The notes under the pieces: model-generated | Told to the model about the DNA's origin: nothing | Database searches by the model: none | The model's input: only the letters and a program-made list of their open reading frames with translations | In this document: piece by piece, positions 1 through 64,000 of the stretch | Layout of the letters: the number at the start of each line of letters is the position of its first letter | Numbering within the stretch: the first letter of the stretch is position 1 | Origin: Syntrophomonas sp. | GTDB lineage: Bacteria; Bacillota; Syntrophomonadia; Syntrophomonadales; Syntrophomonadaceae | NCBI GenBank assembly: GCA_016841875.1 | Contig: JAENYG010000007.1 | Coordinates: 10,475 to 74,474 of the forward strand | Direction: 5' to 3' | Length of the DNA stretch: 64,000 nucleotides | Position numbers and translations under genes: made by a program

Positions 1-293
1 AAGAGATGGGCATCACCGTTGATGAACTGAAGGCGAAAATGAAAGCTGAGCGGCAGGGAAGACTAGAACAGAAAGCCAAAGACATGGGCATCACCGTTGA
101 CGAACTGAAGGCGAAAATGAAAGCTGAGCGGCAAGAAAGACTAGAACAGAGAGCCAAAGAGATGGGCATCACCGTTGATGAACTGAAGGCGAAAATGAAA
201 GCTGAGCGGCAAGAAAGACTGGAACAAAAAGCCAAAGAGTTAGGAATAACCGTTGACGAACTAAAAGCTAAAATGAAAGCCAAACATGAGTAA
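1..293 (+). CDS. C-terminal part of a 26-residue-repeat protein (cut by window edge)
   Basis: The reading frame is open from the first base, so the gene begins upstream of the window; it stops with TAA at 291-293. What is visible is three complete and one partial copy of a 26-residue unit containing GITVDELKAKMKAE and RLEQKAKE. The copies differ at only a few residues and are nearly identical in DNA. The units are rich in Lys, Glu and Leu and look helical and strongly charged. No catalytic motif, membrane segment or signal is present in the visible part, and I do not recognise a function. The near identity of the copies suggests recent expansion. A rho-independent terminator follows at 353-388. 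Confidence 0.75.
   Translation, partial: EMGITVDELKAKMKAERQGRLEQKAKDMGITVDELKAKMKAERQERLEQRAKEMGITVDELKAKMKAERQERLEQKAKELGITVDELKAKMKAKHE
6..290 (+). repeat. In-frame 78-bp tandem repeat
   Basis: Units begin at 6, 84, 162 and 240 (the last is partial), each encoding 26 residues. The first three begin ATGGGCATCACCGTTGA; the last begins TTAGGAATAACCGTTGAC and is the most diverged, as is usual at the edge of an array. More copies probably lie upstream of the window. Confidence 0.9.
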
Positions 294-352
294 GTAACTA
301 TTGGTTTTTCAAGAACTCTGCAGCAGACAGAATAACATCACTCATCAGTTTC

Positions 353-388
353 AGCCTGTAGACCAAGCAAGTCGTCAGGCTTTTTTTT
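353..388 (+). terminator. Rho-independent terminator of the repeat-protein gene
   Basis: AGCCTG (353-358) pairs with CAGGCT (376-381), with inner pairing GAC/GTC at 361-363 and 371-373, followed by a run of eight T ending at 388. Confidence 0.8.
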
Positions 389-442
389 GAGTATTTTTAA
401 GCAGGAATCGTAATTAGCCAAATGCAATTATTCTATGAGCAT

Positions 443-481
443 CCTGGATTATTACTTCACGATTGGAAGTAATAATCCAGG
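443..481. repeat. Perfect 16-bp inverted repeat with 7-nt loop
   Basis: CCTGGATTATTACTTC (443-458) is perfectly complementary to 466-481; the loop is ACGATTG. No T tract follows on either strand, so it is not a standard terminator. Together with the hairpin at 492-520 it fills the 325-base gap between the repeat protein and the MaoC gene; I see nothing else there. Confidence 0.8.
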
Positions 482-491
482 AAAGGTTATT

Positions 492-521
492 AAAAGGATG
501 TTGGTTCTCCACATCCTTTTT
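492..521 (-). terminator. Probable terminator of the MaoC-fold gene
   Basis: AAAAGGATGT (492-501) pairs with ACATCCTTTT (511-520) around a 9-nt loop. The A/T-rich stem ends give short U runs in both directions. It lies about 100 bp beyond the stop of the leftward gene ending at 619. Confidence 0.5.
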
Positions 522-618
522 ACGATTCAAAAAGTTATTCAAGCATTTTTTATAACCTGTTAGGATATAAATTTTTACAATCCAGAATCATCTAATCAGA
601 TGATTTCGCAGGAAACAG

Positions 619-1026
619 TCAGGTGTTTTGTCCTTGAGCAACAACATCGTTATTTTGATTCTTTATTGTCCACTTGTAGGTCACCAGGCCTCCTCCGCGT
701 TTCATCTCTTTTGTACCAATTACTTCAGTCTCAGCATAAATTTTATCACCTGGATGCACCGGAGTCTTCCAAGAAATACCATCGGCAGCTGTCCAAACCG
801 CATCAGCCAGAAAACCTTGTTTAGCCATTAATCCCATCATACATGCTATGAGATAGGCACCAGGAGCTACCCGGGCTTTAAAACCCCAACCTTTGGCAAA
901 TTCGTCATCTAGAAAGCCTGGCAAGTCCGCTCCGGACATTTGGGCTACAATATCAATTTCGGTTCCAGTAATAGGCTTGGTACCAGTTGTGAATGTATAA
1001 CCTTCGTTAACATCTTCAAAAAACAA
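619..1026 (-). CDS. MaoC-like hotdog-fold protein lacking the usual hydratase His
   Basis: A protein of about 135 residues that fits the MaoC dehydratase/(R)-enoyl-CoA hydratase family: EDVNEGYTF near the N-terminus, then a hydratase-like central stretch ending DDEFAKGWGF, then WKTPVHPGDKI and late strands with KNQNNDVVAQG. In active hydratases the centre reads GDxNPxHxD; here it is GADLPGFLD, so the Asn and the catalytic His are absent and only the last Asp remains. It may bind acyl-CoA, act as a thioesterase-like protein, or have an altered activity. Start: a GTG at 1035 lies inside the ribosome binding site GGGAGGTGA, so TTG at 1026, six bases downstream of it, is the better start. The gene stands alone. 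Confidence 0.75.
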   Translation of the reverse strand: MFFEDVNEGYTFTTGTKPITGTEIDIVAQMSGADLPGFLDDEFAKGWGFKARVAPGAYLIACMMGLMAKQGFLADAVWTAADGISWKTPVHPGDKIYAETEVIGTKEMKRGGGLVTYKWTIKNQNNDVVAQGQNT

Positions 1027-1281
1027 TCTGTTCACCTCCCTCTTGGCTTAGGAACATATAAAAAACATCATATTAATATTTAGATTACGGAATAATTAAA
1101 TGATATCATATTGAGGGCAAAATAAATGTAGACTTTTACCAATATGTTCATATATTCCCATTTTGTTGTTGTTGAATAATTTAATGTTATAAGAGGTGTT
1201 TCAAAAAAGTGATATATTATAAGGAGTTATTGGCATATAGGCGGTAGAAAGCACTATAGATTTATCGAATCGAATGCCTAA

Positions 1282-1584
1282 TTAATATACTGAATTATTT
1301 TTAAAGAGTTTCACAATGTCATATGGCGATTCTACGATATGATCTGCACCGGCTTTATGAGCAGTAAGAACAGCTATATCGGCGTCACCGATGTATAGGA
1401 CTTCTTCCTTACTGACCTGCAGTTCTTCTGAAATATCAAGCAGTGAAGCAGGATCCGGTTTTCCAGGATAACGATCTGTCTTACCCTGCACCCGGGCAAA
1501 AGTAATTTCAGGAAACATTTCTGCTGCAATAATATTTGTGAACTGGTCTGATTTATTAACAATATTCCATATATTGACAACAAC
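1282..1584 (-). pseudogene. Decayed HAD phosphatase (phosphoglycolate phosphatase-like) remnant
   Basis: The frame encodes the C-terminal half of a HAD-superfamily phosphatase: a VNKSDQ motif II region, GKPDPASLLDISEEL with the motif III Lys, and VLYIGDADIAVLTAHKAGA for motif IV. The N-terminal part carrying the nucleophile DxDGT and the cap domain is missing; the residues translated upstream of 1584 do not resemble a HAD protein. The usual stretch between the KAGA and ADHIVESPYDI blocks (normally a WGFR-type segment) is also missing, as if deleted in frame. Two independent lesions make this a dead gene. The original role would have been hydrolysis of phosphoglycolate or a similar small phosphate ester. 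Confidence 0.7.
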
Positions 1585-1966
1585 GATGTCGGCGTATATA
1601 ATAAAAATGCAAGCTGATAACCATATGGTTAAGTTGTCCCGCAGAGAAGTCTGCTGGTCATCTGAGTTCAGTGGTGGTCTATTGGCTAAGGGGTATGCAT
1701 TATCTTTGATGGTGTACAAAAACAATGAAACAGAAATGTGCCAGTTAGTGTACACGTCTCTCAGCTTGCAACCTATCTAAATATTAGAAGACGCAGTCTG
1801 GGGGACGGTGTCTTTTTTTATATTCAGCTGACATCATCTGGACAATCCACGGGTAATCCAATCGTATTCTCCCATGCTTTAAGATAGAACAGGCTTATTG
1901 ATGGGAAGATATAGATTTATGAACAATCATAGACAAGTGAGATTAACTAACCTGGGGAGGGGTTTT
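1585..1966. other. Gap between HAD remnant and the paralogue pair
   Basis: No gene is supported here. It holds one hairpin (AAGACGC 1788-1794 with GTGTCTT 1808-1814, including one G-T pair, followed by seven T) that looks like a rightward terminator with no obvious gene to serve. The loop contains GGGGGACGG, resembling the GGGGGACGTT palindromes found elsewhere in the window. Confidence 0.5.
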
Positions 1967-3583
1967 ATGTCGAAGAGCAATTATGATCTGCTGTTGCAGA
2001 TGGATGAGGTTTTACTGAACAAATCACTGGCCGCCCTGTATTACTCCGGTTTCCTGGTCCTGGAGGGAGAATACAGTTTTGTAGAAGGTATTCCCGAAAG
2101 CCTGCATGATTTCACCAAATTTTCTTATAAGATCCGCATGAAAAATGAACCTTTGATTGACTTGAGAGGAAGAGACCAGGTATATATCAAGTTTATGGTG
2201 GAGTTGAAACTTGTTGTTCTGACCGGGATTGTATTGGAATTTGATGCCTCTTTCTATGTTGACACCAAAATTGTATTTGATGCGATTAACAGGAAAATGA
2301 TCTTCGATTTAAGCAATGCCGGGATCACCGATCTATATATCAATGATACCTATCGCTTTCATAAAAAATTCATAGATAATATCAATGAAGTGCTGGAAGT
2401 CTTATTGTCAGCCTATCTGACCGAAGATCGCCAAACCATTGAAATCCCCCTGATCCTTCAACAGTTGGAACTTCCTATGATGCCTGCCGGGAATGTTTAC
2501 GAATTGCCAGTCAGAATGGGTGATGTATTAATCTATAATAATCGCCTGCTGATTATGGGGATCAACTTCTTTAACGAGACTGCCGAGGATATAAGTATTA
2601 TGCAGGATTTGAGCGGTGGCAATGAGCTATATATCAACTTAAAAGAGAAAACCTTGAAAGAAGTTTTTGATTTCTGGTGGGATAACACCGAATATGAGAA
2701 ATGTGAAGACTTTTCCGGTAGTTTTCCTATCAACAGCGATTCCTGGTGGGAAAAGAGCGTTGATATCCTTGCCCGGCTGGTCAGCCTGGGATTTATTGAA
2801 ACAAAAACCAATTACGATAATCTGTTATGTAATTATGACGGCCTGGTCCAAGTGCTGGAAAAGCCTGACTTCGAGTTCGGTGAGGGGAACAAAGTGATCA
2901 TTAATTCGCTGAAGATCCAGGCTCAGGTCAAGGCATCTTTCATTGCGGAGTTGACCAAGGACATCAAACTGGATACCAGTTCCTTTATCCCTGACCGAAT
3001 TACTCCCTGGGAGGATGATAAGCTTTTAAAACACCGGCAGGAGACTAAAGAGATATTAAAGCTGGATCAGGAGTTTGAGCTGTCCATATCCCAGGCAGAG
3101 GGAATTATCAAGCTGAATGACAGCAGTAATCTAGTGATAGAAATTATTAAAGCCGATATTAATATTGAAATGGGGGACAAGTGGTACCACAATCTGTCCG
3201 AAAAGGCTGTTAATTATATAATAGACCTGCTGGAGCAGAAGGTTCTGGAAAAAATCCCTGATCTGGTGATTTCACCGAACCTGCTTTTATCCCGTCAGGA
3301 AGTAGCAGGCTATACCATGCAGGTATCCACCCATTACATCTCTTTTGATAATGATGAACTGGCACTGACTTTAAATATAGGGATAAACGAACTTATGAGC
3401 AAAGCGGTACCGGTTCCTATGTATATCGCCAACAAACGCACTAAAAAGATTCATAACTTTGACTGCCCATCTATTGAAGATATCGAGATGGAAAACAGAC
3501 TCGGTTTTTATGTGCTTTATGAAGCATTGAAAGAGGGTTACTCGGCCTGCCAGGCGTGCATCGGCGCAAGCAAGCTGCTTTAA
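1967..3583 (+). CDS. Large paralogue A with C-terminal Ada-like cysteine domain; possible TULIP-type body
   Basis: A protein of 538 residues. Start: ATG at 1967 follows GGGGAGGGG and the N-terminus (MSKSNYDLLLQMDEVLLNK) lines up with that of the next gene, so the ATG at 1898 is rejected. The first ~480 residues are beta-rich with alternating hydrophobic residues and no signal peptide or clear membrane helix. The opening LLNKSLAALYYSGFL and overall style recall tubular lipid-binding (TULIP/P47-like) proteins, which is a weak inference. The last ~50 residues have the pattern IANKxxKKIHxxDCPS...GYSACQACIG, like the Ada-type zinc-binding domain (Cys, then CxxC). The gene ends 18 bp before its paralogue, and the two are likely co-transcribed. 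Biochemical role unknown. Confidence 0.75.
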   Translation: MSKSNYDLLLQMDEVLLNKSLAALYYSGFLVLEGEYSFVEGIPESLHDFTKFSYKIRMKNEPLIDLRGRDQVYIKFMVELKLVVLTGIVLEFDASFYVDTKIVFDAINRKMIFDLSNAGITDLYINDTYRFHKKFIDNINEVLEVLLSAYLTEDRQTIEIPLILQQLELPMMPAGNVYELPVRMGDVLIYNNRLLIMGINFFNETAEDISIMQDLSGGNELYINLKEKTLKEVFDFWWDNTEYEKCEDFSGSFPINSDSWWEKSVDILARLVSLGFIETKTNYDNLLCNYDGLVQVLEKPDFEFGEGNKVIINSLKIQAQVKASFIAELTKDIKLDTSSFIPDRITPWEDDKLLKHRQETKEILKLDQEFELSISQAEGIIKLNDSSNLVIEIIKADINIEMGDKWYHNLSEKAVNYIIDLLEQKVLEKIPDLVISPNLLLSRQEVAGYTMQVSTHYISFDNDELALTLNIGINELMSKAVPVPMYIANKRTKKIHNFDCPSIEDIEMENRLGFYVLYEALKEGYSACQACIGASKLL

Positions 3584-3601
3584 AGGGGAGGAGAGGAGAA
3601 C

Positions 3602-5284
3602 ATGAAATCAGCCGGTTACGATATAGTAGTTTTATTGAATGAAAAATTTTTGAATCAGGTCACCGGGGCTTTATTCTACAATGGTTTTCTGAGAATCAAT
3701 GGCTCTGTAAAATTATACGAGGAATTGGACCAGGAAAACCTGGATAAGATACCTGAGGACTTGTATCGGTTTCTGCTCATCAATTACAGGATTAAGCTGA
3801 ATTACGAACCTTCGATTGACTTCCTTCCCGCGGTCAGTCCGGATGATCCTGCCCGAGTAAGGATACATACTGCCCTGCGGGTTTATTTCTGGCTCTGGGA
3901 CGGACTGGAAATAAAATTTGATGCAAATATATCCCTGGCAGCAGGATTGGAAATAGACAGCAAGACCAATCAGCTGTGGATAGATTTTGCCCATTCCGAT
4001 ATTGAGGCTCTGGCCGTTAAATACCGGTATAGTATGGAGCAAACCGTCACCTTGAAGCTGGACCAGATTATGGAAAATGCGGTTCGGGCCTACCTGAGTG
4101 ACCAGAATAATTGCTTCAGCTTTAACCTGCCCAGCGTCAACCCGCTGTTGCCCTATATGGATGACATACCGGATAACTATCTGCCCCTCAGCATACGCGC
4201 TATAAAAAACCTGGATGCTACCACCATGGCCATTGCGGTTAATATCGATGACTATGAGGGGGGAGATGAGCAGCAGTTAAGCAACTTTGCCCGCAACTGC
4301 AGTGCCGCAGTAGCCGTTCCCGAGATTGCCATGTATAAAGTCTATGACTTTTTCTGGGAAAGAACCAACTGGGACAAGTGTTTCAAATTCAAAAAAAGCT
4401 TCGAAAGTGAAACTCTAAATGACGTGGTAAATGTGATCGGCAAAGTGGTAGATATTACCCAGCGTATAGTAACGGAAATCGCTACTCTGGGTTTTGTGGA
4501 AACTCACTTTGAGATGAAAGGTATGAGGTTTGAAGTAGGTGCTGACGTTAAACTTTTGAGCAAACCGGAATTCGACCTGATGCCAGACAACAAAGTGAAA
4601 ATAAAGAAGCTAAATACCAATATCATTTTCAGCCTTAAAGTGTTTTTGGATGTTGAATATTCGGTGGAGATCGATCCAACCGGTTGGTTCCCTGATATAA
4701 TACCGGATTACGAAGTAGTGAATGATAGGGTAGAGGTAAAGATTTTTGAAATGCATGTGCCGTTCTTCAATATGCAGTTGAAAAAAGGTGTGGGCAAGGT
4801 AGTTCTGGATGATGCCACCAATACTTTGCAGATCCAAATCGAACAGCTGGATCTGTACTGGGATTTCATAGCTTTCACCGACTGCCCGTTTCTGAATTTC
4901 CCGGAATGGCTCTTTAACAAGATACTGGATCTATGCGAGTCAAGTATTGCAGATGCAATTCCCCCGATAGTAATTACCCCGTCCTTCACGGTCGACGTGC
5001 CTCTGGTGGACTGGGATCTGAATATAGAAGGCAAAAAGCTGACCATCGATCCTGATGAAGTGACTCTGGCAGCTGATATGTACTTTGCAGAACTTAAAAA
5101 GGATATCCCTAATGTGCCTAAATATATAGTCAATATTAATAATAGGGAGATACACAAGATAGGCTGCGATTCACTAATGGATACCTACGAAGAGCACCAG
5201 CGCGGTTATCATCTATTAAATGATGCGGTTAACCGGGGCTACGACGGATGTAAAAGGTGTCTTCCTGCCTATCATACGAAATAA
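3602..5284 (+). CDS. Large paralogue B with C-terminal Ada-like cysteine domain; possible TULIP-type body
   Basis: A 560-residue paralogue of the preceding gene, recognisable along its whole length: the same opening (YDIVVLLNEKFLNQVTGALF), a shared middle (VYDFFWERTNWDKCFKFK versus VFDFWWDNTEYEKCEDF) and the same ending (IVNINNREIHKIGCDS...GYDGCKRCLP). The divergence is large, so the duplication is old. Several residues around the CxxC are shared, supporting a conserved metal-binding tail. No signal peptide, so it is probably cytoplasmic. The ribosome binding site GGGGAGGAGAGGAG precedes ATG at 3602. A lipid- or hydrophobic-ligand-binding body with a zinc-binding tail is a guess. A GNAT gene follows 14 bp later and probably belongs to the same transcript. 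Confidence 0.75.
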   Translation: MKSAGYDIVVLLNEKFLNQVTGALFYNGFLRINGSVKLYEELDQENLDKIPEDLYRFLLINYRIKLNYEPSIDFLPAVSPDDPARVRIHTALRVYFWLWDGLEIKFDANISLAAGLEIDSKTNQLWIDFAHSDIEALAVKYRYSMEQTVTLKLDQIMENAVRAYLSDQNNCFSFNLPSVNPLLPYMDDIPDNYLPLSIRAIKNLDATTMAIAVNIDDYEGGDEQQLSNFARNCSAAVAVPEIAMYKVYDFFWERTNWDKCFKFKKSFESETLNDVVNVIGKVVDITQRIVTEIATLGFVETHFEMKGMRFEVGADVKLLSKPEFDLMPDNKVKIKKLNTNIIFSLKVFLDVEYSVEIDPTGWFPDIIPDYEVVNDRVEVKIFEMHVPFFNMQLKKGVGKVVLDDATNTLQIQIEQLDLYWDFIAFTDCPFLNFPEWLFNKILDLCESSIADAIPPIVITPSFTVDVPLVDWDLNIEGKKLTIDPDEVTLAADMYFAELKKDIPNVPKYIVNINNREIHKIGCDSLMDTYEEHQRGYHLLNDAVNRGYDGCKRCLPAYHTK

Positions 5285-5298
5285 TTGGGGTTTAAACA

Positions 5299-6066
5299 AT
5301 GTTTTTAACCAGGTGTACTGATTTAACAGAACTTGCACAGTTTCTGAAGATTGATTATGCAAATAATCTTTATTTCTTTACATATTTAAGTGAAATCTTA
5401 AATAGTCCAGACATTAATATTCTAATTGCCAGGCGTAATGGGAAAGTTGAATTATCACTGCTGTTGGCCCCGATTCATTGCTGTATTTCCACATCAAATA
5501 TAGAATTCATAGATGCCGTAGCCAAGCAATTACCGCCTATTAATAGTATCCATGTTGTAGGGAGAAAAGACTATGTTGAAAAGCTGTTACAGATAAGCGA
5601 AGGAGCAGATCGGGATAAACATATCTATTCGTTTTGTGAATTTATCCCGGCTGATATACCTGCTGAGAAAATAATGCTTTCTTTTAAGGCCTCTAAATCT
5701 AAGCTGAAGGATCTTATTGAATTTTACAATGACAATGACATGCTGGTAAATGCAGAAAGCAGGCTGCCTGGAATTTTGTCCTGGGGTGAAGCTTATTGTA
5801 TTCAAAGGGATGGTAAAATAGTTGCCTGTGCTTTGACTACCACCGAAACAAACGATGCTGCTATGATTGGAGCTGTTTATACCACTCCTGAATATAGAAA
5901 CAATGGATATGCAAAAGATTGCATCTTCAACCTTGGCAGAGAACTGGTATTACAGCATAAAAAACCTTATTTATTTTACCAAGCGAACGATGTATTACTC
6001 AGCAGATTATATGAATCTATGGGCTTTAAGCAGATTAATACCTGGATGCTTGCCAGCAGGAAATAA
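5299..6066 (+). CDS. GNAT-family N-acetyltransferase
   Basis: A 255-residue protein with an N-terminal half of unclear homology and a C-terminal GNAT fold. The acetyl-CoA binding motif A is visible as IGAVYTTPEYRNNGYAKD (about residues 191-208), followed by a helix, the beta-strand PYLFYQAND and the typical ending RLYESMGFKQINTW. The family transfers an acyl group from CoA to an amine; the substrate cannot be predicted. The two-part shape (an inactive N-terminal GNAT-like half plus an active C-terminal half) is common for this length. It starts 14 bp after the second paralogue, so it is likely the third gene of that transcript. Confidence 0.8.
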   Translation: MFLTRCTDLTELAQFLKIDYANNLYFFTYLSEILNSPDINILIARRNGKVELSLLLAPIHCCISTSNIEFIDAVAKQLPPINSIHVVGRKDYVEKLLQISEGADRDKHIYSFCEFIPADIPAEKIMLSFKASKSKLKDLIEFYNDNDMLVNAESRLPGILSWGEAYCIQRDGKIVACALTTTETNDAAMIGAVYTTPEYRNNGYAKDCIFNLGRELVLQHKKPYLFYQANDVLLSRLYESMGFKQINTWMLASRK

Positions 6067-6113
6067 CATCCTATATAGTAAGTATTAGTTGTTTAACTCG
6101 GATAGGGGAAAGA

Positions 6114-6217
6114 ATGGTTATAAGAAATATTTTTATGTTAGGTAATCCTGTATTGAAGATATATCAGCTGATGTTACCGCTTTTGATACAGAACTTATCG
6201 AACTATTTAACGGATAA
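6114..6217 (+). pseudogene. Peptide deformylase N-terminal remnant, frameshifted
   Basis: After AGGGGAAAG, ATG at 6114 opens MVIRNIFMLGNPVLK, which matches the start of peptide deformylases (xIRxIxxxGxPVLR). The homology then continues in another frame as ISADVTAFDTELIELF before two stops at 6215-6220. The catalytic blocks GxGLAAPQ, EGCLS and HExDH are absent. I infer a truncated, frameshifted def copy. The intact housekeeping copy is not in this window. Confidence 0.5.
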
Positions 6218-6340
6218 TAAGAAAAATTTAATGAAATCCCAATGGGAAAGGATATACAAATGAGAGCCTCTATGCTTATATGACATATGTAAACCGAAAA
6301 TACTCTAAACAGACTCGAGCCAACAATGGAGGTGTACTTA

Positions 6341-7462
6341 ATGAAAATATCGGAGTTTAAACTGGAAAGGTTTTTTGCCCGGTATGAATTTGAAGCTCCT
6401 TATTTAATGTGCTGTTCTGATTGTGAATCCTGGACGATCCAGGAATTGCTGGCCTTTAATTCCCGGAATATGGAGCGCTTACTTGATATGGGATTGGGTT
6501 ATACGGAATCCAGGGGTAATCCGGCTTTACGGCAGCAGATCGCCTCCCTTTATCAGCATATTGATTCTGAGCAGGTACTGGTCTTCTGTGGAGCTGAAGA
6601 AGCTGTATTTTTATATATGCAGGCAGTATTATCGTCTGGGGATCACGTCATTGTACAGACTCCAGCTTATCAATCTCTATTTGAAATACCGGCAGCCATG
6701 GGCTGCCAGGTGGATAAATGGGAGATGAAGCGACTGGACGGACAGTGGGGAATAGATCTGGAAGAGCTCAAAGATTTGCTTACTCAGAAAACCAGGGCGA
6801 TCATCATTAACACCCCCCACAACCCTACCGGATATCTAATGTCAGAACAGGAAATGCAGGATATCATCAGCATAGCCCGGGAAAGGGATATACATCTCTT
6901 TGTGGATGAAGTTTATAAGTATCTGGAGTATGACCTGGATAAACAGATGCCCTGGGGCTGTGATTTGTATGAAAAGGCGGTTTCCCTGGGAGTAATGTCA
7001 AAATCCTTTGGGCTGGCCGGACTGCGTATCGGTTGGGTGGCCACCAGAGATCAAGACGTGTACCGGAATCTGGCAGGATTGAAGGATTATACGACCATAT
7101 GTTCCAGCGGCCCTTCCGAGTTACTGTCAATGCTGGCTCTGGAAAACAGGGAACAGATCATAAACCGCAACCGTAATATTATCAGCGGAAATTTAAAACT
7201 GCTGGATGATTTTTTCAAGCAATACGATGACATATTTTCCTGGTATCGACCCGGTGCAGGGCCGATAGCCTTTCCGGCCTTTCGCAAAGAGCTGGATGCT
7301 GAAGTAATAGGCCGGGACTTACTGAAGCATACCGGAGTTTTGATTCTGCCTGGCCGGGTTTATGATTATGACTACCAGCATTTCAGGATTGGTTTTGGCA
7401 GAAAGGATTTCTCCAACTGTCTGATCAGGTTTGAACAATATGTAAAAGAAAGACTGCTTTGA
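6341..7462 (+). CDS. Pyridoxal-phosphate aminotransferase, class I/II
   Basis: A 373-residue fold-type I aminotransferase. Visible motifs are INTPHNPTG (substrate/PLP loop), LFVDEVYKYLEY with the PLP-nitrogen Asp, SKSFGLAGLRIGW with the Schiff-base Lys, and near the C-terminus FRIGFGR with the carboxylate-binding Arg. Start: ATG at 6341 follows GGAGGTG by six bases; the ATG at 6326 overlaps that ribosome binding site and is rejected. Substrate is not predictable; the opening EFKLERFFARYEFEAPYLMCCSDCES marks a subfamily I recognise only as general aminotransferases. It converges on the ABC transporter operon. Confidence 0.85.
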   Translation: MKISEFKLERFFARYEFEAPYLMCCSDCESWTIQELLAFNSRNMERLLDMGLGYTESRGNPALRQQIASLYQHIDSEQVLVFCGAEEAVFLYMQAVLSSGDHVIVQTPAYQSLFEIPAAMGCQVDKWEMKRLDGQWGIDLEELKDLLTQKTRAIIINTPHNPTGYLMSEQEMQDIISIARERDIHLFVDEVYKYLEYDLDKQMPWGCDLYEKAVSLGVMSKSFGLAGLRIGWVATRDQDVYRNLAGLKDYTTICSSGPSELLSMLALENREQIINRNRNIISGNLKLLDDFFKQYDDIFSWYRPGAGPIAFPAFRKELDAEVIGRDLLKHTGVLILPGRVYDYDYQHFRIGFGRKDFSNCLIRFEQYVKERLL

Positions 7463-7471
7463 AAAAACTCG

Positions 7472-7519
7472 CCTGGCACTCGTTCATCGCTAAAAACCGA
7501 CGATACCCGTGGGTGCCGG
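7472..7519 (-). terminator. Possible terminator of the leftward ABC transporter operon
   Basis: Read leftward, GGCACCC...GAGTGCC forms the base of an imperfect hairpin with inner pairing CGTCG/CGATG, then AGGCGAG and a T run (7462-7467 on the plus strand is AAAAAA). It sits between convergent genes. Confidence 0.4.
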
Positions 7520-7541
7520 AAAAAACTTGATTATGTTCTCA

Positions 7542-8498
7542 TCATACGACTAGAGTATTTTCCCCTGAAAACGAAAGGAATACCACGTCGTCCAGCTTCC
7601 AGCCCTTGTCTTCGGGTGAAGGCACATCAACTTCAACAATACCATCACTTACCCTGACCAAGTAAGTAGTATAAGCTCCGGTAAACTGCTTCTGGGTTAT
7701 AGTTCCTGGGGTGGACCCTGATACATCAGACATTTGAATTTGCTCCGGCCTTACAGCAAGTAACGCTTGTTTTTCACCACCTATAAAGTTTATCCTTCCT
7801 ATGAATTCAGCTACAAATCTGCTGGCAGGTGAATTATAGACGGTATTCGGTGTACCCACCTGTTCAATTCGTCCGTTGTTCATAACAGCGATACGGTCGG
7901 ATATACTCAATGCTTCCTCCTGATCATGAGTAACATAGAGCGTGGTTATACCCAGTTCAGTCTGCAGATCCCTGATCTCTTTACGCATTTTCAGACGGAG
8001 TTTAGCATCTAAATTGCTTAAAGGTTCATCCAGCAGTAATACCTTGGGATTCATAACCAGTGCCCGAGCAAGAGCAACCCGCTGCTGTTCACCACCGGAT
8101 AATTGCTGTATAGATTTATTTTTATATTGTTTCAGTCCTACCAACTCCAGCATATGTTCCCCTTGTACCAGCCTCTCTTTTTTCCCCAACCTTTTAAATT
8201 TTAGCCCATAGCAGATATTTTGGATTACGTTCATATGGGGAAACAGCGCATAACTCTGAAATACTGTAGCAGTGGGTCTGAGATTAGCTGGAACTGAGCT
8301 TATATCATTACCTTCCAATATAACCTTTCCATTATCCGGAGCAATAAAACCACCGACCATTCTTAGGGTTGTAGTTTTGCCACAGCCGGAAGGTCCTAGA
8401 ATAGACAGCAGTTCGCCTTGGTTGACCTCCAGGTGCAAATTATCTACCGCTGTAATATTAGGGTATCTCTTACCTAATTCCTTCAATTGCAGATACAT
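7542..8498 (-). CDS. ABC importer ATPase (PotA/FbpC/PhnT type)
   Basis: A 318-residue ABC ATPase: Walker A GPSGCGKTT (about residues 36-44), Q-loop in TATVFQSYALFPHM, signature LSGGEQQR, Walker B VLLLDEPLSNLDA, switch His in LYVTHDQEEAL. The C-terminal ~90 residues form a short TOBE-like regulatory domain, as in iron(III), 2-aminoethylphosphonate and polyamine importers. It energises uptake through the fused permease encoded just upstream; its start at 8498, after GGAGGGG, lies inside the 3' end of the permease gene (29 bases shared), implying translational coupling. Substrate is most likely ferric iron or a phosphonate, judged from the partner proteins. Confidence 0.9.
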   Translation of the reverse strand: MYLQLKELGKRYPNITAVDNLHLEVNQGELLSILGPSGCGKTTTLRMVGGFIAPDNGKVILEGNDISSVPANLRPTATVFQSYALFPHMNVIQNICYGLKFKRLGKKERLVQGEHMLELVGLKQYKNKSIQQLSGGEQQRVALARALVMNPKVLLLDEPLSNLDAKLRLKMRKEIRDLQTELGITTLYVTHDQEEALSISDRIAVMNNGRIEQVGTPNTVYNSPASRFVAEFIGRINFIGGEKQALLAVRPEQIQMSDVSGSTPGTITQKQFTGAYTTYLVRVSDGIVEVDVPSPEDKGWKLDDVVFLSFSGENTLVV

Positions 8499-10170
8499 AT
8501 GTCCCCTCCATTTTTTCGCTGTCCTTATATCTTTGTGGCCGCAGAATGAAATATGAAAAAGCCAGATTAACAGCCAGGGTTACGATTATTATCATGTTTG
8601 CGATAACCGCACTGACTCCTATCTGTCCGGTTTTTATAGCATTAAACATCTGTACCGTAGCCACTTCAGAACCAGGTACAACTAGAAATATAATAGCTCC
8701 GATAGTCGTCATAGTTGTTGTAAAAGTATTTATAAATCCGATCAGAAAAGCAGGTTTTAGTGAAGGTAATATTACATCCTTAAAGGTGGATATTTCATCC
8801 GCCCCCAGGTCACGGGCTCCATACTCTGTTTCCGGGTTCAGCTGGGTAAGTATTGCGGTGCCTGCCTTGGTACTAATAGGCAGTTGGCGGTAAATACAGT
8901 TCACTATTACTATAAATACTGTACCCGTCAGTATCAATGGTTTATCATGAAATGCCAGTACATAGGCTATCCCCAGAAACGGTCCGGGTATCATATAGGG
9001 CAGAGTAGCCAGGAAATCCAAAATCCTGTAACCAGGGAACTTCTTTCTTTCTACCATATAGGCAATGATCATCCCTATTAAACTGCCTGCCAGGGCTGCA
9101 ATCAGGGCATATTCCAGGCTGCGGGCAAAAGCCAGCAACTGACCCATTCCCAGGGCCTGGATGTGTTTCATACTGAAAGTGAAATCCACACCCCAGGTTT
9201 TAGCAAAAGCTCCCCAGAGTATGGTGGCATACTGCAGCAGTTGGAAAAGAATAAAAGCCCAGGTTACCAGAGCCAGGACATGATTGATCCATCTGGATAA
9301 TACCAGTGAACTGTCACTGCCAACCCGCAGGGAGAAATATTCTGAATTCTCTACCACCCGACGGTAGATAACGAACATCAGAAGTGCCGGGATCATCAAC
9401 AGGGTCCCCATGGCAGCAGCCCGGGGCAGATTATACAATCCGATTACATTTAAATACGCCTCAGTAGCCAGTACGGTAAAATTACCCCCGATAATTATCG
9501 GGGTACCGAAATCGGCCAGAGACTGTATAAAACTTATTAAAGCGGCGGCAATGATTCCAGGCTTGGCCAGGGGTATAGTGATTTTTAGCAGGGTACTCAG
9601 ACTGCCTGCTCCTAGGTCCCGGGAAGCCTGCTCCAGGCTTTTATCGATCCCCCGTAAGACTCCCAGGATAATCAATGCTGCCAGGGAGGCGTGACTTAAG
9701 GTTTGCATCAATACTACACCATGCCATCCGTAAGGGTTAATACTCAAACCCAGCAGGTAATAGGTAATAATCCCCCTGCGGCCAAAGAGCATGATATAGG
9801 ATAATGCAGATACAAAAGGCGGTGAAATCATGGTTAAGAGCAGTACGGCAAAAACCGTCTTTTTACCACGATTTCCTGAATGGGTAATAAATAAGGCGAC
9901 GAACAGGCCGAGAATTACGGCCAGCACAGTCGAAGATGCTGCTACCAAAATGCTGTTCAGGAGCAGCTGTCTATTCTCGGTAAAAAGCTGAATATACTGT
10001 CCGAACGTAAAATTTCCGTTGTAATATACGCTTTTTACCAGTATTGCTATCGTGGGCCACAGTATAAATAGTAAAACACTGGCAGCTATTAAGACGTAGA
10101 TAAGACCTGCTATAAAATCAGAAAAAGAGGTGTCTTTAAAAGACACCTCTTGCTTAATTTTATTCACCAT
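8470..10170 (-). CDS. Fused two-domain ABC permease (FbpB-like)
   Basis: About 566 residues with two homologous halves of roughly six membrane helices each, as in FbpB/AfuB-type iron permeases. Each half has the EAA loop that contacts the ATPase: ASRDLGAGS...IPLAKPGI in the first and ARDLGADEIS...LPSLKPAFL in the second. The open frame extends up to a TTG at 10191, but the ATG at 10170 or the adjacent GTG at 10167 overlaps the stop of the binding-protein gene (10160-10162) and suits translational coupling. A perfect 13-bp inverted repeat lies within its first codons (10125-10151), which may reduce permease output relative to binding protein. No strong ribosome binding site is visible. Confidence 0.88.
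   Translation of the reverse strand: MVNKIKQEVSFKDTSFSDFIAGLIYVLIAASVLLFILWPTIAILVKSVYYNGNFTFGQYIQLFTENRQLLLNSILVAASSTVLAVILGLFVALFITHSGNRGKKTVFAVLLLTMISPPFVSALSYIMLFGRRGIITYYLLGLSINPYGWHGVVLMQTLSHASLAALIILGVLRGIDKSLEQASRDLGAGSLSTLLKITIPLAKPGIIAAALISFIQSLADFGTPIIIGGNFTVLATEAYLNVIGLYNLPRAAAMGTLLMIPALLMFVIYRRVVENSEYFSLRVGSDSSLVLSRWINHVLALVTWAFILFQLLQYATILWGAFAKTWGVDFTFSMKHIQALGMGQLLAFARSLEYALIAALAGSLIGMIIAYMVERKKFPGYRILDFLATLPYMIPGPFLGIAYVLAFHDKPLILTGTVFIVIVNCIYRQLPISTKAGTAILTQLNPETEYGARDLGADEISTFKDVILPSLKPAFLIGFINTFTTTMTTIGAIIFLVVPGSEVATVQMFNAIKTGQIGVSAVIANMIIIVTLAVNLAFSYFILRPQRYKDSEKMEGTYVSAIEGIR
10125..10151 (-). promoter_or_regulatory. Perfect inverted repeat at the binding-protein/permease junction
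   Basis: AAGAGGTGTCTTT (10125-10137) and AAAGACACCTCTT (10139-10151) are exact reverse complements around a single A. It begins 9 bases after the stop of the binding-protein gene and falls in the first codons of the permease. Hairpins at this junction in ABC operons commonly attenuate downstream expression; a DNA operator is the alternative. Confidence 0.6.
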
Positions 10171-11206
10171 ACTTGGTCTGCCACTGTTCAACTACACTAT
10201 CCCGTACATTACCAGCAACCACGAAATCTATATCCTGTAATTTTGCTTCTTTAATTGCGGCAAGACATTCCGGGGGTTCTATTCCTTCACGTACAGGAAC
10301 TCTGGGGCAGTTATCCCTGAGTATTTCCTGTCCTTTCTCACTCAAGCACCAGTCCACGAATGCTTTGGCACCGTCCAGGTTTTCTGCTCCCTTTAAAATA
10401 GCAACCGGTGAAGGCCACCATGGGGTACCGTCCTGGGGAAATACGGATACAATGGGATAACCTTCGGCTTTAAGTTCTTCACCGGTGTCTGGGGCAAGAC
10501 CTACTGTAACTTCACCTAGAGCTGCTTTCTGGGGCGGTTCACTCCCCCTCTTGGCATAATACGGTATCTGTTGATTTAATTGATCTATGTATGCCCATCC
10601 TTCTTCCTCGCCCATAGATTGAAGAATTCCGGTGAGTATAGTATAAGATGTACCTGAAATAGATGGGTTAGACATCAATACCTCACCCTTTAACTCGGGT
10701 TGAAGCAGATCCTGCCAGGTCTGAGGTGCCTCAATCCCAATTTCTTTACAGCGATCAGTATTAACAATAAAGCTTACGGTTACCAGTGATACACCGGTCC
10801 AGTAACCATCAGGATCAAGATACTTGGCGGGTACATATTCTGCTTCTGGAGACACATAGCTTTCCAGCAGTCCATCATTCTGGGCGGCTATAAAGCTGTC
10901 AACTCCACCACCAAACCAGATATCTCCCAGGGGATTTCCCTGCTCAGCCCTGATGCGGGCCAGAACTTCACCGGATGACATATCCAGGTATTCAACTTTA
11001 ACACCGGTATCAGCTTCAAAGGCCTGGAAAATTTCATCTATACCACCATAAGCAACAAACACCTTTAACGTGGTTCCAGTCAGATCAATTACACTTTCCT
11101 CAACCGGAGCCGGATCTTCATTTGCTGTATCAGCTGAGCCTGCACATCCTGCGAAGCTGAACCCAAAAACGACAATCATTAATAACGCTAGCAGCTTTTT
11201 CTTCAT
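10160..11206 (-). CDS. ABC importer substrate-binding lipoprotein (iron(III)/AEP type)
   Basis: About 348 residues. The N-terminus MKKKLLALLMIVVFGFSFAGC is a lipoprotein signal ending in the lipobox FAGC, so the mature protein is anchored by a diacylated Cys on the outer face of the membrane. The body is a type II periplasmic-binding fold of the AfuA/FutA/PhnS group (LKVFVAYGGIDEIFQAFE, GDIWFGGGVDSF, VNTDRCKEIGIEAP). It presents substrate, probably Fe3+ or a phosphonate-like anion, to the permease. Start: ATG at 11206 is six bases past GGGGAGG; ATGs at 11209 and 11221 are too close to or overlap it. First gene of a three-gene leftward operon. Confidence 0.85.
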   Translation of the reverse strand: MKKKLLALLMIVVFGFSFAGCAGSADTANEDPAPVEESVIDLTGTTLKVFVAYGGIDEIFQAFEADTGVKVEYLDMSSGEVLARIRAEQGNPLGDIWFGGGVDSFIAAQNDGLLESYVSPEAEYVPAKYLDPDGYWTGVSLVTVSFIVNTDRCKEIGIEAPQTWQDLLQPELKGEVLMSNPSISGTSYTILTGILQSMGEEEGWAYIDQLNQQIPYYAKRGSEPPQKAALGEVTVGLAPDTGEELKAEGYPIVSVFPQDGTPWWPSPVAILKGAENLDGAKAFVDWCLSEKGQEILRDNCPRVPVREGIEPPECLAAIKEAKLQDIDFVVAGNVRDSVVEQWQTKYGE

Positions 11207-11436
11207 CATAAACCTCCCCATAATACTCTTATCCTAGAGATAAAGTTATTGCCGATATACTACCGGCTTCATAAATTGGACAAATATTATACCTGCCCCC
11301 CCTCCTATGGCAAAACACCCTGACTATAGATATTCATTAGTTGTTTAGGCAAATGAAAAACCTAAAATCGATTATAAAAAACCGTATCATGAATATCCGG
11401 TATAGCTTTTATATCAACAAAACTATCAAAAATGAA

Positions 11437-12075
11437 CTATGCACGCTGAATAGCACGCCAGTTAACCTTTTGGAAACCTTCAGGGGTTAAACTAACTGGA
11501 TACACCTGTCCCATCTTAACTGCAGCAATAAGATCATTTTCATCCTGCATACCATCGGGGAAAAAGGTGGCGAATTTACCCAGGGCATTAAGTGTATGGG
11601 CATCACTGGCTCCCAGCAGAGGCACTCCCATTTCTTCAGCCATCTTGACAGCTCTTAGATTATTGTGGGAATCAGTACTGCCATTAAAGGCTTCTATTCC
11701 GTGCAAACCGCATCTGCGTGCTGCATTTCCCATCCCTCGGTTATTGGTGCGAAAAGGATGGGCACTCACTGCAATTCCACCGCTCTCCAGCACCATATCC
11801 AGCAGATAATCGCTATTTACCCTTTTGCCTGGAAGTCTATCCAATCCAAATACCAGGACATCACCTTCATAAGTGAAGACTTCCGCTCCAACGAATATGG
11901 GAAACCCGGTCTGTTTTGAATAATCGGAAGCCCTTTTTCTAATGTCCAGAGAATCATGATCAGTAATACATACTGCATCAAGCCCTATTTTTAATGCCTG
12001 GTCAATAATTTCCTCCAGCATCATCTTACTATCATCTGAAGTAGGGTAAGCATGAACATGAGTGTCAATAATCAT
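11437..12075 (-). CDS. PHP-domain metal-dependent phosphoesterase
   Basis: A 212-residue PHP protein. The metal ligands are visible: DTHVHAY at the start (HxH), ITDHDSL, GAEVFTYEGDVL, AVSAHPFR, and GASDAHT near the C-terminus. The family includes 5'-3' nucleotide phosphatases and histidinol phosphatase; this short form with a second GAE motif resembles the TrpH/YciV-like and PHP-PIN-associated types. No partner gene points to its substrate. It lies upstream of the ABC operon on the same strand, with a 230-bp gap that could hold a separate promoter for the importer. Confidence 0.8.
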   Translation of the reverse strand: MIIDTHVHAYPTSDDSKMMLEEIIDQALKIGLDAVCITDHDSLDIRKRASDYSKQTGFPIFVGAEVFTYEGDVLVFGLDRLPGKRVNSDYLLDMVLESGGIAVSAHPFRTNNRGMGNAARRCGLHGIEAFNGSTDSHNNLRAVKMAEEMGVPLLGASDAHTLNALGKFATFFPDGMQDENDLIAAVKMGQVYPVSLTPEGFQKVNWRAIQRA

Positions 12076-12418
12076 AATAAATCCCCTTCTGAGGTATAAT
12101 ATTTCTCAAAGTGATTTAATTAGATTATAATCGACAGCCGGGCATCATTCAATAACTTTAATGAAACAATATAATAACTTATGGTTATATATTACTATAA
12201 GGCATGGCAGGAAGGGGATAATCAAAAGGTGTCATGCAGTAAAGATATAAATGAAGAGAGAACCTCGTTATTTTGAGGTTCTCTGTTTTTGGGGGTTTGA
12301 TAAATAGGAAAATGACCACCATCAAATGACAGCTATAATTTTTATAAGTATATTTTATTAGTATTCACTCTAAGTCCTTTCCCACCGGGGAAACGGTTTT
12401 ATGAAAAATGAAACTGCT
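12076..12418. other. Intergenic region with one strong hairpin
   Basis: No gene is supported in these 343 bases between acetate kinase and the PHP gene. AGAGAACCTC (12257-12266) pairs perfectly with GAGGTTCTCT (12275-12284) around an 8-nt loop. On the plus strand it is followed by GTTTTT, but flanking genes run leftward, so it may terminate ackA read-through only weakly. Confidence 0.6.
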
Positions 12419-13624
12419 CTAAGCTTTGCTTATAGTATAAGTATCGCGAGCGATAACCAGTTCTTCATTGGTAGGAATAACCAGGATGCGTACTCTGGAA
12501 TCATCATCTGCTACATCAACTTCTTTGCCCCGAGTTTTATTTTTCTCTTTGTCTATCTTAATACCTAAGAAACCCAGGTCTTCGCAGATCATTTCGCGAA
12601 TATCAATAGCGTTTTCCCCTAGACCAGCGGTAAAGACTATACCGTCACAGCCATTAAGCAGGGCCATATATGCTCCGATATAGAATTTTACGCGGTTAAC
12701 ATAGACCTGAAGGGTCAGCTGAGCACGCTGGTTCCCCGCTTCAGCAGCTTCGGTGATGTCACGGAAGTCACTGCTTACTCCTGATAACCCCAGAGCGCCT
12801 GACTTCTTATTGAGGTAATCATTGACTTCATCTGGATTCAAATTCAACTTTTCCATGATAAAGATTACCAGGTAGGGGTCAATATCACCACAGCGGGTAC
12901 CCATCACCAGACCTTCTAATGGAGTATAGCCCATAGAAGTGTTGATGACTTTCCCCCCATCTATTGCCGCCATGCTGGCGCCGTTTCCCAGGTGAAGGGT
13001 GATGATTTTGGTATCTTCCAGAGCTTTGTTCAGCAATGCTGCAGCGCGCTGGGTTACGTAATAGTGAGAGGTACCATGGAATCCATAGCGGCGCACCTTA
13101 TATTTCTCGTAGAGCTCATAGGGAAGTGCGTACATGTAATGTGCGGGTTCCATAGTCTGGTGGAAAGCAGTATCGAACACAGCTACGTGCGGTATATCAG
13201 GCATTAAGTATTGGCAGGCCTCGATTCCCATCAGATTTGGGGGATTATGAAGCGGAGCTATATCAAAGCAGTCCTGGATAACTTGTTTGACTTCAGCGTT
13301 GATAAGTACTGAGCCGGCAAAATAGTCTGCTCCGTGAACCACCCGGTGGCCTACTGCTTTGATCTCAGCCAGATCTTTAATTACACCATGCTCAGCGCTG
13401 GTTAATGTCTCTAGAACCAGCTTAATACCCTGACTGTGATCCGACATGTCCTTTTGAATAATTGTATCGGCGGTTCCGTTTTCCCGCTTATGAGTAAGCT
13501 TGGTTCCAGGGATACCTACCCGGTCCATCAGCCCCTGGGCCAGGACTCTTTCATCTGTCATATCAAATACCTGGTATTTGATCGATGAACTGCCGCAATT
13601 TACAACCAACACATTGAAACCCAT
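12419..13624 (-). CDS. ackA: Acetate kinase (first paralogue)
   Basis: A 401-residue acetate kinase: NCGSSSIKYQVFDM at the N-terminus (phosphate-binding, ASKHA fold), GHRVVHGAD, VFDTAFHQTM, YGFHGTSHYYV, HLGNGASMAA and FTAGLGENA. It interconverts acetate + ATP and acetyl phosphate + ADP, giving substrate-level ATP in fermentation or activating acetate. Start: ATG at 13624, nine bases past AGGAGG, rather than the upstream in-frame codon at 13633. It is closely similar to the acetate kinase at 51965 but has no pta beside it; a PadR regulator gene precedes it by 47 bp on the same strand, so it may be under separate control. A codon-level comparison would tell which copy is ancestral. Confidence 0.95.
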   Translation of the reverse strand: MGFNVLVVNCGSSSIKYQVFDMTDERVLAQGLMDRVGIPGTKLTHKRENGTADTIIQKDMSDHSQGIKLVLETLTSAEHGVIKDLAEIKAVGHRVVHGADYFAGSVLINAEVKQVIQDCFDIAPLHNPPNLMGIEACQYLMPDIPHVAVFDTAFHQTMEPAHYMYALPYELYEKYKVRRYGFHGTSHYYVTQRAAALLNKALEDTKIITLHLGNGASMAAIDGGKVINTSMGYTPLEGLVMGTRCGDIDPYLVIFIMEKLNLNPDEVNDYLNKKSGALGLSGVSSDFRDITEAAEAGNQRAQLTLQVYVNRVKFYIGAYMALLNGCDGIVFTAGLGENAIDIREMICEDLGFLGIKIDKEKNKTRGKEVDVADDDSRVRILVIPTNEELVIARDTYTISKA

Positions 13625-13671
13625 TAAAAACAACCTCCTTTAAAATATGTTTTTCATACAGAAAACGTTGA

Positions 13672-14235
13672 TTAAAGCTTCTCTTGTTCAGCCAGCTCTT
13701 TAAGATATTGGATGGTTTCTTCACACCAGGTAATCGTTGCACGGGCATTATGTCTTCCATAGCTGAGTACTGCCCGCCATAAGTAGGTTTCCTTCCTGTC
13801 TCTTAATTCAGTATTCAGCATTTGCTCGATTTTTTCATGATATTCAAGCATTTGCTTATCACTATCCAATTTAGCTTCAAGTTTTTCAATGATGTTGGTG
13901 AGTGGAATATCACCGGAAAAAAAGATTTTCAGCAGCAGTTCTGACCTGAATGAATAGGGCTCAATTGGAAGCAGCAGCCAATCATTTAGTTCAGCCTTTC
14001 CTTTTTCGCTTATAGAATAGACGTTTTTAACGGGTCTTCCCTCTGTATGCTCGGTAATCTTAGTAACCAGACCTTCTAATTCCATCTGCCTTAGGACCGG
14101 GTATATATGGCTATAGTTTTCGCTCCAGATATAATTAAGGTGATTATCGCAGAATTTCTTGATATCGTATCCGGAACACGGCCTTAAAGTCAGCACTCCC
14201 AGCAATGCGTACCTGGTTTTATTGGTTTTGGCCAT
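13672..14235 (-). CDS. PadR-family transcriptional regulator
   Basis: 187 residues: an N-terminal winged helix typical of PadR (TRYALLGVLTLRPCSGYDIKKF...YIWSENYSHIYPVLRQMELEGLVTK, about residues 6-60) and a C-terminal coiled, helical dimerisation half (Vir_act_alpha_C type). PadR proteins repress genes in response to small molecules such as phenolic acids. It lies directly upstream of the first acetate kinase gene, which is its most likely co-transcribed partner and possible target. The A/T-rich, partly palindromic stretch upstream (about 14265-14300) could hold its operator, but I cannot define one. Confidence 0.85.
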   Translation of the reverse strand: MAKTNKTRYALLGVLTLRPCSGYDIKKFCDNHLNYIWSENYSHIYPVLRQMELEGLVTKITEHTEGRPVKNVYSISEKGKAELNDWLLLPIEPYSFRSELLLKIFFSGDIPLTNIIEKLEAKLDSDKQMLEYHEKIEQMLNTELRDRKETYLWRAVLSYGRHNARATITWCEETIQYLKELAEQEKL

Positions 14236-14375
14236 CCCGAAGCAGCTCCTTCCTCAATGCCTTATATCTATCATATATAACACTGATATATATAATTGTT
14301 GCATAATAAAAATTTATTGTCTAATATATTTTCACATAATCTTTTTCAAGTGCTCATTACAGAAAACAAGTATCA

Positions 14376-14948
14376 TTGGATTGTGGTGCTCATCATGTCC
14401 ATATATCAATTCCGGTATCAGATATCCAAATCAAATATAAGCTGAATAAGGACCGTGAATGGGTTTTACGGCAGTTAGAGGAAACTGTTGTTTATGCCAG
14501 GGAGGCTGGGGCAGGTGTTAGCGTTGGAGCCGAGGATGCATCTCGGGGGGATTTTCGATTCCTGGTACAGTATGCTTGTTTGGCTCGTGAATTGGGAGCA
14601 GAAAGATTGCGCTACGCTGACACAGTTGGAATTTTAGACCCGTTTATGACCTACAATATATTTCAAAAACTTATTAAAGAAAGCGGTATGGAGATTGAAA
14701 TACACGCCCACAATGATTTTGGTATGGTTGTAGCCAATACACTGGCTGGAGCTCAGGCAGGAGCTTTTTTTGCAAGTACTACGGTTTTAGGATTGGGCGA
14801 AAGGGCAGGTAACTGTCCGCTGGAAACAGCGGTTAAAGTACTGGATCGCTTTCTGCCCATTTCTGTTAATGTCAACCAGAATGCTCTACAGAGCTTAATT
14901 GAGTACGTAAATTCTATAACAGATAAAAAATGCTGCACACCTGCATGA
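14376..14948 (+). pseudogene. Homocitrate synthase (NifV)-like remnant, both ends missing
   Basis: The frame carries the middle of a DRE-TIM synthase of the NifV/isopropylmalate synthase type: VHISIPVSDIQIKYKL, VSVGAEDASRGD, ADTVGILDPF, EIHAHNDFGMVVANTLAGAQAG with the metal-binding HxH, and GLGERAGNCPLE. The N-terminal strand with the catalytic DxxRDG, present in all active enzymes, is missing, and the protein stops well short of the usual ~380 residues. No other nif gene is nearby. I infer a deletion remnant of a homocitrate or related Claisen-condensation enzyme. Confidence 0.7.
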
Positions 14949-15717
14949 TTGTTACGAAACTTGATATTCAGTTAAGCACCATTGATAAATTTCTAAGTTA
15001 TCAACCTGACTGAGCAAGCAATTCTAACAGTGGTTTTACCCTGCCGCCTAGTATTTCGGGACCTGGAGCAGAGCCAAGTCCAATCCAGCAGATAGACAGG
15101 ACATATCTCGAACTTGTACCTCACCGATGGCTGCCAAAACAAAGGGCCGCATTTGTACCCCAATCTTTATTAATCCCCCGCTTACATTTCATAATAATTA
15201 GTTACCCCTGAAAAAGTCGACTTGGGTGTAAGGTGATGCATAAATATACTTACGCCCAGTCTTCGCATGGACAGCATCAAATGTTTGTTGACTGGCTTCA
15301 GGGGGACAGGGCTAATTCACATCCTTGTTCAGTAGCCCTCTTGCCCCGTCCATGGGGCTCTCCCCCTTCCGTCAGTCAACTTCACAGGATGCTGTAACCC
15401 AGCTCCGCCAACGGTCGTTAGTATATTTATACATACCCTTGAGTAGTTTTTAGAGTTTTTCAGGGGGAACTAATTAAGCCTGGTTTACTAAATTCTGATG
15501 ATAAGGGATGGATTATCGTGTTTTGGGGCCGTAATATAAGTTGGTAAGTTAATGCCTGACCCATCTGGCAATCTATCCTGATATTACCTTTGACTATAAT
15601 CCATTGCTATAGATAGAATTGTATGTATAAATGGCAAGCAACATACAGGAATGGAATTTAGCGGCCTAATAGAATAGGAACTTATAGTGCAGGAATACAA
15701 TGGATGGGGATTAAATT
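14949..15717. other. Intergenic region containing a 282-bp palindromic element
   Basis: 769 bases with no supportable gene. The main content is the element at 15195-15476. The flanks (14949-15194 and 15477-15717) show no gene, RNA or terminator that I can recognise; the last ~15 bases supply the ribosome binding region of the peptidase gene. Confidence 0.6.
15195..15476. mobile_element. 282-bp MITE-like or structured-RNA element with nested inverted repeats
   Basis: The ends TAATTAGTTACCCCTGAAAA... (15195-15215) and the complement of 15456-15476 match at 20 of 21 positions. Moving inward, 15236-15250 pairs with 15420-15434 (14 of 15), ACAGCATC 15271-15278 with 15388-15395, GTTGACTG 15287-15294 with 15373-15380, AGGGGGA 15300-15306 with 15361-15367, GGGCTA 15309-15314 with 15333-15338, and a terminal hairpin GCCCC/GGGGC at 15343-15358. 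There is no ORF. The symmetry over the full length fits a non-autonomous transposon or a folded RNA. Confidence 0.65.
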
Positions 15718-16971
15718 ATGAATAAGAGACTTTCCTGGAGCCTGGTAATTGCCGTATTAGGATTTTTCATAGCCTTTTCTATCTTTACGTCGGTCTATAG
15801 GGGGGACAAGCCCACAGTAGTCACAGCTGAGGCACTGGCAGAAGAGACCGGGAATGCCTCTTTGAATGGTCAGATAAGCGACCCAGGTGGGAAAGAAATT
15901 ACTCTATATGGGTTTGAATGGGGAAACACCCCCAGCCTGGGTGAAGAGGCCATCTGTCAGGACAGCCCGGATGAAAATAAGTCATTTATCGTTAGCATTA
16001 ATGACTTGCAGCCCGGTACTACATATTATTTTCAGGCATTTGCAGTAAATTCTAAGGGTTCTGGTTACGGAGATATCAAAACTTTTACGGTCCCCATAGA
16101 TGCTGCGCCTACCGTTACTATCAGCAGTCCGGAGGATAATCTAAGCATTTTTAGTGGGGAAATAGTTAAGATAGCAGCTGAAGCTGCAGATGACAAAAAA
16201 GTGGAGTCTATGGGGCTTTATGTTAACGATAGCTCAGCTGCCAGCGTAGAAGGAGATGCTCTGACTTATGATTGGGATACCAGCGGAATAAGCCCGGGGG
16301 AATATGTGCTCAAGGTCAGTGCTGATGATGGAACCCAGGAAGAATCTAAGTTGATTACGGTATTGGTGGAAGAAAAGCCGGAAGTGATCAATCTGGCTGC
16401 CAATGACCAGCAGCCTGTGATTAAGGAAACTTATACTGAAAGCATACCAGTATCTCGATCGGTGGAGGCCACAGATACTTATAAATATCCTAATTTGAGC
16501 AAAGTTCAGGGGTCGTTTGGACAATTCTATTACCGAGATACTTCGGGTGGCAGAATAGAAATAGATCCTGGCTGGATTGCAGAAAATATTGTGACTATAA
16601 CCCTGCCTGGATTGAATAGAAAGGTACAGGTACATAAGGATGCGGCAGATAATTTCATAGCTGCTTTTAATTACATAAAAAATGGTACAACTTGGATAAA
16701 TGGTAAACAGGTTTCTTTATTAAGTCTTATAGATAGTATGGATGGAACATTTGTCACCCGTCATGTGAATTGGGACTCGGCCCGGGGTTTAAGTAACCAC
16801 TCCTGGGGAATAGCCATTGATATCAATGCGGATGATCATTATAGATATGTTGATCCTAACACTGAACCATATGATCCCAATTTGATACTCTGGGAGAAAG
16901 CCTTTAAACCGGCGGGATTCAGCTGGGGCAACTCCTATTCAGATTCCATGCATTTTGAGCTGCTGTATTAA
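15718..16971 (+). CDS. Exported M15-type peptidase with FnIII/Ig-like domains
   Basis: 417 residues. An N-terminal hydrophobic segment (SWSLVIAVLGFFIAFSIF) is a signal anchor. Residues ~40-125 resemble a fibronectin type III or similar beta-sandwich (LQPGTTYYFQAFAVNSKGSG), ~130-225 an Ig-like domain (VTISSPEDNLSIFSGE...YDWDTSGISPGEYVLKV). The C-terminal ~150 residues are a VanY/M15-type D,D-carboxypeptidase-like domain with zinc ligands in SNHSWGIAIDIN (SxHxxGxAxD) and MHFEL (HxE). It probably trims peptidoglycan stem peptides at the outer face of the membrane. A terminator follows at 17000. The preceding 282-bp element separates it from older remnants. Confidence 0.85.
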   Translation: MNKRLSWSLVIAVLGFFIAFSIFTSVYRGDKPTVVTAEALAEETGNASLNGQISDPGGKEITLYGFEWGNTPSLGEEAICQDSPDENKSFIVSINDLQPGTTYYFQAFAVNSKGSGYGDIKTFTVPIDAAPTVTISSPEDNLSIFSGEIVKIAAEAADDKKVESMGLYVNDSSAASVEGDALTYDWDTSGISPGEYVLKVSADDGTQEESKLITVLVEEKPEVINLAANDQQPVIKETYTESIPVSRSVEATDTYKYPNLSKVQGSFGQFYYRDTSGGRIEIDPGWIAENIVTITLPGLNRKVQVHKDAADNFIAAFNYIKNGTTWINGKQVSLLSLIDSMDGTFVTRHVNWDSARGLSNHSWGIAIDINADDHYRYVDPNTEPYDPNLILWEKAFKPAGFSWGNSYSDSMHFELLY

Positions 16972-16999
16972 AAGATTTAGATGGAATAATTGGTAATAT

Positions 17000-17032
17000 C
17001 ACCCCTTAACGTAAGCCGTAAGGGGTGTTTTT
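17000..17032 (+). terminator. Rho-independent terminator of the M15 peptidase gene
   Basis: CACCCCTTA (17000-17008) and TAAGGGGTG (17019-17027) form a perfect 9-bp stem with a 10-nt loop followed by TTTTT. Confidence 0.85.
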
Positions 17033-17386
17033 GTGGGTGCAGAGCTAATATAAACCCTTCTAATCCGGCTTACATCAAGAAGATACTGGGAAATATGACC
17101 AGGTTCGAGAAAATGTTGTTGAAAAATATATAATATGTATAAAAAAGGAAGGAATTCTCCGTTAGGAGTGGAATATGTAGATACAATCCAGCAAAAAAGC
17201 GTTATTGATGAATTAGAAAGAACTGAACTTCTGACTGCTTCAAATATTCTGCTTAAATAAATAACTCAATATACAAGATAAGAGTTATTTATCACTTTAT
17301 ATCTGCTTATAAACTCGCGATTAACCTTCATCAATTGCATTTTGCCATACCGGTTAGCATACTAAAATAAAAGGAGCATTAATAAA
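17033..17386. other. Intergenic region without a convincing gene
   Basis: 354 bases between the peptidase terminator and the GGDEF gene. A 41-codon open frame (ATG 17135 to TAA 17260) exists but has no ribosome binding site or recognisable similarity. Promoter elements for the following gene probably lie in the A/T-rich end, but I cannot name them. Confidence 0.4.
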
Positions 17387-18310
17387 ATGATACATGAGGA
17401 AGAGCGCATCCTGATTGTCGATGATGATCGTTTAAACATGATGGTTTTAACCGACATTCTCAAAACAGATTATACACTGTATTTTGCTCAGAATGGCGCC
17501 CAGGCCCTGGAATTGGTATTTCAGCAGTTACCTGATTTAATTTTATTGAATGTGATAATGCCAGGAATGACAGGTTTTGAAGTTATGAGCAAGATTAAAA
17601 ACCATGATCAGACCAAAGACATCCCGGTTATTTTTATTTCCGCCCTTAGTGGAGATCAAAATGAAGAAAAAGGGCTTTTGCTGGGGGCTGTGGATTATAT
17701 CGCCAAGCCGTTCAACCCAGCCATTGTAAAAGCCAGAGTTAGAAATCATCTGAAAAGTGTGAGACATCGAAAGCTGCTGGAGAAAATTGCACTATTGGAT
17801 GGCTTAACGGAAATACCTAACCGGCGCAGTTTTATTAATCGGTTTTCATTTGAGTTTAAGAGGGCCATCCGAAATTCATCAACCTTATCTCTGGCAATTA
17901 TTGATGTGGATTGCTTCAAAAAATATAATGACAACTATGGACACAGCATGGGAGATCTGGTACTAAAGAAAGTAGCAGTAGTTCTTTCCAAAGCGATAAA
18001 GAGGCCGGCTGATTTTACCGCTCGTATCGGGGGAGAGGAGTTTGCTGTTTTAGCACCGGAAACTCCTGTACAGGAAGCAAAGCAGCTGGCAGAGAAGATT
18101 TGTCTTTCTATAAAAGAACTCGGCATCGATCATCCTTATTCTGAACCGTTAAAAACATTGACCGTAAGTATAGGCGGGGCTTCTGTGACTCCAACGCCCG
18201 AGGACGAGGAGCTAAGGCTGGTTGGGGAGGCAGATAAAATGCTCTACAAGGCCAAAAATGAAGGCAGAAACAGGGTGGAGTGGCAGGATCTGTTGGGGGC
18301 AATAGAGTGA
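17387..18310 (+). CDS. Response-regulator/GGDEF diguanylate cyclase with Asn at the phosphorylation site
   Basis: 307 residues. A receiver domain (about 7-120) has the acidic pocket DDD at 12-14 and the Lys of YIAKPF at 107, but the residue that should be the phospho-acceptor Asp is Asn55 (LILLNVIMPGM, codon AAT). A GGDEF domain (about 135-300) has the active motif GGEEF at 215-219 and an RxxD allosteric I-site (R206, D209) exactly five residues upstream of it. It should make cyclic di-GMP from two GTP, with product inhibition. Asn at the acceptor suggests it is not switched by phosphorylation; it may be constitutive, or rely on slow deamidation or another signal. No histidine kinase is adjacent. 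Confidence 0.88.
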   Translation: MIHEEERILIVDDDRLNMMVLTDILKTDYTLYFAQNGAQALELVFQQLPDLILLNVIMPGMTGFEVMSKIKNHDQTKDIPVIFISALSGDQNEEKGLLLGAVDYIAKPFNPAIVKARVRNHLKSVRHRKLLEKIALLDGLTEIPNRRSFINRFSFEFKRAIRNSSTLSLAIIDVDCFKKYNDNYGHSMGDLVLKKVAVVLSKAIKRPADFTARIGGEEFAVLAPETPVQEAKQLAEKICLSIKELGIDHPYSEPLKTLTVSIGGASVTPTPEDEELRLVGEADKMLYKAKNEGRNRVEWQDLLGAIE

Positions 18311-18375
18311 GTTAAGCATTCTAGAATCAGGAAATGTATAACTGCTTTGAGATATTAAAGACATGGGAGCAATTT

Positions 18376-19083
18376 ATGAAGAAGATTTTTGGTATTTTAT
18401 TATTAATTGCGGTGCTGGGCCTCGCTGCATATAATATTATGAACTCTCGAACCTTTCAGGTTTTTGGTGATATCATATCCAGGGTTTCAACAGAGGAGAA
18501 GGTGGTTGCACTTACTTTTGATGATGGACCGACGGCAAAAACAGATGAGATTTTGAAAGTACTTGATGAAGCAGGTGTTAAAGCAACCTTTTTTCTGGTA
18601 GGAAGCAGTATTAAAAATAATTTGGCAGAGGCCAAAAGCATTGTGAATGCCGGCCACGAGCTGGGAAACCATACTTATTCGCATTCAATGATGATATTTG
18701 AATCACCCTCATTTATTAAACAAGAAATTGAGAAGACTGATAACCTTATCCGACAGGCTGGCTACCGGGGAGATATACTTTTTAGGCCGCCATATTGCAA
18801 AAAACTATTAGTTTTACCCTGTTATCTAGCAGAGAATAACCGGAAGACCATTACCTGGAATATTGAACCAGATTCATATGCGGAAACAGCTTTCGATGCT
18901 GAGAAAATTATTGAAAACGTTGAAGAGAATATTAAACCGGGCTCTATTATCCTGTTACACGTCATGTATGATGATGAAGAAAGGGAATCATTGGAATCGT
19001 TAAAAGGGCTGATTACAAGTTTGAAGGAACAAGGCTATACTTTCAAAACTGTTTCGGAGTTATTGGAGTATGACACTAAATAG
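18376..19083 (+). CDS. Membrane-anchored polysaccharide deacetylase
   Basis: About 235 residues of the NodB/PgdA family (carbohydrate esterase 4). N-terminal signal anchor KIFGILLLIAVLGLAAYNI; catalytic motif 1 TFDDGP with the base and metal Asp, motif 2 HTYSH (HxxxH), motif 3 RPPYC, and late motif ILLHV. It would remove N-acetyl groups from peptidoglycan or another extracellular polysaccharide; short Clostridia homologues include spore-cortex PdaA-like enzymes. Start: ATG at 18376 after GGGAGC; the ATG at 18334 has no ribosome binding site and would precede the signal sequence with a non-signal stretch. A palindromic GGGGGACGTT element follows. Confidence 0.85.
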   Translation: MKKIFGILLLIAVLGLAAYNIMNSRTFQVFGDIISRVSTEEKVVALTFDDGPTAKTDEILKVLDEAGVKATFFLVGSSIKNNLAEAKSIVNAGHELGNHTYSHSMMIFESPSFIKQEIEKTDNLIRQAGYRGDILFRPPYCKKLLVLPCYLAENNRKTITWNIEPDSYAETAFDAEKIIENVEENIKPGSIILLHVMYDDEERESLESLKGLITSLKEQGYTFKTVSELLEYDTK

Positions 19084-19113
19084 TTAACAGCAATTATACA
19101 GCAGTCAGATAAT

Positions 19114-19175
19114 GAAGCAGGGGGACGTTCTTTTTGCTTCCTTCAAAGGAAGCAAAAAGAACGTCCCCCTGCTTC
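19114..19175. repeat. REP-like palindrome with GGGGGACGTT core (copy 1)
   Basis: A perfect 28-bp inverted repeat: 19114-19141 is the exact reverse complement of 19148-19175, loop TTCAAA. The outer part contains CAGGGGGACGTTCTTTTT. Its core is shared with the palindrome at 45021-45088. Such elements are typical REP sequences spread by REP-associated Y1 transposases, although none is encoded in this window. Confidence 0.8.
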
Positions 19176-19239
19176 CGGTTTAATATGGCAGGAATTGCAG
19201 ATATTAAATAAGGAGATTATGATAAGGAGTGAAGAAATT

Positions 19240-19833
19240 ATGATCCTTAGTTTAACCGGCTTATTGTTAGCTGGAATAATAGCTGCACTATATTTTCTGA
19301 TTAAGTACCGTCAGGAATACCGGCATTTAAGAAAGATTAAATTAGATATACTGCAAACCAGCCATGACATGTATCAGACTATGGCGTTGGGTCTATACCA
19401 GCGCTTTAAACAGGAAGAAGGCAAAGAACACAAAAAGGAAAATCCTATGGAATTTGAAAATTTTGTAGCCCGGGTGATGGTGAATTATTATGGGGGACAG
19501 GCTTTTGTAACCGGGGGATCCGGTGATTATGGGATCGATATCGAGCATGATCACCGGGCCGGCAAGTATTTGGGACAGGTAAAATGCTATGCTCCAGATC
19601 ATTTTGTTCCCTATGAACCAATTGCTGTAATACATTCACAGATTACTAAACAAAATGCTAAAGGGGGATATGTAGTAACAACCAGCGATTTCACACCTCA
19701 TGCGCGTAAATATGCGGAAGGGCTTGATATAATGCTGATTAACGGGGCCCAATTGGTTGAATTGTGGATGCAGGGACTGGAAAAGGCAGCTAAACCGTAT
19801 AATTATCAGAAAAACAAATCTGAATCAGCATGA
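19240..19833 (+). CDS. Membrane-anchored Mrr-like restriction endonuclease-fold protein
   Basis: About 197 residues. One N-terminal membrane helix (LTGLLLAGIIAALYFLI), a short coiled linker, then an Mrr_cat/restriction-endonuclease-fold domain: MEFENFVARVMVNYYG, GGSGDYGIDIEHDH with the catalytic Asp, LGQVKCY with the Q-x-K motif, and VVTTSDFTPHARKYAEG. The family cleaves DNA, often modified DNA; a membrane-tethered form could act on incoming DNA. No methylase or partner is nearby. Start is uncertain: ATG at 19240 has GGAG ten bases upstream; ATG at 19219 has it only three bases upstream. Confidence 0.8.
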   Translation: MILSLTGLLLAGIIAALYFLIKYRQEYRHLRKIKLDILQTSHDMYQTMALGLYQRFKQEEGKEHKKENPMEFENFVARVMVNYYGGQAFVTGGSGDYGIDIEHDHRAGKYLGQVKCYAPDHFVPYEPIAVIHSQITKQNAKGGYVVTTSDFTPHARKYAEGLDIMLINGAQLVELWMQGLEKAAKPYNYQKNKSESA

Positions 19834-19992
19834 TCATACTGCGGGGGATGGAAGCGCGGGGATGATCATAGCGCTTTCAAAACTATCAATTAAATAGGAA
19901 TTTAAAGACAGAATCATATTAGTGGGGGATAATTGTATTCGGGCTGCTAATTAAAACCAACCATAACGGGCGTTTGAAGTGGGTTGAGAGTA

Positions 19993-21111
19993 ATGAGAAT
20001 TATATCCAAAAAGCAGATAATGATGGTTTCCCTGGTGCCAGGGGGGATATTATTGACCTGGCTATCTAGCCACATACCTGAAACGGTCGAGAAGCTATAT
20101 TCTAATGGATTTTATAGAATGTTAGGGCAAGCTTTGAGCAGACTTACCGGGTTAGTGTCAGTATCAATAGCTGAATTACTCACCTTGATCGCCTTACTGG
20201 CTTTGGCTTACTTTACGGTCAAGTATTTAGTAAGCATGGTGGTCAGAAGAACCTCAGCGCAAAAGATTTCACTTGCAAGAGCAGCAGTTTTAATACTCAT
20301 GGTATGCAGTATGGTATACTTTTCCTTCTTGCTCATATGGGGGTTTAATTATTATCGCCTTCCTTTTGCTGATATTGCCGGTTTGGATACTGCCGATATA
20401 AGGGCAGAGGAACTTGAGGTACTATGTACAGAGCTTATACAGGAGGCTGATGAACTGCGCGCTGCAGCTGCCGAAGATGATAATGGAGTAATAGCTATAG
20501 CTAAACGAGAAATACTTGAACAGGCCTGGCAGGGTTATGCCATGGCCGAGTCCATGTATCCAGAACTGGGAGGTGCTTACGGCAGGCCCAAAGCGGTTAT
20601 GTTATCAAGAGTCATGTCCGTCTTCGGGCTATCAGGGATATATTTTCCCTTTACCGGGGAAGCCAATGTTAATATTGAAGTTCCGGCCCCTCTTTTTCCA
20701 GCTGCTGTGTGTCATGAAATGGCTCATCAACGAGGATTTGCACGAGAAGATGAAGCTAATTACATCGCTTACCTTACCTGCCGAAAGCATACCGATCCTT
20801 ACTTTCAGTATTCGGGCACTCTCTTAGCTCTGGTTAATGCAATGAATGCCCTGTCAGCTTATGACTATAGCAAATATCTGGAATTAAGGCAGGAGTATGC
20901 AGAGGGAGTTGAACGTGATTTATCTGCAGTACAGCAATTCTGGCAGCAGTACCAGGGACCTGTTTCCAGGGCTTCTGCCAGGGTGAATGACGTTTATCTA
21001 AAATCTAACCACCAGAAAGATGGTATAAATAGTTACGGCAGGATGGTAGAACTTTTAATCGCAGAAAGAAGAGCAGGTTTGAGTATCTCTCGGACGGCCG
21101 GGAAATATTGA
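19993..21111 (+). CDS. DUF3810-type membrane protein with zinc-peptidase-like HExxH
   Basis: About 372 residues. Three hydrophobic segments in the first ~125 residues (MMVSLVPGGILLTWLSS, SIAELLTLIALLALAYF, AAVLILMVCSMVYFSFLLIWGF) are followed by a soluble domain on the outer side. That domain holds CHEMAHQRGFAREDEANYIAYL (about residues 245-266), an HExxH zinc-binding motif with a downstream Glu, as in DUF3810 proteins. I infer a membrane metalloprotease, substrate unknown. Start: ATG at 19993; the TTG at 19984 is less likely. A hairpin terminator follows at 21395. Confidence 0.8.
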   Translation: MRIISKKQIMMVSLVPGGILLTWLSSHIPETVEKLYSNGFYRMLGQALSRLTGLVSVSIAELLTLIALLALAYFTVKYLVSMVVRRTSAQKISLARAAVLILMVCSMVYFSFLLIWGFNYYRLPFADIAGLDTADIRAEELEVLCTELIQEADELRAAAAEDDNGVIAIAKREILEQAWQGYAMAESMYPELGGAYGRPKAVMLSRVMSVFGLSGIYFPFTGEANVNIEVPAPLFPAAVCHEMAHQRGFAREDEANYIAYLTCRKHTDPYFQYSGTLLALVNAMNALSAYDYSKYLELRQEYAEGVERDLSAVQQFWQQYQGPVSRASARVNDVYLKSNHQKDGINSYGRMVELLIAERRAGLSISRTAGKY

Positions 21112-21551
21112 GTGGCAGGCAGTAAAAATAAGGAATTAATATATTTTGATTAGGGGGGTAATAATAAGGCTAAGATGTAAAATTGCCGGGCTAAGAATCT
21201 CATATACCACCAGGTGTATAAGATTCGACTTGAGGTTAATGCAGAGGTGTGAATTTCTGCATTGGTCGATGAGAAGGCCTGATGTATGGGCAGATGATCC
21301 TTTAGATCAGGTTGAGCTAAATCCATCTATACAATAACATTGCATGGAGGGATACAAAAAAGGCAATTTTACATCTTTATATATAGAGATATCCAGCCTT
21401 CATAGAAGGCTATTTTTTTGCCTATTTATATTTTGCTGATTGTAATATTGATTGGGTTTGATCCATAAATATCTTCTTGTGCTATCATAATTATTACGGG
21501 CACGTATAAGGGAAGTATTGAGTTATAAGCAGGAAATGTTGGGGAGAAAAC
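21112..21551. other. Intergenic region with a terminator
   Basis: 440 bases without a supportable gene. A 63-codon open frame at 21146-21337 has no family resemblance. The terminator at 21395-21419 is the only clear element; the gene at 21552 follows a GGGGAG ribosome binding site. Confidence 0.5.
21395..21419 (+). terminator. Rho-independent terminator
   Basis: AGCCTTC (21395-21401) pairs with GAAGGCT (21405-21411), followed by ATTTTTTT. It ends transcription from the DUF3810 gene region. Confidence 0.75.
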
Positions 21552-21932
21552 ATGGGTAGTTTTGAGAAAGTAAAGCTTAAGGCGAAGAGTTTAAAGAAAG
21601 AAGTCCGGACCCTATATATAGCATCAAAAAGGCCTGACGTACCGCTTCTAGCTAAGTTGCTTATTTTTGTAGTAGTGGGATATGCTTTGAGTCCGGTTGA
21701 TTTAATACCTGATTTCATACCGGTTCTGGGTTATCTGGATGATCTGGTTTTAATTCCACTGGGGATCTGGCTGGTGTTGAGAATGATACCTGTAAATATC
21801 CTGGATGAATGCAGAATGGAAGCTCAGGATATCCTGGATAGTGAAAAAACGGTCAGCTGGACCGCAGGGATAATAGTTATCATGGTCTGGGTTTTAATAA
21901 TAATCGCCATAATCTTGAAGGTGAAGGCATAG
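21552..21932 (+). CDS. DUF1232 (YkvA-like) membrane protein
   Basis: 126 residues. The DUF1232 signature is clear: PLLAKLLIFVVVGYALSPVDLIPDFIPVLGYLDDLVLIP (residues ~37-75), a hydrophobic hairpin with conserved Asp residues. A second membrane helix closes the protein (WTAGIIVIMVWVLIIIAIILK), and the N-terminus is basic and helical. The family's biochemical role is not established. It starts after GGGGAG with ATG at 21552 and stands alone between two terminator-bounded regions. Confidence 0.8.
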   Translation: MGSFEKVKLKAKSLKKEVRTLYIASKRPDVPLLAKLLIFVVVGYALSPVDLIPDFIPVLGYLDDLVLIPLGIWLVLRMIPVNILDECRMEAQDILDSEKTVSWTAGIIVIMVWVLIIIAIILKVKA

Positions 21933-22030
21933 TTCTGGCAGGTCCAAGAATAAATAGCAGGGGGCGGTAACAGATAAAAGAGAAGATGCTGAAACAATAG
22001 TTGAATTAATTTATTAGGGAAGTGAAAATT

Positions 22031-22510
22031 ATGATCATCGAAGTTGAGGGGGAGGAGCAGATAGAATCTATCAGGGGATTATTTCTGGAATATGAGGAAT
22101 CCCTACCTTTCAGCCTATGATTCCAGGGTTTTAATGAGGAACTGGCAGGTCTGCCAGGTGAGTATTCTAGACCAGACGGAGTATTATTGTTATGTGAATG
22201 GCAGGGTCAGGCAGCAGGGTGTGCAGGTTTAAAGAAAATCGACTCTGATATATGTGAGATGAAAAGGCTCTATGTAAGGCCCGCATTCAGGAAGAAGGGT
22301 ATAGGAAAGAAGCTGACTTTAGAAATCATTAATGAAGCCAGAATTATCGGGTACAAGTATATGCGATTGGATACGCTGGTTTCTATGCAAGAAGCCGTTC
22401 AATTGTACGAGTCACTTGGTTTCAAGTACATAGCACCATATAGATATAATCCTCTGCCAGGGGCTTTATACCTGGAATTGAACCTGGACGCTAAGATCAA
22501 AAAGACCTAA
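22031..22510 (+). CDS. GNAT acetyltransferase with one in-frame TGA: candidate selenoprotein, otherwise a nonsense pseudogene
   Basis: Reading ATG 22031 to TAA 22510 gives 159 residues of a GNAT acetyltransferase with a single TGA at 22118-22120 (codon 30). Both sides fit the same family: MIIEVEGEEQIESIRGLFLEYEESLPFSL before it, FQGFNEELAGLPGEY after it, then AAGCAGLKKI, CEMKRLYVRPAFRKKGIGKKL (acetyl-CoA motif A) and ALYLELNL at the end. From memory, homologues read DLCFQGF here, so TGA stands at a Cys position. No other lesion is present in 160 codons. A hairpin starting 22 nt after TGA resembles a bacterial SECIS (see 22118-22157). If it is not decoded as Sec, only a C-terminal fragment from 22187 could be made. 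No sel genes are in the window. Confidence 0.6.
22118..22157 (+). promoter_or_regulatory. UGA codon plus SECIS-like hairpin
   Basis: UGA at 22118-22120; CTGGCA (22142-22147), loop GGTC (22148-22151), TGCCAG (22152-22157) form a perfect 6-bp stem. The decamer GCAGGTCTGC is the same as the apical part of the E. coli fdhF SECIS as I know it. The loop begins 27 nt after the UGA, within the spacing seen for bacterial SECIS elements. Caveat: the same bases encode the family-conserved residues ELAGLPG, so part of the match could be coding constraint. Confidence 0.5.
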
Positions 22511-22711
22511 TTGATTTGTGGATGGCAAAGAATTCATAATTTTTACTTTAATTGTGAAATCTATATAACAGCAGGTTATATTCATGTCCTTTATAGCAGC
22601 AGCGGAATAGTATTTAATGGTACATTAATGTTCTTATATGGTGTTATCAATCTGATTCCCTTGATTTAGATTAACTAAGTGTTATTAATTTTTACCAGGA
22701 GAATGATTGAA

Positions 22712-23263
22712 TTGAGTACTGATATAATGGCAAAAATTACGAACCTGGAAAGAGAACTTTTTCAGTTTAGAATAGAACACTGGCATGAACACGATTTAGG
22801 TACTATTCAGTGGTGGCTGCTGGTGGCAGTATTAATCTTACCCTGGGTGATATGGTGGAAGTATGTAGATAAAAACCGCTTGGTCGAAATCAGTCTTTAT
22901 GGATCCATGGTTCTTATCATATCGTCTTACCTGGATGCCACGCTGACTGATATGGTACTCTGGGTCTATGAGTATCATATACTGCCGGTATGGCCCAGGT
23001 TGATATCCGCGGATTTTACAGTATTACCTGTTGTCTATATGCTCATATATCAGTATTTTCCGAATTGGAAAAATTTCTTTATCATGGTAACCATCACCGC
23101 CGGGATATTTGCTTTCGTTGGTGAACCTTTCCTGCAATGGGCGGAAATTTATAAAATCTATCATTGGCAACATTATTATTCTCTTCCCATTTATATTGTT
23201 ATACCAGCAATTCTTAAGTGGGTAATGACCAAGATGATAAGCAAACAGGCTGCATCTCCATAA
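22712..23263 (+). CDS. CBO0543-like multi-pass membrane protein
   Basis: About 183 residues with roughly five membrane helices (IQWWLLVAVLILPWVIWW, ISLYGSMVLIISSYLDA, a LISADFTVLPVVYMLIYQY segment, FFIMVTITAGIFAFVGEPFL, YYSLPIYIVIPAILKWVM). The pattern of Trp and the late EPFLQWAEIYKIYHWQHYYS are typical of the CBO0543 family of Firmicutes, whose function is unknown. Start is uncertain: TTG at 22712 lies ten bases past AGGAG, the ATG at 22703 is one base past it, and ATG at 22727 has no ribosome binding site. It is monocistronic. Confidence 0.7.
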   Translation: MSTDIMAKITNLERELFQFRIEHWHEHDLGTIQWWLLVAVLILPWVIWWKYVDKNRLVEISLYGSMVLIISSYLDATLTDMVLWVYEYHILPVWPRLISADFTVLPVVYMLIYQYFPNWKNFFIMVTITAGIFAFVGEPFLQWAEIYKIYHWQHYYSLPIYIVIPAILKWVMTKMISKQAASP

Positions 23264-23295
23264 TAGGATAAAAGTAAGGATAAAAGTCTTAAAAG

Positions 23296-23817
23296 CTAAG
23301 GGATCTCAGTAACCTTCAGCCTGCTGAAAACGGCTGATACTTCAACTGTCACAGGATTATTTCCAGTAGAATTACCTGCTTTGTAAGTGTGATCTCCAAA
23401 GATCAGAGAGCTGCCGTCGGGAAATGAACTGCTGGCAAAGGCGGAATTAACTTTTAAAATAACCGGTGATTTTGGACTTACTTTGATTTCTCCGCTTCCA
23501 AAAATAACATTAATTTTCATGTTCCCCGCATTATTATTTATTTTAAGGTTCGATAGATCGACTGTTCCCATCGAAAACAAAATGCTGTATTCAGGAGAGG
23601 ACTCTGTTAGTTCAATATTTCCTTCGTCAAACAGCATCATATCGTTGGATCTGCTGGCAAAACCACCAAACAACGTCGTAATCCCGATATAGATAAAAAT
23701 ACATGCAAATAAGGTTCTAACCACGGGTATGTTTATATGGAAATAATTTTTCAGGATGATGACGGCCCCTAATGCCACCAGTAAAACGCCCCAGAAATAA
23801 TCATTGGTAAATTTCAT
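23296..23817 (-). CDS. LiaF/DUF5668-like membrane protein with adhesin-type beta domain
   Basis: 173 residues from ATG 23817, which follows AAAGGAG. Two or three N-terminal membrane helices (YFWGVLLVALGAVIILKNY, VVRTLFACIFIYIGITTLFGGF) are followed by a beta-rich C-terminal half with repeating turns (YSILFSMGTVDLSNLKINNNAGNMKINVIFGSGEIKV). This layout matches LiaF-like cell-wall-active-antibiotic response proteins, which sense or buffer envelope stress together with LiaRS. No two-component genes are adjacent. It converges on the upstream CBO0543 gene with a 32-bp gap. Confidence 0.7.
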   Translation of the reverse strand: MKFTNDYFWGVLLVALGAVIILKNYFHINIPVVRTLFACIFIYIGITTLFGGFASRSNDMMLFDEGNIELTESSPEYSILFSMGTVDLSNLKINNNAGNMKINVIFGSGEIKVSPKSPVILKVNSAFASSSFPDGSSLIFGDHTYKAGNSTGNNPVTVEVSAVFSRLKVTEIP

Positions 23818-24042
23818 ATTTACTATTCTCCTTTGATCCTGAAGTGACTGTACAGATATTATGCCCCATAAACTAATAAAGCTCTGCAATTCCAGGGTAT
23901 CATTTAGGACGTCTCTCTATTACACCCGTGTGGTCTATACCGGGTTATCTGAAATCATGCCCATCTGCTCTGATCCTTTTTTCTTTATGTCTGTTTGATC
24001 TAAGGTAAATTAAGAAAAATAAGGAAAGAATCAGTATTCGGT

Positions 24043-24429
24043 ATGAACCTAGTTACAATGTCACTAATATTATTTGCCATAATGATTTTACTTGCCGTTA
24101 TTCTACTGGTGAAAGAGAAACCGTGGGTGAAAAGAGAGGATGGTCACTGGTTAGGTGTCGGGCTTGGGATGGGAATGGGGATGGGTATGCCCATAGGTCT
24201 GCTGATTGGCATTTCCATGGATAATGTCCCGGTCGGGGTATCCATGGGGCCAGCCCTGGGAGCAGGTATGGGAATTGGGATCGGCACTATGCTTGAAAAG
24301 AAGTACAGAGATACTGACGAACCTTTGTCTGAAGAAGATCAGCAGATCGGCAAGTGGTTTAAAAAAGCAGCTGTATTAATCCTTTTGCTGGGAATTATTA
24401 TCCTGGGAGTAGTGCTTATGGCCAAATAG
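24043..24429 (+). CDS. Small glycine-zipper membrane protein
   Basis: 128 residues with helices at both ends (LVTMSLILFAIMILLAVILLV and AAVLILLLGIIILGVVLM) and a central glycine/methionine-rich segment (GVGLGMGMGMGMPIGLLIG, then GPALGAGMGIGIGTMLEKKY). The GxxxG-like spacing suggests close helix packing. Similar small proteins occur in Firmicutes without an assigned function. ATG at 24043 has only a weak ribosome binding site. No operon partner. Confidence 0.65.
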   Translation: MNLVTMSLILFAIMILLAVILLVKEKPWVKREDGHWLGVGLGMGMGMGMPIGLLIGISMDNVPVGVSMGPALGAGMGIGIGTMLEKKYRDTDEPLSEEDQQIGKWFKKAAVLILLLGIIILGVVLMAK

Positions 24430-24430
24430 A

Positions 24431-24477
24431 TGACAATCTGCCTGTCCCCGAAGGGGGTCACTTCAAACCGTCCCCAA
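24431..24477. repeat. Degenerate REP-like palindrome
   Basis: GATGACA (24430-24436) and TGTCATC (24469-24475) bracket CTGTCCCCGAAGGGGGTCAC and CCGTCCCC, resembling a decayed copy of the GGGGGACGTT palindromes at 19114 and 45021. Confidence 0.4.
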
Positions 24478-24494
24478 TGTCATCAAAATAGGTT

Positions 24495-25997
24495 CTAAAG
24501 CATAGGTGAATAACCATATTCAGTTGATGTGGATGGAGTTTTTCCTTCATTATAACACCTGCTTATTTCTATAATACCTTTTGTTATTTCTTCTGGGTAA
24601 AGCCCAGCGAAGCTTAGTCGGAAGAATTCGCTATCCCGCTGCTCCGAGGCCGAGAAAAGGCTGCCCGGGCTGATTATTACCCTCTGTTCCAGACACCGGG
24701 TATAAAAATGGTTGGCTGAACTACCCGGCGGTAGTTTTAACCAGAAACTAAGACCACCTCCAGGCTTACTGTAAGTAATCTCAGGCGGCAGATAGTTTTC
24801 TATTGCTTCCAGCATAACCTGGTATTTCTGCTGGTATATCTCCTTCATATACTCCAGGTGTTTTTCCCACAACCCCTTTCTTAAATAAAGGTCAAAGGCT
24901 CGCTGTATCAATCCTGGAGTAGATATATCTGAAGAATGTTTGGCCTTCAGCAGGCCGGGAATGATATTCTCCGGGGCCAGCAGAAAGGCCAGTCTCAAGC
25001 CCGGCATAAGTATTTTGGAAAAGCTTTTAATAAAAATAACCAGCTGGTTCCGGTCCAGCATTTTGATGGGCTGGTGTTCCCGGGCATCATAAGTTAGATC
25101 CGTAAACGAATCATCTTCTATAATAGTAACATTGTAGGCCTGGCACAAATTAAGCAGGGCTTTTTTCTTCTCCTGACTGTAACAGATACCGGTAGGGGTG
25201 TGGAAATTGGGTATTATATACATCAGCCTGGGTTGATATTGTTCTAAAGCAGCCTGGAAATCCTCCAGAGATATACCATCGGTATTTAGTACTACAGGTA
25301 TAATACGAGCTCCTCTGGATTTGAAAGCCGCAATGGCTCCGGTATAAGTTGGGTTTTCGGTAATAACAAAATCTCCTGGTTGTAGTAAGGATTTAGCAAT
25401 AATATCGATGCCCTGCTGCGCCCCAGATATAATCTGGATACCGCCTTCATTAGCGCTAATTCCTTTATTTTTTAGGTACATCGACAGGCTTTCCCGTAAG
25501 GGAAAATATCCCTGGCCTTCCTGATAAGCAAAAGCACTGCCTCCGTCTCTATCCAGTACCTCATTTAATATAGTTTTAAAATCTTCTACTGGAAAAAGTT
25601 CCGGGGTGGGAGTGGCACTGGCAAAATTATAAGCTCCGGCCGGAATTTGCAGACGACCTTGATCCATGATGTTTAATCCCGGAATGTTATACTCCTGCTC
25701 TGAGAAGGCAGGGGTGTTGATTTGGGCATATGGCTTCCGAGTATGGTTATCGGATTTTACATAGGTCCCGCTTCCTACCCTGGAATACAGCAGACCTGCC
25801 TGTTCCAGCTTACGATAGGCATTTACAACTGTTACATTATTTACCCCCAGCTTTTGAGCCAGTTTACGTATAGGAGGAAGTTTTTCGTCTTCTTTCAGCA
25901 GACCGTTCATTATAAAGACTTTAATCTGCTCGGAGAGCTGCTGATAAAGGGGGGAGCCTCCACTACCATCTAAATGTATCGATACAAATATCCCCAT
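24495..25997 (-). CDS. pdxR: MocR/PdxR-type regulator (GntR HTH fused to aminotransferase)
   Basis: 500 residues. The N-terminal ~75 residues form a GntR winged helix (PLYQQLSEQIKVFIMNGLLKEDEKLPPIRKLAQKLGVNNVTVVNAYRKLEQAGLL); residues ~110-485 are an aminotransferase-like domain with PNFHTPTG, EDDSFTDLTY and IKSFSKILMPGLRLAFLL carrying the PLP-binding Lys. PdxR proteins sense pyridoxal phosphate and activate pdxS-pdxT when the cofactor is scarce. It is divergent from pdxS with a 141-bp intergenic region that holds a perfect inverted repeat. The neighbour relation makes the PdxR assignment strong among MocR proteins. Confidence 0.9.
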   Translation of the reverse strand: MGIFVSIHLDGSGGSPLYQQLSEQIKVFIMNGLLKEDEKLPPIRKLAQKLGVNNVTVVNAYRKLEQAGLLYSRVGSGTYVKSDNHTRKPYAQINTPAFSEQEYNIPGLNIMDQGRLQIPAGAYNFASATPTPELFPVEDFKTILNEVLDRDGGSAFAYQEGQGYFPLRESLSMYLKNKGISANEGGIQIISGAQQGIDIIAKSLLQPGDFVITENPTYTGAIAAFKSRGARIIPVVLNTDGISLEDFQAALEQYQPRLMYIIPNFHTPTGICYSQEKKKALLNLCQAYNVTIIEDDSFTDLTYDAREHQPIKMLDRNQLVIFIKSFSKILMPGLRLAFLLAPENIIPGLLKAKHSSDISTPGLIQRAFDLYLRKGLWEKHLEYMKEIYQQKYQVMLEAIENYLPPEITYSKPGGGLSFWLKLPPGSSANHFYTRCLEQRVIISPGSLFSASEQRDSEFFRLSFAGLYPEEITKGIIEISRCYNEGKTPSTSTEYGYSPML

Positions 25998-26082
25998 AAA
26001 ACTTATCTCCTTACCTTATTGACAGCCTAATGGCTGTATGTGATACTAATGTTTATCGATTAATAATACTTACAAAATTGTA

Positions 26083-26105
26083 ACGGTACAATTATATTGT
26101 ACCGT
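26083..26105. promoter_or_regulatory. Candidate PdxR operator
   Basis: ACGGTACAA (26083-26091) and TTGTACCGT (26097-26105) are perfect inverted repeats around TTATA. A related direct copy, TTGTAACGGT, lies at 26078-26087, so both inverted and direct repeats occur, as is usual for MocR-type sites. A possible -10 TATATT for pdxS (26093-26098) falls in the centre. Located 34 bp before pdxS and 86 bp from pdxR. Confidence 0.6.
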
Positions 26106-26138
26106 ATAGTCATAGTAAAATAAAGGAGGATATAAGAT

Positions 26139-27008
26139 ATGGATAGGTATACTCTTAATAAAAATCTGGCTCAGATGCTCAAGGGCGGAGTAATAATGGA
26201 TGTTACCAATGTAGAACAGGCTCTCATCGCAGAAGAGGCTGGAGCAGTAGCGGTTATGGCTCTGGAAAGAGTTCCGGCAGATATAAGAAAGCAGGGCGGG
26301 GTAGCTCGCATGTCAGACCCCCTGATGATAAAAGAAATAAAAAAGGCGGTTAGTATCCCGGTTATGGCCAAGGTGAGGATTGGACATTTTGTGGAGGCTC
26401 AGATTTTACAGGCTATTGGTATTGATTACATTGATGAGAGTGAAGTGCTCACACCGGCAGATGAGATGTTTCATATCGATAAAAAGAGTTTTGATATTCC
26501 TTTTGTCTGTGGAGCCAGGAACCTGGGGGAAGCTCTGCGGCGAATTGGTGAAGGAGCAGCCATGATACGCACCAAAGGTGAAGCTGGCACCGGCAATGTG
26601 GTGGAAGCAGTAAGACATATGCGCTCAATTATGTCTGAAATGCGTCAAGTACAGCTCCTGCCAGCCGAGGAGCGTATGACTTTTGCTAAGGAAATCGGAG
26701 CACCGGTTGATCTGCTGGAATATATTGCTGAACATAAAAAATTACCGGTAGTAAATTTCGCTGCTGGTGGGATAGCTACCCCGGCAGATGCTGCTCTGAT
26801 GATGCAGCTGGGCTGTGATGGTATATTTGTTGGATCAGGTATCTTTAAGTCTGGCGACCCGGCCCAGAGAGCTAGGGCTATAGTGAAAGCTACTACCCAC
26901 TATAATGATCCCAATATTATCATGGAAGTATCTGAAGGACTGGGCGAAGCCATGGTAGGAATAGAAATGGATAAGTTGGAAGATCAATATGCTAAACGGG
27001 GCTGGTAA
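26139..27008 (+). CDS. pdxS: Pyridoxal 5'-phosphate synthase subunit PdxS
   Basis: 289 residues, normal length. A (beta/alpha)8 barrel that condenses ribose 5-phosphate, glyceraldehyde 3-phosphate and ammonia to pyridoxal phosphate in the DXP-independent route. Hallmarks: [20 protein letters not shown] with the active Asp, [30 protein letters not shown] with the ribose-binding Lys, [16 protein letters not shown] with the second Lys region, and [20 protein letters not shown]. It starts after AAAGGAGG. pdxT follows with a 4-base gap, forming a two-gene operon controlled by the divergent pdxR. Confidence 0.97.
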
Positions 27009-27012
27009 GGTG

Positions 27013-27621
27013 TTGAAAATCGGCGTGCTGGCATTGCAGGGTTCGGTTATTGAACATATTCAATGTCTGGAAAAAATAGATGGTATAAAGGTAGTTGAAG
27101 TAAAAAAAGCTGAACAACTGCTGGAGATAGACGGACTTATTTTACCCGGTGGAGAAAGTACTACTATAGGCAAACTGCTCAGAGAATATGACATGCTGGA
27201 ACCACTCCAGCATTTGATCAAGGCTGGTTTACCGGTATGGGGAACCTGTGCGGGGATGATACTGCTGGCAAAGGATATAGTTGATCAAAATGAGGTTTAC
27301 CTGGATGTATTAGATGTTTCAGTTCGGCGCAACGCATACGGGACCCAGCTGGATAGCTTTCAAAGTTCTGCAGTGGTAGAAAAGGTTGCTGAGCATGATA
27401 TTTCTCTGACTTTTATCCGGGCACCATATATTGAAAAATGCGGCCTTGGGGTAGATGTTTTACTGGTATTGAATGGAAACATCGTCGCGGTTGAACAGGA
27501 CAATATACTGGCGACATCGTTTCATCCTGAACTGAGTAATGATCTCAGTTTTCATAAATATTTTATCAATAAAATAAAATTTTCCCAGGAAAAAACATAC
27601 ACAGGCAGCCATAGCGGATAA
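27013..27621 (+). CDS. pdxT: Pyridoxal 5'-phosphate synthase glutaminase PdxT
   Basis: 202 residues of a class I glutamine amidotransferase that supplies ammonia to PdxS. KIGVLALQGSVIEH at the start, ILPGGESTTIGKLL (oxyanion region), GTCAGMILLAK with the nucleophilic Cys, and FHPEL with the catalytic His and Glu. Start: TTG at 27013 gives the usual KIGVLALQG N-terminus and has AAGGTG just upstream; GTG at 27010 is possible and the ATG at 26989 would overlap pdxS. Translation is probably coupled to pdxS. A bidirectional terminator follows. Confidence 0.95.
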   Translation: MKIGVLALQGSVIEHIQCLEKIDGIKVVEVKKAEQLLEIDGLILPGGESTTIGKLLREYDMLEPLQHLIKAGLPVWGTCAGMILLAKDIVDQNEVYLDVLDVSVRRNAYGTQLDSFQSSAVVEKVAEHDISLTFIRAPYIEKCGLGVDVLLVLNGNIVAVEQDNILATSFHPELSNDLSFHKYFINKIKFSQEKTYTGSHSG

Positions 27622-27667
27622 TTTATTGTCCGCTGCTTACTCACCAGAATAAAGTATAAATAATAAC

Positions 27668-27702
27668 AACCCGAGGATAATGCAGGTGTGTATCCTCGGG
27701 TT
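27668..27702. terminator. Bidirectional terminator between pdxT and the NHEJ genes
   Basis: AACCCGAGGATA (27668-27679) pairs perfectly with TATCCTCGGGTT (27691-27702) around 11 bases, placed between convergent genes. Confidence 0.8.
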
Positions 27703-27704
27703 TC

Positions 27705-28628
27705 CTATCTATTTACATACTGCGGCATCCCAAGTTTTTCCCGTGCATAATCGAGGTTTTGCCTTTCATTCAACACTGGAGTGAATAAATCTCCTAACTG
27801 CTTGATTCGAGGCAGTATAGTCTTTATGGTAAAATCAGCCGGAGATATATAGGGTAATTCTTCCCATTTCAAAGGGGCAGACACCGGTGCACCTTTTTTA
27901 GGGCGGACGCTGTAGACCGAACAAAGGGTTTTGCCCCGTACGTTTTGCATATAATCGATATATATCTTAGGGCCTCGTTTATTTATCGTTCGCTCAATGG
28001 TGCTTATATCAGAACGTATCCCTGCCATGACTGAGGCTATCGCTTTACCCAATTCGCGTATTTGCTGGTAGCTGTAAATATTATGGACTGGAATATAAAT
28101 GTGTAATCCTTCTGATCCAGAAGTTTTAGGGTATGATTTAAGTTTTAGTTCATCCAGGATATTCTTGAGCAGCAGGGCAATATCTACTACCTGTTTAAAG
28201 GAATTAGCCGGTGATGGATCTAAATCGATTACTAAATAATCAGGATTATCTATATTGTTAATACGGGAAAGCCAGGGATGGATCTCAATACAGGCATGGT
28301 TGGCCAGCCATACCAGCACGGCCGGTTCCTTAATCAAAATATAATCGATATTCCGCTCTGATTCACTGGCATAGTGGGTATAGGTATCTATCCAGTCCGG
28401 TAAATACTCCGGGGCATTTTTTTGATAAAAATGTTTTCCATCAATACCGTCCGGATAGCGGGTGAAAACTATGGGGCGTTCTTGCAGGTGTTTAATTAAA
28501 TAAGGTGATATTTCCATGTAATATTTAATAAGATCGCCTTTGGTATATTTATCTTCTGGCCAGAACAATTTATCCAGATTGGAAACCGAGAAACTACGGG
28601 TATCTACTAGGATATTCATTTTTTCCAT
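27705..28628 (-). CDS. NHEJ polymerase (LigD-type PolDom, stand-alone)
   Basis: 307 residues matching the archaeo-eukaryotic-primase-like polymerase domain of LigD as a separate protein: LDKLFWPEDKYTKGDLIKYY, GKHFYQKNAPEY, YLVIDLDPSP with the metal-binding Asp pair, TSGSEGLHIYIPV with the catalytic His, and RTINKRGPKIYIDYMQN. It fills gaps at broken DNA ends with ribo- or deoxynucleotides before ligation. Start: ATG at 28628, six bases past AGGAGG. Third gene of a leftward Ku-ligase-polymerase operon. There is no phosphoesterase domain in the cluster. Confidence 0.92.
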   Translation of the reverse strand: MEKMNILVDTRSFSVSNLDKLFWPEDKYTKGDLIKYYMEISPYLIKHLQERPIVFTRYPDGIDGKHFYQKNAPEYLPDWIDTYTHYASESERNIDYILIKEPAVLVWLANHACIEIHPWLSRINNIDNPDYLVIDLDPSPANSFKQVVDIALLLKNILDELKLKSYPKTSGSEGLHIYIPVHNIYSYQQIRELGKAIASVMAGIRSDISTIERTINKRGPKIYIDYMQNVRGKTLCSVYSVRPKKGAPVSAPLKWEELPYISPADFTIKTILPRIKQLGDLFTPVLNERQNLDYAREKLGMPQYVNR

Positions 28629-28670
28629 ACCGGCCCTCCTTTTGATATCATCAACTACAGCAGTAACTGC

Positions 28671-29594
28671 TTAAAGTGTACATTCTTCAGGTTTGGTGGC
28701 AGTAAACCCTTTGATAACGGGAGACCTTAAGTGCATATTTTCTGTCCATTCTGCGTACTCAACCCGTACAGTAAGAAGAGGTCTGGTAAATATGGCCGGA
28801 GGAACTCCTGTATTTATGCTGAAAGGGGATACGGAAGAATTCATTTCCCCCAATCTTGTAGTCAGTAAATCCTTATCTGCTTCACTGAGGCCGCTGCCCG
28901 CCCTACCTAAATATAATAAATTTTCATCCTGGTAGATCCCCAGCAGCAGCGAATTGACTCTACTGCTGCGAAGAGTATAACCTCCGATAACACAACACAG
29001 ACTTCGCCGGTATTTTATTTTAAGCCAGTCCCGGTGGTGTTTGCCCTGAATGTACAGACTGTTCTTTCTTTTAGCTACAATACCTTCCATATCATTATTC
29101 TTTACAGCCTCGAACAAGTTTTTTCCCTGGCTGAAGTTTTCCACCAGGTACAGCAGGGGAGAGCTAAAATCAACTGCTTCAATCAACAGTGCTGCCCGTT
29201 CCTGCCAGGGGATAGCAGTCAGATTGCTCTTATTTAAGAACAGGATATCAAACACCATATAGTTGATGGGTACATAATGGGTCAGGCAAGAAATAGTCTT
29301 ACCAGAAGAACACTGGTCTCTTTTCATAACCGATGGGAAACTGGGTTTGCCATCTTTTAATACTATGATTTCTCCATCCAGAATAGCCTTATGGCCTGCC
29401 AGGAATTCCGGCAGCTGCTGCAGTTCAGGATACTGAACGGTCCTGGGATTGAGTTTTTTATTTATCAGCCTGACTTCATTTCCTTCGATGTAAGACAGCA
29501 TGCGAACACCATCCCATTTTACCTGGAATACGTAATCACTGCTGTCAAATACTTCGGGGTTAGATATTGGTTCCATAGGTCTGACAATATCCAT
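28671..29594 (-). CDS. ATP-dependent DNA ligase (NHEJ, LigD ligase-type)
   Basis: About 307 residues. Nucleotidyltransferase domain with the adenylation motif VFQVKWDGVRM (KxDG; Lys becomes AMP-linked), motif III LDGEIIVL, motif IV EGIVAKRKNSLY, motif V WLKIKYRR, followed by an OB-fold C-terminus with LYLGRAGSGLSE. It seals double-strand breaks bound by Ku. Start: ATG at 29594 lies 11 bases past the Ku stop; the open frame reaches 29681 but that would overlap Ku by 77 bases. Separate ligase and polymerase genes are a split version of LigD, as seen in other Firmicutes. Confidence 0.9.
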   Translation of the reverse strand: MDIVRPMEPISNPEVFDSSDYVFQVKWDGVRMLSYIEGNEVRLINKKLNPRTVQYPELQQLPEFLAGHKAILDGEIIVLKDGKPSFPSVMKRDQCSSGKTISCLTHYVPINYMVFDILFLNKSNLTAIPWQERAALLIEAVDFSSPLLYLVENFSQGKNLFEAVKNNDMEGIVAKRKNSLYIQGKHHRDWLKIKYRRSLCCVIGGYTLRSSRVNSLLLGIYQDENLLYLGRAGSGLSEADKDLLTTRLGEMNSSVSPFSINTGVPPAIFTRPLLTVRVEYAEWTENMHLRSPVIKGFTATKPEECTL

Positions 29595-29604
29595 ATTAGT
29601 ATCG

Positions 29605-30435
29605 CTAGCTTCCTGTTTTCTTTCGCCGTTTTGGTTTTTTATCCTCATCTGTTTCTTTTCGTTTTTCTTCTGATAGTTCAATACTGGCCTTTAAAGCTTC
29701 CATCAGATCTACTACATTTCCTTTCATATCCGGGGCTGCTGGTGTTACCATCTCTTTGCCGGCAGCTTTTGATTCGATCATCTCCCACAAGGCTTGTCGG
29801 TATTCATTATGGTATTTGGAGGGATCAAAATCAGTAGATAAATTTTGTATCAGGTTCACCGCCATTTTAATTTCATTTTCATGGGCTTTGACCTTATCCA
29901 GGCCCGGGTTGAGAGAAGCCGGGGAGCGGATTTCATCTGGATAAAATATAGTTTCCATCAAGAGTGTTTTATCCTTTATCCGCAGGGCGGCCAGGGTCTG
30001 CTTGCTGCGGATCAGCACTTTAGCGATAGCAACTTTTCCAGTTTGCTGCATGGCATCAATCATCAGGGTATAGGCTTTCTCACCCCCCTGGGAGGCTTCT
30101 AAATAGTAGGTTTTATCGAAGTAAACCGGATCTACTTGAGTCAAATCTACAAAATCGAGTATATCAATAGTTTTCGTATTATTCAGGGGTATACGTTCCA
30201 GGTCTTCGTCATTGATTACCACATAGCTGCCCTGCTGATATTCGTAGCCGCGGACAATTTCCTCACTCGATATCTGCCGATTGCAGTTGGGACAGAATTT
30301 TTGATATTTGACCGGTGTCATACATTCTTTATGCAGGTAATTAAACTTAATATCTTTGCGTTCAGTAGCGACATACATTTTCACCGGAATGTTGACCAGG
30401 CCAAAACTAACGGCGCCTTTCCAGAGAGTTTTCAA
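29605..30435 (-). CDS. ku: Non-homologous end-joining protein Ku
   Basis: About 276 residues: KTLWKGAVSFGLVNIPVKMY (typical Ku start), CPNCNRQI..., YFDKTYYLEA and DFDPSKYHNEYRQALWEMIESKAAG in the core, then a Lys/Glu/Arg-rich tail (EEKRKETDEDKKPKRRKK) that helps DNA sliding or ligase recruitment. Homodimeric Ku rings bind DNA ends and recruit the ligase and polymerase encoded downstream. Start: TTG at 30435, six bases after GAGAGGAAG, replaces the in-frame start at 30567, which would add 44 unrelated residues. It is divergent from perR, sharing a ~230-bp region. Confidence 0.95.
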   Translation of the reverse strand: MKTLWKGAVSFGLVNIPVKMYVATERKDIKFNYLHKECMTPVKYQKFCPNCNRQISSEEIVRGYEYQQGSYVVINDEDLERIPLNNTKTIDILDFVDLTQVDPVYFDKTYYLEASQGGEKAYTLMIDAMQQTGKVAIAKVLIRSKQTLAALRIKDKTLLMETIFYPDEIRSPASLNPGLDKVKAHENEIKMAVNLIQNLSTDFDPSKYHNEYRQALWEMIESKAAGKEMVTPAAPDMKGNVVDLMEALKASIELSEEKRKETDEDKKPKRRKKTGS

Positions 30436-30538
30436 ACCAATCTTCCTCTCAGTAAATTTATATTTAGCTTTTATTATTGAGCCTGCTTTTATTCTTGAAG
30501 CTTCGATTAAGTAGAAAACAATTTTTTTGCAAAATACA

Positions 30539-30567
30539 TTGACAGAGGAGAGTAAAAAATATATCAT
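30539..30567 (+). promoter_or_regulatory. Sigma-A promoter of perR-rubrerythrin
   Basis: TTGACA (30539-30544), 17-bp spacer, TATCAT (30562-30567). Both hexamers match consensus at 6/6 and 5/6. It points toward perR, with PerR-like boxes starting 5 bp downstream. Confidence 0.7.
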
Positions 30568-30571
30568 AAAA

Positions 30572-30603
30572 ATGTAATCATTACAAATTAATAATGATTA
30601 TAA
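30572..30603. promoter_or_regulatory. Two tandem PerR/Fur-type boxes
   Basis: Against the Bacillus PerR consensus TTATAATnATTATAA, 30589-30603 (TAATAATGATTATAA) matches 13 of 14 defined positions and 30572-30586 (centred on C at 30579) matches 11 of 14. The latter includes a perfect palindrome TGTAATcATTACA. They sit just downstream of the promoter, so binding would block transcription: autorepression of perR and rubrerythrin. Confidence 0.7.
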
Positions 30604-30663
30604 AAAAGAAGCTAATACAGTATTGGGGGTGCAAAATTAATTTAATAAAGGAGAAGATAGAAA

Positions 30664-31083
30664 ATGGATATAAGGGAAATTGAAAGATTTCTTAAGTTTA
30701 ACCAAATAAAACCTTCTCATCACCGCTTAAAAATATATGAATACCTGGTAAAAAACAAAAATCATCCTACGGCAGATTTGATTTACAGGGAACTGGTTGA
30801 TGAGATACCAACTCTATCCAAAACGACGGTCTACAATACTTTGAACTTATTTGTTGAAAAGGGTGCAGCGCAGTTGATCACCATTGATGAGAGTGAGAAT
30901 CGGTATGATGCGGATATGTCTATTCACGGTCATTTTAAATGCAAACACTGCGGGAAGGTTTATGATTTTCCATTAAATTTCGCAGCTATCGATATGGGAG
31001 GGCTGCAGAATTTTCAAGTAGAAGAAAACCATATTTACCTTAAGGGTCTGTGTAATGACTGTCAGATCCAAAAAGAAAATTAA
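30664..31083 (+). CDS. perR: Fur-family peroxide regulator (PerR-like)
   Basis: 139 residues. Winged helix (KPSHHRLKIYEYLVKNKNHPTADLIYRELVDEIPTLSKTTVYNTLNLFVEKG) then a metal-binding dimerisation domain with HGHFKCKHCGKVYDF (first CxxC of the structural zinc site) and CNDCQIQ at the end (second CxxC). PerR uses Fe2+ plus H2O2-driven histidine oxidation to release DNA; distinguishing PerR from Fur rests on the neighbour rubrerythrin and the PerR-type boxes upstream. Starts 10 bases after AAAGGAGAAG. Rubrerythrin follows within 30 bp, so the two are co-transcribed. Confidence 0.88.
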   Translation: MDIREIERFLKFNQIKPSHHRLKIYEYLVKNKNHPTADLIYRELVDEIPTLSKTTVYNTLNLFVEKGAAQLITIDESENRYDADMSIHGHFKCKHCGKVYDFPLNFAAIDMGGLQNFQVEENHIYLKGLCNDCQIQKEN

Positions 31084-31113
31084 AATTTTGTAAAGAAAGA
31101 AAGGATGGTTTTA

Positions 31114-31662
31114 ATGAAGAAATGGGTTTGTTCAATATGCGGTTATATACATGAGGGAGATACTCCTCCAGATCAGTGCCCACAATGTGGAGCATCCTCA
31201 GATAAATTTAATGAATATGTAGATATAAATAACCTGCAGTTTGCCGATGAACACCGGGTAGGTATTGCTAAAGGGTTAGATGAAAAGGTGGTAGAGGACC
31301 TGAGGGCAAACTTCCTGGGAGAATGCACCGAAGTGGGCATGTACCTGGCCATGAGCAGGCAGGCAGACCGGGAGGGTTACCCGGAAATCGCTGAGGCTTT
31401 TAAGAAATATGCCTGGGAAGAAGCCGAACATGCAGCTAAATTTGCTGAGCTCATGGGAGAGGTACTTACTGCCGACACCAAACAAAATGTAAAAATGAGA
31501 GCTGAAGCCGAACATGGTGCCTGCCAGGGCAAAAAGGATCTGGCCACCCGGGCGAAAGAGCTGACTTATGATGCCATCCATGACACAGTCCATGAAATAT
31601 GTAAAGATGAAGCCCGTCATGGAGCAGGATTCGCCGGATTATACAGGAGATATTTCGCATAA
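31114..31662 (+). CDS. Reverse rubrerythrin (rubredoxin domain first)
   Basis: 182 residues. An N-terminal rubredoxin-like iron site ([24 protein letters not shown]: CxxCG and CPxCG) precedes a four-helix ferritin-like diiron domain with [34 protein letters not shown] and DEARHGAGF (ExxH motifs). In classical rubrerythrin the order is opposite. In Clostridium, reverse rubrerythrin reduces H2O2 and O2 using NADH via a reductase and is a main PerR target, which fits the operon. Start at ATG 31114 after GAAAGGA; the ATG at 31105 is too close to that site. Confidence 0.92.
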
Positions 31663-31683
31663 ATTAAATAAGCGCAGTACAGC

Positions 31684-31707
31684 AAAAGCCGGGATTTCCC
31701 GGCTTTT
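31684..31707 (+). terminator. Rho-independent terminator of perR-rubrerythrin
   Basis: AAAAGCCGGGA (31684-31694) pairs perfectly with TCCCGGCTTTT (31697-31707). Confidence 0.85.
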
Positions 31708-32190
31708 AGTCATTATCGGATTAATTTGCAGGTATCACCATGGATGTATCTTGATAGAACACAAATAAAAAAAATTAGCAACATATACAAATATAAACAA
31801 AGAAGATTATGATAGTAATTATGGTGAGCGTTTATAATTTGGATGTGTACGGCTACATATTGAATGGTACAGATGGCAGCAGATTTTTACTAGTAGGGTA
31901 AGACCTGTGTGTCTATCCATAAGGGGTGAATGCTGCATTCAGGGTTTTATATATTTCCATAGAATATATCTTCATTAAAGACCAACAGCAGGAGAGGATA
32001 GGCAGAGGGAGTTTTATCCTGCTTATGCGGTAATTATTGGCATAAGATATAGATTATTGGGCGAAAAGACTAATAGGAGTGAAATAGAGCAGGGATAAAA
32101 GACTATGCCTCCTGAGTTCAGGGTGCCAGAGCTCCTTAACTGATTGCTCTCAAGGGTAAACATAGGTGTTCTTAAAAGGAAGGAGAAAAT
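31708..32190. other. Long intergenic region without a recognised element
   Basis: 483 bases between the rubrerythrin terminator and the next membrane-protein gene. I see only short open stretches (for example ATG 31821, 26 codons) and no known riboswitch, tRNA or repeat. A ribosome binding site AAGGAAGGAG is at its right end. The segment from about 32070 is richer in G and C and could be a structured leader, but I could not define one. Confidence 0.4.
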
Positions 32191-32703
32191 ATGATACGAC
32201 AGAAGGAGATATTTCGTGGGATTGTAGTTGTTGTAGGACTTAAGGAAGTAATATTTAGCTTGATGGCATTATCTGCTTTTTTTATGCCTGAGTGGACAGC
32301 CATGAAAAATATGTGGAATGATTTGCTGCTGCAGTTAATAAGCCCGCTGATTCTCTTAATAATAGGAATTTACCTGCTGAGCGGGGCTAAAGCCTTGATT
32401 CAATTCATATATCCACAGGAGAGTGAGGAGGAACTGCTGACAGCTAAAGTGATATTTCTGCTGGGAATGAAAACTATCGGGATCTTCCTAATGATCGACC
32501 AGTTTGAATCGCTTTTCTTTAATATAAATACATGGTTATCTATGTATGGTCAATTTCACAATGAGATAACCGGGCCTTCGCCTCTGGTAGAATATGATAT
32601 CTTCAGGGTAATACCGTTTATCTTATTCTGGTTTATTTTCGGTTTGTACCTCTTGAAAAGCGGCAGTATATTTACCCGTATCGCGTTCAGGGAAAAAGAC
32701 TGA
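32191..32703 (+). CDS. Unrecognised multi-pass membrane protein
   Basis: 170 residues starting with ATG 32191 after AAGGAAGGAG. Four hydrophobic segments are visible: GIVVVVGLKEVIFSLMALSAFF, LLQLISPLILLIIGIYLLSGA, VIFLLGMKTIGIFLMID and IPFILFWFIFGLYLLKSGSIF, separated by short loops. No catalytic motif. I do not recognise a family. The gene is preceded by a ~480-bp empty region, and no partner adjoins it on the same strand. Confidence 0.7.
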   Translation: MIRQKEIFRGIVVVVGLKEVIFSLMALSAFFMPEWTAMKNMWNDLLLQLISPLILLIIGIYLLSGAKALIQFIYPQESEEELLTAKVIFLLGMKTIGIFLMIDQFESLFFNINTWLSMYGQFHNEITGPSPLVEYDIFRVIPFILFWFIFGLYLLKSGSIFTRIAFREKD

Positions 32704-32818
32704 TAGGACAGAGGGAGGAATATACCTGGGAAATGCAGTTCTACATCAATATCCCGAATTGGCAGTAGTTAAAGCTGGTTTGAAAAAGCTGTACGAATTG
32801 CCGATGTTAGAGGCAGTT

Positions 32819-33331
32819 TTATGTTTTAACAACATAAAGGCTGCCAAAAATCTTAAAATATACATAAGCCAATATCTCAAAGGCTGAGTTTAAAACTGCT
32901 TCGTTTAAAAAATATTTTTCAAATTGCTCTCTTTCAGCAGCATCAGTTATCTTTTTTATCCCATTCTCATTGTAGTCTGCCGGGTAGAGGTCGTATTTGG
33001 CTGCAATACTCCCCAGCTCGAAAAGTGCCCTGGTAGATTTCAAGTCCACCTGATCCAAAAACCTTTCATACTGTTCTTCGGATGCTGTGATCAAATAATG
33101 TATATCTGAAGTCATCCTGTCAATAAACCAGTCATTTAGGATAGAAGCGTGATCATTATTATCAGCTGTAGGATATTCGGGTTTGACACCATTATTATAA
33201 AGCTTAACGGCCAACGGATTATTTGTTTCCAGATATTGGCCATCCAATATTTTGCTGATAAAACCCTTCGTTTTTACTTTATCTTTTAGTTCTGACACTT
33301 CTATAGGTGGATTATCGTGAGAGAAGAACAT
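32819..33331 (-). CDS. Unrecognised soluble protein
   Basis: 170 residues from ATG 33331, eight bases past AAGGAG; the GTG at 33340 lies inside that site. Soluble, rich in Asp/Glu/Lys with hydrophobic periodicity suggesting a helical bundle (IHYLITASEEQYERFLDQVDLKSTRALFELGSIAAKYDLYPADYNE). No membrane segment, cysteine cluster or catalytic motif. I recognise no family. It converges with the upstream membrane-protein gene; the opposite strand at its 3' end is also open (EYPELAVVKAGLKKLYELPMLEAVL-like) but lacks a start. Confidence 0.6.
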   Translation of the reverse strand: MFFSHDNPPIEVSELKDKVKTKGFISKILDGQYLETNNPLAVKLYNNGVKPEYPTADNNDHASILNDWFIDRMTSDIHYLITASEEQYERFLDQVDLKSTRALFELGSIAAKYDLYPADYNENGIKKITDAAEREQFEKYFLNEAVLNSAFEILAYVYFKIFGSLYVVKT

Positions 33332-33522
33332 ATTCAGCACTCCTTGATGTTCTGTTTTTTTATGCAGCAGGTTGAATTAATAAAATTTTGAACCTAAAGA
33401 TTCACCGGTCATAAAATAAACTAAATCTTTTGTTAAGAATGTATATATTATAACGCGAAAAAGACTATGTTATAATTTTTGAAAAGATGGTAATTGGGTG
33501 GGATGAAAACAGGAGGGATATC

Positions 33523-34308
33523 ATGACTTATAAGTTCATTGCTGGCGTATTAGCAGTCCTTATACTGCTTCTGGTACCCATGACAGCAGTACTGGCAGGA
33601 ACTACCGGGTATGCTGATGAAGACAGCAGTTGCGATTTAGCTATTTCTGCCAACAATTCGTCGGTATATATCTTTGGCGGACTGTTGGATGATATTCTGC
33701 AGGATATCAGCAATCAAATAATATTCGATATGATCAATCAGTGGATAAACAAAATCAGTAACTTTTTTAATAATATCTTCGGTGGTGGAAGCAGCAATAA
33801 TAACATCGGTAAGAGCGGCGGTAGTAACACTGATGATTATTTTTCTTCCAGCAGATATGTGGATCCTACTTATGATCCAGCGACAGATACGGGAGATGGT
33901 GGTTACCGGGAAGATACTATCGATGGAGTTGATGGCTACTGGTACCAGGGACGCTGGTACTGGCGATGGACTAATGATGTAGGAATTGAAAGCAGTCCCA
34001 ACAGCAGCAACAGCGTAAATTCTGTCCCATATGTAATAATTGATAACAATTCCTCGGGCAGTAACAGTAATAATTCTGGGAATACCATCCCAAATGCAGG
34101 AACAAATAATAGCTCAGGCAGTAGCAGTAATGGAAATGCCGTGCCTAATTCAGGGACTAATAACAGTTCCTCAGGCGGAAGCAGCAATAACGCAAACCCA
34201 AATACAGGAACAAATAATGGTTCTTCAGGAGGCAGCAGCGATAGCGGTGGTATCCGATTGTTAGAACAAGAGGCTCCAGAAGTTCCGGGCCAGGCTACTA
34301 ACCCTTAA
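33523..34308 (+). CDS. Exported Asn/Ser/Gly-rich low-complexity protein
   Basis: 261 residues from ATG 33523 after AGGAGGG. A signal peptide (YKFIAGVLAVLILLLVPMTAVLAG) directs export. The mature part has a hydrophobic amphipathic stretch (DDILQDISNQIIFDMINQWINKISNFFNNIFGGG), an aromatic patch (GYWYQGRWYWRWTNDVG), and a ~110-residue tail of Asn, Ser and Gly with imperfect repeats built on PNxGTNNSSG. No LPxTG anchor. It looks like a surface or spore-surface structural protein; nothing identifies its role. Low-complexity DNA may expand or contract by slippage. Confidence 0.7.
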   Translation: MTYKFIAGVLAVLILLLVPMTAVLAGTTGYADEDSSCDLAISANNSSVYIFGGLLDDILQDISNQIIFDMINQWINKISNFFNNIFGGGSSNNNIGKSGGSNTDDYFSSSRYVDPTYDPATDTGDGGYREDTIDGVDGYWYQGRWYWRWTNDVGIESSPNSSNSVNSVPYVIIDNNSSGSNSNNSGNTIPNAGTNNSSGSSSNGNAVPNSGTNNSSSGGSSNNANPNTGTNNGSSGGSSDSGGIRLLEQEAPEVPGQATNP

Positions 34309-34358
34309 ATAATGCTTGGTATTTAAAAAACAGTTTTTCGTATTCCTATAGAAAAAGA

Positions 34359-34377
34359 GGGACGTATTTTACGTCCC
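34359..34377 (-). terminator. Small hairpin GGGACGT/ACGTCCC
   Basis: Seven-bp stem with a five-base loop; on the minus strand it is followed by TCTTTTTC, so it could back up the coaD terminator. The core GGGACGT resembles the window's REP-like elements. Confidence 0.4.
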
Positions 34378-34397
34378 ATCAACAATTTCAACTAAAA

Positions 34398-34430
34398 AAG
34401 CAAGCATATCTGCTCAGGATATGCTTGCTT
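34398..34430 (-). terminator. coaD terminator overlapping the stop codon
   Basis: AAGCAAGCATATC (34398-34410) pairs perfectly with 34418-34430; the T run lies on the minus strand (plus-strand AAAAAA before 34400). The coaD stop TGA (34414-34416) is in the loop, so the 5' arm of the terminator encodes the last residues of CoaD. Confidence 0.8.
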
Positions 34431-34902
34431 TGTATTTCTGCTTTAATGCTTCATTTACTGATACGGGTACCAGACTCTCTATGTTACCACCTACCATAGC
34501 AGCTTCCTTTACGGTGCTGGAGCTGATAAAAATATAGTTTTTATTAGAAGTCATAAATATGGTATCGATATCAGGAAGAAGTTCTTTATTCATCATAGCC
34601 ATATGCAATTCATATTCAAAATCTGTAACTGTTCTAAGACCCCGTATGATAGCACAGGCCTGTTTTTCTATCAGATAATTGGCCAGCAAACCGCTGAAAC
34701 AATCAATTTCCACATTGGGGATATGGGCAGAACTCTGCCTAATCATGTCAACTCTTTCATCCAATGTGAACATGGCTTTTTTAGTAACGTTATGAACAAC
34801 TGCAATAATAATCCGGTCGAATATTTTACTGCTTCTTTCCAGTACATCTACGTGGCCGTTGGTAATCGGATCGAAGCTCCCCGGGTAAACTGCCACACGC
34901 AA
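34414..34902 (-). CDS. coaD: Phosphopantetheine adenylyltransferase
   Basis: 162 residues, standard length. Nucleotidyltransferase fold with GSFDPITNGHVDVLERSSKIFD (TxGH motif binding ATP phosphates), FTLDERVDMIRQ, AIIRGLRTVTDFEYELHMAMMN and the C-terminal YIFISSSTVKE. It transfers AMP from ATP to 4'-phosphopantetheine in coenzyme A synthesis. Start: TTG at 34902, six bases past AAGGGGG; the ATG at 34977 lacks a ribosome binding site. In many Firmicutes coaD follows rsmD; here rsmD is about 12 kb away, so the pair has been separated. Confidence 0.95.
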   Translation of the reverse strand: MRVAVYPGSFDPITNGHVDVLERSSKIFDRIIIAVVHNVTKKAMFTLDERVDMIRQSSAHIPNVEIDCFSGLLANYLIEKQACAIIRGLRTVTDFEYELHMAMMNKELLPDIDTIFMTSNKNYIFISSSTVKEAAMVGGNIESLVPVSVNEALKQKYKASIS

Positions 34903-35093
34903 TTTGATACCCCCTTTAATCCCACAATCACAAACTAGAAATTCTACCTTCTGATTATATTTCCCTGCCTGATACAATATTTTTCTTTCTGATCAGGCAT
35001 AAAAAATCTTTATTTTCGAGAAATAATAACATTATTCGTATAATTAGCCAAGAATATACGACTATAAATAGAAATAAACAGGACTGCTTAGGC

Positions 35094-35118
35094 AAAAAAA
35101 AAGCCCCCGGTAAGGGGC
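35094..35118 (-). terminator. Terminator of the 3D-domain gene
   Basis: On the minus strand GCCCC...GGGGGC is followed by nine T (plus strand A run 35094-35102, stem 35103-35118), right after the stop at 35126. Confidence 0.85.
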
Positions 35119-35125
35119 GATATTG

Positions 35126-35752
35126 TTAGTTTAGAACAGTGACCGTCACTGTCTTGATACCCCAGTCCAGTGCTTGCTGGTGAGTATTGAAACATAAGTC
35201 CAGTCTATTTCCATTAATTGCACCGCCCTGATCAGCAGCTATACCTTCTCCATAGCCTGGAACATAGAGCCTGGTTCCCATAGGGATGACATCGGGGTCG
35301 GTTGCTATTATTCCATATCCCAGGGGATAGCCCAGGTAAGATGGCTGACCATAGAAAGGATAGTTGCACTTGGCGCATGGACAGTAACCGGTGGCTACCA
35401 TGGTGATAGTCCGACTGCTTCCTGATCTTGATACCTGGGTACTGTTGGCCGCTTGACTCTCTAACCCCAAGTATTTAAGGGTTACTGGTCCCGCTATTCC
35501 GTCACTTGTTATGCCCACATCTTTTTGAAAACGTAAAACTGCGTTATAGGTTTTTGAACCGAATATGCCGTCTGCACTACCGCACCAGTAACCGTTGTTG
35601 TTAAGTGTTTGCTGCAGCTGGGTTACTTCACTGCCGGTATCTCCCCGCGATAGTACATTATCTGCCGCTATTGCGCTACCTGTCATTAAACCTGTAAATA
35701 TTAAAATAAAAGCTGTCAAACATAGAGTAAATAATAGTTTCTTATTAAACAT
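35126..35752 (-). CDS. Exported peptidoglycan-binding / 3D-domain protein
   Basis: 208 residues. Signal peptide (LLFTLCLTAFILIFTGLMTGSAIA), then a PG_binding_1 domain (LSRGDTGSEVTQLQQTLNNNGYWCGSADGIFGSKTYNAVLRFQ, about residues 33-95), then a C-terminal 3D domain (TMVATGYCPCAKC..., IIATDPDVIPMGTRLYVPGYGEGIAADQGGAINGNRLDLCF) named for its three Asp residues and resembling lytic transglycosylase cores. Likely a wall hydrolase acting in sporulation, germination or growth. Monocistronic with its own terminator. Confidence 0.88.
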   Translation of the reverse strand: MFNKKLLFTLCLTAFILIFTGLMTGSAIAADNVLSRGDTGSEVTQLQQTLNNNGYWCGSADGIFGSKTYNAVLRFQKDVGITSDGIAGPVTLKYLGLESQAANSTQVSRSGSSRTITMVATGYCPCAKCNYPFYGQPSYLGYPLGYGIIATDPDVIPMGTRLYVPGYGEGIAADQGGAINGNRLDLCFNTHQQALDWGIKTVTVTVLN

Positions 35753-36134
35753 AATATTATCATTCCTTTCTAAACTGTTGGGTCGTTAAGTTTGTGATAA
35801 ATTTGCTTTCTAACGGCTTATCAGTTTAGTCAGGCAGCAACGACATGCCTTATTCTATTAGGATTCCGGAAATAGTTCAAACAGGTATAGCCGGGTCTGG
35901 AATAGATGTGCATTTTTGAGAAGGTTTGTCCTGTTGTCCCGAAAGAAATTCTTAGTGATAATCTGCTTATCACCCTCATGGGAAAATATCACAGAAAACT
36001 GTTAATATATCTGCAGCCAGAGCTATTAAGCTGGATTATGCTGCCATGGTAAATGCCGGAAGCCAGCAGTTGATAAGGGGGGGCATAAATGCAGCAATAA
36101 CAGGGGATATAAATATACCCCCTGCCCGTAGATA
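35753..36134. other. Intergenic region upstream of the 3D-domain gene
   Basis: 382 bases with no recognised gene. On the plus strand a frame open from 35962 to the TAG at 36136-36138 (58 codons, containing ISAARAIKLDYAAMVNAG) looks protein-like but lacks a start and any family match; it may be a gene fragment. I searched by eye for a riboswitch before the leftward 3D-domain gene and did not find one. Confidence 0.4.
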
Positions 36135-36665
36135 TTAGGAGTTTATCAGTTTTAGACTTTTTTTGTAACGCCCGGAAAGTTCCCGGTACAGGGCCGGGGC
36201 CTTTTCACTGTAATACAATAGTTTTTCGTCCACAGGCTTTTTCAGCGCGGCCGGGTTGCCTGCTGCCATGGTTCTCTCTGGAATGTGTTGTCCCGGCAGC
36301 AGGACACTGCCTGCGGCCAGGAAACCATACGAGCCAATCTCGCAGCCGGTAGATATGATTGACCCCATACCAACTATCACATTATTCCTTATTAAACAGG
36401 GACCATGTACTATAGCTCCATGCCCGACAATAATATCGTTTTCCATTATTACAATGCTGTTAGGTTCGGAATGAATTATGCAGTTGTCTTCAACTGCACA
36501 GCCTGACCCCAGACATACTTTCCCGTAGTCTGCTCTGATAACAGCACCCGGGCCAATAAAACATTGAGCTCCAATCAACACATTGCCTATTATTGAAGCG
36601 GTTGGGTGGATAAAGGCGGACTCGTTTATTTCAGGACGATTACCTTCAAATTCGTATACTGCCAT
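36135..36665 (-). CDS. Gamma-carbonic-anhydrase-like hexapeptide protein
   Basis: 176 residues. Left-handed beta-helix hexapeptide repeats run through ASIIGNVLIGAQCFIGPGAVIRAD and ENDIIVGHGAIVHGPCLIRNNVIVGMGSI. Candidate metal His residues are in IIHSEPNS and VGHGAIVHG, in the positions used by gamma carbonic anhydrases (YrdA/PaaY type). Possible activities are CO2 hydration or acyl-CoA-related transfer. Start: ATG at 36665, seven bases past GGAGG, rather than ATG 36671. It stands alone between two intergenic gaps. Confidence 0.85.
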   Translation of the reverse strand: MAVYEFEGNRPEINESAFIHPTASIIGNVLIGAQCFIGPGAVIRADYGKVCLGSGCAVEDNCIIHSEPNSIVIMENDIIVGHGAIVHGPCLIRNNVIVGMGSIISTGCEIGSYGFLAAGSVLLPGQHIPERTMAAGNPAALKKPVDEKLLYYSEKAPALYRELSGRYKKSLKLINS

Positions 36666-36874
36666 GATCATTCCTCCAGAGTTATTATAATAAGGTGAAT
36701 GGTTGTTAAAACATGTCTGATTTAAAGGTACTATATTTTGACTTAAATGAAAACTACCGAATAATATTTTGGAATTTAAAGCTATAATGACGTTTTTAAA
36801 TAAAATATTTTTTAAAACTGCTTCATTTGTGGTTATAATTACTAATGAAGTAGTATAAATAAGGGAATGTTAAT

Positions 36875-37768
36875 GTGATTAAACAAGACTATTTAATAAA
36901 AGCAGTTGATAATGATAAACAGGTACGGATTCTCCTGGCCAGTACTACTGGACTGGTGGAAGAAGCGCACCGGAGACACAACACCTCAGCGACCGCTTCC
37001 GCTGCACTGGGCAGGGTCTTGACGGCTGCACTGATAATGGGAAGCGATCTGAAGGGTGAAGAAGATGCACTTACCTTAAGAGTCAATGGGGATGGGGCTG
37101 CGGGTTCTATCGTTGCCACGGTTGACGCTGCAGGTAATGGAAGGGCTTTGATATCATCACCTCAGGCAGACCTGCCATCTCAGGCGCCAGGCAAATTAGA
37201 TGTGGGCGGTCTGGTAGGGAAAAATGGCTACCTGGAGGTTATTACTGATTTGGGGCTGCGGCAGCCCTTTACTGGCCGGGTGAATTTGCTCAGTGGTGAG
37301 ATAGCAGAAGATTTGGCCCAGTACTATAGTCAGTCAGAACAGATACCTTCCCTGGTTTCACTGGGAGTGCTGGTAGATAGAGATTTGAGCATCAAATCAG
37401 CCGGTGGCTTAATTATACAGGCTATGCCAGGAGCTGGGGATGATATCCTGGAACATCTGGAAAAGAATGTGAACAGGATGGGGCCGATCAGTGAAGCTGT
37501 GCAAAATAGTGAATCGCTGGAACAAGTGTTGGCAGCGGTCATGAATGGTATACCATATCACAGGATTGAAGAAAGGGGACTGGCTTTTAAGTGTAAATGC
37601 AGCAGCGAAAGGCTGGCAGTAATACTGTCAGGTTTACCAAATGAAGAATTAGCAGATATTTATATAGAGACAGGAAGGTTGGAAGTTACCTGCAACTTCT
37701 GTAACGAAGCGTATAGTTTTACCATGGAAGAAATCGAGGCCATAAAAAACAAAAAACCCAAGATATGA
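36875..37768 (+). CDS. hslO: Redox-regulated chaperone Hsp33
   Basis: 297 residues, full length. N-terminal chaperone domain with LLASTTGLVEEAHRRHNTSATASAALGRVL and the GAAGSIVATVDAAGNGR core; C-terminal redox switch with CKC (near residue 236) and CNFC (near residue 269), the four zinc-binding cysteines. Oxidation releases zinc, unfolds the tail and activates holdase function. Starts with GTG at 36875, eight bases past AAGGGA. rpmB lies convergently 20 bp downstream. Confidence 0.95.
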   Translation: MIKQDYLIKAVDNDKQVRILLASTTGLVEEAHRRHNTSATASAALGRVLTAALIMGSDLKGEEDALTLRVNGDGAAGSIVATVDAAGNGRALISSPQADLPSQAPGKLDVGGLVGKNGYLEVITDLGLRQPFTGRVNLLSGEIAEDLAQYYSQSEQIPSLVSLGVLVDRDLSIKSAGGLIIQAMPGAGDDILEHLEKNVNRMGPISEAVQNSESLEQVLAAVMNGIPYHRIEERGLAFKCKCSSERLAVILSGLPNEELADIYIETGRLEVTCNFCNEAYSFTMEEIEAIKNKKPKI

Positions 37769-37788
37769 TTTATCCTGGGCTCTGCTTA

Positions 37789-37977
37789 TTATATAGCTCT
37801 CTGTACTTTCCCTGAACGCAGGCAGCGGGTACATACATAAACTCTTTTAGGAGTTCCATCAACTATAGCTTTTACTCGTTGAATGTTTGGTTTCCATTGC
37901 CGGTTAGTTCTAATATGGGAGTGGCTGTACTTTTTACCAAAACCGATGCCTTTCCCGCAAATTTCACATTTAGCCAC
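37789..37977 (-). CDS. rpmB: 50S ribosomal protein L28
   Basis: 62 residues: [35 protein letters not shown]...[17 protein letters not shown]. It has the zinc-ribbon type CxxC...CxxC pairs. Start: GTG at 37977, seven bases past GAGAGGGGG; the longer frame to 38022 adds unrelated residues. It is divergent from asp23-fakA, an arrangement conserved in Firmicutes. Confidence 0.95.
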
Positions 37978-38099
37978 GTTTCTTGCCCCCTCTCTTTCAA
38001 GTGCACTTACATATTTTATCAAAACGAACGATAAAGGGCAAGAAAAAGGAATAAATATTCTGTTGTAGAATTATGAATTAACAGATAGGAGGTAATCAC

Positions 38100-38462
38100 A
38101 TGTATACCATAAAGACAAACGATATTGGTGCAGTAAAAGTAGCGATAGAGGTAGTCCAGACTATTGCTGGTTTAGCCGCTCTTGATTGTTATGGCCTGGT
38201 AGGTATGGTTGCTCAGGATTTACAGTCCGGGCTGATTAGTGTTTTAGGGAGAGAATCAGTTCGTAAGGGCGTTACTGTTAAAACAAGTGAAGATGGACTG
38301 GAAGTTGACTTACATGTTATAGTTGGCTATGGTATCAAGATAAAGGAAGTCGGCAACAATGTCATGCAAAAAGTAAGGTACGAACTGGAAAAAAATGCGG
38401 GTATACCAGTTGCCGCTGTAAATGTTAACGTAAGAGGCGTCAAGGTTCTTACAGAAAAATAG
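38100..38462 (+). CDS. Asp23/YloU-family envelope stress protein
   Basis: 120 residues of the DUF322 (Asp23) family: GAVKVAIEVVQTIAGLAALDCYGLVGM, VKTSEDGLEVDLHVIVGYGIKI, ELEKNAGIPVAAVNVNVRGVKV. In Firmicutes this protein is encoded between rpmB and fakA, as here; family members associate with the membrane and influence envelope homeostasis. ATG at 38100 after GATAGGAGGTAATCAC. fakA follows 15 bp later, so it is co-transcribed. Confidence 0.9.
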   Translation: MYTIKTNDIGAVKVAIEVVQTIAGLAALDCYGLVGMVAQDLQSGLISVLGRESVRKGVTVKTSEDGLEVDLHVIVGYGIKIKEVGNNVMQKVRYELEKNAGIPVAAVNVNVRGVKVLTEK

Positions 38463-38477
38463 GGGAGGATAATCAAG

Positions 38478-40109
38478 TTGAGTCTCGAGTTTGTTGAAGG
38501 AATCGATCTGGTAAGAAGTATAAAAGCGGGCTGCATTAAACTGGAGCATAATAAAGATAGAGTCGACCGGCTCAATGTATTCCCGGTGCCGGACGGAGAT
38601 ACTGGGACCAATATGTATCTTACCCTGATGTCAGCAGTAAGAGAAGGCGAAAAGAATCAGGAACAAGCTCTGGGAAAGGTAGCTAAAGCCATATCCAAGG
38701 GGGCGCTTATGGGTGCCCGGGGAAATTCCGGGGTTATTTTGTCCCAGATTTTTAGGGGAATAGCCCGGGAACTGGAAGGAAAAGAAAAAGCTAGTTCCAT
38801 GGATCTGGCCCGCGCCTTTAAAACAGGATCAGATACTGCCTATGAAGCGGTTATGAAACCGGTAGAAGGGACTATCCTTACAGTTATTAGAGAGGTAGCC
38901 CGGGCTTGCGAAAACGAAGCTGCTCGAAATAAGGATGTCATAGCCATGCTTCTGGCTGGAATTAACGCGGGCCTGATTACCCTGAAGAAAACTCCGGATA
39001 TGCTGCCGGTTTTGAAAGAAGCGGGGGTAGTAGATTCGGGTGGGCAGGGGCTGGTATATTTCCTGGAAGGTTTTATGGAAGGATTTGCTTTTGAAAAAGA
39101 AATCCCCCTGGATACCTATCGCTACGGTATGGTACCGGAGGCAGCAGATGAAATCGCCAGACTGCAGGAAGAGCTGAAATACCAGTATTGTACAGAACTG
39201 CTGATTAAAGGTGTAGGTTTAGATCCCGAAGAAATAAAGCAGCATCTGGGCCCCTTGGGCGACTCTATGCTGGTAGTCGGCGGGGATGACCTGGTCAAAG
39301 TGCATATACATGTCAATCATCCGGGTAAGGTTTTAGAATCCTGCCTGCAATGGGGACATTTAAGCGATATCAAAATTAATAATATGCTGGAAGAGATACA
39401 TGAACACCGTCTGAATATGGAACAAGATCAGAAGCAAAATCTGGCTCCGGCCAAAAAAATCGGATTGGTGGCCGTAGCATCAGGTGATGGGGTAATAGAG
39501 ATATTAAAGAGTCTGGGGGTAGACGAAGTAGTCGAGGGTGGGCAGACTATGAATCCCAGTACCGAAGACCTTTTGTGTGCCACTGAGAAAGTGAATGCTG
39601 AATCGGTGATAATATTTCCCAATAACAGCAATATTATTATGGCCGCTCAGCAGGTGGACAATTTAAGTGATAAAAAAATATTGGTAGTACCTACCAAATC
39701 AGTGATGCAATCCATAACCGCACTTGTTGCATATGATCCCGATGGAGAGATTGATGATATTTTTAATGAAATGAACGAAGAAATTAAACAGGTGAAATTT
39801 GCTGAAATTACTTATGCTGTGAGAGATTCGGTTATGAACGGGCTGGAAATCAAAGAGGGAGATAAAATAGGAATCGTGGACGGGGAAATCTGTGTTACCG
39901 GAGATGACGAAAACGAAATAGCTCAGAAACTATTAGAAGAAATGGTAGATGAAGAAAGCGAGTTGATTACCCTTTTCTATGGTAATGGCCTGCAGGAAGA
40001 AGAATCGGCAGCTTTAAAGGATATCATCGAAGAAGCCTTTCCCGAGCATGAAGTCGAAATGCATTGGGGCGGCCAGCCACATTATAGTTATTTTATCTCA
40101 GTAGAATAA
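38478..40109 (+). CDS. fakA: Fatty acid kinase catalytic subunit FakA (YloV-like)
   Basis: 543 residues. N-terminal DhaL/DAK2 ATP-binding domain with NVFPVPDGDTGTNMYLTL (three Asp metal ligands) and GARGNSGVILSQIFRG; the middle and C-terminal domains complete the FakA architecture. FakA phosphorylates fatty acids delivered by a FakB protein, producing acyl phosphate for phospholipid synthesis by PlsX/PlsY; plsX lies 14 kb downstream in this window. Start: TTG at 38478, nine bases past GGGGAGG. No fakB gene is visible here. A strong terminator follows. Confidence 0.93.
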   Translation: MSLEFVEGIDLVRSIKAGCIKLEHNKDRVDRLNVFPVPDGDTGTNMYLTLMSAVREGEKNQEQALGKVAKAISKGALMGARGNSGVILSQIFRGIARELEGKEKASSMDLARAFKTGSDTAYEAVMKPVEGTILTVIREVARACENEAARNKDVIAMLLAGINAGLITLKKTPDMLPVLKEAGVVDSGGQGLVYFLEGFMEGFAFEKEIPLDTYRYGMVPEAADEIARLQEELKYQYCTELLIKGVGLDPEEIKQHLGPLGDSMLVVGGDDLVKVHIHVNHPGKVLESCLQWGHLSDIKINNMLEEIHEHRLNMEQDQKQNLAPAKKIGLVAVASGDGVIEILKSLGVDEVVEGGQTMNPSTEDLLCATEKVNAESVIIFPNNSNIIMAAQQVDNLSDKKILVVPTKSVMQSITALVAYDPDGEIDDIFNEMNEEIKQVKFAEITYAVRDSVMNGLEIKEGDKIGIVDGEICVTGDDENEIAQKLLEEMVDEESELITLFYGNGLQEEESAALKDIIEEAFPEHEVEMHWGGQPHYSYFISVE

Positions 40110-40117
40110 CATAAAAT

Positions 40118-40149
40118 AAGTTCGGTACCTGGTACCGAACTTTTTTTTA
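40118..40149 (+). terminator. Terminator of asp23-fakA
   Basis: AAGTTCGGTACC (118-129 of this kilobase) is the reverse complement of GGTACCGAACTT, then eight T from 40141. Confidence 0.85.
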
Positions 40150-40162
40150 TTTAGTAAAGCGC

Positions 40163-40897
40163 TTAGTTTTTGAACCTGGCAAAAAATTCGTTCAGATTTT
40201 TCCGGGTAGTTGAAGCGGTATGAGGATAATCATAAAAACTTATTCGATAAATACGATCAGCCAGCGGTCGGATAGCATCTATTCTTTTAGTGTTAACGAT
40301 AAAACTCTTATGGCATCGCCAGAAGCTATCATCAAGCATTTGTTCCAGGGATGCCAGTGATTCTACCGTGGTATATATTTTTTGCCGGGTATGAATATTT
40401 GATTTCCTGCCTGACCTCTCAATAAATAGAATCCTGGAAATATCAATAAAATAGGTTTCCTTTTTATTTTTAATTATTAAATTATTATCTTTGTGAACTG
40501 CATAACTGCTGGTATGAGACTCATATTTGAGTATTTTACGTACTACCCGGTGTACAGAATCATAGTTAACCGGTTTAATTAAATAACCAATGGCATCCAG
40601 TTGGAAGGCAGCGGCAGCATATTCAGTATGATTGGTAACAAAAACTATAAAAATATCCGGATGTATACTTCTTATGAGATGGGCCGCTGACAGACCGTCC
40701 ATTTCCGGCATAGCTACATCCAGGAAAACTGCGTTGGGCTTATACTTCTTAACCAGTTCAACTGCCAGGGCTCCGTTAGATGCTGTTTCCTCTATTTCAA
40801 TTTCTGGTATAGTTGATAAAACACTTTTCAGCAGCTGTGCATCATACAGATTATCTTCAGCAATTATTACCTTTAATGGGTTATTGAGTTTGTCCAA
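40163..40897 (-). CDS. LytTR-type response regulator
   Basis: 244 residues. Receiver domain (about 9-125) with EDN acidic pair, phospho-acceptor Asp in NAVFLDVAMPEMDG, Thr in VFVTNHTEYA and Lys in IKPVNYDS; then a LytTR DNA-binding domain (about 140-240) with RILFIERSGRKSNIHT and FWRCHKSFIVNTKRIDAIRP. Such regulators typically control envelope, autolysis or peptide-signalled genes. No cognate histidine kinase is adjacent. Start: TTG at 40897 seven bases past GGAGG. It converges with fakA across the terminator. Confidence 0.9.
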   Translation of the reverse strand: MDKLNNPLKVIIAEDNLYDAQLLKSVLSTIPEIEIEETASNGALAVELVKKYKPNAVFLDVAMPEMDGLSAAHLIRSIHPDIFIVFVTNHTEYAAAAFQLDAIGYLIKPVNYDSVHRVVRKILKYESHTSSYAVHKDNNLIIKNKKETYFIDISRILFIERSGRKSNIHTRQKIYTTVESLASLEQMLDDSFWRCHKSFIVNTKRIDAIRPLADRIYRISFYDYPHTASTTRKNLNEFFARFKN

Positions 40898-41343
40898 CCG
40901 CTTCCCTCCAAATTAAAGTTTTGATTATCTAACCTGAATAATGCCATGTACCTTTAACATATTCTGGACAATATTGTCAAAATCCTCCACGAACCTAAAT
41001 AGCGTATATACTTAAAACACGCCAAATAGCACATTGGAACACGTTTGACGCTTCTTTAAGCTAATAAACGGGTTTTAAAAACATAATAATAATTATTGGA
41101 TGCCCATGACGATGGTAATAATATTGCTGCAAGGTATCATAGATTAGGTTCACTGAACATGAATGATGAGCAGGAAAAACAGCACTTTTAATACTCCAGG
41201 TGGTCAAAATAGACCAATATACAGTGCTTATGCGCCCGGTATATTGTTTTTATTACAGCAGGTGGTATTCTATTATATGGTGGACAGAATGCTAACTATT
41301 TCACTAACTCATAAAACACCATAAACAGATAAGGGAAAAAGGT
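40898..41343. other. Intergenic region, no gene recognised
   Basis: 446 A/T-rich bases between the LytTR regulator and the next rightward gene. Only a short inverted repeat (GGTC/GACC near 41203-41216) and a tiny ORF starting at 41159 are visible. I see no RNA gene or repeat family. Confidence 0.4.
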
Positions 41344-41808
41344 ATGAGTGCGATTACTGCCTTGACAGAATGTTTGGATAATTTGAATATGGAATGGTAT
41401 CAGCTGGAAACAAGAGCAGTTGGACACGAAGGTATAAGCTTTAAATACAATACTGCCAGAGTGCTCAGTTCACTGAATGAAATAATCAGGATGGTTTCAG
41501 TAACTTATAAACCGGCGAGCAACATTATGGTTTTTATATGCCACGATGTCATTAAAGGGTTAGATGATCTGCCTGAGCAGGTCAAATATGACTTGTATAC
41601 CTATATAAATGAGTTAAATGCTTTTCATGACAACCCCGGCTTCTTCTTCTGCGCCAGCGGTTCGATAAACTACAAGATTACTTTAATCACGGTTGATGGT
41701 TTTAGCTGGAAAGCAATCACCAAAGTATTAGTAAGCCTGGGTGAAGTATTATGGATCGACTGCCAGATCATATTAAAAAGAATTATGAACTTACAAAGAT
41801 GTAGGTAA
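41344..41808 (+). CDS. Unrecognised small protein, perhaps YbjN-like
   Basis: 154 residues. The segment SFKYNTARVLSSLNEIIRMVSVTYKPASNIMVFIC and INELNAFHDNPGFFFCASGSINYKITLITV alternates strands and helices in a way that recalls YbjN/type III chaperone-like proteins, where INELN marks a conserved helix. That is only a weak resemblance. The protein is soluble. ATG at 41344 has AAGGGAAAA upstream. No operon partners. Confidence 0.5.
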   Translation: MSAITALTECLDNLNMEWYQLETRAVGHEGISFKYNTARVLSSLNEIIRMVSVTYKPASNIMVFICHDVIKGLDDLPEQVKYDLYTYINELNAFHDNPGFFFCASGSINYKITLITVDGFSWKAITKVLVSLGEVLWIDCQIILKRIMNLQRCR

Positions 41809-41820
41809 TGGCTATTGCGT

Positions 41821-41964
41821 GAGTGCCTGCCCCACTCCTCCTTGTGAAAGGAGGCGGATTATTAGTTTTTCAGACTGCAAGCAGCCAGATTTAAGAAATT
41901 AGGGATACACATAGTTATCTTGTTCCAACCTAACATATTGTTAATGTCCCAGGGGCAGGTACTC
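41821..41964. repeat. 144-bp element with inverted ends (REP-like)
   Basis: GAGTGCCTGCCCC (41821-41833) matches the complement of 41952-41964 at 12 of 13 positions, and an inner hairpin CCTCCTT/AAAGGAGG follows the left arm. No ORF. It resembles a paired REP (BIME-like) unit or a small MITE. Confidence 0.5.
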
Positions 41965-42045
41965 CTCAATAAATAACGAAAGAATAATAAAATGAAATAG
42001 CCCAAAAAATTTTATGAAGGCTGGTTTATGCATAATTAGGCTTCC

Positions 42046-42084
42046 TAACCCAGGTAAATAACTTTACTCCTGGGTTATTTTTTT
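42046..42084 (+). terminator. Rho-independent terminator upstream of recG
   Basis: TAACCCAGG (42046-42054) pairs with CCTGGGTTA (42069-42077), followed by a run of T. It may terminate the gene ending at 41808. Confidence 0.75.
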
Positions 42085-42398
42085 GTTCCCTTTAAGGAAC
42101 ATTTAATAGATCCAAGCCACAGGACCATAAAAGAGGGCGATCTTGCCTCCCTGTCTTTATCCCTTTTGACTGGTGCAGAATAGTGTACCTGAACCCTTAC
42201 TGCCAAACAATCCAACCAGACTTTCGTATCTACTCTGTTTTCGACAAATACAGTCATGCCCAGCAGGCAGGGAGATTAAAATTAATGGAGAATTTTTTAT
42301 CAATAACATCATTAGGACGATTCACCGACTCACTCCATTTCTATAATTGCTAATCTGGAATGAGTCAAGAGAATAGTGCCCAACAGGCTGGAGGAATA

Positions 42399-44435
42399 AT
42401 GGAACGTCTTTTTCAGGATATACAATACTTAAAGGGAATTGGTCCCAAAAGGAGCCAGCAGTTTAAACGATTGGGAGTGGATAATATATTTGATCTGCTC
42501 TGGCATGTGCCGCGGGCTTATTTTAACCGCGGCAATCCGGATAAGATAAAATCGCTGGTTCATGGTGAACCTGCGGCGGTGCGAGGAGTTGTTAAAGGTA
42601 CTCATGCTTCCCGCAGCCGGCGGGGCATGAATATTTTTAAAGCTCTTCTACAGGATGATTCAGGGGTAGTGACAGCGGTGTGGTTTAATCAGCCCTTTCT
42701 GGCTGGTATTATAACTTCCGGACAGGAGATCTTTGTGAGCGGTAAAGTAAAGGGGATTAAGGGGGCATGGGAATTGAATGTCAGTGAATATGAGGTGCTT
42801 GATGAAAGCTCCCAGCATATCGATGTGCTGCCGATCTATACTCTTACCGAAGGCTTGAGCCAGAAGTCCTTAAGAGCTATTATGATGAACATCCTGACTG
42901 AATATCTGCCTTATTACCCGGATATACTTACTGAAGAGATTAAGGAGCAATATGATTTTTGTGATATAGGCTTTGCCTTTTATAATCTGCATTTCCCTCA
43001 AGATGGTAAAGCCTACCTGAGAGCTCGAAAGCGGCTGGCCTTAGAAGAATTGCTTCTATTTCAGCTCAGCCTGCGTTTGGAACAGGCAAAATCGCAGCCT
43101 CAGTCATGTGTAGTGCATGTAGAGAAGACTGATCTGGTCAAGGAGATGAGGGATAAGTTGCCCTTTGAGCTGACCCGGGCACAGGCCAGGGTGGTGGATG
43201 AGATATACAGCGATATGGAGTCACCACGCCGCATGAACCGTCTATTACAGGGAGATGTAGGCTCTGGGAAGACCATCGTAGCTGCTTTAGCCATGGCCAG
43301 AGCAGTAGCCAGTGGATACCAAGCCGCTATCATGGCACCTACTGAGATACTGGCAGAACAGCATTATCTATCTATAAACAGGTTGTTTACTCATCATGAA
43401 GTGGTCGTTGCCCGTCTCACTGGTTCCACATCGCAGGGAGAACGCAGGATGATTCTGGAGGCTCTGGCTTCCGGGCAGATAGATATACTGGTCGGCACCC
43501 ATGCCCTGATTCAGGATGATGTAGAGTTCTGGCGTCTGGGGATAGCGGTTATTGATGAGCAGCATCGTTTCGGGGTAAAACAGCGAGCACTGCTGGGGTT
43601 GAAGGGGGATATGCCAGATGTGCTGGTAATGACAGCAACCCCTATACCCCGTACTCTGGCTTTAACTGTATATGGTGATTTGTCGGTATCAATTATCGAT
43701 GAAATGCCGCCAGGAAGGAAACCAGTCAAAACCAAATTTGTGCGAAATTCAGCTGCAGAACAGGTATATGATTTTATCAGCAGTCAGATTTATGAGAATG
43801 CTGCCCAGGCTTATATAGTCTGTCCCCTGGTGGAGGAGTCAGAAAAGCAGGATCTCATCGCGGCAGTAACACTGTATGAAGAATTGAGAAACGATGTCTT
43901 TTCCGATATTCAAGTGGGATTGATACACGGAAGATTGAAAGCAGCAGAAAAAGAATACATAATGGAACGTTTCAAGCAGGGTGAGGTCAAGGTGCTGGTA
44001 TCTACCACGGTTATAGAAGTGGGGGTTGATGTTCCGGCTGCCACCATCATGGCTGTGGTACACGCCGAACGCTTTGGCTTGTCGCAGCTGCACCAGCTGC
44101 GTGGCCGAGTAGGCCGGGGTAAGAAGCAGTCCTACTGCTTTCTGATTGGTGATCCACACACAGAAGATGGCTATAAGAGACTGAGAATAATGGAGAAGTC
44201 TAACGATGGCTTTAAGCTGGCTCAGCATGATCTGATGATTCGGGGGGCAGGTGAATTCTGGGGGGTTAAACAGCATGGTCTAAACCAGCTCAAAGTAGCC
44301 AGCCTGGTAAAAGACCAGAAGTTGATCGAGACCAGCCAGCGCCTGGTTGAAAACTTGAATTGGGAAGATTACAATTATCTGGAAAATTATATAAATAGGA
44401 AATTCAAAAAAGACCAGCATATTGCCGGTAATTAA
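42399..44435 (+). CDS. recG: ATP-dependent DNA helicase RecG
   Basis: About 678 residues, normal length. N-terminal wedge/OB region (GIGPKRSQQFKRLGVDNIFDLLWHVPRAY), helicase domain 1 with Walker A GDVGSGKTIVAALAMA, Walker B IDEQHRFGV (DExH variant), motif III MTATPIPRTLAL, and domain 2 with STTVIEVGVDVP and QLRGRVGRG, then the RecG-specific tail. It remodels stalled replication forks and Holliday junctions. Start: ATG at 42399 just after GGAGGAATA gives the usual ERLFQDIQYLKGIGPKR beginning; the ATG at 42360 has a poorer site. Confidence 0.95.
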   Translation: MERLFQDIQYLKGIGPKRSQQFKRLGVDNIFDLLWHVPRAYFNRGNPDKIKSLVHGEPAAVRGVVKGTHASRSRRGMNIFKALLQDDSGVVTAVWFNQPFLAGIITSGQEIFVSGKVKGIKGAWELNVSEYEVLDESSQHIDVLPIYTLTEGLSQKSLRAIMMNILTEYLPYYPDILTEEIKEQYDFCDIGFAFYNLHFPQDGKAYLRARKRLALEELLLFQLSLRLEQAKSQPQSCVVHVEKTDLVKEMRDKLPFELTRAQARVVDEIYSDMESPRRMNRLLQGDVGSGKTIVAALAMARAVASGYQAAIMAPTEILAEQHYLSINRLFTHHEVVVARLTGSTSQGERRMILEALASGQIDILVGTHALIQDDVEFWRLGIAVIDEQHRFGVKQRALLGLKGDMPDVLVMTATPIPRTLALTVYGDLSVSIIDEMPPGRKPVKTKFVRNSAAEQVYDFISSQIYENAAQAYIVCPLVEESEKQDLIAAVTLYEELRNDVFSDIQVGLIHGRLKAAEKEYIMERFKQGEVKVLVSTTVIEVGVDVPAATIMAVVHAERFGLSQLHQLRGRVGRGKKQSYCFLIGDPHTEDGYKRLRIMEKSNDGFKLAQHDLMIRGAGEFWGVKQHGLNQLKVASLVKDQKLIETSQRLVENLNWEDYNYLENYINRKFKKDQHIAGN

Positions 44436-44548
44436 AATATGGCAATAAATGCTTAAATAAAATAGCAGAATAAGAAAAAGCTAATACTGCAGGCGATAAA
44501 GCCAGCAGTATTTTTTATATTGAAATGTAAATTCAGGGAGGTGAAAAA

Positions 44549-44668
44549 GTGGGCAAAAAGAAAAAGGGATCTCCGGATGCCCCAAGAGCGAAGTCAGAAG
44601 GGCATCAGGAAGCAGCAACCGTTAATGATGATTCTAAGCAAAACAAGAAAAAAAATAAAAAGTCATGA
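44549..44668 (+). CDS. Small Lys-rich protein next to the spore-protein gene
   Basis: 39 residues starting at GTG 44549, a few bases past an excellent GGGAGGTGA site, and ending at TGA 44666-44668. Composition is Lys, Asn, Ser, Gln and Gly with basic ends (GKKKKGSPDAPRAK at the start, NKKKNKKS at the end), resembling small sporulation-specific basic proteins. A SASP gene starts 74 bp downstream, supporting expression during sporulation. No family recognised. It could be missed by length filters. Confidence 0.6.
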   Translation: MGKKKKGSPDAPRAKSEGHQEAATVNDDSKQNKKKNKKS

Positions 44669-44742
44669 AAATACTTCTAGCATATAAGTTATTACTCGGG
44701 AGACACTAAGACTACTAAAGCAAAAGGAGGTGAATTTAAAAA

Positions 44743-44940
44743 ATGGCAAGCAATAAACTTTTAATTCCTCAGGCCAGACAGGCCATGGATCAGTTCAAGA
44801 TGGAAGCAGCTCAGGAAGTAGGAGTGAACCTGAAACAGGGTTACAATGGCGACCTGACTTCACAGCAGGCTGGTAGCATAGGTGGTCAGATGGTTAAGAA
44901 AATGATCTATTCTTACCAGCAGAACCAAACCATGAAGTAA
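44743..44940 (+). CDS. Alpha/beta-type small acid-soluble spore protein
   Basis: 65 residues, typical of alpha/beta SASP: LIPQARQAMDQFKMEAAQEVGV contains the segment cut by germination protease, and LTSQQAGSIGGQMVKKMI is the second conserved block (usual form TxRxxGxxGGxMVKxM). These proteins coat spore DNA and protect it from UV and heat, then are degraded on germination. It follows AAAGGAGGTGA and ends before a strong terminator. Gpr, its protease, is encoded convergently 155 bp away. Confidence 0.95.
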   Translation: MASNKLLIPQARQAMDQFKMEAAQEVGVNLKQGYNGDLTSQQAGSIGGQMVKKMIYSYQQNQTMK

Positions 44941-44973
44941 TAATATAGTTTGATTGACTAATCATACTACTTT

Positions 44974-45011
44974 AACAAGCGGATTATTTTTTAAATATCC
45001 GCTTGTTTTCA
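44974..45011 (+). terminator. Terminator of the SASP gene
   Basis: AACAAGCGGAT (44974-44984) pairs with ATCCGCTTGTT (44997-45007), followed by TTTC. Confidence 0.75.
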
Positions 45012-45020
45012 TTTTATGAG

Positions 45021-45088
45021 AATGACACAGGGGGACGTTTTTGGTGTGTCATTTGAATGACACACCAAAAACGTCCCCCTGTGTCATT
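45021..45088. repeat. REP-like palindrome with GGGGGACGTT core (copy 2)
   Basis: A perfect 33-bp inverted repeat (45021-45053 with 45056-45088) and a two-base centre. It contains CAGGGGGACGTTTTT, sharing the core with the element at 19114-19175, and an internal TGACAC/GTGTCA. It sits between the convergent SASP and gpr genes. Confidence 0.85.
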
Positions 45089-45095
45089 CACTTCA

Positions 45096-46055
45096 TTAAG
45101 TTGTATAAAGTTCCAACTGTTCACGGGATATGCCTGGGAAAAGTGATTGGGCTACTCCCATGGAAATGGTTCTGGAAGTGTTTTCGATAATATCATCGAT
45201 TTCTTTGGGAGTTACTGCCAAGCTGCCGCCAAAACGAGATAAAATAGATTTTATGGTATCGCTGGAAACTGATTCATTATACATAGCACCGCTATTAATA
45301 CAAAACTGTTTAACAGCCTGGGTGGCAATAATCGAAGCGCTTACTATGGTAGGACAGCCAATGGCAATTACCGGCAGACCGAGTTCTTCTTCTGTTAATG
45401 CATGCCGGGCATTGCCTACTCCGCCTCCCGGCTGGATACCAGTATCTGACATCTGAATGGTGGTTCCTATGCGATCAACGTTTTGTGCCGCCAGCGCATC
45501 GACTACCACCAATAAAGCAGGTTTAACATTGTCTACCGTTCCTTTTATCACCTCAAAGGTCTCCAGCCCGGTAATGCCCAGCACTCCCGGGGCAATACCG
45601 CAAACCGGCCTCATACCCTCAACTAGTGCGTCAGGTGCAAATTCATGATACTGCCTGGTTATAGGACTGTACTCAATGAATTTTGGCCCCAGTGCATCTG
45701 GGGTTGCTCGCCAGTTGCCCAGGCCTACCATTAAAACTAGATCTCCGGGATTAAGTTTGCCAGTAGTAAGAGTAGTCATGGATTTCTCTACTGCCTTAAT
45801 TACTTCATCATTAACATAAGGGTCATTGATTTTTAAAGGGGGAGATTCGATGGTTATATAAGTGCCTATAGGTTTACCAACCTTACCAGCACCAATATTA
45901 TTAAGAATATTAATGGTAGTAATTTTAAGATGTTCCATATTCTCAACTTTTTCTTCTACCCCTTCGACTTCAACATCAGCAGCACCTCGAGCCAGATCTT
46001 TTGCCTCAACTGCCAGGTCTATATGCAGCTTAAATTCTTTGATGGTTGTTTCCAT
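45096..46055 (-). CDS. gpr: Germination protease Gpr (SASP-degrading)
   Basis: 319 residues of peptidase family A25: an N-terminal propeptide-like segment with FKLHIDLAVEAKDLA, VGLGNWRATPDALGPKFIEY, GIAPGVLGITGLETFEV, VVDALAAQNVDRIGTTIQMSDTGIQPGGGVGN, and VIAIGCPTIVSA. Gpr is activated during spore maturation and cleaves SASP at germination to supply amino acids. ATG at 46055 follows GAGGAGGTAATGAACT. It faces its substrate gene across the palindrome. Confidence 0.96.
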   Translation of the reverse strand: METTIKEFKLHIDLAVEAKDLARGAADVEVEGVEEKVENMEHLKITTINILNNIGAGKVGKPIGTYITIESPPLKINDPYVNDEVIKAVEKSMTTLTTGKLNPGDLVLMVGLGNWRATPDALGPKFIEYSPITRQYHEFAPDALVEGMRPVCGIAPGVLGITGLETFEVIKGTVDNVKPALLVVVDALAAQNVDRIGTTIQMSDTGIQPGGGVGNARHALTEEELGLPVIAIGCPTIVSASIIATQAVKQFCINSGAMYNESVSSDTIKSILSRFGGSLAVTPKEIDDIIENTSRTISMGVAQSLFPGISREQLELYTT

Positions 46056-46339
46056 AGTTCATTACCTCCTCTAGTCTAGTCTCCATACAAAACAGTATAA
46101 TTATTCAATAAATTATCAGTTCTAACTCATTAAAGAATTAAAATGGCGATCTAAAAGACCGCCATTTTGGGGAGAGGAGAATTTTGTAAAGTTGTTGGGG
46201 AGGGTTTGTTTACCAGAATATCTATCTGGTACTAATATCATTGCCTCCGATTGCAGATTATATACAGTATTTTAAAAAAAATTTGTGATAAAATATTAGA
46301 AATAAGTGGCAGATAATTAGAAAAGCAAAGGTGACGCAT

Positions 46340-46915
46340 TTGAGGGTTATTTCAGGGACTGCTAAGGGTAAGCGGTTAAAGGCTCCTCCGGGTATGACCA
46401 CCAGGCCGGTAACCGATATGGTGAAAGAAGCACTGTTTAATGTACTAGGCTTTGATGTGGGTGGTTCGCGATTTCTAGACCTGTTTGCGGGTAGTGGAAG
46501 TATAGGTATCGAGGCACTCAGCAGGGGGGCGACCCTGGTTGTTTTCATAGATCGGGATGCCAGAGCAACCAGGATTATTAAAGGCAACCTCGATAATTGC
46601 GGTTTTGACCGCGAACTATATGAAGTTCACCGTAATGATGTATTTAAAGCCCTGGATATACTGCAGAAACGGAAAGCGAAATTCGATTTCATATATATAG
46701 ACCCTCCATTTACTGACGAAGAGATATTTAGTAGAATTTTGCATCGAATGGATGCAGCTGACATTGTGAACCATCAGGGCCGAGTTATTATTAGAACCCG
46801 CCGTAAAAAGATGCTGCCAGAAGACATGAAAAACCTGAGAAAATACCGCGTAAATGATTACGGTGAGTCCACCTTGCATTATTATTATAGGAATGAGGAG
46901 GATATTTGCATATGA
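46340..46915 (+). CDS. rsmD: 16S rRNA (guanine966-N2)-methyltransferase RsmD
   Basis: 191 residues of the RsmD family: RVISGTAKGKRLKAPPG at the start, RPVTDMVKEALFNVL, SAM-binding FLDLFAGSGSIGIEALSRGA, acidic DRDARA, and catalytic IYIDPPFTDE (DPPY-type motif with Phe). It methylates G966 of 16S rRNA in the 30S subunit. Start: TTG at 46340 after AAAGGTGA; GTG at 46331 overlaps that site. Its stop overlaps the following gene. Confidence 0.92.
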   Translation: MRVISGTAKGKRLKAPPGMTTRPVTDMVKEALFNVLGFDVGGSRFLDLFAGSGSIGIEALSRGATLVVFIDRDARATRIIKGNLDNCGFDRELYEVHRNDVFKALDILQKRKAKFDFIYIDPPFTDEEIFSRILHRMDAADIVNHQGRVIIRTRRKKMLPEDMKNLRKYRVNDYGESTLHYYYRNEEDICI

Positions 46916-47379
46916 TGGAAATATACAGGATACTGGATGATCTGGAAGCAATGGCCAAAGCGAGCAAAAAGGTACCGTTATCAAGCGGTAAAATTATTAT
47001 TGACAGCAACGAATTTCTAGATCGGGTAGATCGCATCAGGGCCATCATGCCCGAGGAACTAGAAACGGCCAGATTGGTTATATCAGAGAAGGAAAGAATT
47101 ATAAAAGAAGCCTGCAGCCAGGCCGATCAGTATGTCGATGAATCCAGAGATAAGGTGGCGCGCATGGTGGATGACAATGAGATTACCCGCAATGCAGTTA
47201 AAATGGCGGAAGAGATTGTTGATCGTTCCGAAGAAGTAGCCGCAGATATTCGTAAAGAAGCTAATGAATATGCCAAGCAGATTCTTTCTCATATAGAGAT
47301 GGTATTGAACCGCAGTCTGGATACTATAGGTCAGGGTAAGGACGAACTGCGCAGGGAAATTGAAAAAGAATCCATTTAG
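46912..47379 (+). CDS. Helical DivIVA/AtpF-like coiled-coil protein
   Basis: 155 residues, almost all charged helix: YRILDDLEAMAKASKKVPLSSGKIIIDSNEFLDRVDRIRAIMPEEL then AREASKxx-like repeats (SEKERIIKEACSQADQYVDESRDKVARMVDDNEITRNAVKMAEEIVDRSEEVAADIRKEANEYAKQI). Resembles proteins encoded between rsmD and coaD or ylbJ in Clostridia whose role is unknown. Start: ATG at 46912, ten bases past GGAGG, overlapping the rsmD stop. It converges with ylbJ and the two share 4 bases. Confidence 0.75.
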   Translation: MMEIYRILDDLEAMAKASKKVPLSSGKIIIDSNEFLDRVDRIRAIMPEELETARLVISEKERIIKEACSQADQYVDESRDKVARMVDDNEITRNAVKMAEEIVDRSEEVAADIRKEANEYAKQILSHIEMVLNRSLDTIGQGKDELRREIEKESI

Positions 47380-48551
47380 TATTTCCGGCTTAGACTAAAT
47401 ATCATCATTATTACTATAATAAATAAGCAGACTGCCATACACCACAGAGATATGTGCCAGGCATCGAATGAGTAAAGGATTTTTTCAATCGGAAATGATA
47501 TAGTGAAAATTGTGCTCTGGCTAAGAAACAAACGGTACCCGGCCCAGGATATTATCAGCGAAAAGAACATCTGCATCAGGCGGGATTTTAAATAAAAGGA
47601 AAGACGAACCGGCATGCCAGAAACAATACCCATGATCTGGGCTATTATAGAAAAACCGCTGAATGCCAGTACCATACTTACGGACAGCAGTTGGCCCAGA
47701 ATATCATCACCGGCACCCGCAGCAATAGTTTGTGATCCTATGGTGATTTCAAACATTCCCATCCCTATCCCATAAGCAGTCTGATAGGGAAGGTTGAGGA
47801 AAAAAAGCAGTTTACTCCAAAATATCGCGATAAAATGCATAATACCCCATACGGCCAGCATTCGGGTTAAAACAGAGAAAATTATAATGAAGCCGGCTAT
47901 GGCCAGTATATTATTGATGGCGGTTTTAATTGCTTCGCTGAGCAGCCTGCCTGGAGATGTATCCTCATTTCTATTCTCAGCCAGCATCTTTAACGCTTCT
48001 GTGAAAAGCTGCCGGGGGGCAGTTTTTTTTAAGGGCAGTCTCTGTGGGGCAGTTAATCCCCATATCAACCCCACTAGAAGGTTAGCAAGATAGTGGGATA
48101 CTGCCAGAACACAGCCCAGCATAGGTGAGTTAAACATACCTACTCCTACTGCGCCGAGTATGAACAGGGGACTGGAATTGTTGGTGAAAGACACCAGGCG
48201 TTCAGCTTCCGGTCCGGTTATCATTTCATCATCGTACAGCCGCCTGGTTAAGATAGCCCCAATGGGAAACCCGGAAGTGAATCCCATAGCTACCACCAGC
48301 GAAGAACAGCCAGGCAGTTTGAACAGGGGCCGCATGACCGGTTCCAGAACTACTCCTAGAAATCGGGCAAATCCCAGACTTATTAGGAGATCTGCAGCAA
48401 TAAAAAAAGGCAAAAGAGCAGGTACTATCACTGAATACCATAATTCAAAGCCATTTCCAGCAGCATTTACAGTCTCACTCGGATTGATGATCATAAAGAA
48501 GGTTAGAATGATTACTATACCCAGAAAAAACATACGGCTGTAACTGGCCAA
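47376..48551 (-). CDS. ylbJ: Sporulation integral membrane protein YlbJ
   Basis: 391 residues with about eight to ten membrane helices, including a nucleoside-recognition (Gate) type half: NGFELWYSVIVPALLPFFIAADLL, GFTSGFPIGAILTRRLYDD, RLVSFTNNSSPLFILGAVGVGMF, and LLSEAIKTAINNILAIAGFIIIFSVL. YlbJ is needed for spore cortex formation in Bacillus. Start: TTG at 48551, eight bases past GAGGAG. It overlaps the preceding helical-protein gene tail to tail by four bases. Confidence 0.92.
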   Translation of the reverse strand: MASYSRMFFLGIVIILTFFMIINPSETVNAAGNGFELWYSVIVPALLPFFIAADLLISLGFARFLGVVLEPVMRPLFKLPGCSSLVVAMGFTSGFPIGAILTRRLYDDEMITGPEAERLVSFTNNSSPLFILGAVGVGMFNSPMLGCVLAVSHYLANLLVGLIWGLTAPQRLPLKKTAPRQLFTEALKMLAENRNEDTSPGRLLSEAIKTAINNILAIAGFIIIFSVLTRMLAVWGIMHFIAIFWSKLLFFLNLPYQTAYGIGMGMFEITIGSQTIAAGAGDDILGQLLSVSMVLAFSGFSIIAQIMGIVSGMPVRLSFYLKSRLMQMFFSLIISWAGYRLFLSQSTIFTISFPIEKILYSFDAWHISLWCMAVCLFIIVIMMIFSLSRKY

Positions 48552-48696
48552 GATAGCAACTCCTCTGTGTAAATTTAATCAGTTAAAGGGACTAGTTTTA
48601 TCCATATATATGTATGCTATAGATATAAATAGAAGTACATAAACTGCTGTGACAAGCTTTACAGTATCGTTAACAAATCGGGAGGTGAGGAAAATA

Positions 48697-49482
48697 ATGG
48701 ATAAACCCAGAGTGGCCTTGGTATTAGGTGCGGGCAGCGCTAGAGGATTGGCCCATATAGGGGTCTTGCAGGTATTGGGGGAGAATCAAATCCCGTTTGA
48801 TTTAATAGTGGGAAGCAGTATGGGTGCTATGATAGGCGGCATCTATGGATGTGGTGCAGATATTAAGATGCTGGGTAAAGTATTAGAACATATAGATTTG
48901 GGCAGATTTTTTGAAGTCAGTGTTCCCCATATGGGTTTTATTAATGGCAGTAAAATTAATGAATTTTTAAAGTTACTTACTAAAAATAGAACCTTTAGCG
49001 AGCTATCTTTGCCCGTATATATGGTGGCCACAGACCTCTATACTGGTGCCAGTGTAATCCTGCAAGAAGGGATAGTGGCCGAGGCGATTAGAGCCAGTAT
49101 ATCAATTCCGGGGATATTTAAACCAGTAAAGAAAGATGACATGCTGCTGGTAGATGGTGCAGTTACTGACCGCGTACCGGTTGAAGCTGCTTCCCGGTTG
49201 GGTGCCGATTTTATTGTTGCCGTTGATGTAAAGTTTGGTGTTAGCAAACAAATTGTTATTAATAACACTTTGGATGTTATCCTGACTGCCCTGGACATCA
49301 TGCAGAAAAAACAATTGGAGACCATATGCAGTGTTTCAGATATAGTGATACAGCCTGCCGTAGCTGGTTATAACTCATGGGACTTTGATAAAGCCCATGA
49401 ACTTATAGAACTGGGAAGAGAGGCGGCCATAGCGAAACTCCCCGAGTTAAAAGAAGTAATCAACCTTTGTCAGAACGGTTGA
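48697..49482 (+). CDS. Patatin-like phospholipase (RssA/YlbK type)
   Basis: 261 residues. Oxyanion loop GAGSARGLAHIGVLQVL, nucleophile motif GSSMG (Ser about residue 41), and DGA in LVDGAVTDRVPVE with the catalytic Asp, all of the patatin fold. A lipid acyl hydrolase or phospholipase in the cytoplasm; YlbK lies next to ylbJ in Bacillus too. Start: ATG at 48697, after GGGAGGTGAGGAAAATA; the frame to 48649 is longer but lacks a site. It is divergent from ylbJ with a 145-bp gap. Confidence 0.9.
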   Translation: MDKPRVALVLGAGSARGLAHIGVLQVLGENQIPFDLIVGSSMGAMIGGIYGCGADIKMLGKVLEHIDLGRFFEVSVPHMGFINGSKINEFLKLLTKNRTFSELSLPVYMVATDLYTGASVILQEGIVAEAIRASISIPGIFKPVKKDDMLLVDGAVTDRVPVEAASRLGADFIVAVDVKFGVSKQIVINNTLDVILTALDIMQKKQLETICSVSDIVIQPAVAGYNSWDFDKAHELIELGREAAIAKLPELKEVINLCQNG

Positions 49483-49490
49483 GGTTTCAT

Positions 49491-50738
49491 TTATACCTTG
49501 ACCGGTGATGTGGTATAGTCCCTGGCGCCAGTTCTGGCAGCAGGATCGGGCATAAGCAGGCTGTAGATATCAGTGGCCTTTATATCAAGTTCCAGCATAG
49601 AACCCGGGGGATATCCCTTGTTTTCCTCATAAAAGCGTTTCACGTCTTTGCCCCTATTTAAAACTTGTAAACTGCTGCGAGTATTTATCTCCTGGAGTAT
49701 TTGCTTGCCCCGATTGGTAAAACCCAGGATATGCAGGTAAGCAGGACCCTCTTTATCAAGCTCCTCAACCAGGGATTTATTCACTCCCAAGAGGCTGTAT
49801 AACAGTATGCGGTTAATTCTGGTGAGGCTATAGCGCCGAGATTTTATATACTGCCGAAGACTGGCCAGGGTTCCGCAGCTACGGGATGCTTCATAAATGC
49901 GGTATTCCAAACCTTCTGATACTTCATACAGCTGCTTCATTTCAGGTATAGATAGGGTGCGTAATCTGCTTAAGATAGCCTGTTCCAGTGAGTCGCTCAG
50001 AATCGGGGCCTGGCCTGAGTCAAGTTCCTCGCTCAATATTTCCCAACTGGCTCGGGGCATAGTGCTCTGGATATCTTCACCATGGCGGCCCTCAAATAAG
50101 GCACTGCGAATAGCTGTAGCACTGGCCAGGGTTGATAAGCCTGGATTATGGTAGGCCTGGCCTTGTCTGCTTATAGTCAAGGGCTTAAGAGGGAGGTTAA
50201 ATTCTTCTATAACTCTTAAATATTCCAGAGCCAGTATATTATTAGGTCCTAATAGCAGCCGGTCTAGATCTAACTGGCTGGGCCCTAGATAATCCTGCAG
50301 AGCTTTAGCCCGTGCGGCTGGATAACTTAGACCAGAGGACAGTTTTTCCCTTAAAATCAATTTATAGTCATCCGGTTCGGAGGCTAATACTCTGGCCACA
50401 TATTTTAATTGTTCCAGATTTCCCGATTCACTTCCAAAAGCCAGATGGGATACTATCCTGGAGCCATATAAAGACTGGATTGCTCCCCGGGCAAAATAAT
50501 AGGCGCTTCTTACCGCATATATGAAAGGGAGCTCAATAACCAGATCAGTTCCGCATCGCAGAGCCATTTCTGCTCGAGCCCATTTGCTGCATATTGCTGG
50601 TTCACCACGCTGAACAAAATTTCCGCTCATGATACATAAGACCGCATCGAAATGCTGCTGTTTCTTAGCTTCTTCAATTAAATACAAATGTCCATTGTGA
50701 AAAGGGTTGTATTCGGCAATAATTCCCAGTACTTTCAT
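49491..50738 (-). CDS. tmcAL: tRNA(Met) cytidine acetate ligase TmcAL
   Basis: 415 residues of the YlbM family: IIAEYNPFHNGHLYLIEEAKK with the nucleotidyltransferase HxGH motif, IMSGNFVQRGEPAICSKWARAEMAL, and GVNKSLVEELDKEGPAYLHILGFTNRGKQILQEI. It uses acetate and ATP to make acetyl-AMP and acetylates the wobble C34 of elongator tRNA-Met. Start: ATG at 50738 after AGGAGCGTGTGT. It is encoded divergently to pta-ackA, the acetate-handling genes; in Bacillus ylbM precedes yceD and rpmF, which here come after ackA. Confidence 0.92.
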   Translation of the reverse strand: MKVLGIIAEYNPFHNGHLYLIEEAKKQQHFDAVLCIMSGNFVQRGEPAICSKWARAEMALRCGTDLVIELPFIYAVRSAYYFARGAIQSLYGSRIVSHLAFGSESGNLEQLKYVARVLASEPDDYKLILREKLSSGLSYPAARAKALQDYLGPSQLDLDRLLLGPNNILALEYLRVIEEFNLPLKPLTISRQGQAYHNPGLSTLASATAIRSALFEGRHGEDIQSTMPRASWEILSEELDSGQAPILSDSLEQAILSRLRTLSIPEMKQLYEVSEGLEYRIYEASRSCGTLASLRQYIKSRRYSLTRINRILLYSLLGVNKSLVEELDKEGPAYLHILGFTNRGKQILQEINTRSSLQVLNRGKDVKRFYEENKGYPPGSMLELDIKATDIYSLLMPDPAARTGARDYTTSPVKV

Positions 50739-50888
50739 ACACACGCTCCTGTAAATATTTATGTGATAATAGTAACATAAATGTTACCACTAATATTTTG
50801 ATTTATGCTAGAATTATTAATGAAGAATGTGAATCGTGGAATTATTAAAAAATCCGATCACAGTACAAAAAAATGGGGAGGTTAGTCC

Positions 50889-51881
50889 ATGAGTTTGTTA
50901 GCTCAAATCAGGGAAAAAGCAGCAATAAAAGGGAAAACGATAGTTCTTCCCGAAGGGACCGAAGAAAGAACACTTCAAGCAATCAAAGGCATCGTTGACA
51001 ATAAGATAGCCAATCCAATTTTGCTGGGGGATGAAAGTGCGATCAAGGGATTAGCGGTCAAATTGGGTGCCGATATTTCGGGAGCAGAGATTATCAATCC
51101 AGCCACTGCTTCATTTAAAGATGATTTTGTACAAGCATTCTATGAAATGCGTAAGAGCAAGGGCGTAAGTATGGATCAGGCTGCAGCAACTTTACTGGAC
51201 CCGCTGTACTTTGGCTCTATGATGGTCATGATGGGTAAAGCTGATGGAGAGGTAGCGGGGGCTGAAAATACTACTGGTAATGTATTAAGACCAGCACTGC
51301 AGATCATAAAGACCGCGCCCGGCATCTCAGCCGTTTCCGGTGCATTTATTATGATCGTACCCAATTGTGAATTTGGAGATAATGGATTATTTGTCTTTGC
51401 TGACTGTGCAGTTACTATAGTTCCAACCGCACAGCAAATGGCGGAATTTGCCAAGGCATCAGTTGCAACAGCAGTTAATGTGTGCGGATTCAAAGATCCC
51501 AAAGTCGGAATGTTATCATTCTCAACCAAAGGCAGTGCCAGTCATGAACTGGTGGATAAGGTGGTTGAGGCAACCAATATTGCCAAAACCAAATTCCCAG
51601 AACTCAAGGTCGATGGAGAATTCCAGTTTGACGCTGCTATCGTACCTAGTGTGGGGGCTTCCAAAGCACCGGGAAGCGATATTGCAGGCGACTGCAATGT
51701 GCTGGTATTTCCCGACATTCAGGCGGGTAATATTGGATATAAGCTGGTACAGAGGCTGGCCAAAGCTGAAGCGATCGGACCTATCCTGCAGGGAATTGCC
51801 AAACCTGTTAATGACCTGTCCAGAGGCTGCAGCGTAGAAGATATTGTAAATGTGGTAGCCATGACTGCTATGCAGGCATAA
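50889..51881 (+). CDS. pta: Phosphate acetyltransferase
   Basis: 330 residues, the short Pta form: IREKAAIKGKTIVLPEGTEERTLQAIKGI, EVAGAENTTGNVLRPALQIIKTAPGISAVSGAFIM, GMLSFSTKGSASHELVDKV and NVLVFPDIQAGNIGYKLVQRLAKAEAIGPILQG. It interconverts acetyl-CoA + phosphate and acetyl phosphate + CoA. Together with the next gene it forms the acetate/acetyl-CoA route. ATG at 50889 follows GGGGAGGTTAGTCC. Confidence 0.96.
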   Translation: MSLLAQIREKAAIKGKTIVLPEGTEERTLQAIKGIVDNKIANPILLGDESAIKGLAVKLGADISGAEIINPATASFKDDFVQAFYEMRKSKGVSMDQAAATLLDPLYFGSMMVMMGKADGEVAGAENTTGNVLRPALQIIKTAPGISAVSGAFIMIVPNCEFGDNGLFVFADCAVTIVPTAQQMAEFAKASVATAVNVCGFKDPKVGMLSFSTKGSASHELVDKVVEATNIAKTKFPELKVDGEFQFDAAIVPSVGASKAPGSDIAGDCNVLVFPDIQAGNIGYKLVQRLAKAEAIGPILQGIAKPVNDLSRGCSVEDIVNVVAMTAMQA

Positions 51882-51964
51882 TAATAAAAATAAAAAATTG
51901 GCTAGAGCAGGGAGAAAAATATCAACTCCCGTGCTAAATATTCTGTATTATTTGGGGAGGTAGA

Positions 51965-53164
51965 ATGAAAATGAAGGTTTTAGTAGTAAATGCGGGAAGT
52001 TCATCAATCAAATATCAGGTAATGGACATGACTGATGAATCAGTATTGGCCGTTGGTCTCGTAGACCGGGTAGGTATTCCCGGCAGCACCCTGGAACATA
52101 AGCCTCTGGGCAAAGACGAAGTGGTTATCAAGAAAGACCTGCCGGATCACACTGCTGGAATGGAATTGGTTCTGGAAGTACTGGTTAACCCTGAATACGG
52201 CTGCATCCAGAGCATGGATGAAATTGGAGCCGTTGGACATCGGGTGGTACACGGCGGAGAAGCTTTTGCAGCATCCGTAGTTATCGATGATCAAGTTAAG
52301 AAAGTAATAAGAGACTGTTTTGACATTGCTCCATTACATAATCCCCCTAATCTGATGGGGATTGATGCATGTCAAAGACTGATGCCCAATGTAAAACATG
52401 TAGCAGTTTTCGATACTGCTTTCCATCAGACTATGGAGCCCGCTCATTATATGTATGCTATTCCTTACGAAGCATATGAGAAGTTTCGTATAAGAAGATA
52501 TGGTTTCCATGGTACTTCCCATTATTATGTAGCCCATCAGGCAGCTGAAATGCTGGGCAAGCCTTATGAAGATTGCAAGATCATCACTCTGCATCTGGGC
52601 AATGGAGCAAGTATGGCAGCTATCAAGGATGGTAAGGTAGTTGAAACTTCCATGGGATTCACTCCGCTGGAAGGACTGGTTATGGGTACCAGGTCAGGTG
52701 ACATTGATCCGGCCATAGTATTCTTCCTTATGGACAAATTAGGCATGGATTCACAAGAAGCTAACAATTACTTTAACAAGAAATCAGGTATGCTAGGACT
52801 ATCTGGAGTATCCAACGACCTCCGGGATGTCCTCGAAGCTGCGGCATCAGGTAATGAAAGAGCCCAGATTGCTTTGGATGTTTACTATAATGCTATCAAA
52901 GGATACATTGGAAATTATATTGCCAAGCTGAATGGCTGTGACTGTATTATCTTTACTGCCGGTGTAGGTGAAAATGGTATAGACACCAGGGCCGACATCT
53001 GTGCAGACCTGGATGCTCTAGGAATCAAAATGGATATAGAAAAGAATAAAGTTCGAGGCAAAAAAGTGGATGTAGCAACAGCAGATTCTCAAATTCGTAT
53101 TTTTATAATACCTACCAATGAAGAGCTGGTTATTGCCCGGGACACCTACGGTCTTGCCAAGTAA
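51965..53164 (+). CDS. ackA: Acetate kinase (second paralogue, with pta)
   Basis: 399 residues with the same motifs as the copy at 12419-13624: NAGSSSIKYQVMDM, GHRVVHGGEAF, FDTAFHQTMEPAHYMYA, YGFHGTSHYYVA, LGNGASMAA, FTAGVGENG. It differs at the second residue of the first motif (NAGSSS versus NCGSSS) and in the N-terminal third. It is downstream of pta by 83 bp, so it is the primary acetate pathway gene; the other copy is linked to PadR. The site GGGGAGGTAGA precedes ATG 51965. A 17-bp-stem terminator follows. Confidence 0.96.
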   Translation: MKMKVLVVNAGSSSIKYQVMDMTDESVLAVGLVDRVGIPGSTLEHKPLGKDEVVIKKDLPDHTAGMELVLEVLVNPEYGCIQSMDEIGAVGHRVVHGGEAFAASVVIDDQVKKVIRDCFDIAPLHNPPNLMGIDACQRLMPNVKHVAVFDTAFHQTMEPAHYMYAIPYEAYEKFRIRRYGFHGTSHYYVAHQAAEMLGKPYEDCKIITLHLGNGASMAAIKDGKVVETSMGFTPLEGLVMGTRSGDIDPAIVFFLMDKLGMDSQEANNYFNKKSGMLGLSGVSNDLRDVLEAAASGNERAQIALDVYYNAIKGYIGNYIAKLNGCDCIIFTAGVGENGIDTRADICADLDALGIKMDIEKNKVRGKKVDVATADSQIRIFIIPTNEELVIARDTYGLAK

Positions 53165-53175
53165 TTTAGTTCTGC

Positions 53176-53210
53176 AAAAGTGAGGCGGGAGCAGCTCCCG
53201 CCTCACTTTT
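53176..53210 (+). terminator. Strong terminator of pta-ackA
   Basis: AAAAGTGAGGCGGGAGC (53176-53192) pairs perfectly with GCTCCCGCCTCACTTTT (53194-53210) around a single A. Confidence 0.9.
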
Positions 53211-53280
53211 AATTTTGTGAATAAGATTCTCCTTACCCAAAATGCTCCACCATAGCCATACAGGTATGAATGGTGATAGG

Positions 53281-53310
53281 TTGACAATAATAATAGGTGC
53301 AGACTATAAT
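53281..53310 (+). promoter_or_regulatory. Consensus sigma-A promoter of yceD-rpmF
   Basis: TTGACA (53281-53286), 18-bp spacer, TATAAT (53305-53310): both hexamers perfect. It drives the DUF177 gene 31 bp downstream and rpmF. Confidence 0.8.
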
Positions 53311-53341
53311 TAATCTGGTGTTTTTTGTGGGGTGGTATGGT

Positions 53342-53836
53342 ATGAAAGTTGATTTGAAATCGCTGCAGATGCGCACCCTGGAATCCGAAGAATTTCATCT
53401 TAGTACTCAGGGCAGAGATTCACTGCTCTCAGATATAGGTGGAAGATTTCTGGAACCAGTGGATGTTGATCTGATTATTGAGAACACTGGCAATATGTTT
53501 ATCGGTAGAGGACAGGTTTCAACAACCATCGCGTTAACTTGCGGACGCTGTCTGGAAGAGTTCGAATTTTCAATGATAACCGACCTGACCCTGACTGCAT
53601 CTGAATCATCAGGTTATGGGGAAAATGAAGAACTGATTGTGCTTGATGATAATCAGGCAGAAATTATGCCTCGGATAGAGCAGGAAATATTTTCTTTGAT
53701 ACCGTTGAATCCCCTGTGCAGCGAGGAATGCAAGGGTTTATGCCCCCTTTGCGGGGTCAACAGAAACTTGACCATCTGCAGCTGTGGAAAAAATGATTAT
53801 GATCCCAGGTGGGAGAAATTAAAACAATTGAAGTAG
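53342..53836 (+). CDS. DUF177 (YceD/YlbN) family protein
   Basis: 164 residues: RGQVSTTIALTCGRCLEEFEF (CxxC) and the C-terminal LNPLCSEECKGLCPLCGVNRN...CSCG cysteine cluster, typical of the DUF177 family encoded just before rpmF. In plants and bacteria the family is linked to large-subunit rRNA accumulation; the C-terminal metal-binding motif is conserved here. The ATG at 53342 is preferred over the start at 53297, which overlaps the -10 TATAAT. rpmF follows 19 bp later. Confidence 0.92.
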   Translation: MKVDLKSLQMRTLESEEFHLSTQGRDSLLSDIGGRFLEPVDVDLIIENTGNMFIGRGQVSTTIALTCGRCLEEFEFSMITDLTLTASESSGYGENEELIVLDDNQAEIMPRIEQEIFSLIPLNPLCSEECKGLCPLCGVNRNLTICSCGKNDYDPRWEKLKQLK

Positions 53837-53855
53837 AGTAAGGAGGTTAAGAAAA

Positions 53856-54026
53856 ATGGGTGTTCCCAAGAGAAGGCATTCTAAATCTCGGAGCAATAAA
53901 CGGGCTTCAGAATGGCGTAAGATTGATAAACCTGGCCTGGTTGAATGTCCCCAGTGCAAGGAATTAAAATTACCTCATCACGCATGTTTAAGCTGCGGGT
54001 ATTATAAAGGTAAATCTGTAATGTAA
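53856..54026 (+). CDS. rpmF: 50S ribosomal protein L32
   Basis: 56 residues, below common ORF length cut-offs: GVPKRRHSKSRSNKRASEW, then a zinc ribbon with LVECPQCKELKLPHHACLSCGYYKGK (CxxC...CxxC). Standard L32. It begins after AAGGAGGTTAAG. Operon with the DUF177 gene; a terminator-like hairpin follows at 54044. Confidence 0.96.
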   Translation: MGVPKRRHSKSRSNKRASEWRKIDKPGLVECPQCKELKLPHHACLSCGYYKGKSVM

Positions 54027-54043
54027 TATTTAATAGGAACGCT

Positions 54044-54088
54044 CAAAAAGTAAGATTTAAGGCACACCCGCCGAAAGCTTACTTTTTG
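54044..54088 (+). terminator. Terminator after rpmF
   Basis: CAAAAAGTAAG (54044-54054) pairs with CTTACTTTTTG (54078-54088) across a 23-nt loop; T-rich sequence follows. Confidence 0.6.
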
Positions 54089-54188
54089 TTTTTGGTGCAC
54101 AAATGTACTCAGGCTATAATAGAATTAAGGTCAGGCTATAATTATATTATAGTTTAATACCTGCAGCAGGCATACAAGGAGGAATATG

Positions 54189-55145
54189 ATGAAGATTGCA
54201 GTTGATGCAATGGGTGGCGACTATGCTCCCGTGGAGGTAATAGCCGGTGCCGTAGAGTGGGCGAAAAATACTTTAACCCAGGTGATCCTGGTGGGTAAGC
54301 AAGAAAGTATATTGAATGAATTAAAAAAGTATATTTATGATGAATCACTGATTACTATAGTAAATGCCAGTCAGGTTATAGGTATGGATGAATCACCTGC
54401 CCTGGCTCTCCGTAAGAAAAAGGATGCATCAATAATAGTTGCTACCGGGCTGGTAAAACAAGGGCTTGCCGACGCAGTTGTTTCATGTGGCAGCACCGGA
54501 GCTCAAATGGCTGCCGCCCTATTTTTATTGGGCAGGATGGAGGGAGTAGAACGCCCTCCCATAGGTGTTTCAATACCTAATCAGGCTGGAGGTACTACTT
54601 TGTTAATGGATGTAGGTGCCAACGTTGATTGTAAAGCTTCTCAGTTGTTACAATTTGCTGCTCTGGGAAGTTCTTATGCCGCTTCTGTCCAGGGTATAGA
54701 AAAACCACGAGTAGCTCTTTTGAATAATGGTGAGGAAGAAGGCAAGGGGAACAGTGTAAGCGTGGAAGCTTATGCCTTGCTGAGGGAACAGAAGAGTCTT
54801 AATTTTATTGGCAATATTGAAGGACGGGATCTGTTCAATGCTAAAAGTGATGTTATTATATGTGACGGATTTACTGGGAACATTGTACTAAAGAGCATAG
54901 AAGGCCTGGCCATGTTCATGGCGGCGCTAATCAGCCAGGAGTACGGTATGGTTCCCAAAGCAATCTCTAAATTGGATTATACCCAGGTAGGGGGAGCTCC
55001 GCTTTTGGGCGTGAAGGGGATAAGCGTAGTTTGCCACGGAAGTTCCAAGCGTAATTCAGTTTACAGTGGAATAAATATTGCCAGTGATTGCATTAAGAAT
55101 AATATGATGCAAATGCAGCAAGAAACTATAAAAAGTCTAATTTAA
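54189..55145 (+). CDS. plsX: Phosphate acyltransferase PlsX
   Basis: 318 residues: KIAVDAMGGDYAPVEVIAGAVEWA, TIVNASQVIGMDESPALALRKKKDASI, VSCGSTGAQMAAALFLLGRM, DVGANVDCKASQLLQFA, ICDGFTGNIVLKSIEG and KGISVVCHGSSKRNSVYSGI. It makes acyl phosphate from acyl-ACP for phosphatidic acid synthesis; FakA upstream offers an alternative acyl-phosphate source. Start: the second ATG (54189), six bases past AAGGAGG. In Bacillus plsX precedes fabD, fabG and acpP; here acpP follows directly. Confidence 0.95.
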   Translation: MKIAVDAMGGDYAPVEVIAGAVEWAKNTLTQVILVGKQESILNELKKYIYDESLITIVNASQVIGMDESPALALRKKKDASIIVATGLVKQGLADAVVSCGSTGAQMAAALFLLGRMEGVERPPIGVSIPNQAGGTTLLMDVGANVDCKASQLLQFAALGSSYAASVQGIEKPRVALLNNGEEEGKGNSVSVEAYALLREQKSLNFIGNIEGRDLFNAKSDVIICDGFTGNIVLKSIEGLAMFMAALISQEYGMVPKAISKLDYTQVGGAPLLGVKGISVVCHGSSKRNSVYSGINIASDCIKNNMMQMQQETIKSLI

Positions 55146-55225
55146 TATAGAGGATTTTTGCTACTTATTAAGAATCGATATATATAGGATGCACTGTATT
55201 TACTAATATTATGGAGGTTATGAAT

Positions 55226-55477
55226 ATGCAGGAATTTATTGAGTTAGCCAGAAAAATACTTGCCGAACAGTTGGACCGGGAACCACAGGAAATAGTGATG
55301 GAAACTACTTTTGAGGAACTTGATGCTGATTCTATAGATATTGTGGAATTAATCATGGCTCTAGAAGATATCTATGATGTGGAATTCCCGGAGGAAGACC
55401 TGGAAGATTTCCCCGCTTTCGGCTCTCTGGTGCAAGCACTTTATTCCTATATTCAGAAGGTAAAAGATGAGCAGTGA
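55226..55477 (+). CDS. acpP: Acyl carrier protein
   Basis: 83 residues, acidic. The phosphopantetheine attachment site is the Ser in LDADSIDIVELIMALED (DSxD). Helix I (QEFIELARKILAEQLDREP) and the final acidic helix fit ACP. Start: ATG at 55226, eight bases past GGAGG. The stop (55475-55477) overlaps the start of rnc. The DSID motif and some divergence from the usual DSLD make it a slightly atypical ACP but in the expected operon position. Confidence 0.9.
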   Translation: MQEFIELARKILAEQLDREPQEIVMETTFEELDADSIDIVELIMALEDIYDVEFPEEDLEDFPAFGSLVQALYSYIQKVKDEQ

Positions 55478-56198
55478 GAAGGATCTGGTTCTGGAATTTA
55501 CTAACAATATCAGTATAAAATTTAATAATTATAATTTAATCCATATGGCCTTGATACATCCATCTTATTCACAGGAAAAAAGTGCCGTTGGCAATAACCA
55601 GCGGCTGGAGTTTCTGGGTGATGCAGTTCTTAACTTTGTAGTGGCCGAGTACCTTTACAATAATTATGAGGAAAAAGCTGAAGGCGATTTAACCAAAATA
55701 AGGGCCCGGGTAGTCTGCGAAAGATCGCTGACTGAGGTAGCTCGAACCATTGATCTGGGGAAATACCTGCTGCTGGGTAAGGGCGAGGAGATGTCCGGGG
55801 GGCGTAAAAGGAAGTCCATACTGGCAGATGCGGTTGAATCTGTAATAGGTGCCATATATCTTGATCAGGGTTATGAAAAGGCGGCTGAATTTATCCTGAT
55901 CTACCTGAAAGGTTTGATAAAAGAAGCTTCCCAGGGTGATTATTATGACTACAAGTCCAGGCTGCAGGAACTGGTTCAGGGTAAGAACAAACAGAATGTT
56001 TATTATGAAATAATAAATGAAAGCGGACCTGCTCATGCCAAGGTGTTTGTGGCAGGAGTTTATTATCAGGGGCAGCTGCTGGAAACTGGAAGCGGGAAAA
56101 GTAAAAAGGAAGCTGAGCAAAAAGCTGCTGAGGCAGTTTTGAATGACGACCAAGTGCTCAAGTGCCTGGATAAGGTTTTAAGAAATGAAACACTATAA
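55467..56198 (+). CDS. rnc: Ribonuclease III
   Basis: 243 residues: HPSYSQEK, NQRLEFLGDAVLNFVVAEYLY (signature), KGEEMSGGRKRKSILADAVESVIGAIYLDQGYEKA, and a C-terminal double-stranded RNA-binding domain (DYKSRLQELVQGKNKQNVYYEIINESGPAHAKVFVAGVYY...SKKEAEQKAAEAVL). It processes rRNA and cleaves dsRNA. Start at ATG 55467, overlapping acpP, giving translational coupling. It overlaps the radical SAM gene by 14 bases. Confidence 0.95.
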   Translation: MSSEKDLVLEFTNNISIKFNNYNLIHMALIHPSYSQEKSAVGNNQRLEFLGDAVLNFVVAEYLYNNYEEKAEGDLTKIRARVVCERSLTEVARTIDLGKYLLLGKGEEMSGGRKRKSILADAVESVIGAIYLDQGYEKAAEFILIYLKGLIKEASQGDYYDYKSRLQELVQGKNKQNVYYEIINESGPAHAKVFVAGVYYQGQLLETGSGKSKKEAEQKAAEAVLNDDQVLKCLDKVLRNETL

Positions 56199-57279
56199 TA
56201 TACCCATCTTCATTCCCCATCTGGGATGTCCGTTTAACTGTATATTTTGCAATCAAAAGAATATCGCGCAGCATGAACCGGCACCTGATCCCTCTGTAGT
56301 ACCCCTCATAGTACAGAAGGCTTTGGAAACTATTCCAGCCCCTGCTCCTGAACGAAAGATAGAAGCAGCCTATTTTGGCGGTAGTTTTACCGCCCTGGAT
56401 AATAGATTGCAAGAGGATTATCTGATGGTCCTCCAACCATTTATAAATGCAGGATCCATTGACGGTATTCGCATATCAACTCGACCTGATTTTATAAACA
56501 ATTCTATTCTAGAATTTCTGAGGGAAAATGGGGTTAAAACTATCGAATTAGGAGTCCAATCTCTAAATAATAAGGTTTTACAGGCTTCTGGCCGGGGGTA
56601 TACAGCTGAAACGGTATTCGATGCCTGCAGTATGATCAAACAGTATGGATTTAAACTGGGTGTGCAGCTTATGATTGGACTGCCGGGTGATAGTTATGAG
56701 TACGATATTGATTCTGCAAGTGACACTATTGCTATAAGACCTGATATGGTAAGGATTTACCCGGTATTGGTAGTAAAAGATACTGGTCTGGAAAAATTAT
56801 ACAGCCAGGGTCGGTATGAGCCGCTAAGACTGGATGAAGCGATCGTTATCTGCTGTGAGATGTTTTTGCGCTTCCAGCAAAACGGTATAGAGGTAATACG
56901 TATGGGACTCCATCCTTCAGAGGAATTGAGAGAAGAGGGTATAGTAACTGCAGGACCCTTTCATCCAGCCTTTGGAGAACTGGTGGAACAGGAGGCTTTT
57001 AAAAAACAGGCCATGGCTTTGCTGCACAACTATATTAATACCGGAATTTTAGATCAGGAGTTGAAATTGTACAGTAGCTACCGGGATTTATCTAAAATAA
57101 TAGGGCAAAAAAGGGCCAACATGTTATATCTTAACCATCTGTCCGACCTACCCCGCATAAACGGCGTTCAGGTTGATGGGCAGCTAAAAAAAGATGAGCT
57201 GGGAATAGGCCCAGCTAGTTCTGAGCAGCCTGCCATGAGTCTGACCAGACAGGAATTTTTAGAGATATATCTTCAATAA
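56185..57279 (+). CDS. Radical SAM protein, Elp3-like
   Basis: 364 residues. The [4Fe-4S] motif CPFNCIFCNQ (CxxxCxxC) near residues 15-24, then GGSFTALD, RISTRPDFIN, ELGVQSLNNKVLQASGRGYTAE and LMIGLPGDS as in the Elp3/YhcC/HemN-like superfamily. No GNAT domain follows, unlike true Elp3. It would generate the 5'-deoxyadenosyl radical; the substrate is unknown. Common neighbour of rnc and smc in Clostridia. A terminator follows at 57307. Confidence 0.88.
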   Translation: MKHYNIPIFIPHLGCPFNCIFCNQKNIAQHEPAPDPSVVPLIVQKALETIPAPAPERKIEAAYFGGSFTALDNRLQEDYLMVLQPFINAGSIDGIRISTRPDFINNSILEFLRENGVKTIELGVQSLNNKVLQASGRGYTAETVFDACSMIKQYGFKLGVQLMIGLPGDSYEYDIDSASDTIAIRPDMVRIYPVLVVKDTGLEKLYSQGRYEPLRLDEAIVICCEMFLRFQQNGIEVIRMGLHPSEELREEGIVTAGPFHPAFGELVEQEAFKKQAMALLHNYINTGILDQELKLYSSYRDLSKIIGQKRANMLYLNHLSDLPRINGVQVDGQLKKDELGIGPASSEQPAMSLTRQEFLEIYLQ

Positions 57280-57306
57280 TCGACACTATAAATATCTAAA
57301 GCAGCC

Positions 57307-57342
57307 AAAAAAGACTAAAGAGCTAGAACTATAGTCTTTTTT
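57307..57342 (+). terminator. Terminator of the rnc/radical SAM operon
   Basis: AAAAAAGACTA (57307-57317) pairs with TAGTCTTTTTT (57332-57342), with a T run. Confidence 0.8.
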
Positions 57343-57471
57343 TGTGGAAAAGTTTAGGATATTTTTAGTATACTAACAATATGTTGGTTTTTGCTGGAAG
57401 GGATTACTGCTCTGGATGTATAAATATCTAATATCTAATAATTTTGATTAGGTTGCGAAAAATGATAATCT

Positions 57472-57568
57472 GCTTATTTTGAATGAATAAATATATTCTG
57501 CCACCAGACTCCCCATAGGCATCAGCCTTTCTAACGGCTCCTTCAATATTTATTCCTTCAAAATAAGC
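57472..57568. repeat. 97-bp element bounded by 23-bp inverted repeats
   Basis: 57472-57494 (starting GCTTATTTTGAATGAATAAA) matches the reverse complement of 57546-57568 at 22 of 23 positions. The centre holds a small hairpin AGCC/GGCT. No ORF. It looks like a small MITE-type or hairpin element. Confidence 0.6.
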
Positions 57569-57632
57569 TATGCTATTGGTAGAGGGGGTCAAATATTAAA
57601 CCAGTTAAGAAAAATATAAGGTGGTTGATTTT

Positions 57633-58400
57633 TTGCCAGATAAATTAATGAACATCCCGAAAAACAGCCTGCTAGGTAACAAGATTATTTACCTGGATAA
57701 GGTGGATTCAACCAGCGATTATATCAGAAGGGAACTGGAGACAGGAGAAATAACCGAAGGGACAGTGGTTCTGGCTGGCTGTCAGATGAAAGGCAGAGGT
57801 CGTGCTGGTAGAGCCTGGGAGTCTCCCCCCGGTGGGTTGTGGTTCTCAGTACTGCTGCGTCCCAGACTGCCGATTGATGCTATGGCTCTTTTATCTCTGG
57901 TATTCGCCGTAGGCATCAGCAGGGGTTTAGATAGATTCATTAAGTATAGGTGTGAAATCAAGTGGCCCAATGACATTTATCTAGACCAGAAAAAACTGGC
58001 CGGCATACTCCTGGAGACCAGCGTTTCAGAGGAAGATGTCTATCTCATTGTAGGGGTGGGAATCAACGTAAATATCGATAGAGATGAACTGGGTTCTTTA
58101 AGCAGTATGGCGGTATCTTTATGTGACTATTCATCAGCCGCCCTGGACCTGGATAGCATTCTCGAAATTGTACTTCAGTATATGGAAAGTTATTATTTAA
58201 ACTTCTTGCATCAGGGATTCGATGAAATACTGAAGGAATTTAAAGCGGTGTGCCTGCACCTGGGGAAGAGAGTGGAAATTGCCTGCAGCAGCCGCATTGT
58301 ATCAGGAATTAATGTAGATATTGATTCGATGGGTAAATTGCTGGTAGATACGGGTATAGATATTGAGAAAGTGAGTGCCGGAGACGTTAGGGTACTATAA
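57633..58400 (+). CDS. birA: Biotin-protein ligase BirA (monofunctional)
   Basis: About 255 residues: DKVDSTSDYIRRELETGEITEGTVVLAGCQMKGRGRAGRAWESP with the biotinyl-AMP loop GRGRxGRxW, GGLWFSVLLRP, KWPNDIYLDQKKLAGILLET, and IVGVGINVN, followed by a small C-terminal domain. It attaches biotin to carboxylase carrier proteins. There is no N-terminal helix-turn-helix, so it is not the repressor type. Start: TTG at 57633, seven bases past AGGTGG; GTG at 57621 lies inside that site. Confidence 0.9.
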   Translation: MPDKLMNIPKNSLLGNKIIYLDKVDSTSDYIRRELETGEITEGTVVLAGCQMKGRGRAGRAWESPPGGLWFSVLLRPRLPIDAMALLSLVFAVGISRGLDRFIKYRCEIKWPNDIYLDQKKLAGILLETSVSEEDVYLIVGVGINVNIDRDELGSLSSMAVSLCDYSSAALDLDSILEIVLQYMESYYLNFLHQGFDEILKEFKAVCLHLGKRVEIACSSRIVSGINVDIDSMGKLLVDTGIDIEKVSAGDVRVL

Positions 58401-58456
58401 AAACTTTTGTAATCACCAGCAGTATTAGAGTAACATTTTAAACGGGAGGAACCAGA

Positions 58457-61400
58457 GTGTACCTGAAAAGAATGGATATCAAAGGTTTTAAATCGTTTGC
58501 AGATAGTACCGAGGTAGCATTACAGCCTGGAATCAATGTGATTGTAGGACCCAATGGATGTGGGAAAAGCAATATAGTAGATGCCATTCGCTGGTGTCTG
58601 GGAGAAAGCAATGTACGCAATCTGCGAGGTCACAAAGGCGAAGATGTAATATTCAACGGAACTGATGATAAAAGGGCCCAGGGTATGGCTTTTGTCCAGT
58701 TATTGATCGATAATCAAGACCAGGTGCTTCCATTTGATTACAACGAGATAACCATAGCCCGCAAGCTTTTCAGATCTGGGGAGAGTGAATTTTATATTAA
58801 TAAATCACGGGTACGTATGAAAGACATTTATGGTATGTTTACTGGTACCGGGCTGGGCAAGAAGGGATACTCAATAATCAGCCAGGGAGAGCTGGAACAG
58901 GTGTTAAATGGACAGCCCCTGGATCGGCGTTTTATATTGGAAGAGGCTTCGGGAATAATAAAATATCGGCATCAAAGGGATGAAGTAAGAACCAGGTTGG
59001 CCAATACCGGTAATGATTTGACTAGATTGCGGGACATACTGGCTGAGTTGAAACAGCGCCGAGATGAACTGCAGAATAAAGCAGAAAAAGCTAGGATACA
59101 TATTAGTTTTAATAATGAAAAAATGCAACTGGAAGAAAATATTCTTCGATTTGAAATTTATAAGATGCAAAATGATCTGGTTAAGAGAAACGAGGCTTTA
59201 GAGGACAAGAAAGAGGAGATAGAAGAACTTAAGAAACGGGTGCAGGAACAGGAAGAAGCTATAGCACGCGAAGAACTAAAGCTGTTAAATTACCGGGAGA
59301 TGCTCAACAGCTTGAAGGACGATAGACATAATGGGGACAATCGGCTTTCAGCTTTGGATAGTGAGGTCAGGTTAAGTGAAGAAAGAATCAAAAACTATGG
59401 GGAAAGGGCAGCTGCTGCAGCTGAAGATGAGAGCAAGTACCGGGCTATGCTGCAAAAGATCAAAGAAGATTTAACCGTGAAGCTGGAGGACTACGAGCAG
59501 CAGAAAAAAAGCTTGGCTGTTTTAACCGCCAACTTTGAGCAGTTGAATTTACAAATTCATGACCTGGAGAATTCGATGCAGAACAGCCTGAATCGTTTTG
59601 AAGAAAAGAAAGCCCAGGTGTTTGAACGCATGCAGGAAGAAAGCAGGCTGAATAATCAGGTGTTGGAAATTGAAGATAAACAGAGGAAACTGCGGGAAAA
59701 AAAAGAACGGATGGATATACTCAGCAGCGATTTAAGGGGTAAAATAAGCCAAAAGGAAGCCCTGCTTAATAATATCGAAAGTGAGAAACAGCAGTATCTG
59801 AAAGAAATAAAGGAATTTAAAAATAGTCTGGAAAAAATAGAGAATAATAAGCAGGAGCTGGAAAAATCATTAGAAGATAACGTTGCTCAATATGCCCTGC
59901 TAAGCGAAGAAGAACTTAAAATAGATAAAAAAATCCTGCTGCTAAACGATATGGAAAGGAATCTAGAAGGATATTCCCGGGGAGTAAGGTCAGTCCTGGA
60001 AACCTATCAAAAGGGCAAACTCAGCGGAATCAAAGGTTTGGTAGGAGAGGTGATTGACGTGCCTCTAGGGCTGGAGACAGCGATAGAGACTGCTCTGGGG
60101 AGAAAACTGGAAAACATAATCGTAAAAAACAGTGAAAGTGCCAGGGAAGCAATCGAGTACCTGAAAAAGACCAGGTTAGGAAGAGTAACCTTTTTACCGC
60201 TGGACATTTTGTTAAGTACACCTGTGCCTCAAAACATTAAAGAATCTCTGGGCAGGTTGGATGGGGTACTGGGAATAGCTTCAGATATTATTAACTATCA
60301 GCAGGAATATAAGAAGGCGGTAGAATACCTGCTGGGGCGTGTAGTATTGGTGCGAGATATGGAGACGGGAATAAAGGTATTCAAGAGCAGCAGCTATCCT
60401 CTGCAAATCGTCACCCTGGAAGGGGAACTGATAAATGTAAGCGGGGCCATGACCGGGGGCAGTAGTGACCACAGAAAAGAGACCCCCTTGCAGCGAAAAA
60501 AAGAAAAGAAAAATCTTCTGGAACAGCAGGCTCATGTAAAGCAGAGTCTGGGGCAGAATCGACAGGAAAGCGAAAATATATACCGGGAATTTGATATGGT
60601 TAAAAAACAAGTGGAAGCTCAAAAAAACGCCCTGATTGAAAAGGAATTCAGGTTTGAAATTATTGATAAACAGGCTCTTCAGACTAATGAGGAAATAGTA
60701 AATGATCGAAGGGAATGGGAAGCCAGTATAGATCAATTGGGCCGATTGGAGACCAGCTATGAGCAGCTGCTGCTAGAAATGGAAGACCTGCAGCAGAAGA
60801 AAAACTCGATCCATGGCAGCAGTGAAAGTGAGTCAAAAAAATTGGAAGAATTAAAAGAAAAAATCGATATTAATAAAAGAAACTATGAAGTACACCAAGA
60901 ACGTCTGATATCCTATCAGGAGCAGTTAGATTCAAAAAAGAGAGAATTGGAGAGCATAGAAAAAAATATAGCACAGTTCAGGCAGGTTGAGAATTCTTAT
61001 CAGCAGTCCAGGTTGGAAGCAGCTGAACTACAGGAACGTCTTTCTGATCTAGCAGAAAGCGAAACGAGTAAAATGGCGGCCACCAGGATAAAAATAAGCG
61101 AAGAAAAGCAGGCCCTGAGTCTGATGCAAGATAAAATATTGGCTCAGCAGGCAGAAGAGAAGACGTGTCACGGCATGATAGGAAACATTCGCCAAGAAAT
61201 TTCACCCCTGAGGCAGAATCTGATCCAGTTGGAAAACAACTCCAGGAACACTGAAATAAGTTTAGCCCGCCTGGAAACAGAATTTGAGGCCCTAAACAGT
61301 AAATGGCGCCATGAATATGAAAAGGAATTAGATGATATAGGAGAGCCAAAGATCAATTCTTCTCAGCTACGAGACTTCCGACAGAGGGTAGAGTTCTTAT

Positions 61401-62032
61401 CCGGCCAGCTCGAAGAAATCGGGTCAGTGGATTTGGATTCCATACCAGAATTTGAAGCTCTTAGTGAGCGCTTTGGATTTATCAACCAGCAATATGAAGA
61501 CTTATTAACTGCCAGGGATTCCCTAAACGATTTGCTGAGAGAAACGGAAAAAATAATGTCCCGGGATTTTGCTGATTTTATTCTGATTGCTGACCAGAGT
61601 TTTACCCAGACTTTCCAGGATATATTCGGCGGTGGTGAGGCCTGTCTAAGGATGGAGCAGGGTAAGGATAGATTAGAAGCAGGCATAGATATTGAGGTGA
61701 AGCTGCCGGGCAAGAAAACTCAGTCCCTAAACCTTCTTTCGGGCGGGGAACGAGCTCTGACCTGTATAGCATTTATTTTTGCCTTATTAAGGCTAAAACC
61801 AGCTCCGTTTTGCATTCTGGATGAAATTGATGCATCTTTGGATGAGACCAATTTGATACGATTTTCAGATTTTTTAAAGAAGATGGCTCAGGAGATGCAG
61901 TACATAATCATTACCCACAGGCAGTCTACCATTGAATCGGGTGAGAATATTTATGGGGTTACCATGCCTGAAAAAGGAGTATCAAAGGTACTGACCCTTA
62001 ACATTAATGAGGCGGAGAGCCTGGCCGGATAA
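58457..62032 (+). CDS. smc: Chromosome partition protein SMC
   Basis: 1191 residues, typical length. Walker A GPNGCGKSNIVDAIRWCLGE (about residues 32-51), long coiled coil from ~170 to ~490, hinge domain ~500-690 (VLGRK-type region with LGRKLENIIVKNSESAREAIEYLKK and VVLVRDMETGI), second coiled coil to ~1020, then the ABC signature LLSGGERALTCIAFIFALLR and Walker B APFCILDEIDASLDE. With ScpA and ScpB it forms condensin for chromosome compaction and segregation. GTG at 58457 follows GGGAGG. ftsY follows 25 bp later. Confidence 0.97.
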   Translation: MYLKRMDIKGFKSFADSTEVALQPGINVIVGPNGCGKSNIVDAIRWCLGESNVRNLRGHKGEDVIFNGTDDKRAQGMAFVQLLIDNQDQVLPFDYNEITIARKLFRSGESEFYINKSRVRMKDIYGMFTGTGLGKKGYSIISQGELEQVLNGQPLDRRFILEEASGIIKYRHQRDEVRTRLANTGNDLTRLRDILAELKQRRDELQNKAEKARIHISFNNEKMQLEENILRFEIYKMQNDLVKRNEALEDKKEEIEELKKRVQEQEEAIAREELKLLNYREMLNSLKDDRHNGDNRLSALDSEVRLSEERIKNYGERAAAAAEDESKYRAMLQKIKEDLTVKLEDYEQQKKSLAVLTANFEQLNLQIHDLENSMQNSLNRFEEKKAQVFERMQEESRLNNQVLEIEDKQRKLREKKERMDILSSDLRGKISQKEALLNNIESEKQQYLKEIKEFKNSLEKIENNKQELEKSLEDNVAQYALLSEEELKIDKKILLLNDMERNLEGYSRGVRSVLETYQKGKLSGIKGLVGEVIDVPLGLETAIETALGRKLENIIVKNSESAREAIEYLKKTRLGRVTFLPLDILLSTPVPQNIKESLGRLDGVLGIASDIINYQQEYKKAVEYLLGRVVLVRDMETGIKVFKSSSYPLQIVTLEGELINVSGAMTGGSSDHRKETPLQRKKEKKNLLEQQAHVKQSLGQNRQESENIYREFDMVKKQVEAQKNALIEKEFRFEIIDKQALQTNEEIVNDRREWEASIDQLGRLETSYEQLLLEMEDLQQKKNSIHGSSESESKKLEELKEKIDINKRNYEVHQERLISYQEQLDSKKRELESIEKNIAQFRQVENSYQQSRLEAAELQERLSDLAESETSKMAATRIKISEEKQALSLMQDKILAQQAEEKTCHGMIGNIRQEISPLRQNLIQLENNSRNTEISLARLETEFEALNSKWRHEYEKELDDIGEPKINSSQLRDFRQRVEFLSGQLEEIGSVDLDSIPEFEALSERFGFINQQYEDLLTARDSLNDLLRETEKIMSRDFADFILIADQSFTQTFQDIFGGGEACLRMEQGKDRLEAGIDIEVKLPGKKTQSLNLLSGGERALTCIAFIFALLRLKPAPFCILDEIDASLDETNLIRFSDFLKKMAQEMQYIIITHRQSTIESGENIYGVTMPEKGVSKVLTLNINEAESLAG

Positions 62033-62057
62033 TAATTGATCAAGGTGGGGGAAAATA

Positions 62058-63143
62058 ATGGCACTATTTAAACGTAAAAGCAAAAAAAATCAAAAAGAAG
62101 TTGCAGTCGAAGAAGAGCAGTTAGTACAGAAAAATGAAGAGCTAACGCAAGTCGTAGAGACTGAGGCAGATGCTCAGACAAGTATAGTTGAAGCTCTAGT
62201 GGATGACGATGTAAAGAAAAAGAGTAAAACCGGATTGTTTGATAAATTCAAACAAGGGTTGAGTAAAACCAGAAGCAGCCTTAGTGGAAGAATAAATGAG
62301 TTAATCCAAAGTACCAAAAAACTCGATGAAGATTTTTGGGAGGAACTGGAGGAAATTCTGATCCAGGCGGATGTGGGAGTAAATACCTCCCTGGAATTAG
62401 TGGAAAAAGTCAAACAAACCGCCCGCAAGAAAAAAATTTCCGATTCTTCAGAAGTTATGAGCATTATAGCTGATGAGGTGCGGGAGATGCTCAATTATGA
62501 AGGCGCTGAGCTAAACCTGCAGGCCCATACTCCAGGCATTATTATGGTGGTGGGTGTGAATGGAGCTGGTAAAACTACCTCCATTGCCAAGCTGGCCTAC
62601 ATGTTTAAAAATGAGCAGCAGCGGGTTATACTGGCGGCCGCGGACACCTTCAGAGCAGCTGCTATAGACCAGCTGCAGATATGGGCTGACCGGGTAGGGG
62701 TGGAGTTGATAAAACATCAGGAAGGTGCTGATCCGGGTGCGGTAGTGTTCGATGCCATAAGTGCTGCTAAGGCACGGAAAGCGGATGTCTTAATTATAGA
62801 TACCGCTGGCCGGCTGCAGAATAAAACTAATTTAATGAAGGAAATCAGCAAAATCAGAAAAATCATTGAGAGAGAGATACCCGAAGGACCTCAAGAAGTG
62901 CTGCTGGTTTTAGATGCTACTACGGGTCAAAATGCGATAAGTCAGGCTAGAATTTTCGAAGAGGCTACCGGGGTAACAGGTATTGTATTGACTAAACTGG
63001 ACGGTACTGCTAAAGGCGGAATAATACTGGGCATTGCCAGTGAACTCAAGATTCCGGTGAAATTCGTAGGCGTAGGTGAGGGTATGGACGATATGAAGGC
63101 TTTTGATCCGGAAGTATTTGCCCGAGCTCTCTTTGAAGAATAA
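62058..63143 (+). CDS. ftsY: Signal recognition particle receptor FtsY
   Basis: 361 residues. An acidic, charged N-terminal ~70 residues (membrane-targeting A domain), then the N domain (FWEELEEILIQADVGVNTSLELVEKV) and the SRP GTPase G domain: GVNGAGKTTSIAKLAYM, ADTFRAAAIDQLQIWADR, IIDTAGRLQNKTNLM, TKLDGTAKGG and GVGEGMDDMKAFDPEVFA. It binds GTP and docks ribosome-SRP complexes at the membrane. Co-transcribed with smc. Confidence 0.97.
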   Translation: MALFKRKSKKNQKEVAVEEEQLVQKNEELTQVVETEADAQTSIVEALVDDDVKKKSKTGLFDKFKQGLSKTRSSLSGRINELIQSTKKLDEDFWEELEEILIQADVGVNTSLELVEKVKQTARKKKISDSSEVMSIIADEVREMLNYEGAELNLQAHTPGIIMVVGVNGAGKTTSIAKLAYMFKNEQQRVILAAADTFRAAAIDQLQIWADRVGVELIKHQEGADPGAVVFDAISAAKARKADVLIIDTAGRLQNKTNLMKEISKIRKIIEREIPEGPQEVLLVLDATTGQNAISQARIFEEATGVTGIVLTKLDGTAKGGIILGIASELKIPVKFVGVGEGMDDMKAFDPEVFARALFEE

Positions 63144-63264
63144 AAATAGATTTCGTAGGATATCGTTTTTACAAGCCTATACTCAGGTTAGTTTAACTAC
63201 TTTTTTTAGAATTATTATTAGACAATATTGATATCAAAAACTCGTATCTAAGGAGGAAGCAAAT

Positions 63265-64000
63265 ATGATAAAGCTAGCCATAATTGGGGGTACAGGGGTT
63301 TATAACCCTAAGATGTTAGATGATATTAGGACCACTATTCAGAATACGCCTTATGGAGATGTGACGGTTACCATTGGCAGTTACGCCGGTGAGGATATAG
63401 CCTTTATTCCCCGACATGGATCTTTGCACAGCGTCCCGCCGCACTTGATAAATTATCGGGCTAATATAATGGCCTTGAACATGTTGGGGGTTAAGAGCAT
63501 CTTAGCCACCGCCGCTGTGGGTTCCTTGAACCTGGATTTGGAACCGGGCATGTTTGTCTTGGCCGACCAGTTTCTGGATTTTACTAAGATCAGAAGAAGC
63601 ACTTTTTATGAAGGCGGTGAAGAGGGAGTAATTCACTGTGATATGACCGTTCCTTATTGCCAGGAACTCAGGCAAGCTCTGGCCAAAGCCGGTGAAGATC
63701 TGGGGTTTTCCATCCAAAATGGCGGTACTTATGTTTGTACTGAAGGACCTCGATTTGAAACTGCGGCTGAAATATCCATGTTTAAGCAGCTGGGCGGTGA
63801 GCTGGTGGGGATGACCAGTGTTCCTGAAGTCTGTTTGGCTAGAGAACTGGGGATCTGTTACGCCAATATTTCCATTATTACCAATCACGCGGCAGGCATC
63901 TCACCCCATTTCCTGACCCACAGCGAAGTACTGCAGGTTATGAAGGACAGCACCTGTGATGTAAGGCAGCTTATGATGGACAGTATTAAATATATTCCAG
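63265..64000 (+). CDS. mtnP: Methylthioadenosine/purine nucleoside phosphorylase (cut by window end)
   Basis: 245 residues are visible, starting at ATG 63265 after AAGGAGGAAGCAAAT; the stop lies beyond the window. Family features: IGGTGVYNPKML (phosphate loop), FIPRHGSLHSVPPHLINYRANI, TAAVGSLNLDLEPGMF, TEGPRFETAAEI and GMTSVPEVCLARELGI, SIITNHAAG. It splits 5'-methylthioadenosine, or a purine nucleoside, with phosphate. The choice between MTA and inosine/guanosine cannot be made from sequence alone, so the symbol is tentative. Confidence 0.85.
   Translation, partial: MIKLAIIGGTGVYNPKMLDDIRTTIQNTPYGDVTVTIGSYAGEDIAFIPRHGSLHSVPPHLINYRANIMALNMLGVKSILATAAVGSLNLDLEPGMFVLADQFLDFTKIRRSTFYEGGEEGVIHCDMTVPYCQELRQALAKAGEDLGFSIQNGGTYVCTEGPRFETAAEISMFKQLGGELVGMTSVPEVCLARELGICYANISIITNHAAGISPHFLTHSEVLQVMKDSTCDVRQLMMDSIKYIP

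Follow-up and report, generated by a model that had tools for sequence, protein, structure and literature searches.

The window analyzed here is a stretch of 64,000 nucleotides from contig JAENYG010000007.1 of Syntrophomonas sp. (assembly GCA_016841875.1). An ORF that stops at 14948 and another that begins at 15718 border an intergenic region that contains a short palindromic element. The upstream ORF (14376-14948) resembles an N-terminally truncated homocitrate or isopropylmalate synthase and is possibly a remnant.

An earlier note, made from the sequence alone, had placed a 282-bp nested palindrome at 15195-15476. These coordinates turned out to be exact, and the nested inverted repeats were borne out. 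The terminal repeats, described as 21 bp long and matching at 20 positions, correspond to outer arms (15195-15218 and 15453-15476) in which 22 of 24 positions are paired, with 20 pairings in the first 21 positions. Further inwards lie arm pairs at 15230-15257 and 15413-15440 (28 nt, 82% paired) and at 15287-15309 and 15358-15380 (23 nt, 78% paired); the innermost of the pairs listed is formed by 15301-15321 and 15326-15346. As the note had also claimed, the element lacks coding capacity: no ORF of 60 or more amino acids overlaps it. On each side, the outermost six bases (TAATTA) belong to the target duplication, and the element proper is delimited accordingly in Table 1.

Strong folding was predicted for both single strands, with energies of -120.8 kcal/mol (plus strand) and -122.9 kcal/mol (minus strand), compared with means of -74.5 and -75.3 kcal/mol in shuffled sequences (z = -9.9 and -9.2, respectively); none of 200 shuffles folded equally well. 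The centre, which the earlier note had described as a hairpin, is a stem with two side hairpins and not a single long hairpin. Outside the element, positions 15621-15632 of the window (GTATGTATAAAT) are a perfect 12-nt complement of part of the right inner arm (15425-15436). The flanking DNA is also found in the sister species G002, and the complementarity is probably due to chance.

Table 1. Features of the palindromic element, in window coordinates.
Feature	Position	Strand	Basis
Left target site duplication, TAATTA	15195-15200		Related elements carry a duplicated TANNTA at their two ends
Left terminal inverted repeat, GTTACCCCTGAAAAAGTC	15201-15218	+	Common to 1.67-kb ISNCY elements L167, L168 and L178
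Non-autonomous element (MITE), 270 bp, no ORF	15201-15470		Copies in own genome and in relatives
Inner AT-rich arm, ATGCATAAATATAC	15236-15249	+	Outer boundary of the core common to Syntrophomonadaceae vehicle types
TwoAYGGAY-like structured core	15258-15410	-	RF01731, 29.7 bits (gathering score 43)
Hairpin 2, contains ACAAGGAUGU (15319-15328), second AYGGAY-type loop	15308-15338	-	A.GGA in 29/29 copies
Hairpin 1, stem GCCCC/GGGGC, loop AUGGAC	15343-15358	-	A.GGA in 27/29 copies; compensatory stem changes
Inner AT-rich arm, GTATATTTATACAT	15421-15434	+	Partner of 15236-15249
Right terminal inverted repeat, GTTCCCCCTGAAAAACTC read on the minus strand	15453-15470	-	Pairs with the left repeat
Right target site duplication, TAATTA	15471-15476		As for the left copy

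Terminal repeats, copies and empty sites

The terminal repeats GTTACCCCTGAAAAAGTC and GTTCCCCCTGAAAAACTC match the ends of insertion sequences (ISs) of about 1.67 kb found in S. wolfei subsp. methylbutyratica and Moorella. A pattern scan for TANNTAGTTYCCCCTGAAAAA, with the left TANNTA included in the pattern, was performed across 84,980 species; among the matches listed, such ends occur in Moorella, Paenibacillus, Desulfallas, Syntrophomonas, Dehalococcoidia and others. Some of the two-ended elements of about 1.56-1.70 kb in this set of listed matches encode a DDE transposase of 457-458 amino acids, and two of these proteins score well above the cut-off (325 bits) of the NCBIfam ISNCY model NF033593 (L178, from S. 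wolfei, 479 bits; L168, 510 bits). The short two-ended elements with the same ends (63-420 bp, again among the matches listed) are miniature elements (MITEs), and one of them (L135, 284 bp) is a relative of the window element with TACTTA on both sides.

Identical hexamers were found in 16 of the 27 two-ended elements that carry TANNTA on both sides, against an expected fraction of 1/16 (p = 4e-13), the central two bases on the far side not being fixed by the search pattern. Non-palindromic flanking hexamers were direct in 13 cases and inverted in none; hence, it is the target that is duplicated, and the hexamer does not belong to the inverted repeat. TAATTA, the hexamer of the window element, is palindromic and ambiguous on its own; a related copy in the same genome (L002) has TAAATA on both sides.

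The host genome (G000; 3.97 Mb in 90 contigs) was searched for additional copies, as the earlier note had proposed. A second full-length copy with 75% identity (L002) is present elsewhere in that genome, together with partial ones. Matches were also detected in 10 of 41 related genomes, with 19 in G001, 17 in G022, 16 in G002 and 14 in G012. Many G001 contigs stop inside repeats of the element, as expected if copies are near-identical and dispersed.

The note had also proposed a search for empty sites, and one was found in the window itself: at 19941-19953 (GGGCTGCTAATTA), TAATTA is intact and unoccupied, while a copy sits there in G002. This copy (L006, 89% identical) lies 3.6 kb downstream of the locus orthologous to that of the window element. 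Its flanks align to window positions 19174-19953 (left) and 19941-21073 (right), and ORFs are collinear on both sides. From these alignments, the window holds the empty site GGGCTGC-TAATTA. The right end of L006 is altered, with loss of its last bases. Reciprocally, the window copy is missing from the orthologous intergenic region of G002. Its absence is imprecise, as about 382 bp are gone, not 276, including about 100 bp of flanking DNA.

A third insertion (L002/L023) is common to both species and shows 90.8% identity, compared with about 91% in its flanks; 8 of its changes keep pairing and 7 break it. Because divergence proceeds at the rate of the flanks, single insertions look neutral after fixation, and fixed copies do not show signs of host-level selection. 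One reading of the solo terminal-repeat hairpins (L042, L043 and L089) was that they lack a nested insertion; it was rejected as their joints differ, which indicates internal deletions. These three loci and L036 are internal-deletion derivatives, the smallest of which (L042, 59 bp) consists of two joined terminal repeats.

The MITE-like nature suggested by the earlier note is thus upheld by terminal repeats shared with an intact, autonomous IS, a duplicated target, additional copies and empty sites. Like ISNCY-family MITEs, the window element has their terminal repeats, a TANNTA duplication, no ORF and a length below 300 bp; unlike them, it has an interior that is unrelated to the IS and is conserved as a structure. 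It is a real MITE and a new member of those of ISNCY-type ISs. Neither the host assembly nor G001 yielded an intact ISNCY transposase, and G002 has a decayed remnant only, so the case for mobilization in trans rests on the shared ends. Six contig ends of G001 run into an IS with ends of the window type. The mover would presumably be an ISNCY-family DDE transposase acting in trans, which would recognize the 18-bp terminal repeats, insert at TANNTA and generate the 6-bp duplication; transposition of the MITE might be of the cut-and-paste or of the copy type. A blastn search of the element against plasmid and phage collections yielded no matches.

The structured core

In an Rfam search, the minus strand of the element matched TwoAYGGAY (RF01731), a family that had been reported as a likely RNA whose function was not known (PMC2864571). 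The score, 29.7 bits, is below the gathering score of 43; for this reason we call the core divergent, or related, and not a listed RF01731 member. A looser Rfam scan of 20 copies gave no TwoAYGGAY matches; filters tighten with more sequence, and the matches were recovered in a genome-scale search. In G022, matches to RF01731 coincide exactly with the copies found by DNA similarity.

Covariation, whose analysis the earlier note had recommended, was examined in an alignment of 29 cores with 46 consensus pairs. Compensatory changes are found in 22 of the pairs, and the consensus fold pairs 95.2% of the cells. Cells with changes on both sides amount to 111, compared with a mean of 34 in shuffled alignments and with 17 or fewer in slid structures. 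The window copy has two hairpins on a shared stem, with loops AUGGAC and AAGGAU, and the A.GGA of the loops is retained in nearly all the aligned cores (Table 1). The two observations that the note had named as fatal to its proposal, lack of a second copy and lack of compensatory changes, were thus not made.

A covariance model (R1) was built with 14 cores of the window element family, none of which is an undoubted TwoAYGGAY member. R1 matches the window at 15260-15407, the window copy being part of the training set. In unrelated clostridial families, R1 finds loci that are Rfam-positive, at the same coordinates (for example, L068, 1e-23; L250, 5e-15; L229, 4e-10). The core and TwoAYGGAY share the fold, the position and spacing of two A-Y-GGA-Y hairpins, and reciprocal model matches, and differ in that the window copy scores under the gathering threshold. 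On this comparative basis, we regard the minus strand of the interior as a divergent form of the TwoAYGGAY RNA.

Folding favors the minus strand in 15 of 16 representatives, by a median of 10.6 kcal/mol, and G.U exceeds A.C (18 versus 6, p = 0.02) in pairs predicted on both strands. Strand bias and G.U excess point to a single-stranded molecule, either RNA or DNA. The other possibility raised in the earlier note, a structured non-coding RNA, is likewise supported, as the interior is a covarying, strand-biased structure homologous to TwoAYGGAY. Transcription of the core is presumed.

An alternative is that the core is selected as DNA, not as RNA, and that a one-strand hairpin or a cruciform aids transposition or spares the host. 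Copies do sit in hairpin-rich targets (terminators and REP-like palindromes, described below), pairing is kept by element lineages and not by fixed copies, and a promoter search found none beyond chance. However, one strand folds consistently better and G.U outnumbers A.C, which is not the behavior of a symmetric cruciform, and the conservation of A.GGA in the loops suggests a partner with sequence specificity. A hairpin of single-stranded DNA would also fit both the strand bias and the conserved loops. Altogether, we regard selection as DNA as unlikely. The combined description, a MITE with a divergent TwoAYGGAY core, is very probably correct; the cargo of the MITE would then be, instead of random filler, a TwoAYGGAY module on the minus strand that has A-N-GGA in the loops of its two hairpins.

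TwoAYGGAY on several mobile vehicles

TwoAYGGAY is present in 39 of 399 genomes of the phylum, and matches per genome reach tens (55 in G152, 29 in G078, 28 in G209 and 23 in G323). In 49 of 54 loci (expected, 5%), inverted arms continue past the limits of the Rfam model; some of this extension may belong to the RNA as an outer stem. Of the 45 copies examined in G152, 40 lie between direct repeats of 16-33 bp (median, 24), and 37 of these repeats fold as hairpins, which identifies them as duplicated terminators. The elements of G152 (L280-L299 and L322-L341) have ends CAGACTGTAGACAAAG and sit in intrinsic-terminator hairpins, the whole hairpin being duplicated. Orientation bias was not detected at the 40 terminator insertions, which include five loci without strand normalization: a T-rich stretch follows the right copy in 25, and an A-rich stretch precedes the left copy in 22.

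Other genomes harbor other vehicles. Copies in G022 have ends GATTCCACTGC..., and 7 of 9 show an exact 6-bp duplication; copies in G001 have ends GAGACCACTGAAAAAGTC and 9-bp duplications such as GGACGGTTC and GAACCATCC. The G001 copies L007, L015, L022, L024-L030 and L102 each interrupt a REP-like palindrome (GGTGACAAGGGGACGGTCCTTTTGTCACC) in its middle; intact palindromes of this kind stand near G001 insertions, and L102 has an intact one beside the interrupted one. Two TwoAYGGAY loci of G275 (L259 and L266) are flanked by inverted REP-like hairpins (GTCACGGGGACGGTTCTTCTGACTC) in a REPIN-like arrangement. Vehicle ends are alike in the window, G022 and G001 (CC[AC]CTG[C]AAAAA). In ISNCY-type MITEs of other clostridia, a TwoAYGGAY-like core was sought and found to be absent. 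Four loci from Desulfallas, Desulfotomaculum and Peptococcaceae (L110, L147, L149 and L190) combine ISNCY-type ends with another nested palindromic interior (GCGCCGGAGAACTCGCGCCC...).

The differences in ends and duplications around TwoAYGGAY indicate that one core rides several vehicles. As far as these sequences tell, TwoAYGGAY turns out to travel, in many copies, on several kinds of mobile DNA across clostridial genomes. In the literature searched, we found no description of TwoAYGGAY as mobile or repetitive, nor of a terminator-targeting IS of this kind; within these limits, the association of TwoAYGGAY with vehicles that are mobile and often aim at hairpins appears to be new.

Two additional explanations can be rejected as highly improbable. 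One is a host small RNA gene or 3'UTR element that merely looks repeated: this would agree with the earlier description of TwoAYGGAY as a probable RNA but not with empty sites, target duplications, IS termini and tens of copies, nor with the near-neutral decay of a fixed copy. The other is a REP/BIME-type repeat moved by an HUH (RAYT) transposase, which nested palindromes and the REP-like hairpins around some relatives (in G001 and G275) might suggest; however, the window type has long terminal inverted repeats, a 6-bp target duplication and a DDE-transposase partner, and the REP sequence of G001 is not the element but its target, of which 9 bp are duplicated.

CsrA as a candidate partner

Hairpin 2 of the window copy carries ACAAGGAUGU, a loop sequence that resembles the CsrA consensus, and a CsrA protein is encoded in the host genome (E = 9e-25). 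Binding of CsrA by TwoAYGGAY was predicted by Gardner and Eldai (PMC4333381). In the phylum sample, CsrA is found in 38 of the 39 genomes with TwoAYGGAY, compared with 243 of the 360 others (Fisher p = 1e-5, ignoring phylogeny). Among close relatives, no such association is observed: G022, with 17 copies in a 99% complete genome, is devoid of CsrA, and so are G024, G029, G031 and G033. CsrA-sequestering RNAs of the CsrB/RsmZ type likewise present paired GGA hairpin loops; the window element differs from them in having only two GGA loops per copy and in being dispersed on a transposon. Repeat-borne CsrA sponges were not found in the literature searched.

The core may plausibly bind CsrA. A possible further step, which may well not hold, is that the two loops bind CsrA and that the dispersed copies act as decoys. 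Instead of CsrA, the partner may be another GGA-binding protein, or the role may be one of DNA. A broader and rather unlikely speculation is that TwoAYGGAY is a selfish structured RNA module whose GGA loops titrate CsrA or another GGA-binding protein, so that a decoy network would spread by transposition. Its vehicles would be, under this joint speculation, elements with ISNCY-type ends and TANNTA and elements with other ends and duplications of 6 bp, 9 bp or about 24 bp, several of them aiming at hairpins such as terminators and REPs.

These observations call for an orphan Rfam family to be reread, not as host regulatory loci but as something that mobile DNA carries, in numbers of up to tens in a genome. 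They also explain the duplication of some clostridial terminators and REP palindromes on either side of a structured insert. The element described here provides a testable case of a transposon that carries an RNA module with predicted protein-binding capacity.
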